DNA from: Lachnospiraceae bacterium
GTDB taxonomy: Bacteria; Bacillota_A; Clostridia; Lachnospirales; Lachnospiraceae
Length of the DNA: 7,986 nucleotides
Direction of reading: 5' to 3'
Assembly: GCA_017652545.1 (NCBI GenBank)
Contig: JAGCAV010000058.1
Location: 1 to 7,986 of the forward strand
The notes below the pieces were generated by a model. It was not told the origin of the DNA. It saw only the letters and a program-made list of their open reading frames with translations, and did no database searches. Each line of letters begins with the position of its first letter. Within the stretch, counting starts at the first letter, position 1. Position numbers and translations under genes: made by a program. Below are positions 1 to 7,986 of the stretch, in pieces.

Positions 1-394
1 GCGCAAAAAACTCGATCTGGCTGATGATGAACTGATCACCGAGATCCTGCTGCCAAAGGAGGGACTTGAAAACTACTACTATGAGAAAGTCGGCGGCAGG
101 AATGCGCTGGCCATCTCCCGCGTATCCTTTGCCGGCATCTACGCCGAAAAAGACGGCAGGATCACCAATATCGCCGCCGCCTTCGGCGCGGTAGCTGAGG
201 TCGTTCTGCGTTACAGGGACATTGAAGAGATGCTGATCGGAAAGACCGTTGAGGAAGCCAGAGAATTAAAGAGTGCTTTCCTGAACGCCTACGCTGACCG
301 TATGACCCTGACCCGCGGCCGTGTCAGCGCCGAATACCGCAAGGCTGTGTGCATGAATCTGCTGAGTGAATTCCTGGCAAAGTTTGGTATCTGA
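1..394 (+). CDS. FAD-binding subunit of a molybdenum hydroxylase (xanthine dehydrogenase type), C-terminal part
   Basis: Only the last 130 residues are present; the reading frame enters from the left edge (first full codon at base 2) and stops with TGA at 392-394. The stretch after residue 27 (EKVGGRNALAISRVSFAG) followed by ITNIAAAFGAVAE matches the style of the CO dehydrogenase flavoprotein C-terminal domain that ends the FAD subunit of xanthine dehydrogenases. Family members are usually about 260-290 residues, so roughly half is missing, including the N-terminal FAD-binding domain. In the complex this subunit takes electrons from the [2Fe-2S] clusters and passes them to NAD+ or another acceptor. 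The next gene, 55 bases downstream on the same strand, encodes the Fe-S and molybdopterin parts, so the two are very likely co-transcribed. The closest type is probably the FAD subunit found with selenium-dependent molybdenum hydroxylases (YgfM-like). That subtype is an inference from the neighbour. Confidence 0.85.
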   Translation, partial: RKKLDLADDELITEILLPKEGLENYYYEKVGGRNALAISRVSFAGIYAEKDGRITNIAAAFGAVAEVVLRYRDIEEMLIGKTVEEARELKSAFLNAYADRMTLTRGRVSAEYRKAVCMNLLSEFLAKFGI

Positions 395-434
395 CAAGTC
401 AGAAGGAACCCGTCGAACCACCTGCTGTTTTCAT

Positions 435-443
435 GAGAGGGAG
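435..443 (+). promoter_or_regulatory. Ribosome binding site that fixes the hydroxylase start
   Basis: GAGAGGGAG lies six bases before ATG 450. It supports that ATG over the in-frame GTG at 366, which would overlap the upstream gene and add 28 residues not resembling the family. Confidence 0.7.
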
Positions 444-449
444 ACTGCT

Positions 450-3020
450 ATGTATATTGTCAACATAAACGGCAGAGACTACGAAGCTGCTCATGACAAA
501 AAGCTGCTGCGTTTTCTTCGCGACGATCTTCATCTGACCGCCGCGAAGGACGGCTGTTCCGAGGGTGTGTGCGGTACCTGTACCGTGCTGGCAGACGGAC
601 AGAAGATCAAAGCCTGTGTCGTTCCCCTGAGCAAGCTGGAAGGAAAGAAGATCCTTACGGTAGAGGGCATTGATCCTGAGGAAATGAAGGTCTATGAGCA
701 CTGCTTTGCCGAGGCCGGCGCTGTGCAGTGCGGCTACTGCATCCCGGGTATGATCATCTCAGCCAAGAGCCTGCTTGACGTCAACCTGAACCCAACACGC
801 GCCGACGTCAAGAAAGCGATCAGAGGCAATCTCTGCCGCTGTACCGGCTATAAGAAAATCGAGGACGCCATTCTGATGGCTGCGGATTTCTTCCGTGAAA
901 AACGCGCAATTCCACAGCAGCCGAAGACGCTGCATATGAATGAGCACGCCCAGCGCATCGATGCAAAGGAAAAGGTCAACGGCACCGGTCTGTTTGCGGA
1001 TGATCTGTATCCGGAAGGCATGATCTACGCCAAAGGACTGTATTCCAGATATCCCCGCGCAAGGATCAATGCCATCGATGTCTCACAGGCGCTTCAGCAT
1101 CCTGACTGTGTGGAGATTCTCACGAAGGAAGCCGTTCCCTGCAACAAGATCGGTCACATTAAGCAGGACTGGGATGTGATGATGGGGCCGGGCGACATTA
1201 CCCGCTATGTGGGCAACGTTCTGGCCGTGGTCGCCGCGACTAAGCAGGAGTCCCTGCAGGAGATCTGTGATCTCATCGAGGTGGATTACACTGAACTGAC
1301 GCCGCTGTCCAGTCCCTATGAAGCGCTCAGGGGCGATGCCCCGCTGATTCATGAGGACGGGAACATCATGAGCCGTGCCAATCTTGTCCGGGGCAACGCT
1401 GATGAGGCGATCAGAAATTCCAGGTATGTTGTGACCCGCAAGTACAAAACAAGCTGGCAGGAGCATGGCTTCATGGAGCCGGAGTGCGCCGTGGCGATCC
1501 CCGAGGGGGATGATGGCCTGCTCATCTACACATCAAGCCAGTCGATCTACGACGTACAGCGTGAATGCGCAAAGATGCTTCAGCTTCCGCCCGAAAAGGT
1601 GCATGTACGCGCTCCGCTGGTGGGAGGCGGCTTCGGCGGCAAGGAGGATATGAGTGTCCAGCCCTATGCCGCTCTGATGGCCTGGTATACCAAACGTCCT
1701 GTCAAGGTCAGGTACAGCAGGCAGGAATCTCTGGACTATCATGTCAAGCGTCATCCCATGGAGATGGAGTTTACGACTGCCTGTGATGAAAACGGCATCC
1801 TGACCGCCATGAAAGGCGTCATCATCGCCGACACGGGTGCGTATGCCAGCCTCGGCGGACCGGTGCTGCATCGTGCCTGCACCCATGCGGCCGGTCCCTA
1901 TAATTATCAGAACATCGACATTTTCGGCATGTCGGTCTATACGAACAATGTTGTTTCCGGTGCCTTCCGCGGTTTCGGTGTCACGCAGAGCTGTTTTGCG
2001 ACCGAAATGAACATCAATCTGCTCGCCGAGATGGCCGGCATTGACCCGTGGGAGTTCAGGCGGCGCAATGCCATCAAGCCCGGTGATGTACTGCCCAACG
2101 GCCAGACAGCCGATCCCAACACCAACATGGCCGCCTGCCTGGACGCGGTGAAGGATGAATTCTACGCTCATCCCTATGCAGGCATCGCCTGCGGGTTCAA
2201 GAATTCCGGGACCGGCATGGGCAAAAAGGATATCGGTAGAGTGCTGCTGTCTGTGGAAGAGGGGAAGATCCATATTCGTACCTCTGCCGCCTGCATGGGG
2301 CAGGGCATCGGTCAGATGGTGCTGACGGAGATCTGCCATGTGACGGAACTGGATCCGGCACTGTTTGTGTTCGAGCGCTCCGACACTGTCCGTACCCCGG
2401 ACGCCGGCACTTCCACAGCATCCCGTCAGACGGTCATGACCGGAGAGGCAGCCAGGCGTGCGGGTGAAAAGCTTAAGCTGGCACTGGATGCAGGCAGGAC
2501 GATATCAGATCTGGAGGGGCAGGAGTTCTTCGGGGAATATTCGGCAAAGACGGATCCGCTTGGAGCCATCAAGGAGAATCCTGTCAGCCATATTTCTTAT
2601 TCTTACGGCGCCCAGGTCATCATTCTGAATGATGATGGAAAGATCACAAAAGCGGTTTCCGCCTTTGATGTCGGCACACCGGTCAACATCCAGTCCGTCG
2701 AAGGTCAGATCGAGGGCGGTATGGTCATGGGCATCGGGTACGGTGTCACTGAAAAATACGAGTGTGTTGACGGCATTCCGAAGAGCAGGTTCGGTACCAT
2801 CGGCTTTATGCGTGCCGACGCCGCGCCTGAACTTGAAGTCATCCTGTGTGAACCGGAAGAAAAGGACAAGCTTCCGTTCTCCCTCGGAGCCAAGGGCTGC
2901 GGTGAACCGTGCATGATTCCGACAGCGCCGGCCTGCGCTCACGCCTACTACCGCTGGGATGGCCGCTTCCGCCAGCAGCTTCCGCTGGAAGACACGCCTT
3001 ACCGCAAGGCAAAGAAATAA
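450..3020 (+). CDS. Fused [2Fe-2S]/molybdopterin subunit of a probable selenium-dependent xanthine dehydrogenase-type hydroxylase
   Basis: An 856-residue protein hydroxylating a purine or similar heterocycle with water as oxygen source, in the cytoplasm. Residues 1-75 form a plant-type ferredoxin domain with Cys36, 41, 44 and 56. Residues 76-150 form the second [2Fe-2S] domain with Cys94, 97, 129 and 131 (QCGYC, then CRCTG). From about residue 165 the molybdenum part begins (RIDAKEKVNGTGLFADDL). It shows QEHGFMEPE at 337-345, VGGGFGGKE at 391-399, AFRGFG with Arg507, MGQG with Gln618, and KGCGEP with the expected catalytic Glu819. Length and the fusion of Fe-S and Mo parts without FAD match the Firmicute selenium-dependent xanthine dehydrogenase family, where a labile selenium atom, not selenocysteine, sits at the Mo site. 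No in-frame TGA is seen. The FAD subunit is the preceding gene. The substrate could be xanthine, hypoxanthine or another purine; selenium dependence is inferred from family resemblance. Confidence 0.9.
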   Translation: MYIVNINGRDYEAAHDKKLLRFLRDDLHLTAAKDGCSEGVCGTCTVLADGQKIKACVVPLSKLEGKKILTVEGIDPEEMKVYEHCFAEAGAVQCGYCIPGMIISAKSLLDVNLNPTRADVKKAIRGNLCRCTGYKKIEDAILMAADFFREKRAIPQQPKTLHMNEHAQRIDAKEKVNGTGLFADDLYPEGMIYAKGLYSRYPRARINAIDVSQALQHPDCVEILTKEAVPCNKIGHIKQDWDVMMGPGDITRYVGNVLAVVAATKQESLQEICDLIEVDYTELTPLSSPYEALRGDAPLIHEDGNIMSRANLVRGNADEAIRNSRYVVTRKYKTSWQEHGFMEPECAVAIPEGDDGLLIYTSSQSIYDVQRECAKMLQLPPEKVHVRAPLVGGGFGGKEDMSVQPYAALMAWYTKRPVKVRYSRQESLDYHVKRHPMEMEFTTACDENGILTAMKGVIIADTGAYASLGGPVLHRACTHAAGPYNYQNIDIFGMSVYTNNVVSGAFRGFGVTQSCFATEMNINLLAEMAGIDPWEFRRRNAIKPGDVLPNGQTADPNTNMAACLDAVKDEFYAHPYAGIACGFKNSGTGMGKKDIGRVLLSVEEGKIHIRTSAACMGQGIGQMVLTEICHVTELDPALFVFERSDTVRTPDAGTSTASRQTVMTGEAARRAGEKLKLALDAGRTISDLEGQEFFGEYSAKTDPLGAIKENPVSHISYSYGAQVIILNDDGKITKAVSAFDVGTPVNIQSVEGQIEGGMVMGIGYGVTEKYECVDGIPKSRFGTIGFMRADAAPELEVILCEPEEKDKLPFSLGAKGCGEPCMIPTAPACAHAYYRWDGRFRQQLPLEDTPYRKAKK

Positions 3021-3046
3021 TTGACCGAAGGTCGTAAAACAAAAAA

Positions 3047-3080
3047 GCGGGTGCTTCTGTTAAGAGGCACCCGTCTTTTT
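3047..3080. terminator. Bidirectional rho-independent terminator between converging genes
   Basis: CGGGTGC (3048-3054) pairs with GCACCCG (3067-3073). The stem extends by four more pairs (TTCT with AGAG, one of them G-T) around a GTTA loop. On the + strand it is followed by TCTTTTT. On the - strand the same hairpin is followed by CTTTTTTG. It can therefore end both the hydroxylase unit and the opposing three-gene unit. Confidence 0.9.
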
Positions 3081-3097
3081 ATGTGCACTGATGAAGG

Positions 3098-3745
3098 TCA
3101 GCTCATATACAGCTTCGCATAGAACGCGGTTTCATTCTGCATGATCATGATGTCCAGTGCCCGGAGACAGTCATCCAGGGTCTCCGGATGATGCGCCGCG
3201 TTCTCATTGATGGCTGCGACTGCATTTTCAAAGCAGAGATAAGGCATGGCGCAGGGCAGTGTTACCGTCATGCGCTTGGCGGTCTCATAGCCAGCCCGGA
3301 AAAAGCGGCCAAGCTCTGCGCCGTGTACATCTGTCAGATCGGCGGTAAAGAAGCAGCCCCTCACCGTCAGATGCCGCAGCAGCTTGATTTCACGGGCGTA
3401 ACGGACCAGTTCATCCGGCATGACCACATCTTTAACGCGGGCAAAACCGGGTGCCTGCAGCCTCAGCCCGACTTTGCATATTCCTTTGATCCCGGCACGG
3501 TCAGCTTCCTGATCCAGAAACCGCAGATCTTCCAGGCTGCCTGCCACAAAACGGCAGCGGTCCGCCACCAGACTCACGCCGGTGTCAAAAGGAGACAGAT
3601 AAAAGATATTCTCCGGCAGATACCCGGCATCCGATGCCGACAGAGCCATGGCGCCCGTACGGACAAGTATACCGTCCTCTGATCCTTCCTTTTCCTCTCC
3701 GGCAAGCAGGCGAAGTGCCGGCCTTTTAGTTATCCAGGATTTCAT
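3098..3745 (-). CDS. Unrecognised 215-residue protein, faintly like a PLP-barrel (fold III) enzyme
   Basis: Last gene of the leftward unit. The ATG at 3745 is preceded by GGGAAGGT (3755-3762) with nine bases between, a good ribosome binding site, and the stop is just before the shared terminator. No signal peptide or membrane helix is seen. The middle (PENIFYLSP, then a short strand, then VAGSLEDLRFLDQEA, then KVGLRLQAPGF) recalls the alternating beta/alpha pattern of alanine racemase and diaminopimelate decarboxylase barrels, where such strands read as 'valley of SLEEL ... LRVNPG'. However, the N-terminal lysine motif that binds PLP is not visible, and the protein is about half the usual length. 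It could be a degenerate, non-catalytic relative or an unrelated fold. The gap to the upstream gene is 44 bases, so co-transcription with the radical SAM pair is likely. Its role is unknown. Confidence 0.75.
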   Translation of the reverse strand: MKSWITKRPALRLLAGEEKEGSEDGILVRTGAMALSASDAGYLPENIFYLSPFDTGVSLVADRCRFVAGSLEDLRFLDQEADRAGIKGICKVGLRLQAPGFARVKDVVMPDELVRYAREIKLLRHLTVRGCFFTADLTDVHGAELGRFFRAGYETAKRMTVTLPCAMPYLCFENAVAAINENAAHHPETLDDCLRALDIMIMQNETAFYAKLYMS

Positions 3746-3789
3746 TTACTTGATACCTTCCCATATGCACCGGCAGCATCCGCCCGGGT

Positions 3790-5052
3790 TCATTCTTTGT
3801 TCAGACTCCTGACGTGTATCCGTCCTTTGTGGATACTCTCCCTGAAGAAATCCTTCACCGAACATCCGGCTCGTCCTGAAGAAGCGCAGGCACAGGCGCA
3901 GGCACAGGAAGAAGCGCAGGCGCACGAGGAAGCACAGGCACAGGAGGAAGCGCAGGAAGAACGGTGAGATGAGCCTCCCGACCCGGAAGATCGTGAAGAG
4001 TGAGACCTGGCCACCGGAACATTGATCACATTTACATGAATATATGTATTCGGCGAATTGCCATAGCGATAGGTCCCGTTCTTCGTATACTTTTCCGGTT
4101 CACTGATCTGGTCTTCCTCAACGATTTCCTTGCTCTTGATCATACTGCGCCCGCAGTACGCACAATTGTCCTTGCCTTCTTCACGTACCGCTCCGCAGTT
4201 CGGACAGTTCGCATAATACTCGATCCTGGTACGCGTGATCTTCTTTTTGGTTTCCTGGCCGGAACCGAAACCGGAGCCCTTTGCGATCCAGCGGATGAAT
4301 TTGAACAGCAGGATAAAGGGCGTGGCAACCAATCCCAGTAAAACGACCAGTCCGAGAATACCGAAGATCACATCGGACACGGTCAGCGGTTCTTTTTCAT
4401 TTCCACCGCCGGTCGCACCGCCTGCCTGCCTTTCAGGGTCAAAGCCGAACGTGTCATTCGGATAGGTGACCGAGATCGTATATCTGCCGCCGGAAGAGAG
4501 TGATGTCTCAAATGTCAGGTAACCGTCTTCCTGAAAACAGTCAGGCTGCCAGGCCCCGGCATTATCCGCGTTCCACCGGATCGCAAGAGATCTGATGTCC
4601 ATACCGTCGAACCATGCAGGTGTAAACGTATAGACCGTTTCTCCTTCGACCCATTTGTCGATCTGATACATATGGTCCTGTACCATGGAAAAATCGATGC
4701 CGACAACTTCTCCTTCTCCATAAGGACGGTCAAGATAGATGTTCAGTGAACTGCCCTTATCTTCGATATGATCGATCGTATTGCTGATCGGTGTGATGTT
4801 TTCATGATACCGGTTCGGCACGCCCAGGTCGATCCATTCCAGCTTTCCGATCGAATCATCCAGTACTTCCCAGTCAATGTGGTATGTCATATCAAGAGAA
4901 GCATCTTCATTGACATCGACCGTGATCGTGAAATCAAGGATCTGATCGGTCGGCGCGGCAAGAACCGGCATCACCGCGGCGCAGAGCAGGAGCAGTAAAA
5001 GACCCGGATAAAGGAAGAGATACCTGATAGAAGATTTTATGGAATGCTTCAT
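3790..5052 (-). CDS. Membrane protein with DUF2207-like ectodomain, zinc ribbon and Cys/Ala-repeat tail; candidate radical SAM substrate
   Basis: A 420-residue protein. Residues 1-33 are a signal peptide (Lys/Arg start, then a run of Leu, ending PVLAA). Residues 36-200 are a beta-rich ectodomain recalling DUF2207 proteins (TVDVNEDASLDMTYHIDWEV, LEWIDLGVPNRY). A Gly-rich linker leads to one membrane helix at about 226-250, followed by basic residues (KFIRWIAK) that favour a cytoplasmic C-terminus. A zinc ribbon follows: Cys283, 286, 297 and 300 (CPNCG, CAYCG). After a Ser/Gly/His-rich linker comes the tail at 365-392: SSCA, SSCACA, SSCACA, SSCACACACA. Its cysteines are 367, 371, 373, 377, 379, 383, 385, 387 and 389, then Cys397 in RAGCSVKDFF and a basic end. 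The start was chosen at ATG 5052 because a strong ribosome binding site precedes it; it overlaps the radical SAM stop by four bases. An upstream in-frame ATG at 5118 would put 22 residues before the signal peptide. Function unknown; likely a modified membrane protein. Confidence 0.9.
   Translation of the reverse strand: MKHSIKSSIRYLFLYPGLLLLLLCAAVMPVLAAPTDQILDFTITVDVNEDASLDMTYHIDWEVLDDSIGKLEWIDLGVPNRYHENITPISNTIDHIEDKGSSLNIYLDRPYGEGEVVGIDFSMVQDHMYQIDKWVEGETVYTFTPAWFDGMDIRSLAIRWNADNAGAWQPDCFQEDGYLTFETSLSSGGRYTISVTYPNDTFGFDPERQAGGATGGGNEKEPLTVSDVIFGILGLVVLLGLVATPFILLFKFIRWIAKGSGFGSGQETKKKITRTRIEYYANCPNCGAVREEGKDNCAYCGRSMIKSKEIVEEDQISEPEKYTKNGTYRYGNSPNTYIHVNVINVPVARSHSSRSSGSGGSSHRSSCASSCACASSCACASSCACACACASSGRAGCSVKDFFRESIHKGRIHVRSLNKE
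3877..3960 (-). repeat. Cys/Ala/Ser repeat region within the membrane protein
   Basis: The 84 bases encode residues 365-392, a degenerate repeat of SSCACA units with one four-cysteine run near the end. Codons for each residue vary (TGT and TGC; GCC and GCT; TCC, TCT, TCG and TCA). The protein pattern is therefore more regular than the DNA pattern, arguing for selection on the peptide rather than recent slippage. Confidence 0.85.
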
Positions 5053-6449
5053 TGGCAGCACCTCCTTAACGGACATTGGCCGGTCATTTCGGAAGAGTAG
5101 TTCCTGTGGGTGACACATGCTTCACTGTCCCAGATCGACTGCCAGTCATCATCAAGCATGCTTCCCAGCGGCTGATCGGAAAGCCAGCTCTGGCATGGGA
5201 CAACATTTCCCCCGGGAGTAACGGCCATATTGGAAAGGCAGGCGCCGCAGGAAGGCGCCGGAATGTTCAGTTCCTCAAATACGCTTTCTTCGATCCAGCC
5301 CGGAGATGTGAACGCGATCTCCATGCCGTTTGCATGACAGTAAGCGACGCTTTCCCGAAGGATCTTTTCCAGCTGATCGCCTGACAGCTGAAGCCGTTCG
5401 GAATCTGGTCCTGCAGCGTTCCCGGTCGTGATCAGGCCCGAACAGGTCACATAGATCACACCCTTCTCGTGGAGTAATTCGAGCGTTCTGACATAGTCCC
5501 GGTTCAGCGTACAGAGCGGCGTATTAATGCTGACGGACAGACCTGCAGCCAGCGCGTTTTCGATACCGCTGAGAGTATGATCGTACTGCGGCGCCCCGAC
5601 AAGTCTGTTATGAACGGCAGGGTCCTGAGAGTAGAATGTGATCTGGACACTGTCAAGTTCAGCCCTGCGCAGTTCATCGCAGTAAGCCTTTGTAAGCCTG
5701 ATCCCATTCGTATTCAGACGTGAAATGAACCACCGTGCCTCGCTGATGAGGGTGACCAGGTCTTCCCGCATGGTCGGTTCGCCGCCGGTAAAGGTTACCT
5801 GGGGAATCCCGGCTGCACGGCATTTTTCAAGTATCCTGATCCAGTCCTGTGTCGAAAGTTCTTCCTCATCCGAAAGCATCTGTCCGGCAGCGTAGCAGTG
5901 GATGCATTTCTGATTGCAGTGCCATTTTCCGTTTTTGGTCATGGCACTCACCATCAGATCCATACGATGCGGTGCATTCATGTACCGGGCATATTCCCCG
6001 AGACTCATATAGTGGACTTCGGTCGTCACTTCTTCCCGGTAAGCGATCTGCTTCATTGTCTGGTAGATCGTTCTGATATCTTCCCTGATCCGCTTTCCGG
6101 ACAGGATGGGAATGATCTGCCTGACATTTTCAGCCGTCTTATCGAGAATTCCCTGAATCTGGGCTTCACCGATCTCTTTGCCGTCATAACGATTGGTTTC
6201 CCGGATCATCTCCGCCAGGATCACGGCCCAGGCAAAATTGACAGGGACGACATCTGTTCCGTTGATGATCGCAACACTGGGGTTCAGCGCATTTTCTTCT
6301 TTTTTCGGCGGGATCAGATGGATCCTGATCGCCCCCGGCCCGTCAGGATTCAACGTCGTATGAAGGACTTCATCAAAGACAGAATCCATGTAGGAGAAGA
6401 TCCTTCTGACTGTTTTTGTCTTTCTGAATAATCTTGGTACATAAACCAT
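5049..6449 (-). CDS. Radical SAM/SPASM enzyme, candidate maturase of the Cys/Ala-tail protein
   Basis: A 466-residue soluble protein. Cys178, 182 and 185 (CNQKCIHCY) form the CxxxCxxC motif that binds the SAM-coordinating [4Fe-4S] cluster. TGGEPT at 221-226 is the SAM-amine contact, and RLNTNGIRLT and SVQITFYSQDPAVHN continue the partial TIM barrel. The C-terminal part has Cys401, 404, 419, 445, 459, 464 and 465 (CGACLSNMAVTPGGNVVPC, then CPLRRCC), the pattern of a SPASM region holding auxiliary Fe-S clusters. Such enzymes modify peptides or proteins, for example by Cys thioether bonds. About 165 residues precede the radical SAM core. Residues 59-115 could be a PqqD-like recognition domain, but the match is weak. 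The start at 6449 has GGGAGGGA (6457-6464) seven bases upstream. First gene of the leftward unit; its stop overlaps the next start (ATGA). The substrate is inferred from gene order. Alternatives are a cofactor or heme-modifying SPASM enzyme. Confidence 0.92.
   Translation of the reverse strand: MVYVPRLFRKTKTVRRIFSYMDSVFDEVLHTTLNPDGPGAIRIHLIPPKKEENALNPSVAIINGTDVVPVNFAWAVILAEMIRETNRYDGKEIGEAQIQGILDKTAENVRQIIPILSGKRIREDIRTIYQTMKQIAYREEVTTEVHYMSLGEYARYMNAPHRMDLMVSAMTKNGKWHCNQKCIHCYAAGQMLSDEEELSTQDWIRILEKCRAAGIPQVTFTGGEPTMREDLVTLISEARWFISRLNTNGIRLTKAYCDELRRAELDSVQITFYSQDPAVHNRLVGAPQYDHTLSGIENALAAGLSVSINTPLCTLNRDYVRTLELLHEKGVIYVTCSGLITTGNAAGPDSERLQLSGDQLEKILRESVAYCHANGMEIAFTSPGWIEESVFEELNIPAPSCGACLSNMAVTPGGNVVPCQSWLSDQPLGSMLDDDWQSIWDSEACVTHRNYSSEMTGQCPLRRCCQ
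5059..5067 (-). promoter_or_regulatory. Strong ribosome binding site embedded in the end of the radical SAM gene
   Basis: Read on the - strand, AAGGAGGTG stands just before the ATG at 5052 (eight bases after GGAGG). The same bases encode the Leu-Arg-Arg-Cys near the end of the radical SAM enzyme. Together with the ATGA overlap it points to coupled but strong translation of the second gene. Confidence 0.85.
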
Positions 6450-6456
6450 GTTCTTG

Positions 6457-6464
6457 TCCCTCCC
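6457..6464 (-). promoter_or_regulatory. Ribosome binding site of the radical SAM gene
   Basis: GGGAGGGA on the - strand, seven bases before the ATG at 6449. It supports this start; no competing upstream start with a comparable site is seen. Confidence 0.7.
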
Positions 6465-6472
6465 TGGACATC

Positions 6473-6501
6473 ATGATAACAACAGCCTTGCGTAATTGCA
6501 A
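6473..6501 (-). promoter_or_regulatory. Possible sigma-A promoter of the leftward unit
   Basis: On the - strand a -35-like TTGCAA (6496-6501) and a -10-like TATCAT (6473-6478) are separated by 17 bases. The -10 matches TATAAT at five of six positions, the -35 matches TTGACA at four. The implied leader is short, about 17 bases, just enough for the ribosome binding site. Confidence 0.45.
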
Positions 6502-6503
6502 GG
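6486..6503. promoter_or_regulatory. Inverted repeat overlapping the leftward -35 region, possible operator
   Basis: CCTTGC and GCAAGG form a perfect 6-base inverted repeat around GTAATT. It overlaps the candidate -35 of the radical SAM unit, where a repressor would block it. No poly-T follows, so it is not a terminator. The regulator is unknown. Confidence 0.35.
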
Positions 6504-6523
6504 TGAAACATGAACGCAAAAGT

Positions 6524-6538
6524 CAGACACCCTGTCTG
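6524..6538. promoter_or_regulatory. Second inverted repeat in the divergent region, possible operator
   Basis: CAGACA and TGTCTG form a perfect 6-base inverted repeat around CCC. It lies 20 bases from the first one and about 65 bases before the -10 of the rightward gene. The two repeats differ in sequence, so they would bind different proteins if functional. Short repeats of this kind can also occur by chance. Confidence 0.3.
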
Positions 6539-6604
6539 TGTATACCGGGGAGATAAAAGGATTTCGGAAACAGCATAAAAAAGATGGCGCACGGCAGAAA
6601 AAAA

Positions 6605-6613
6605 TGGTAAAAT
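6605..6613 (+). promoter_or_regulatory. Probable extended -10 promoter of the CmpB-type gene
   Basis: TGGTAAAAT fits the TGnTATAAT extended -10 pattern common in Firmicutes. No clear -35 lies 17 bases upstream, which extended -10 promoters can do without. It would give a leader of about 70 bases before the start at 6689. Confidence 0.5.
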
Positions 6614-6688
6614 CCTAACATTCCTGTGAAAACAGGGAAATACCGGGTCTTGTTGCATAGATCCATACAGACAGAAATGAGGAATGTG

Positions 6689-7636
6689 ATGACAGAATAC
6701 TGGATCAACATTATACTGCTGTTTTTTGTTTATGCCTTTGGGGGCTGGTGCATGGAGGTCATCCTCAAATACAGGCAATATCACCGGTTCATCAACCGGG
6801 GATTCCTGACAGGACCTGTATGCCCGATCTACGGATGCGGGGCAGTTCTGATCACCGTGGTGATCGGAAATCTTGCCAGTGTCGAATCCGGACTTGTCAT
6901 GACCTTTGCCCTGTCCTTTGTGATCTGCGGTCTCGTGGAATATCTCACAAGCCTGGTCCTGGAAAAGATCTTCCATGCCCGCTGGTGGGATTACAGCCAG
7001 AAGCCGATGAATCTGCACGGAAGGGTCTGGATCGGAAATCTTATCCTTTTCGGTCTGGGCGGTGTTGCGATCATTCATATTCTGAATCCCGGGATCTACA
7101 AGGTTCTCGGTCTCATTCCCCTGAAAACCAGAGAAGTCATTATGACAATTCTTCTGGTGATCATTGCCGCGGATTTTGTGGTCTCTTATTTCGTACTGAA
7201 GCTGGTCAAGGTCGGAGTAGACAGTTCCGAAGCGGACAATACCGAAGAAATCAGCAAGGAAGTACACCAGCTGCTTACGAACAGGTCCTATTTCCATAAG
7301 CGTTTTGTTGACGCCTATCCTGAGGTCGTTTACAGAACGGAACGTGTGCAGGCCAGACTTGCCGCCATCAAGGCGGAAACAGAGCGTATGCGTCAGGAGG
7401 CAGAAAAGCGTCTTGAGGCACAGAAAGGAAAAGTTGCTGCCAGCCTTGAGCCCGTTCACATGATCCGCGCAGACCTGATCGGCAAACAGGATGAGCTGAT
7501 CGGCATGCTTTATGATGAAAAAACGGCTACGATCGAGATGAAAAACCTGAAATCGGAGATCGACAGGCAGAAAAACCGTCTCGAATCACATGTGCTGGTC
7601 AAATATCCTTATGGGAAACCAAAGAAGACGACATGA
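6689..7636 (+). CDS. CmpB-type (PF06541) membrane protein with a C-terminal coiled coil
   Basis: A 315-residue protein usually annotated as 'putative ABC transporter permease', though the biochemical role of the family is not established. About five membrane helices are visible, near residues 5-24, 45-62, 68-84, 113-132 and 150-170. The family signature is clear: GGWCMEV at 18-24, FINRGFLTGPVCPIYG at 34-49, VEYLTSLVLEKIF at 83-95, then RWWDYS and NLHGRV. Residues from about 175 on are soluble and charged. The part around 225-265 (repeated Glu, Arg, Ala, Lys) should form a coiled coil, and the protein ends in a basic KPKKTT. ATG 6689 is preferred because AGGA (6680-6683) lies five bases before it and the first helix follows at once. 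In-frame ATGs at 6626 and 6677 would add residues with no family resemblance. No ABC ATPase gene is nearby. Divergent from the radical SAM unit. Confidence 0.85.
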   Translation: MTEYWINIILLFFVYAFGGWCMEVILKYRQYHRFINRGFLTGPVCPIYGCGAVLITVVIGNLASVESGLVMTFALSFVICGLVEYLTSLVLEKIFHARWWDYSQKPMNLHGRVWIGNLILFGLGGVAIIHILNPGIYKVLGLIPLKTREVIMTILLVIIAADFVVSYFVLKLVKVGVDSSEADNTEEISKEVHQLLTNRSYFHKRFVDAYPEVVYRTERVQARLAAIKAETERMRQEAEKRLEAQKGKVAASLEPVHMIRADLIGKQDELIGMLYDEKTATIEMKNLKSEIDRQKNRLESHVLVKYPYGKPKKTT

Positions 7637-7682
7637 TGAAGTCATCAGGCTGTCGTGCAGGCAATGAATGGATCAAATGAAA

Positions 7683-7697
7683 GCCCCAAGGCGGGGC
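7683..7697 (+). other. GC-rich hairpin just before the terminator
   Basis: GCCCC and GGGGC pair around AAGGC, 46 bases after the CmpB-type stop. It has no T-run of its own. It may help termination, or protect the 3' end of the message. Confidence 0.45.
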
Positions 7698-7701
7698 CTG
7701 T

Positions 7702-7734
7702 GAAAAAACCCGGCGCGAATGGACGGGTTTTTTC
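7702..7734. terminator. Rho-independent terminator after the CmpB-type gene
   Basis: GAAAAAACCCG (7702-7712) and CGGGTTTTTTC (7724-7734) are perfect 11-base complements around an 11-base loop. The T-run is part of the stem's right arm and continues as CTTT. Its symmetry lets it work on both strands. It isolates the antiporter gene, which therefore needs its own promoter. Between 7735 and 7766 only a TTTAAAAT (7735-7742) resembles a -10, with no matching -35. Confidence 0.8.
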
Positions 7735-7766
7735 TTTAAAATGGAACTGTTGAGGTATCTGGGTCG

Positions 7767-7986
7767 ATGAAAAAACAAAAGCCATTATCCATGCCGGACC
7801 GGAAGAGAAGAGACACCAAATTTCATCACGGCCTGATCACGGTGACTGCCGTCATCTTCTGTATGTTCCTGGGAATCGTACGATTTGGGAGCGGTCCGCA
7901 GGTCCCTCTAGTTTGTGCCTGCCTTTGTGCGGGCCTGATGGCCTTCCACCTGGGGTATTCCTGGAATGACATCCTTCAGGGAATGA
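7767..7986 (+). CDS. NhaC-type Na+/H+ antiporter, N-terminal part
   Basis: The first 73 residues, running off the right edge. A basic, hydrophilic start (KKQKPLSMPDRKRRD) precedes a membrane helix at about residues 22-40 and a second at about 45-62. The stretch GSGPQVPLVCACLCAG followed by LGYSWNDILQGM is typical of the beginning of NhaC-family proteins, which exchange Na+ for H+ (or malate and lactate in some members) across the cytoplasmic membrane. Full-length members are about 450-500 residues, so most is missing. GAGG (7752-7755) is 11 bases before the ATG, a rather long spacing. The next in-frame ATG, at residue 9, lacks a better site. The strong terminator upstream makes it a separate transcription unit. 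The substrate cannot be decided from this part. Confidence 0.7.
   Translation, partial: MKKQKPLSMPDRKRRDTKFHHGLITVTAVIFCMFLGIVRFGSGPQVPLVCACLCAGLMAFHLGYSWNDILQGM

What the first reader, a model, noticed from the sequence alone, without database searches (positions are those of the whole stretch)
3790..6449. Radical SAM/SPASM enzyme translationally coupled to a membrane protein with an (SSCACA)n tail
Seen: a SPASM-type radical SAM gene directly followed, with ATGA overlap, by a gene whose product ends in nine Cys within 23 residues separated only by Ala or Ala-Ser-Ser. Known: SPASM radical SAM enzymes often modify Cys-rich peptides encoded next to them (sactipeptides, ranthipeptides, SCIFF). 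Inference: the tail is the substrate. What differs from known cases is that the candidate substrate is a 420-residue membrane protein with an ectodomain and a zinc ribbon, not a short leader-core peptide with an exporter. No protease or transporter gene is next to it.
Basis: partly seen in the sequence, partly recalled or inferred. Interest (0 to 1): 0.85.

Follow-up and report, generated by a model that had tools for sequence, protein, structure and literature searches.

The report
Enzyme paired with cysteine-tailed membrane protein
A radical enzyme gene sits beside a gene for a membrane protein with a strikingly conserved cysteine-alanine tail, and in the genomes surveyed the two come and go together, which suggests that some bacteria chemically rebuild the inner end of a membrane protein with chemistry best known from small modified peptides.

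Summary
The window encodes a SPASM/Twitch-type radical SAM enzyme (5049-6449, -) and, overlapping by 4 nt, a 420-residue DUF2207-like membrane protein (3790-5052, -) with nine Cys in 23 residues followed by GRAGC. 96 of the 120 homologues shown keep GRAGC after Cys/Ala repeats. Of 68 public loci found through the tail, 64 carry the enzyme beside it; three are cut contigs whose genomes hold it elsewhere; one (L040) lacks it. In three genome surveys enzyme and tail occur in the same genomes: 5 of 291, 16 of 200 and 6 of 80, plus one tail hit judged spurious. Plain DUF2207 proteins have Gly tails: 0 of 29 complete ones inspected has a Cys cluster. Related enzymes follow, 10 of 10, an ORF ending in (ACHS)n, DUF2207-like in the four read in full. 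Best reading: the enzyme modifies the cytosolic tail of a full-size membrane protein that keeps it, probably by thioether cross-links. The pairing is well supported; chemistry and function are inferred. Nearest printed precedent: MNIO enzymes beside Cys-tailed TIGR04222 membrane proteins. New variant of a known kind.

The parts
5049..6449 (-). Radical SAM enzyme with SPASM/Twitch-type C-terminal region, 466 aa; proposed tail-modifying enzyme
   Evidence: PF04055 E 6.5e-21, PF13186 E 1.1e-5; the 25 NCBIfam hits shown are all far below their cut-offs; homologue beside the tail gene at 64 of 68 loci
5895..5918 (-). CxxxCxxC motif for the radical SAM [4Fe-4S] cluster (C178, C182, C185)
   Evidence: invariant in 26 of 26 aligned enzymes
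5070..5249 (-). SPASM/Twitch-type region with CX12GX4C (C401, C419) plus C445 and C459; lacks CX2CX5CX3C
   Evidence: C401 and C419 in 26 of 26, C445 in 25, C459 in 24; the full CX2CX5CX3C motif only in the 2 Krumholzibacteriia rows
5049..5052 (-). 4-nt ATGA overlap of the two genes
3790..5052 (-). DUF2207-like membrane protein with Cys/Ala tail, 420 aa; proposed substrate
   Evidence: PF09972 weak match, E 0.1 for this protein, in 14 of 31 relatives, best 2.9e-5; AF2 model mean pLDDT 78.5
4957..5052 (-). N-terminal signal peptide / hydrophobic helix (residues 1-32 by eye; model helix 6-25)
   Evidence: sequence; model
4459..4947 (-). Beta-rich ectodomain (residues 36-198)
   Evidence: 10-residue block means of pLDDT 88-98
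4282..4380 (-). Transmembrane helix (residues 225-257)
   Evidence: model helix; hydrophobic by eye
4153..4206 (-). Zinc ribbon CxxC...CxxC (C283, C286, C297, C300)
   Evidence: invariant in 31 of 31 chosen rows; PF13240 in 15 of 31 members; missing in 27 of 69 tail proteins at the loci
3847..3954 (-). Cys/Ala tail with GRAGCSVKDF (residues 367-402), predicted disordered and cytosolic; proposed modification site
   Evidence: (residues 350-403 pLDDT < 50)

Best explanation
The two genes are a dedicated enzyme-substrate pair. The membrane protein is inserted with its beta-rich domain outside and its zinc ribbon and Cys/Ala tail inside the cell. The radical SAM enzyme, probably made from the same message, recognises the tail (perhaps its constant GRAGC(S/T)xKDF end) and modifies the Cys/Ala/Ser stretch, most likely by joining Cys sulfurs to carbons of neighbouring Ala, Ser or Gly (thioether cross-links, -2 Da each). 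No protease or exporter gene recurs beside the pair at most loci, so the stiffened tail most likely stays on the protein and changes how this DUF2207-type membrane protein works. Shown here: gene pairing, co-occurrence, the tail motif on varied codons, architecture. Inferred: that the tail is the substrate (strong), cytosolic side (from predicted topology), thioether chemistry (moderate), function in place without release (moderate).
For: Adjacency at 64 of 68 loci, 63 upstream on the same strand and 1 downstream (L059); tail genes before the enzyme in L102; 3 of the other 4 are cut contigs whose genomes hold one enzyme match. Same genomes in surveys: 5 of 291, 16 of 200, 6 of 80 Krumholzibacteriota. 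Two tail proteins beside one enzyme in L020, L022, L029, L051, L102. Correlated divergence in 57 loci, Mantel r 0.87, 0 of 2,000 permutations. No third gene common to the loci. Plain DUF2207 proteins: 0 of 29 complete ones with 3 or more Cys in the last 60 residues. Parallel case: 10 of 10 related enzymes lie with an ORF ending in (ACHS)n, directly before the enzyme where shown. Best solved-structure match by sequence is the sactisynthase SkfB, E 5.2e-11.
Against: L040/G004 has an intact tail gene but no enzyme in the 1.7-Mb genome held. No measured modification. The tail lacks the Asp/Glu acceptors of CX3D/E ranthipeptides. A leader-binding RRE domain in this enzyme is not established. No NCBIfam equivalog. 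An ABC ATPase with a 925-aa-type partner lies after the tail gene at 5 loci of one related group. Structure prediction of the enzyme failed and fold search was off. The loci were found through the tail, and survey centres were chosen because they have the pair.
Confidence: 0.77

Rival explanations
1. The tail is the substrate, but the product is not a thioether: the enzyme epimerises residues, oxidises Cys (for example to formylglycine) or makes C-C bonds.
For: Radical SAM enzymes of the SPASM/Twitch kind do such things (PMC8326336 and PMC6231123, passages read); NCBIfam gives only distant matches to many subfamilies.
Against: A dense Cys tail with a small-residue alphabet points to sulfur chemistry on many Cys; the sulfatase-type C-x-P/A-x-R motif (recalled) is not seen in the tail by eye.
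Confidence: 0.25
2. The tail is a precursor core: after modification it is cut off and used or exported as a peptide or cofactor, the membrane protein serving as a giant leader.
For: RiPP logic; a conserved segment after GRAGC that could be a follower; an ABC ATPase after the tail gene at 5 of 68 loci.
Against: No protease or exporter is common to the loci; the tail is predicted to face the cytosol; no conserved cleavage site seen by eye.
Confidence: 0.12
3. The Cys tail binds metal or an Fe-S cluster or senses redox state unmodified; the enzyme acts on something else and is merely co-inherited.
For: Cys-rich tails often bind metals (general knowledge); a zinc ribbon lies before it in many members; L040 keeps the tail without the enzyme; a Gly-tailed DUF2207 protein matters for acid and peroxide tolerance (PMC10457818, passages read).
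Against: Matching presence across distant phyla and the ACHS case are not expected for an unrelated enzyme.
Confidence: 0.1
4. Assembly or gene-call artefact: a low-complexity stretch with no meaning.
For: Many copies are MAGs and some contigs break in the repeat (L079, L095).
Against: Same peptide motif on varied codons in 69 tail ORFs and on contigs of more than 1 Mb (G480, G525).
Confidence: 0.01

Closest known systems
TIGR04222 ('near_uncomplex') membrane proteins with C-terminal Cys-rich tails, partly paired with MNIO enzymes (PMC12452194, passages read)
   Same: Large membrane protein, disordered Cys-containing C-terminal tail, RiPP-type modifying enzyme encoded beside it; the authors suggest that bona fide proteins may be modified.
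   Different: Enzyme is MNIO, not radical SAM; tails are Ser/Gly-rich and read by the authors as periplasmic; association looser (490 of 1,372 genomes without MNIO, their Table 3). The window protein has no TIGR04222 match; one ACHS protein has a weak one (E 4.2e-5, 23.3 bits against 43).
TIGR04117 'Cys-Xaa-Xaa-Xaa repeat radical SAM target protein' (NCBIfam)
   Same: Curated family named as a radical SAM target with Cys repeats; its end matches three ACHS tails weakly (E 5.5e-4, 0.045, 0.23; 11.5-20 bits against a cut-off of 50).
   Different: The model has 98 positions, a small protein; the window protein does not match it.
Sactipeptide/ranthipeptide synthases (SkfB, AlbA, CteB, PapB)
   Same: SPASM/Twitch radical SAM enzyme beside a Cys-rich substrate; SkfB is the best PDB match (E 5.2e-11) and is a one-cluster Twitch enzyme (PMC6231123, passages read).
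   Different: Known substrates are short leader-core peptides; here a 420-aa membrane protein, with no leader, protease or exporter common to the loci.
QhpD acting on QhpC (PMC7876137, passages read)
   Same: Radical SAM enzyme puts three Cys thioethers into a protein that stays a functional enzyme subunit.
   Different: QhpC is a small subunit with a 28-residue leader removed by QhpE; acceptors are Asp/Glu; not a membrane protein.
DUF2207 proteins (PF09972), e.g. SMU.243 of Streptococcus mutans (PMC10457818, passages read)
   Same: Large outer N-terminal part, membrane segment(s), C-terminal part with a low-complexity stretch (the paper prints 'intercellular' for the C-terminal side).
   Different: Tail is Gly/Ser-rich: 0 of 29 complete loci inspected has a Cys cluster.

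Membership tests
Radical SAM superfamily | CxxxCxxC cluster motif in a PF04055 domain | tested here: met
   E 6.5e-21; C178/C182/C185 in 26 of 26
SPASM subfamily | PF13186 match and CX9-15GX4C | tested here: met
   26 bits against a cut-off of 21.5; CX12GX4C in the window protein, pattern in 25 of 26 rows
SPASM subfamily | CX2CX5CX3C for a second auxiliary cluster | tested here: not met
   absent from the window protein; present only in the 2 Krumholzibacteriia rows of 26; so Twitch-like here
Sactipeptide/ranthipeptide system | radical SAM enzyme beside a Cys-rich substrate | tested here: met
   64 of 68 loci
Sactipeptide/ranthipeptide system | short leader-core precursor peptide | tested here: not met
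   420-aa membrane protein
Sactipeptide/ranthipeptide system | N-terminal RRE (PqqD-like) domain | tested here: inconclusive
   PqqD not among the families listed for 26 members (25 of 30 families shown); hhalign to a PqqD alignment: score 25.2 against at most 17.8 in 30 column shuffles but probability only 29%, and 1.5% in a second setting; N-termini of this enzyme and of the ACHS enzymes compared directly: 0.5%; ACHS enzymes match PqqD in 2 of 4, best E 0.011
Sactipeptide/ranthipeptide system | thioether bonds formed | not testable with these tools
   needs mass spectrometry or NMR
Sactipeptide/ranthipeptide system | protease/exporter in the cluster | tested here: not met
   no third gene family common to the 68 loci, the largest being an ABC ATPase family at 7, of which 5 recognised by motif lie 0.4-1.2 kb after the tail gene; the window's flanking genes occur at 0 of 68
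DUF2207 (PF09972) | match above the curated cut-off | tested here: not met
   13.2 bits against 24.4 for the window protein; 14 of 31 relatives match at E <= 10, best 2.9e-5; same layout, hence 'DUF2207-like'
TIGR04222 | match above the curated cut-off | tested here: not met
   window protein 0 families at E <= 0.01; class survey: 2 of 291 genomes with a match, 1 over the cut-off
TIGR04117 | match above the curated cut-off | tested here: not met
   window protein none at E <= 0.01; three ACHS proteins 11.5-20 bits against 50

The most novel reading that the evidence does not exclude
Bacteria of several phyla run a general tail-modification system for DUF2207/TIGR04222-type membrane proteins: where ordinary members have a Gly-rich cytosolic tail, others carry (CA)n-GRAGC, (ACHS)n or (CGG)n Cys tails, each with its own adjacent radical SAM enzyme, and the modified tail remains as a permanent cross-linked cytosolic module, a protein part and not a natural product.
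Probability: 0.5. Interest if true: 0.9.

Novelty: new variant of a known kind. Interest (0 to 1): 0.78.

Why it matters
Peptide-modifying radical SAM enzymes are studied mainly as makers of small bioactive peptides and cofactors. A tight, cross-phylum pairing with the inner tail of a large membrane protein would extend that chemistry to permanent parts of the cell envelope, give a testable role to an unassigned enzyme clade, and offer a handle on DUF2207 proteins, which are widespread and of unknown function. The motif is simple and the unit has only two genes, so it can be tested by co-expression and mass spectrometry.

Tried and rejected
Considered and set aside. (1) Formylglycine-type modification: the recalled sulfatase motif C-x-P/A-x-R is not seen in the tail. 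(2) DNA-repeat artefact: contradicted by codon variety. (3) A known NCBIfam maturase: the hits shown score far below cut-offs (25 of 53 families shown; 25 of 86). (4) RRE domain: not shown for this enzyme. (5) TIGR04222 as the general frame: only 2 of 291 genomes match in this class, though one (G188, L117) is again a Cys-tailed protein directly before a gene with radical SAM motifs (motifs by eye, no Pfam run). (6) Neighbours of the window as system parts: no homologue of the 215-aa ORF, the PF06541 protein or the xanthine dehydrogenase at the 68 loci. (7) The tail hit in G341 (E 2.8e-4) lies in a 33-residue frame, SACACACRCAPGGR then stop, and was judged spurious. (8) The radical SAM motif scan around the 30 plain DUF2207 loci found 0 of 30 but has little power downstream, because at 28 of the 29 complete ones fewer than 400 bases were held after the gene; the no-Cys result does not depend on it.

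Literature. In the open library held, no paper had SCACACA with radical SAM, DUF2207 with radical SAM, Cys-Xaa-Xaa-Xaa with radical SAM, SPASM with zinc ribbon, cysteine-rich and membrane, or the five terms; the ACHS repeat gave 3 irrelevant papers; DUF2207 alone gave 7 (one opened), TIGR04222 2 (one opened); one search listed 6 papers, none of which looked like this pair from title and abstract. A 2022 atlas of radical SAM-modified RiPPs (Clark and Seyedsayamdost, seen only as a reference) was not read and could list it. Subscription papers and preprints are not covered.
Full report
What is there. The window's minus strand carries a 466-aa radical SAM gene (5049-6449) and a 420-aa membrane-protein gene (3790-5052) that overlap by ATGA. 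The second protein has a signal-like helix (6-25), a confidently modelled beta-rich domain (36-198), one membrane helix (225-257), a zinc ribbon, and a disordered Cys/Ala tail (residues 350-403 pLDDT < 50). With the signal peptide leading, the beta-rich domain is outside and the zinc ribbon and tail are inside; this is inferred. [quoted passage not shown]

The tail is conserved as protein. In 31 relatives that I chose among those with a whole tail, C383-A390, G393-C397, K400 and F402 (window numbering) are invariant. In 30 tails that reach Krumholzibacteriia and Aminicenantes, CACACA, G, AGC and K stay invariant. In 69 tail ORFs picked by the motif, the core has 5-10 Cys (8 in 26 of 69) and, apart from one F and one D, only C, A, G, S, R, H and V, on varied codons. 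The loci behind these counts were found through tail patterns, so the fairer figure is the homologue search: 96 of the 120 proteins listed keep GRAGC at the end of a Cys/Ala stretch and 24 do not, by eye mostly cut short or out of frame; 1,963 were found and only 120 could be seen.

The enzyme goes with the tail. Of these, 64 hold an enzyme homologue, 63 upstream on the same strand and L059 downstream; L007, L038, L045 and L040 lack it. The first three begin inside the tail gene, and their genomes each hold one enzyme match elsewhere; the genome of L040 has none. Apart from enzyme and tail protein (54 and 52 loci in this clustering) and two groups that overlap them on the other strand, the most widespread neighbour family is an ABC ATPase at 7 loci; at 5 of these, a related group with a large partner protein, it lies 0.4-1.2 kb after the tail gene. 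None of the window's flanking genes recurs. Enzyme and ectodomain diverge together (57 loci with both full ORFs, Mantel r 0.87, 0 of 2,000 permutations as high).

Whole-genome surveys give the cleanest test. With the enzyme profile A3 and the tail profile A2 on the same kinds of draw: class of G001, 291 genomes, the enzyme clade (E <= 1e-160) in 5 and the tail in the same 5; family of G001, 200 genomes, 16 and the same 16, all on the same contig 0.8-1.3 kb apart; phylum of G008, the genome of the Krumholzibacteriia locus L068, 80 genomes, 6 and the same 6, 5 of them on one contig, plus the G341 hit judged spurious. Fisher tests are (5.9e-24 for the family survey), but relatedness makes them too optimistic, and G001 and G008 were chosen because they have the pair. 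The line between the clade and other enzymes was drawn after seeing the list: at 1e-40 the class survey had 16 positives, 5 of this clade (1e-226 to 7e-165), 10 of the ACHS clade (2e-57 to 3e-44) and one other (2e-41). In G204 enzyme and tail are on different contigs, and the enzyme's contig holds the start of another tail-protein-like gene; in G243 the tail lies at a contig end apart from its gene and the enzyme frame has one stop.

The tail, not the ectodomain, predicts the enzyme. DUF2207 matches occur in 97 of 291 genomes of the class; the window-type protein itself is hardly seen by that model (G001 has no match). Of the 30 best places given as loci, 29 are complete at the end; none has three or more Cys in its last 60 residues (three have one), and most end in tails like GGGFSGGGGGGGGGAF. 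So a Gly tail may have been exchanged for a Cys tail together with the gain of the enzyme; this is inference.

A second, parallel family. The next-best enzyme matches in the class survey (10 genomes) lie with an ORF ending in (AC[HSVD][SD])n...ACVSGGA(R/K) in 10 of 10, directly before the enzyme in the 9 printed (in L089 the frame up to the tail is only 58 residues, and the enzyme frame runs on into the next gene). Four full-length examples are 566-594 aa with signal-like start, ectodomain (PF09972 E 0.0012 and 0.0078 in two of four, no such match in the other two), a membrane helix by eye and an inner domain. Three were scanned against NCBIfam, and all three tails match TIGR04117, a family named as a radical SAM target, below cut-off. 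Both tail types draw on a similar small set of residues (A, C, H, S, V, G, R; ACHS tails also D and K). A third, looser case is a TIGR04222 protein ending SSSSCSSSGCSSCGGCGGCGGCGGD before a gene with radical SAM motifs in G188.

How it probably works. The enzyme has the radical SAM motif and a C-terminal region with four well-conserved Cys (C401 and C419 in 26 of 26, C445 in 25, C459 in 24) but not the CX2CX5CX3C of full SPASM domains, which fits one auxiliary cluster as in the Twitch sactisynthase SkfB, its best match among solved structures. The tail offers many Cys with only Ala, Ser, Gly, His or Val between them as a rule, so if thioethers form, links to Ala/Ser/Gly are more likely than the Asp/Glu links of CX3D/E ranthipeptides (recalled). 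QhpD shows that a radical SAM enzyme can staple a protein that remains a working subunit (PMC7876137, passages read). Since the tail is predicted to be inside the cell and no protease or exporter is common to the loci, retention is the simpler reading. What the stapled tail does is open; loss of a DUF2207 protein in S. mutans lowers acid and peroxide tolerance and biofilm.

Relation to what is known. MNIO enzymes beside Cys-tailed TIGR04222 membrane proteins (PMC12452194, passages read) are the nearest printed idea; in that paper's text DUF2207 does not occur and 'radical SAM' occurs only in two reference titles. I found no paper on this pair in the library searched. I therefore file it as a new variant of a known kind: radical SAM modification of a Cys-rich stretch, on a new sort of substrate.

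Limits. Most loci are metagenome-assembled genomes by their titles, and labels such as Eggerthellaceae (L023, L030) may reflect contamination. No structure of the enzyme, no fold comparison and no chemistry could be obtained. L040 stands as a real exception unless its genome is incomplete.

Noticed in passing
L080-L089; L097-L100: Sister-type system: protein with (ACHS)n tail, radical SAM enzyme, then a ~330-aa membrane protein of unknown function after the enzyme (seen in L097-L100 and several of L080-L088).
   Followed up: partly
L117 (G188): TIGR04222 protein ending in a SSC/CGG-rich tail directly before a gene with radical SAM motifs.
   Followed up: partly
L020, L022, L029, L051, L102: A second Cys-tailed paralogue beside one enzyme gene: on the other strand in the first three, tandem in the last two.
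   Followed up: partly
L019, L020, L022, L029, L045: An ABC ATPase gene 0.4-1.2 kb after the tail gene, followed by a large (about 925-aa in L019) partner in these loci; possibly only a shared neighbourhood of related species.
   Followed up: partly
L040 (G004): Intact Cys-tailed protein behind a 1970-residue open frame and before a gene that looks like argininosuccinate synthase, with no enzyme of the clade in the genome held; the only clear exception.
   Followed up: partly
window 366-3020 (+): Selenium-dependent xanthine dehydrogenase (TIGR03311, 1239.9 bits against 830.45), preceded by the end of an FAD-subunit gene at 2-394.
   Followed up: no
window 3098-3745 (-): 215-aa ORF 44 nt after the tail gene on the same strand, no Pfam or NCBIfam match, no homologue at the 68 loci.
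   Followed up: partly
window 6626-7636 (+): PF06541 (ABC_trans_CmpB) protein, divergent from the enzyme gene.
   Followed up: partly
L067, L068, L110-L115: In Krumholzibacteriota the tail reads CACACVSCACACACAGGGGAGCSRK and is followed by a CPxC pair, and the enzyme keeps the full CX2CX5CX3C motif (seen in L067 and L068).
   Followed up: partly
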